From: Prevotella sp.
Lineage (GTDB): Bacteria > Bacteroidota > Bacteroidia > Bacteroidales > Bacteroidaceae
Assembly (NCBI GenBank): GCA_021204735.1
Contig: JAJPYV010000054.1
Span: forward strand, 1-12,203
DNA: 12,203 nucleotides
Direction: 5' to 3'
Notes under the pieces: model-generated
Seen by the model: the letters and a program-made list of their open reading frames with translations, nothing else
Database searches by the model: none
Told to the model about the DNA's origin: nothing
Shown here: positions 1 through 12,203 of the stretch, in pieces
How positions within the stretch are numbered: position 1 is the first letter of the stretch
How the letters are laid out: each line of letters opens with the position of its first letter
Position numbers and translations under genes: made by a program

Positions 1-27
1 GACGTATGTAGAATTGAAAAATAATTC

Positions 28-213
28 TTGCACACGCATTGGCGAAAACAGGAAATGCAGAAAGAAATGGTTGTTTCCATTTTGGAAATAGCCATTGAAC
101 ATGGGGTTATTGAAGAAAAATTCAGGCCAAAGGAATCAAGTTTCTACAATTGGGAGGTCACTATAACCGTAGGGTACCGCATCAATTCAAAGCGAAACAT
201 CAGTTTACAATAG
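28..213 (+). pseudogene. Probable remnant of a RhuM-family (virulence RhuM-like) gene
   Basis: An open stretch of about 60 codons has no good start: only a TTG at 28, or an internal ATG at 55. The part that looks familiar is the C-terminal segment FYNWEVTITVGYRINSKR. It resembles the core of RhuM-family proteins, whose typical wording is FYNLDxIISVGYRVNSKR followed by xxQFRxWAT. Just after NSKR the reading frame ends at TAG (211-213). Shifting by one base at about 200 gives HQFTIVTN, close to the expected continuation, so I read this as a frameshifted internal fragment. RhuM proteins are often found in islands and on mobile elements and their function is poorly known. The assignment rests on one motif remembered from the family. 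It could equally be an unrelated short hypothetical gene. Confidence 0.35.
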
Positions 214-390
214 TGACAAACTAAAAGTCAATGGATTGCTTACTACCGTTGAAAATCAGCAAACTGCGTGTTCTGAGAAACAATAGAGGCACAATTGGCT
301 GAAAACTGGCTGTTTCGGAAGCCTTGTTGATTATGCTTCTCCCATTTTGTTCCCATACGGCCTATTTTGTTGTCTATACTATTGTTTGAC

Positions 391-423
391 TTTGCGTAAA
401 AAACAAGCAGAAGTTTAATTTTG
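391..423 (+). promoter_or_regulatory. Upstream Bacteroides-type promoter for the Nudix regulator
   Basis: A -33 box TTTG lies at 391-394 and a -7 box TAATTTTG at 416-423, separated by 21 bp. This matches the Bacteroidetes sigma consensus TTTG-N19-21-TAnnTTTG exactly. The -33 box is inside repeat copy 1 and the -7 box runs into copy 2, so a protein bound at the repeats would occlude it. The predicted transcript start is near 430. Confidence 0.5.
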
Positions 424-443
424 CGTAAAAAATAAGCAAAATA

Positions 444-475
444 TTTGGAGGATATGTAGAAAGACCCTATTTTTG
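444..475 (+). promoter_or_regulatory. Downstream Bacteroides-type promoter for the Nudix regulator
   Basis: A second perfect match has TTTG at 444-447, a 20-bp spacer and TATTTTTG at 468-475. The -7 box ends inside repeat copy 3. A start near 482 would give only about 20 nt of leader before the ATG at 503. This rules out the in-frame TTG at 473 as the translation start for a transcript from this promoter. Confidence 0.45.
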
Positions 476-502
476 CGTAAAAATAAAGCAATAGTAACAG
501 CA

Positions 503-1201
503 ATGGAAATGGAAACGATGAAGTATACATATCAATATCCCCATCCAGCAGTTACAACTGACTGTGTGATATTCGGGTTTGACGGAGTGAGCATTAAAGT
601 GTTGTTGATACAGCGTGGAATTGATCCGTTCAAAGGTTTATGGGCTTTCCCTGGTGGTTTCATTAAGATTGACGAGACCGCAGAAGCGTGTGCATTGCGT
701 GAGTTGGAAGAAGAGACCGGACTGAAGAACGCCACCGTAGAGCAATTCCACACCTTCACGACCGTGGAGCGTGATCCCCGCGAGCGCGTCATCACCATCG
801 CTTTCTATGCCTTGGTCAAAATATCCCAGGTGAAAGGGGGTGACGATGCGGCAAGTGCCCGTTGGTTTACTTACGATGAGATTCCCCACTTGGCTTTCGA
901 TCATGACCAGATTCTCCGCATGGCTGTTACTCGCCTGAAAGAGCGCATCTGTTTCGAGCCGGTCGGGTTTGAGCTGCTTCCCGAGGTATTCACTATGACA
1001 GAACTGCAAAACTTGTACGAGGCGCTTCTCGGCGTGAAGTTCAACAGACGCAACTTCTACAACAAGATGCTCAAACTGGAGATTCTTGAAGAGTCGGAAA
1101 AACGTCCTGAAGGTACTCCAACACGCATTCCCGTTAAGTACAAATTTAGTCCTGAGAAATATACCGAGTTGAAGCAGAAGGGATTCAGACTGGAGTTTTA
1201 A
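503..1201 (+). CDS. Nudix-domain transcriptional regulator (NrtR/AraR-type architecture)
   Basis: This 232-residue protein has an N-terminal Nudix fold (about 15-140) and a C-terminal winged-helix region (about 155-225). That is the architecture of NrtR regulators of NAD metabolism and of the Bacteroides arabinose regulator AraR. The Nudix box is complete on the G-x5-E-x7-REUxEExGU pattern: G52, E58, R66, E67, E70, E71, G73. It could therefore still hydrolyse a nucleotide-sugar such as ADP-ribose, or use that pocket for a ligand. The C-terminal part contains PVGFELLP then a helical segment ending in NRRNFYNKM, probably the recognition helix. I chose ATG 503; ATGs at 509 and 518 are alternatives, while upstream in-frame codons lie in the repeats. 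The gene is richer in G+C than its neighbours, suggesting resident chromosome. No metabolic partner gene is adjacent, so the effector is unknown. Confidence 0.88.
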   Translation: MEMETMKYTYQYPHPAVTTDCVIFGFDGVSIKVLLIQRGIDPFKGLWAFPGGFIKIDETAEACALRELEEETGLKNATVEQFHTFTTVERDPRERVITIAFYALVKISQVKGGDDAASARWFTYDEIPHLAFDHDQILRMAVTRLKERICFEPVGFELLPEVFTMTELQNLYEALLGVKFNRRNFYNKMLKLEILEESEKRPEGTPTRIPVKYKFSPEKYTELKQKGFRLEF

Positions 1202-1297
1202 TATTATACAATTATATATGGTAGGAACAGGCATTCTAAAAACATGGTAATAGAATAAAAACCAATATAGTTGCATTCAAAGCAATACATAATCGAA

Positions 1298-1997
1298 ATG
1301 AAAGCTATGAGGATATTTCACAATGCCACAAAAGAATTGGCTTTCAATGATTCTTCCCGTTATATCTTGTCGGGCAAGACTATTATGGAACATGTTAATA
1401 ATGAGGAGCATGATGCTTTATTCGAATCCTTGGCATGTATATCTGTACCTTCTGGTGAGTCATTGTTTGTGACAGAGTGTGAACATTCAGGGTTGGGTGC
1501 AAAGAGCTATGTAGCTATAAAAAACCTGAGGGAGCATACAATTTATAGATATTTGACTATATAAAGGTAGAAGACTCTTGTGATGGAGCCTGGCAGTCAT
1601 ATATGTTAGAGAGACTTTGGCATGTCCTTCCATTATTCTGGCATGCAAATTACGACAAGCGTACTTGCTTGTTTTCACAGGATGATTTCGCTAACATACA
1701 TCTTCTCAAAGATGACGGTAAAAAGCATATTTGAGATTGATGCAATCCTTTGACTGTGAGCCTAAAGTTGTCAAGAAGGAGGGGAAATACCATGTATCAT
1801 GCTGTTATTGGTCTGATTTCAAAGGCTTGGTGCAAGCGCCATGGACCGCGACAAGCGTTGGGAGCGGCTGTTATTGGTCTGATTTCAAAGGCTTGGTGCA
1901 AGAGGCCGTAGATATTATGATCTGTGAAAGCAAGGCTACCTTTAAAGACATTGACGAAAGTATCTTGGTCGAGTACAAAAGTTATATATGTTTCTAA
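1298..1997 (+). pseudogene. Frameshifted hypothetical gene, family unrecognised
   Basis: Three consecutive open segments in three different frames read as one broken protein. The first runs 1298-1564 from MKAMRIFHNATKEL and ends at a TAA. The second continues from about 1558 with YIKVEDSCDGAWQSYMLERL and stops at 1732-1734. The third runs from about 1731 to 1997 (SFDCEPKVVKKEGKYHVSC ... EYKSYICF). At least two indels, near 1556 and 1730, explain the shifts. The third segment also holds an in-frame 66-bp insertion made of a repeated 36-bp block and a foreign-looking 30-bp filler. An intact ancestor would have been about 210 residues. I do not recognise the family; there is no signal peptide or membrane segment. 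It is separated from the Nudix gene by about 95 bp of AT-rich sequence. Sequencing errors are a less likely explanation because several lesions coexist. Confidence 0.6.
1801..1902 (+). repeat. 36-bp direct duplication flanking a 30-bp GpmI-like filler
   Basis: The 36 bases at 1801-1836 recur exactly at 1867-1902. Both encode the end of CCYWSDFKGLVQ in the same frame. The 30 bases between them (1837-1866) are strikingly GC-rich for this region. Read from 1838 they encode AMDRDKRWER, which is the conserved signature of cofactor-independent phosphoglycerate mutase (GpmI), but in a frame different from that of the surrounding pseudogene. It looks like a short templated insertion during repair or replication. 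Confidence 0.8.
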
Positions 1998-2020
1998 TCA
2001 TAAATTAAAGTTGTATTGAT

Positions 2021-2662
2021 ATGGCACTTATTAAATGTAAAAACTGCGGGAATACTGTCCCCGAAAGATCTGCATCCTGTCCGCATTGCGGCGCACCCGT
2101 AAAAACGGACAATGTTCTTGAAGAGGAAAGCAATGCGTTGGATATGTCGAATAACGGGAGTGACATCACTAATGAAAAACCCATTTACGAACAAGCTGAC
2201 AATAAGAATAGAGGGACAGAGGAACCCGTCAAACAATCAGGCAAGTCGCACGGTAAGTCAAAAGCTATATTCGCTGCAATTGGATTGGCACTTGTATTGC
2301 TAATAGGCGGAATAGCAATCTATTTATCAAGCAAAGATAAAAATTTTTCACACGAACCACCTGAAGTAGTAGTTAATGCTGCAGAACAAGGGAATACAAA
2401 AGCCCAAATAGAATTGGGAGTTCGTTACTTCTTTGCTAAAGGTGTACCATTTAGCTTAGAAGAATCTTTCAATTGGTATATGAAAGCAGCGGAACAAGGT
2501 AATTCTGGTGCCCAATGTTTCGTGGAATTATGCTACCACTATGGGGATGGTGTATCTCAAAGCGATAAAGAAGCCATCAAATGGTTAAGAAAAGCGGCGA
2601 AACAAAGGGATGAAGATGCAGAAGGATCTATAAAAATGTTTTATAGTAGTGAATTGGAATAA
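2021..2662 (+). CDS. Zinc-ribbon, single-pass membrane protein with Sel1-like repeats
   Basis: This 213-residue protein begins with a zinc ribbon of the small double-CxxC type (C6-C9 and C20-C23). A low-complexity hydrophilic linker (about 30-80) follows, then one transmembrane helix (about 82-103, rich in A, L, I, G). After that come at least two Sel1-like (TPR-related) repeats, recognisable by AAEQGNTKAQIELGVRYF, WYMKAAEQGNSGAQ and WLRKAAKQRDEDA (about 118-205). Sel1 repeats are protein-protein interaction scaffolds. The layout suggests a cytoplasmic zinc ribbon and an extracytoplasmic or periplasmic repeat domain; the reverse topology is possible since no signal peptide precedes it. The start ATG follows an A/T-rich leader with no clear Shine-Dalgarno. 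It ends 131 bp before the helicase operon and shares its AT-rich composition, but that operon has its own promoter-like sequence. The function is unknown. Confidence 0.85.
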   Translation: MALIKCKNCGNTVPERSASCPHCGAPVKTDNVLEEESNALDMSNNGSDITNEKPIYEQADNKNRGTEEPVKQSGKSHGKSKAIFAAIGLALVLLIGGIAIYLSSKDKNFSHEPPEVVVNAAEQGNTKAQIELGVRYFFAKGVPFSLEESFNWYMKAAEQGNSGAQCFVELCYHYGDGVSQSDKEAIKWLRKAAKQRDEDAEGSIKMFYSSELE

Positions 2663-2671
2663 ACTATAAGA

Positions 2672-2689
2672 TTTCCCGTAAAATAAGCA
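2672..2689 (+). promoter_or_regulatory. Degenerate copy of the Nudix operator repeat upstream of the operon
   Basis: TTTCCCGTAAAATAAGCA shares the ends CGTAAAA and TAAGCA with the three repeats before the Nudix gene, but with a changed head (TTTCC for TTTG) and one or two fewer A residues. It lies about 40 bp before the -33 region of the operon promoter. It may be a weak operator linking the operon to the Nudix regulator. The match is in AT-rich DNA and could be chance. Confidence 0.25.
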
Positions 2690-2727
2690 AGAGATAGTGA
2701 AATGCAATGTTAAACAAGGAATTTCTA

Positions 2728-2757
2728 TTTCTATATGTGCGTTTTTTTGTATCTTTG
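2728..2757 (+). promoter_or_regulatory. Promoter of the five-gene helicase/PLD/Ycf46 operon
   Basis: A perfect Bacteroides -7 box TATCTTTG lies at 2750-2757, with a weaker -33 box TTTC at 2728-2731 (18-bp spacer). A start near 2764 leaves about 30 nt of leader before the ATG at 2794. The box lies inside the apparent N-terminal extension of the following reading frame (ATG at 2707), which argues that the extension is not translated. No other intergenic gap large enough for a promoter exists until 11698. Confidence 0.5.
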
Positions 2758-2793
2758 TGTTCACGATATGGCTATTCAAAAATATTATCAAAA

Positions 2794-3246
2794 ATGGACA
2801 GTTTTTTTATAAGACGTATTTTAGAAGGGAATAATTACCCTTCAGATGGACAAATAGTATTTGACTCTTCTGATCATATCCGTTTTCAAAATGGTAATGA
2901 TGTTTCTGGCCACAATTATGGATGTAATCGTCGACTTATAATCGAGAAAAATATTCAAGGTAACGAGGGCTATACAGTAATCATGTACAATCTTGATGGC
3001 ATTCATCCTATATGGCAAAATAATATTCAGATGGCTCCCAAACAGATGAAGATAGTGAATGTGAATGGTAACATAGTAGAATTGCGTGGCTATGGCTATG
3101 ATGAAAACGCATTGGCAATGGGTGCACCGTTGGAAGTTGCTTCGTTTGAAAATTATGGAGTTGTGCTCATGATTGAAGGCAGTGAGATTGTTCGAGCACA
3201 ACTTAATATGTTTGATAAAAATGTTAGTATAGTATATTTAAAGTAA
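2794..3246 (+). CDS. Small unrecognised protein, first gene of the operon
   Basis: The product is 150 residues from ATG 2794 (MDSFFIRRI). The frame is open back to an ATG at 2707, but that extension covers the promoter -7 box and reads as hydrophobic junk, so I prefer 2794. I recognise no domain. The sequence looks beta-rich and globular: alternating hydrophobic strands (GYTVIMYNL, MKIVNVNGNIVELRGYGY, YGVVLMIEGSEI), few charged helices, no membrane helix and no signal peptide. NLDGIHPIW and the GHNYGCNRR segment are its most distinctive stretches. It ends 5 nt before the helicase start and is surely co-transcribed. As the smallest, first-placed member it might be a sensor, regulator or adaptor of the system, but that is only a guess from position. 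Confidence 0.75.
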   Translation: MDSFFIRRILEGNNYPSDGQIVFDSSDHIRFQNGNDVSGHNYGCNRRLIIEKNIQGNEGYTVIMYNLDGIHPIWQNNIQMAPKQMKIVNVNGNIVELRGYGYDENALAMGAPLEVASFENYGVVLMIEGSEIVRAQLNMFDKNVSIVYLK

Positions 3247-3251
3247 CAATT

Positions 3252-6200
3252 ATGACTCCTTTTGAACGCTTTGAACAACCTGATGTTTACGTTGAGGATT
3301 CGAATGTCGTACCTATTATCATCAGATATAATGATTCCAATGAAGAATATCACAAAAAAAATAATGCGACATCTTTTAGAGATTCAATTCCTCTGTTTAA
3401 TGGTATCCATACATGCGTGTTTGTGAATGATGGAATGTCAAAAGGCAAAATTCCTCGTCAACAGTTTTTAATTATTCTTGAAGACGTAGGACGTAGTATT
3501 CGTGCACAAATTGACAATGGGAAGAGATCTTTCTTTGGCCCATCATTACTTACGGAAAGTGGCATTATTCCAAACGACGAAAACGAATATATAAGGTGTC
3601 GTTGCAATATTTGTATAGAAGATAATAGCATTGATGTTATTGACAAGGCTTGTGAACTTCACTGGGGAGATGGGCGATTGTCAGAGTTAAAATCTTTTGT
3701 ACAATCAGTTGCTGAACTCAAACAGCCATTAAAAGAGATTCGCAAAGAAGAAGATCAAAAGATTTGGGCGTCATACGCTGAAGGCCTTGAGGCATTGACA
3801 AAATCCAAGCAGGAACTCCGTAAGATTTCTCATATTGGGAAAATTCATCCAGAGAAAAATCATCGAAAGGAGAAGATTGATGTGATTGATCTTGAGATTG
3901 TCGCCATGACAAATGCCGAGGTGCTGAAATATAACATAGGAGATTTCGATGATCATCTTAGAAAGCCTCGCTTTGAGACTGATGAAGATGGCAAAGAATG
4001 TTCTTTAATATTTGACGGATATGTTGATGTTTCTGATGACGAGTTAAAAGAGTTAGAATCATCAGCCGAGCAATCCTGCTATAAAATGTCATCAATGTAT
4101 CCATCACACAAGTTACAAGGAGAATTTGTTTTTAAAACAAGTGATGCTGATAAAGAAGAAGTTATTTCTGAATTTGAATCTCTTCTTTCGGATTATGACA
4201 CAGAATATCCTCAGAAGTCTGACAATCTGTACACTTTCAAGTCTGATGAGGATGCAACTCATGCTAAAGATATTATTAGGGAGCGTTTTGAAAATGTATT
4301 AAAAGCCACATCTTCCACAAACATTTCAATTTCATTCATGGAAGAGGACCAAGTTGATCTTCTTCAAACTCTAAAGGATCAATTTGTAAACATAAATATT
4401 ATTCAACAAAATCAAAAACAGTTCTATGTTCTCCATGCAAAAGAACCTATTGATTGTTCTAAAATTGAGGATTATTCTTTAGTTTTTGACAGTTGTCGGG
4501 TTAAAATTATCGTCCCGAATTTCGATCCTGACATTCAAGTCCCCGCTGCTTTGTCAGCAAAAGACGGAGTATATTATGGTATTATACCTGACAAAACAAA
4601 AATAGACAAACAGCCAAGAGGTTGGGCTCATGCTATACCTAATGCGTATAAGAAGAAAGGAAAGAAAACGAAGTGTACTATAGTTGAGTATGTATATGCA
4701 TTCCGTCAGGCTGTGAATAAAAAAACGATGAAATCTTTAGCAAGATCTCTTGTAGGCGAATCTTGTTTGAGGATAAACACTGCTGTTGGTCGGGCAGACT
4801 GTTCACCGAACAATTCTTCTGAATACGAAACCATTAAAGAAAAGATTAGTGAAGTAATACCTGATAACATCAATGTCCTATTTCCAGAATATAAACCTTC
4901 ACTGACTGTATCTTTCTTGAGTGAAGATACTGATTACAAACAAAGTTGTATCGATCCCATAGAGAAGGCATTGCACGATTTATCATGCAAATGGACTATT
5001 AAAGATGACGCAATCTCATTTGAATTAAGTTTCGATGACGAAGAGTCAAGAGACAAAATCGTATCAAGAATGCGTCGTGTGGCCTCTGAGCATTCCCGCA
5101 TATTTGATTTGCGTATTGAAAAGCCGAATGGAACTACTGTTATCACATTCCATGAAGATGTCAATTTAAGAGAGCAGTATGAGAAAGATTTACAGGGTGA
5201 TTTTGGAAGACAGAACGTGAATCTTATACCGTCATCATATAAACTTATTTCTGAACAACTATCAGAGGCAAAAGATGAAGATGACCTGGATAAAATAAAA
5301 GAACTATCTAAAAAACAACGTGAACTAATTTATAATGCTGAAATGCTAGGCATTTGCATAAACAGAACTCGTAATTCTGTCAAAATAGAGGTGTGTAAGG
5401 AGTTCGCTGATAAATTAGATTCAAAAGAGATTTCGATAGGAGTTGGTGATTATATACAATTCCCATTGATAGGCGAGGCAATAAATATTGCAAGACAAAA
5501 AGATGCGATTGACAGAATTCTTAAACCTGGCAGTAAAAACAGGTATGGGAAAACAATATCATACGCAACAAACCCCAATTTATCAAACTTCTTATTCGAC
5601 CCAAGATACGCTGCGGAAACAGATTCGGATATAGAATCTGTGAAAGCTGAAGTGAAAGAACGAAAGATAGAGGACAATATGAATGAACGTCAGTGTGAAG
5701 CTGTTGCAAAAGCAATAGAAGCTAAAGATATGGCATTCATCCAGGGACCTCCGGGTACAGGTAAAACCACTGTAATTGCCGAGATAATATGGCAGGAAGT
5801 ATTTAGAAATCCGAATTGTAAGATATTGTTAACTTCTCAAACCAATACTGCAGTAGATAATGCATTGGAAAGGCTTCAAGGCAAAAGAGGCATTAGACCT
5901 ATTAGAATACCAAAAATGGATGGTGAGGAAAGAATGGTGCGTGAATGCAAAAGGTATCTTTTTTCTCAATTACAAAATTGGAGCAATAAACCGACCGAGG
6001 ATAATGTAGATAATGCTGTTAATCTTTGGATTGATACTATTCTCAACGAAATGGATTCTTCAGACAGATATGCAAAGGTAATTGCAAGGTGGAAAAAAGA
6101 CCTGACAGAGAAAGATGATTTCGTAAGAAAAACATTTACAGAATCTTACGAAAGAAATGTGAATCTTGTAGCTGCAACATGTAGTATTTGTGGTTCTAAG

Positions 6201-7166
6201 AACTTTAATACTATCTATTCGTCACTTTATGATAACAACGATATGGTGTTTGATGTGGTTATCATGGATGAGGCATCAAAGGCTACTCCTTTAGAGATGG
6301 CTATACCTATGGTATTAGGAAAGAAAATAATCTTAATTGGCGACCACAAACAGCTACCGCCAATGATTGATGGCGACGAGGTTAAAGAGGCCTTACGTAA
6401 GAATGGGAGAGGTGATTTAGTTGACAAGTTGGAAAATATTAAAGAGTCTCAATTTAAGCGGCTGTTTGAAGCATCTCAAAAATATCGAAAATCTTTAGTT
6501 TCAACTCTTGACACTCAATATCGTATGCACAAACAAATTATGAATTGCATTTCTCATTTTTATAAAGACGATATTGAGGGAGGATTGAAATGCGGTATAG
6601 AGGAAACCATGGATAGCGCAGACTGGAGCAATAGAGGAAGTAGATACCATGGACTTGAAAACTTGCCATTTATCAATCCAGACGTACACGCAATTTGGGT
6701 AGATGTCGACGGTAAAGAAGAAAAGATTGGGCACTCACCAATGAATAGGGCTGAATTGAAAGCCATTGAAAAAATCCTTAAAGTTCTCACAGCCTCAAAG
6801 GGGTATGAAGAATATCTATCTCATTGTACTCGTCCAGAAGATGAAGAGATTGGTATCATCACATTCTACGGTGCCCAAGTAAAAGAACTTCAAAAAATGA
6901 ACAAAGAAGGTAAATTGGGACCTGGCAAGTTCAAAATTGATGTCGTGGATAGTTTCCAAGGTATGGAAAGAAATATCGTCATTATCTCAACAGTTCGAAC
7001 CGACAGAATTGGATTTGCGAAAGCTATTGAACGAATAAATGTTGCTTTCTCCCGTGCCAAGAGATTATTGATTGTTGTTGGAGATAAAGATTTTTTTGCG
7101 AGAGATGTTAATTATAGAACTTCTATACAGGCGATGCAAGTAGTAGGTATAAATCAGTTGAGTTAA
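3252..7166 (+). CDS. Large SF1 helicase, Upf1/DNA2-like (COG1112-type), with long N-terminal region
   Basis: This 1304-residue protein has its helicase core at about 805-1295, with motifs in order: Walker A GPPGTGKT (832-839); motif Ia TSQTNTAVDNAL; Walker B DEAS (1006-1009); motif III GDHKQLPP (1030-1037); motif IV QYRMH (1089-1093); motif V VDSFQGMER (1232-1240); motif VI NVAFSRAK (1263-1270). This full set is that of Upf1/DNA2-like superfamily 1B enzymes, which translocate on RNA or single-stranded DNA using ATP, so it should be active. The first 830 residues match nothing I know. They contain at least three segments of 70-90 residues with a strand-helix-strand pattern (about 287-355, 357-425, 550-640), which may be repeated ferredoxin/RRM-like nucleic-acid-binding modules. 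A charged, probably coiled helical stretch lies at about 640-705. No kinase or nuclease domain is fused; the next gene supplies a PLD-like domain. Helicases of this class paired with PLD proteins occur in known defence systems (Mokosh is the closest I recall). Confidence 0.93.
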   Translation: MTPFERFEQPDVYVEDSNVVPIIIRYNDSNEEYHKKNNATSFRDSIPLFNGIHTCVFVNDGMSKGKIPRQQFLIILEDVGRSIRAQIDNGKRSFFGPSLLTESGIIPNDENEYIRCRCNICIEDNSIDVIDKACELHWGDGRLSELKSFVQSVAELKQPLKEIRKEEDQKIWASYAEGLEALTKSKQELRKISHIGKIHPEKNHRKEKIDVIDLEIVAMTNAEVLKYNIGDFDDHLRKPRFETDEDGKECSLIFDGYVDVSDDELKELESSAEQSCYKMSSMYPSHKLQGEFVFKTSDADKEEVISEFESLLSDYDTEYPQKSDNLYTFKSDEDATHAKDIIRERFENVLKATSSTNISISFMEEDQVDLLQTLKDQFVNINIIQQNQKQFYVLHAKEPIDCSKIEDYSLVFDSCRVKIIVPNFDPDIQVPAALSAKDGVYYGIIPDKTKIDKQPRGWAHAIPNAYKKKGKKTKCTIVEYVYAFRQAVNKKTMKSLARSLVGESCLRINTAVGRADCSPNNSSEYETIKEKISEVIPDNINVLFPEYKPSLTVSFLSEDTDYKQSCIDPIEKALHDLSCKWTIKDDAISFELSFDDEESRDKIVSRMRRVASEHSRIFDLRIEKPNGTTVITFHEDVNLREQYEKDLQGDFGRQNVNLIPSSYKLISEQLSEAKDEDDLDKIKELSKKQRELIYNAEMLGICINRTRNSVKIEVCKEFADKLDSKEISIGVGDYIQFPLIGEAINIARQKDAIDRILKPGSKNRYGKTISYATNPNLSNFLFDPRYAAETDSDIESVKAEVKERKIEDNMNERQCEAVAKAIEAKDMAFIQGPPGTGKTTVIAEIIWQEVFRNPNCKILLTSQTNTAVDNALERLQGKRGIRPIRIPKMDGEERMVRECKRYLFSQLQNWSNKPTEDNVDNAVNLWIDTILNEMDSSDRYAKVIARWKKDLTEKDDFVRKTFTESYERNVNLVAATCSICGSKNFNTIYSSLYDNNDMVFDVVIMDEASKATPLEMAIPMVLGKKIILIGDHKQLPPMIDGDEVKEALRKNGRGDLVDKLENIKESQFKRLFEASQKYRKSLVSTLDTQYRMHKQIMNCISHFYKDDIEGGLKCGIEETMDSADWSNRGSRYHGLENLPFINPDVHAIWVDVDGKEEKIGHSPMNRAELKAIEKILKVLTASKGYEEYLSHCTRPEDEEIGIITFYGAQVKELQKMNKEGKLGPGKFKIDVVDSFQGMERNIVIISTVRTDRIGFAKAIERINVAFSRAKRLLIVVGDKDFFARDVNYRTSIQAMQVVGINQLS

Positions 7167-7172
7167 ACAGTT

Positions 7173-9434
7173 ATGGCAAACAAAGATAATGTTATAGAAT
7201 CAACAGATGTTGAAACTTCTGTGGAATTAAGAATCGCAAAAGCGATTGCTTCCGTGAAAAGGACGTCAGAACGTGTAATAGGTATAACTGCAACAGATTA
7301 CACCTATTCTGCACTTTCCTACATGGCTACAACAGTCCGCCCAGAACCAATTACACCATTGGAAAGAGCAGTAGTAGGTATAATTGATATTGACAACAAT
7401 GCCTCATTAGAAGGAATTGGCAAGATATTAGGATTGGACATTGTTCATGATGTGGCTGAGTACACAATGTTACTTGAATCTATTGATAAGATGAAAGGGT
7501 ATGGTATGCTCGAAGGTGATGAGTCGTATTTTTCATTAACAGAAAAAGGGAAAGTTTTTGCCGCAGAAGGGGAACGACCTATTACGTATAACAAGTCATT
7601 CGAAATATCATACGACCCTAACCATCCAGAATATTTGTATTTATCAAACGATTTCTCATCCGCCAATCGGACTATAGAAAAATGCGATCCGCCTACTGAC
7701 GAGATGTCACTGCAAGAAATTAAGAATTTTGCAGAAGTACAAGCTCCTGAAGTACAAAATGCAAAAAACAGATATATTCTTCAGTCGGCTGTCATAAAGG
7801 AGGCAAATACAGTTACAGTTTGTGTTTACGTCTTCATTCTTCAGTCCATTCGTAATGAAGAAGATTTCAGGGTATTTGCATATGACGACACTCAAAACGC
7901 GATCCTTCCTCATTTCTCTGGATTAATTCAAAGTGACAAAGAATGGACTGTCCAGCTGCTTGATCAGTGCATTTCTAATTCACTGAAGTTGCCAAAAGAA
8001 GATGGTGGATGGACCATCGTACCTGCTAATCAGGAAAAGAACGAGGAACAAAAAGAGATAGAAGCAGAACTCGTACAACAAGAAGATAAAGAGTCCGAAG
8101 GCGGAGTCAATTGCAATGAACTTGAACGACTTCACAAAAAAGCTTTATATGACCAAGTTTCTTTTGAGCTTGAACTTGATAAGATCTTTAAACAAGATAA
8201 TCCAGATGAAGTTTGGTTGATTAGCCCATTTGTTAACCGGACCTTTTTAAACGTTCGTGTAAAACAATTTGAACCATTGCTCAAAGCAAACAAGAGAATA
8301 TTCATAGCTTACTCTGAGCCATACTATAATAAACCCACAATCTCACAAGAAGCTCATGATGATATAATGAAAGAGATAGAACGACTTTCCAAATTATATC
8401 CGAACTTCTACTGCGTAGAACTGCCACAATTCCATACCAAACAAGTATTAGAAGTAAAGAAGGGTCAGTGCGTGCTTTTTAATGGAAGTTTCAATGTTCT
8501 TTCATTCAATGTTCTTTCATCCAATAATGTAAGCATAAAGAAAAAAGTTAGTCGAGAAGAAATGGCGCTTGTTCATTATCAGATTGCAATATCCAAGCGT
8601 CAAGAATATATTGAAACATTTGCCAATATCTATGAGAATGAAATTCTTAATGATGTACGCAATAGCGAGCCTAAAAAAATAGCTAAAATCAAATGTGATA
8701 GGATAGATTACCTTCGTCAGATTTCTGAGAAAAAAGAGAATTTTGTCGATTTTTATACAGAATACGACGAGAAGACCCTTCAGGCAAAAAACTCTGTATG
8801 GTATGGTGAATGTGACTCATTGCATGAGAAAATAAACCAAGCAATTGGAAATGATTCAATCAACGTAAATGAATATAAAAATATAAAGGCGGCATATTCA
8901 TCCCTGATAAAAGATGCTGTTCTTCTGACTGTAAACTCCGATGTTGTAAGTAATCTTGAAGAAGCATATGCAGAATTGGATCGTCTCCGAAGCACAAAGG
9001 ATAATCAAAATAATAAACAATTTGTTGAAGTTCCACTTTCTGGATCAATTACAGATATGGCGAAAGAAATCATCAATAATGCAAAACTTGATGATGAAAA
9101 AAGTGTTACGAAATATGTCGCAGCCCTCAATTTCCTATATTCCAAGAGAGAGTTTAAGAACATTGACGAAGGGACTAAACATCTAAAAAAGTTGCTTTAT
9201 AACACGTCTGGATTCTCTTATGTTTCTGTTTTTGATTATAGAGAAAATATGTTTGGCACTAGATATGATGCGACCATAGGTATTGGAGGATATTCATTTA
9301 GACTCAATAGTATTTTACCTAAGACTATGGAGAAAAAAATAGAATCTCTTAAAAGACCAAGAGGTCGTATTTCGCTTCAGAATGTTAACAAAGATGATAT
9401 AGAGAAAACGCTTAGAAAAATCTTAAATAAATAA
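7173..9434 (+). CDS. Winged-helix plus phospholipase-D-like (HKD) protein, putative nuclease
   Basis: This 753-residue protein has an N-terminal region (about 58-136) that reads as a winged helix, with LERAVVGIIDIDNNASLEGI and a terminal SYFSLTEKGKVFA wing. An acidic linker follows at about 287-320. Then comes a PLD-like fold at about 343-475: a typical opening strand VWLISPFVNRTFL, the catalytic pair H421-x-K423 in QFHTKQVLEV, and the downstream G438-S439-x-N441. The aspartate of the classical HxKx4D is absent (V428; E427 is next to it). Only one HKD half-motif is seen, so activity would need a dimer, as in Nuc-type PLD nucleases. The C-terminal 270 residues are helical and unassigned. A 15-bp tandem duplication sits at the GSxN motif. 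It starts 6 nt after the helicase stop, so they are translationally linked. The likely role is cleavage of nucleic acid unwound by the helicase; a non-nucleolytic PLD role cannot be excluded. Confidence 0.8.
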   Translation: MANKDNVIESTDVETSVELRIAKAIASVKRTSERVIGITATDYTYSALSYMATTVRPEPITPLERAVVGIIDIDNNASLEGIGKILGLDIVHDVAEYTMLLESIDKMKGYGMLEGDESYFSLTEKGKVFAAEGERPITYNKSFEISYDPNHPEYLYLSNDFSSANRTIEKCDPPTDEMSLQEIKNFAEVQAPEVQNAKNRYILQSAVIKEANTVTVCVYVFILQSIRNEEDFRVFAYDDTQNAILPHFSGLIQSDKEWTVQLLDQCISNSLKLPKEDGGWTIVPANQEKNEEQKEIEAELVQQEDKESEGGVNCNELERLHKKALYDQVSFELELDKIFKQDNPDEVWLISPFVNRTFLNVRVKQFEPLLKANKRIFIAYSEPYYNKPTISQEAHDDIMKEIERLSKLYPNFYCVELPQFHTKQVLEVKKGQCVLFNGSFNVLSFNVLSSNNVSIKKKVSREEMALVHYQIAISKRQEYIETFANIYENEILNDVRNSEPKKIAKIKCDRIDYLRQISEKKENFVDFYTEYDEKTLQAKNSVWYGECDSLHEKINQAIGNDSINVNEYKNIKAAYSSLIKDAVLLTVNSDVVSNLEEAYAELDRLRSTKDNQNNKQFVEVPLSGSITDMAKEIINNAKLDDEKSVTKYVAALNFLYSKREFKNIDEGTKHLKKLLYNTSGFSYVSVFDYRENMFGTRYDATIGIGGYSFRLNSILPKTMEKKIESLKRPRGRISLQNVNKDDIEKTLRKILNK
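8490..8519 (+). repeat. 15-bp perfect tandem duplication within the PLD motif
   Basis: Two perfect adjacent copies of TTCAATGTTCTTTCA (8490-8504 and 8505-8519) encode FNVLS twice, giving GSFNVLSFNVLSSN. The duplication keeps the frame and directly follows the G-S of the PLD GSxN motif, where family members normally have one such stretch. It is probably a recent slippage event and reversible by copy-number change. Confidence 0.9.
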
Positions 9435-9437
9435 TTT

Positions 9438-10073
9438 ATGTCTCGTTTTGAATCTTCTCGTTTTGCTCGTAATAGCAATGTAATGAATGCTGAGGTGCTA
9501 AAGACAGCGTGTGATTCTTTAGGGTGGAAATACTGTTTGAACAATAACATTCTTACAGTATCTGATGCAAACCAAAAACAAAACATGTATGGTGAATATA
9601 TCCTTCAAGTTGATCTCACAACAAATAAGGTGAGCTACAACACCTATTATACTCCTGATGCACCCCTAAAAGTCGAAGAACTTCAAAATACATTTTATAA
9701 GCTTAATGCTGAATATGCAAGGAAATCTTTAATTCAATCATTTAAAAGAAAAGGGTTCACATATCTGTCTAATGACAAATTCCAACCTACAGAGGAAGAA
9801 GTGTATTCATTCTTTATGGTTGGTAGGTCTGTAGATAAGACAGAAGACGAACCTATTGCACAAATTAAGTTTATTATCCTAAAAGATGGTACTATAGTTA
9901 CCGACTCGGATTATTTACCAAACGATGTTAATGAAAAGGCACATGCAGCCATGGACGAGTTGGAAACACTTTTAGGGAATAAACGAGTAATGACCAAAAA
10001 GGAAATACCATCAAAGTACCTATACAAAATGAAGCCTCGCAGGGTTAATATTATAGAACAGAATAGAAAATAG
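9438..10073 (+). CDS. DUF1257 (Ycf35-like) - DUF2997 fusion protein
   Basis: This 211-residue protein has two parts. Residues 1-130 resemble Ycf35/DUF1257: it starts MSRF (family MSHF), then NAEVLKTACDSLGW, a beta region, and YARKSLIQSFKRKGFTY, which parallels the family's RYAYNTVVSEAxKQGF segment. Residues about 140-200 resemble DUF2997: IKFIILKDGTIV with D150-G151, a helix AHAAMDELETLLG, and a basic tail with KKEIPSKYLYK, parallel to the family's RFxIxxDGxV ... AIExxLG ... EYY pattern. In cyanobacteria and other bacteria these are separate adjacent genes beside the Ycf46 AAA+ gene; here they are one polypeptide, followed after 5 nt by Ycf46. It probably binds or regulates that ATPase. Biochemical function is unknown for both families. 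The assignment rests on recalled motifs plus the highly specific neighbourhood. Confidence 0.75.
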   Translation: MSRFESSRFARNSNVMNAEVLKTACDSLGWKYCLNNNILTVSDANQKQNMYGEYILQVDLTTNKVSYNTYYTPDAPLKVEELQNTFYKLNAEYARKSLIQSFKRKGFTYLSNDKFQPTEEEVYSFFMVGRSVDKTEDEPIAQIKFIILKDGTIVTDSDYLPNDVNEKAHAAMDELETLLGNKRVMTKKEIPSKYLYKMKPRRVNIIEQNRK

Positions 10074-10078
10074 AAGCG

Positions 10079-11698
10079 ATGGAAGAAATCTTTAAAAAAA
10101 TAGAAGCATTACTGAATGCTTTTTACCCAGTACTTTATCTAACGAGTTTTGAGTATGAACGAACAAAACAAAAAGTTAGAACTGCCGTGGGGAATGTTGC
10201 CCCCAAAAACAACCATATATATGAGTGGAATTGTGTAGATGGGCTTTTCCTAATTCAAAAAAACTCACGGAATCAGGTTGAGAACATGGAAGAACCTGAA
10301 GAGGTGCTAAAATATATTTTATCAGCAACTGATCGTTCTTATAAAGATGTTTTCTTGTTAGAAGATTTTAACAACTATATAGAAGAACCAAGAATTAAGC
10401 ATCTTTTAAGAATAATTGCAGATAAGGCAAGATTTACAAACACTCATGTGATCATTGTGTCTGCTACATATAAATTGCCTACTGAGCTTGAAAAGTATGT
10501 AACGGCCTTGAATATTCCTTTACCTAGTCGTTATGATTTGGATAAAACATTACAACAAGTTGAAAAGGATATAAAGTTATCATTATCTGCAGAGCAAAGG
10601 AATAAATTGATAGATGCTGCACTAGGTATGACTTCTATGGAGGCGGATTTAGCATTCTGTCTTGCTGCTGTTAAGGATAATCTGGGGAAGAACTCGCCAT
10701 ATATCGTATCATCAGAGAAAGAGCAAATAATTCGCAAGTCGGGCATTCTTGATTATTTTCCCAAGAATGAAAATTTGAAAGATGTTGGAGGTATGGAAGT
10801 CCTTAAAGACTGGCTTTTTAAAAGACAGAAAGCGTATGAGAAGAAAGCAAGAGACTTTGGTTTGCAAGAACCGAAAGGATTGCTTTTGCTCGGTGTTCCA
10901 GGTTGTGGTAAAAGTCTGACAGCAAAATCAATTGCTTCGTTTTGGAATATGCCTTTGCTAAGGCTTGACATTGGCAAGGTTTTCCAAGGATTTGTAGGAA
11001 GTAGCGAAGACAATATTCGAAAAGCAATTGCGACGGCCGAAGCTGTTGCACCATGCGTGTTGTGGATTGATGAGATTGAAAAAGGTTTGAGTGGAGTGCA
11101 ATCAAGTGGAGCAACTGATGGGGGTGTAACTTCAAGAATTTTCTCGACAATTCTTACATGGATGCAAGAGAAAACATCTCCAGTGTTTGTTGTTGCTACG
11201 GCAAACAATATCAATCTTCTTCCGCCTGAACTTCTCCGTAAAGGAAGATTTGATGAGATTTTCTTTGTTGATCTTCCCAACGAAGAGGAACGCAAGAAAA
11301 TTTTTGAAATCCATCTTGTGAAAAAGAATCAGAATCCACAATCTTTCCCAATGGAGTTGCTTAGTAAGAAAACAGAAGGATTCAATGGAGCAGAAATTGA
11401 AGAATGCATTAAAGAAGCGATGTTTGCAGCGTATGTTGATAATCCTGAAATACCGGTTTTGAAATCTTGTCATTTGGTAAATGCTATAAACAAAACTGTA
11501 CCATTATCAATAACGATGAAAGAACAAATATCTGCATTACGCCTGTGGGCTTCAACTCGTGCTAAGAATGCTTCGGTTGAACTCCAAATCGAAAACCGAA
11601 AAGAGAGGACTATTTTATTAACTATGCCAGAATTAGATGTGGAACGATCATTTAATATAAATAAAATGTCCAATAGTAATGAACGACACGCTGATTAA
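10079..11698 (+). CDS. Ycf46-type AAA+ ATPase
   Basis: This 539-residue protein, slightly longer than typical Ycf46 (about 490-530), matches the family along its length. The N-terminal domain (1-200) is a degenerate RecA-like fold beginning IEALLNAFYPVLYLTSFEYE and containing VFLLEDFNNYI, with no Walker A of its own. A linker carrying EKEQIIRKSGILDYFP and the DVGG sequence leads to the active AAA+ module: Walker A GVPGCGKS (272-279), Walker B LWIDE (D331-E332), sensor 1 N376 in ATANNINLLP, and the conserved RKGRFDE (387-393) with a candidate arginine finger. A helical lid (EGFNGAEIEECIKEAMFAA) follows. Ycf46 is poorly understood; in cyanobacteria it has been linked to CO2 uptake and photosynthesis regulation, which cannot apply here. 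It likely forms a hexamer that remodels a protein partner, with the DUF1257-DUF2997 protein as co-factor. It is the last gene of the operon. Confidence 0.95.
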   Translation: MEEIFKKIEALLNAFYPVLYLTSFEYERTKQKVRTAVGNVAPKNNHIYEWNCVDGLFLIQKNSRNQVENMEEPEEVLKYILSATDRSYKDVFLLEDFNNYIEEPRIKHLLRIIADKARFTNTHVIIVSATYKLPTELEKYVTALNIPLPSRYDLDKTLQQVEKDIKLSLSAEQRNKLIDAALGMTSMEADLAFCLAAVKDNLGKNSPYIVSSEKEQIIRKSGILDYFPKNENLKDVGGMEVLKDWLFKRQKAYEKKARDFGLQEPKGLLLLGVPGCGKSLTAKSIASFWNMPLLRLDIGKVFQGFVGSSEDNIRKAIATAEAVAPCVLWIDEIEKGLSGVQSSGATDGGVTSRIFSTILTWMQEKTSPVFVVATANNINLLPPELLRKGRFDEIFFVDLPNEEERKKIFEIHLVKKNQNPQSFPMELLSKKTEGFNGAEIEECIKEAMFAAYVDNPEIPVLKSCHLVNAINKTVPLSITMKEQISALRLWASTRAKNASVELQIENRKERTILLTMPELDVERSFNINKMSNSNERHAD

Positions 11699-11774
11699 AA
11701 ATCTATGATATAGAAACGAGATATTTGGACTGTTCGATAGGAATAAAATATGTTAACGTGAGTTCGATATAAAT

Positions 11775-12075
11775 TCAAAAGGGAGCAAGTTGTCCATTGT
11801 TAATGGAAGAAACATCAATGGCCAGTTTTTTTATCAAAAAAAACAATATGCGGAAATTCTGCGAGGTGTGGAATGACTGGTGCCTTGAATGTTCAATCTG
11901 TGCAATATTCTTCAGTTAGTCGTTGACGGTTTCAATCAAGACCTTTTTCCTAAGCAGTTTTTGTCTGCGATGCTCATCAGGTGTTCCTCTTATTGTTTTT
12001 CATTTTGATGACAATCATCTGTATGCCGTTGAGAAAAAGATTATCGAACAACATCTTTTTTCGGCAAAAAATACG
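11775..12075 (-). pseudogene. Decayed 3' part of an IS982-family transposase
   Basis: Read on the minus strand, several frames give pieces of one DDE transposase C-terminus. From right to left these are KKMLFDNLFLNGIQMIVIKM, then KLLRKKVLIETVND, an in-frame TAA, LKNIAQIEHSRHQSFH, a frameshift to SAYCFF, and a return to KKLAIDVSSINNGQLAPF with a TGA at 11775-11777. The LRKRxxIETVNDxLKNIxQIEHSRHRSF signature is characteristic of IS982-family enzymes. At least one stop and two or three frameshifts make it inactive, and the N-terminal two-thirds with the catalytic residues is missing. No terminal inverted repeat or target duplication is obvious; the element's end probably lies in 11740-11775. The plus-strand open frame at 11923-12114 is a by-product of this remnant. 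Confidence 0.75.
11791..11832 (+). terminator. Possible intrinsic terminator after the operon
   Basis: TGTCCATTG (11791-11799) can pair with CAATGGCCA (11816-11824) with one mismatch across a 16-nt loop, followed at once by a T run (11826-11832). It lies about 95 nt after the Ycf46 stop. Against it: the stem is weak, a competing hairpin CCATT-GTT-AATGG exists, and the sequence is part of the decayed transposase. Confidence 0.25.
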
Positions 12076-12119
12076 CGAGTTCGGGATAAGAAATATCAGA
12101 AAAAGATGGTATAAGAGTT

Positions 12120-12196
12120 GGTAATCATCAGGATATTTTGTACCTTTAATGTGTGAAAATCAAAGTATTAATAAAAGCGCATACCTGATGATTACC
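12120..12196. repeat. Perfect 13-bp inverted repeat around a possible promoter
   Basis: GGTAATCATCAGG (12120-12132) and its exact reverse complement CCTGATGATTACC (12184-12196) are separated by 51 bp. Their centres are 64 bp apart, close to six helical turns. On the plus strand TACCTTTA (12141-12148) is one base off the Bacteroides -7 box and GTTG (12117-12120) is a weak -33 box, so the left arm would fall in the promoter spacer. This fits a two-site operator with looping for a gene beyond the window; a small invertible promoter is the other reading. Confidence 0.6.
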
Positions 12197-12203
12197 ACGG
12201 ACA

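Follow-up and report, generated by a model that had tools for sequence, protein, structure and literature searches.

Five adjoining genes probably form (probability about 0.6) a mobile cassette directed against invaders; its target for destruction is most likely RNA, and an AAA+ module would control a helicase-nuclease pair within it. The window, that is, the whole stretch of 12,203 nucleotides analysed here, is the complete contig G000:C347 of a Bacteroidales draft genome (2.74 Mb, 81% complete). Its features are as follows.

473-1201, flanking ORF: Nudix/winged-helix regulator.
2021-2662, flanking ORF: zinc-ribbon/Sel1 protein.
2750..2757, plus strand: promoter-like TATCTTTG, a Bacteroidota -7 box, ahead of the gene 1 start at 2794.
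2794..3246, plus strand: gene 1, 150-aa predicted beta-barrel protein, optional cassette member (alignment of 10 sequences, AlphaFold2, tblastn presence/absence).
3252..7166, plus strand: gene 2, 1304-aa UPF1-like SF1 helicase with a long N-terminal region (Pfam, PADLOC, structure comparison).
5664..7121, plus strand: gene 2 helicase core with Walker A GPPGTGKT and DEAS (Pfam AAA_11/AAA_12).
7173..9434, plus strand: gene 3, 753-aa winged-helix and PLD-nuclease protein, weakly MkoB-like, a putative exchangeable effector (sequence, structure prediction).
7344..7571, plus strand: MarR-like winged helix of gene 3 (aa 58-133).
8124..8642, plus strand: PLD nuclease domain of gene 3 (aa 318-490).
8433-8441, plus strand: HxK of the PLD domain.
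8484-8495, plus strand: GSFN of the PLD domain.
9438..10073, plus strand: gene 4, 211-aa protein, DUF1257-like N half (~9474-9767) and DUF2997-like C half (~9855-10022) (hhalign, weak but collinear).
10079..11698, plus strand: gene 5, 539-aa Ycf46-type AAA+ ATPase, AAA core ~10880-11272 (Pfam, plasmid homologues, PDB comparison).

The five genes are co-directional and separated by gaps of 5, 6, 3, and 5 nt, which bears out an earlier note that described them as an operon with gaps of 3-6 nt. The same note called the locus AT-rich, and the GC content is indeed 0.33-0.38 across the cassette versus 0.43-0.44 at window positions 1-1500. Some of its details have to be corrected. The transposase debris it placed at the flanks was not recognised in any flanking ORF scanned, and gene 1 begins at 2794 rather than at 2728, because its relatives begin there and because the box TATCTTTG falls inside the longer ORF. 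The consensus of the Bacteroidota -7 box is TAnnTTTG. Such a box lies 5' of gene 1 in five of nine upstream regions inspected by eye, including those of L021, L024, L032, and L033; within the window, boxes of this type are no more frequent than in shuffled sequence. Neither a tRNA nor an Rfam family at gathering score turned up in the window. The flanks otherwise hold short ORFs, one of them with a sub-threshold match to RhuM.

Judged by sequence, the cassette is rare and mobile, with near-identical copies in different genera. For example, loci L021 (B. finegoldii DSM 17565) and L022 match at 93.8% over 9.6 kb (positions 3082-12669, with an additional side match of 262 nt), and L027 and L040 at 94.8% over 9.0 kb (3253 to 12223); both matches end approximately at the cassette borders. 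The matches between L024 and L025 (Bacteroides and Phocaeicola; ~96.4% over 16.5 kb) and between L021 and L023 (~96.4% over 15 kb) reach into the flanks, and the shared blocks are thus larger in these two pairs. The bins that hold L032 and L026 carry the labels Alphaproteobacteria and Lachnoclostridium, respectively, and both loci are likely mis-binned. Defence genes adjoin the cassette at several loci. In a selected sample of nine neighbour genes, chosen for their defence-like look, eight match PADLOC families at E<=1e-5 and five do so above 100 bits (YhcG/PDC-S02, DndD/PbeC, SspB, type IIG RM, and RmrA).

The AAA_11/AAA_12 matches in Pfam mark gene 2 as a UPF1/SMUBP2-type SF1 helicase, and the protein matches the MkoA profile of Mokosh at 390 bits, in keeping with the earlier Upf1-like assignment. 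The GPPGTGKT and DEAS motifs occur together in 19/19 gene 2 proteins checked, and MkoA is matched by 17/17 gene 2 helicases. The window protein covers only the helicase half of MkoA (profile positions 538-1088 of 1112). A NERD domain is absent from the 25 families that match gene 2 at E<=1 and from the family matches of genes 1, 3, 4, and 5, and Pfam finds no kinase domain in gene 2.

Gene 3 is the variable part of the cassette, in which a shared N-terminal half is followed by either a PLD or a PIN nuclease. The PLD domain is missed by Pfam; structure prediction and the invariant residues H421, K423, G438, S439, and N441 (HxK/GSxN type) reveal it, so that the protein was rightly called a PLD protein. 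A comparison of 22 gene 3 proteins, which leaves out the near-copies L022, L023, and L025 and the incomplete L026 and L030, shows the HxK...GSxN motif in 13 and a PIN_4 domain without the PLD motif in the other nine (8/20 in one scan, plus L049). The N-terminal region is common to both types. The two types fall on separate sides of the gene 5 tree (20 rows; 100/100), and the split is weak in the gene 4 tree (21 rows; 66/63). At E<=1, an MkoB match is given by 11 of 20 gene 3 proteins, the strongest at 2.6e-13 (partial in those shown); the match of the window protein is weak (13.7 bits, E 0.0067). PIN_4 domains are mostly ribonucleases. Two of 20 gene 3 proteins, both of the PIN type, add an OST-HTH, a predicted RNA-binding domain as described in part of PMC2848206.

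Gene 5 matches six plasmid proteins over its full length at 36-46% identity. These proteins, recorded as AAA family ATPases, we take to be Ycf46. Annotated genes for both DUF1257 and DUF2997 lie close to four of them; a fifth has only DUF2997 nearby, and the sixth has neither. The Ycf46/DUF1257/DUF2997 module reported earlier is thus upheld for the full-length Ycf46-type ATPase and not for separate DUF genes: the two DUFs would be fused in gene 4, which is collinear with DUF1257 and then DUF2997 at weak scores (hhalign E 7e-4 and 1.2e-3; probability 27% and 19%). The Pfam score for DUF1257 is 13.4 bits, below the cut-off of 22.2, and DUF1257 is matched by 5 of 19 gene 4 members at E<=0.1, where several unrelated families score as well. 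PADLOC-DB 2.0.0 (2023) holds no model that matches gene 4 at E<=1.

A close parallel in plan is CoCoNuT, in which the gene after a UPF1-like helicase typically encodes a winged helix fused to one of various nucleases, and an McrB GTPase adjoins, according to part of PMC11090510. As in types II and III (CnuH-CnuE), likened here by their description in that part of the source, the cassette has a UPF1-like helicase, then a winged-helix protein with an exchangeable nuclease (HEPN or PLD in CoCoNuT), and an adjoining AAA+ NTPase module; the target predicted there is RNA (PMC11090510). Extensive coiled coils are a further mark of CoCoNuT types II and III. The partner in CoCoNuT is McrBC (CnuB/CnuC), whereas in the cassette it is a Ycf46/CDC48-type ATPase, and no McrB or McrC family match was found among the five genes. 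The cassette further differs by genes 4 and 1 and by the PIN nuclease of its sister clade. Of Mokosh type I, gene 2 resembles MkoA in its helicase half, and some gene 3 proteins give a partial MkoB match, weak in the window. Unlike Mokosh type I, the cassette lacks NERD (attributed to Mokosh I in the portion of PMC10952713 consulted) and a kinase in gene 2, and it adds genes 1, 4, and 5 and the PIN variant. The third parallel is the Ycf46/DUF1257(Ycf35)/DUF2997 module of cyanobacteria, plastids, and plasmids, from which the cassette differs in its highly diverged, apparently fused DUFs, in its tie to a helicase-nuclease, and in having no 4Fe-4S partner among the five genes; DUF2997 and DUF1257 appear in a ferredoxin gene cluster in the excerpted part of PMC4284462.

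It appears that the cassette could work in the following manner. The gene 2 helicase would load onto foreign nucleic acid and pass it on to a nuclease, of the PLD type here and of the PIN type in the sister clade, that the winged-helix protein of gene 3 tethers. With gene 4 as adaptor, the Ycf46-type ATPase of gene 5 would remodel or license the helicase-nuclease complex, and the two may occupy the place that the McrBC GTPase module has in CoCoNuT. RNA destruction under AAA+ control is favoured because the plan of CoCoNuT is the same and because Mokosh is said, in part of PMC11291487, to degrade viral transcripts and to share domain homology with the piRNA pathway.

DNA, too, can be a substrate of PLD nucleases and of UPF1/SMUBP2/DNA2-type helicases. 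A DNA-targeting, restriction-like system, in which a DNA2/SMUBP2-like helicase translocates, the PLD domain cuts in the manner of SauUSI and NgoAVII, and the AAA+ protein regulates, is nevertheless rather unlikely. It would agree with the solved helicases closest to gene 2, which include DNA2 and SMUBP-2, with the high-ranking PLD folds for gene 3, which include these two DNA restriction enzymes, and with the DNA restriction systems among the neighbours. UPF1 and SEN1, however, are nearly as close to gene 2, and the PIN_4 domains of the sister clade and the two added OST-HTH domains likewise point to RNA.

Gene 1 appears to be an optional accessory, perhaps a regulatory one. It was found in 12 loci, the window included, and is absent from nine loci with more than 1 kb upstream of gene 2 (L029, L030, L031, L036, L037, L039, L041, L049, and L050). 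Its AlphaFold2 model has a pLDDT of 87; it has no firm relative, and no model of PADLOC-DB 2.0.0 (2023) matches it at E<=1. Gene 1 crosses the PLD/PIN divide: the window copy is 84% identical to that of the PIN-type L032, and the DNA match between the two loci stops at the gene 1 stop codon.

In one subclade the cassette is followed by an RNA that resembles 5S rRNA. A full-length match to RF00001 (positions 1-120) was found in 7/14 loci scanned with Rfam (L020-L025 and L040), it begins 1-22 nt past the gene 5 stop, and no 16S or 23S rRNA at gathering score lies within the loci scanned. Ten genomes were searched for further copies. The cassette copies score 46.5-65.8 bits versus 78.8-84.4 bits for the full-length copies away from the cassette, present in six of the ten; four partial matches away from the cassette score 35.7-62.5 bits, and neither the genome of the window nor G824 has a 5S match. 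Whatever their host, the cassette copies are 82-98% identical to one another versus 57-68% to five authentic copies, and they differ from 5S rRNA by changed helices I-II and a conserved extra 3' tail. Two stretches, presumably helix III/loop C and loop E of 5S, are nearly identical to the host 5S. A covariance model scores L020-L026 and L040 at 154-165 bits versus 73-81 for authentic 5S copies, and draws a blank in the window, L019, L027, and every other cassette searched. The 3' tail alone, searched in 389 genomes of the window's family, occurs in six, always without mismatch (a backward control pattern occurs in two). By coordinates, four of the six are L021, L022, L025, and L040, and two are new; gene 5 lies directly upstream in 6/6, cut short in G948. 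Pairing is kept in 98% of alignment cells, with 8 double-change cells (0/500 shuffles), in a sample of few lineages in which other covariation measures stay within shuffles.

The 5S-like RNA may be a further component in this subclade only, possibly a bait, decoy, or scaffold. As a tentative possibility, the cassettes of L020-L026, L040, L097, and L098 could be ribosome-mimicking immune ribonucleoproteins, in which the 5S mimic serves the helicase, the nuclease, and a Ycf46-type unfoldase that watch ribosomes or RNA during infection; the window member would act likewise without the RNA. The same RNA, together with the optional small gene 1 and the exchange of nucleases on a conserved chassis, would also suit an abortive-infection or toxin-antitoxin-like unit, in which the other proteins (and the RNA, where present) hold the gene 3 nuclease inactive as a toxin until infection. 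Such a unit is doubtful: toxin-antitoxin pairs do not usually comprise two ATP-driven motors or so large a set of proteins, and both the 5S-like RNA and gene 1 are missing from several loci.

The AAA+ core of gene 5 is nearest in the PDB to CDC48/VCP, then to NVL and AFG2. Along with the likeness of gene 2 to SMUBP-2, SEN1, and UPF1 and the 5S mimic of one subclade, this would be compatible with host RNA or ribosome quality control, in which helicase, RNase, and a CDC48/AFG2-like ATPase act on stalled ribosomes. The distribution makes such a host function quite improbable. Gene 3 was found in 0/59 other relatives, 35 of them of the same genus, and therefore the cassette is not housekeeping. 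The gene 4 profile finds 3/395 phylum genomes (the window, G645, and G653, the last two with the full set of genes 2-5), and the PLD-type gene 3 profile 4/390 (the same three and G433, PLD part only). Near-identical copies across genera and defence genes as neighbours also speak against quality control.

Gene 4 alone was scanned against the genome contigs of 84,980 species, which gave 107 pattern matches; among these, 23 loci encode a relative, four of them (L019, L034, L038, and L039) already met via gene 3. Genes 3, 4, and 5 stand together in 23/23 loci (in L030 and L035 the contig stops within gene 5), and gene 2 in 21, the contigs of L026 and L035 ending at gene 3. The co-occurrence in other genomes that the earlier note had set beforehand as its test is thus general among these loci. 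The order and strand of genes 2 to 5 are invariant, and where spacing was measured, in 18 loci, it ranges from -35 to +15 nt. Gene 3 occurs in 6/393 order genomes: the window, four with genes 4 and 5 adjoining, and G113 (L015), a helicase-PLD pair without them. In the helicase tree (19 rows) L015 falls, on a long branch, within the PLD-type group that holds the window (100/100), and the AAA+ module may therefore be dispensable to the pair. That a Mokosh-like pair and a Ycf46 module merely adjoin in an island is very improbable, since despite L015 and the plasmid Ycf46/DUF1257/DUF2997 genes without such a pair annotated beside them, order and near-zero spacing are kept and no gene 4 lacking the pair turned up wherever the contig extends far enough.

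The claim of a defence system is supported in part: the neighbours, the mobility, and the MkoA/MkoB homology speak for it, and none of the three outcomes that the earlier note had named as counter-evidence was seen. Two further proposals of that note stay conjectural, namely that the AAA+ ATPase gates or assembles the helicase-nuclease and that gene 1 is a sensor. A helicase with a winged-helix nuclease is an already recognised theme, and therefore the novelty is smaller than first stated; the Ycf46-type AAA+ partner would be the new combination. No catalogued system with both modules emerged: PADLOC-DB 2.0.0 (2023) is blank for genes 1 and 4, and nothing among the matches listed from the open-licence PMC literature joins a helicase-nuclease to a Ycf46-type module.

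Ycf46, DUF1257, and DUF2997 are an old orphan trio kept in plastids and cyanobacteria, for which the helicase-nuclease, if the reading favoured here is true, would be a testable molecular partner. PIN and OST-HTH are parts also found in eukaryotic RNA decay and piRNA pathways, and the cassette would extend the UPF1-helicase/winged-helix-nuclease theme to them and to a different AAA+ engine. Should the 5S-like RNA be a true component, it would represent a type of immune RNA not met among the literature matches listed.

Immediately 3' of cassette gene 5, the Ycf46-type AAA+ gene, loci of one cassette subclade carry a diverged RNA that resembles 5S rRNA and has a 3' tail of its own. This RNA is distinct from the copies of ribosomal 5S that were detected in these genomes. 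Six of its positions are as follows.

L020, 12264-12395
L021 (B. finegoldii DSM 17565), 12281-12412
L024, 12269-12399
L040, 12255-12386
L097, 915-1046
L098, 11596-11726, minus strand

To the left of the window cassette (473-1201) is an intact ORF for a Nudix and winged-helix regulator of the NrtR/AraR type. At L015, a helicase-PLD pair that lacks genes 4 and 5 is followed downstream by an HKD+Snf2 protein (4974-8273, minus strand; PADLOC C3a139, 406 bits). Distant relatives of gene 1 exist away from the cassette, the first of them followed by a TerB-domain gene:

L052, 6988-7428
L051, 9851-10261, minus strand

A Treponema succinifaciens plasmid carries a Ycf46-like AAA+ gene (L053, 8082-9506) after a 4Fe-4S protein gene, within a contractile-injection-system-like cluster.

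A complete 5S rRNA match (76.4 bits; 82% against authentic B. finegoldii 5S) is present in Bacteroides phage LoVEphage, in two records:

L099 (OY731433.1), 3980-4090
L100 (MW660583.1), 3980-4090

An RtcB-type tRNA-splicing ligase gene is located about 3 kb from this match. A function in RNA repair or as a decoy is possible.
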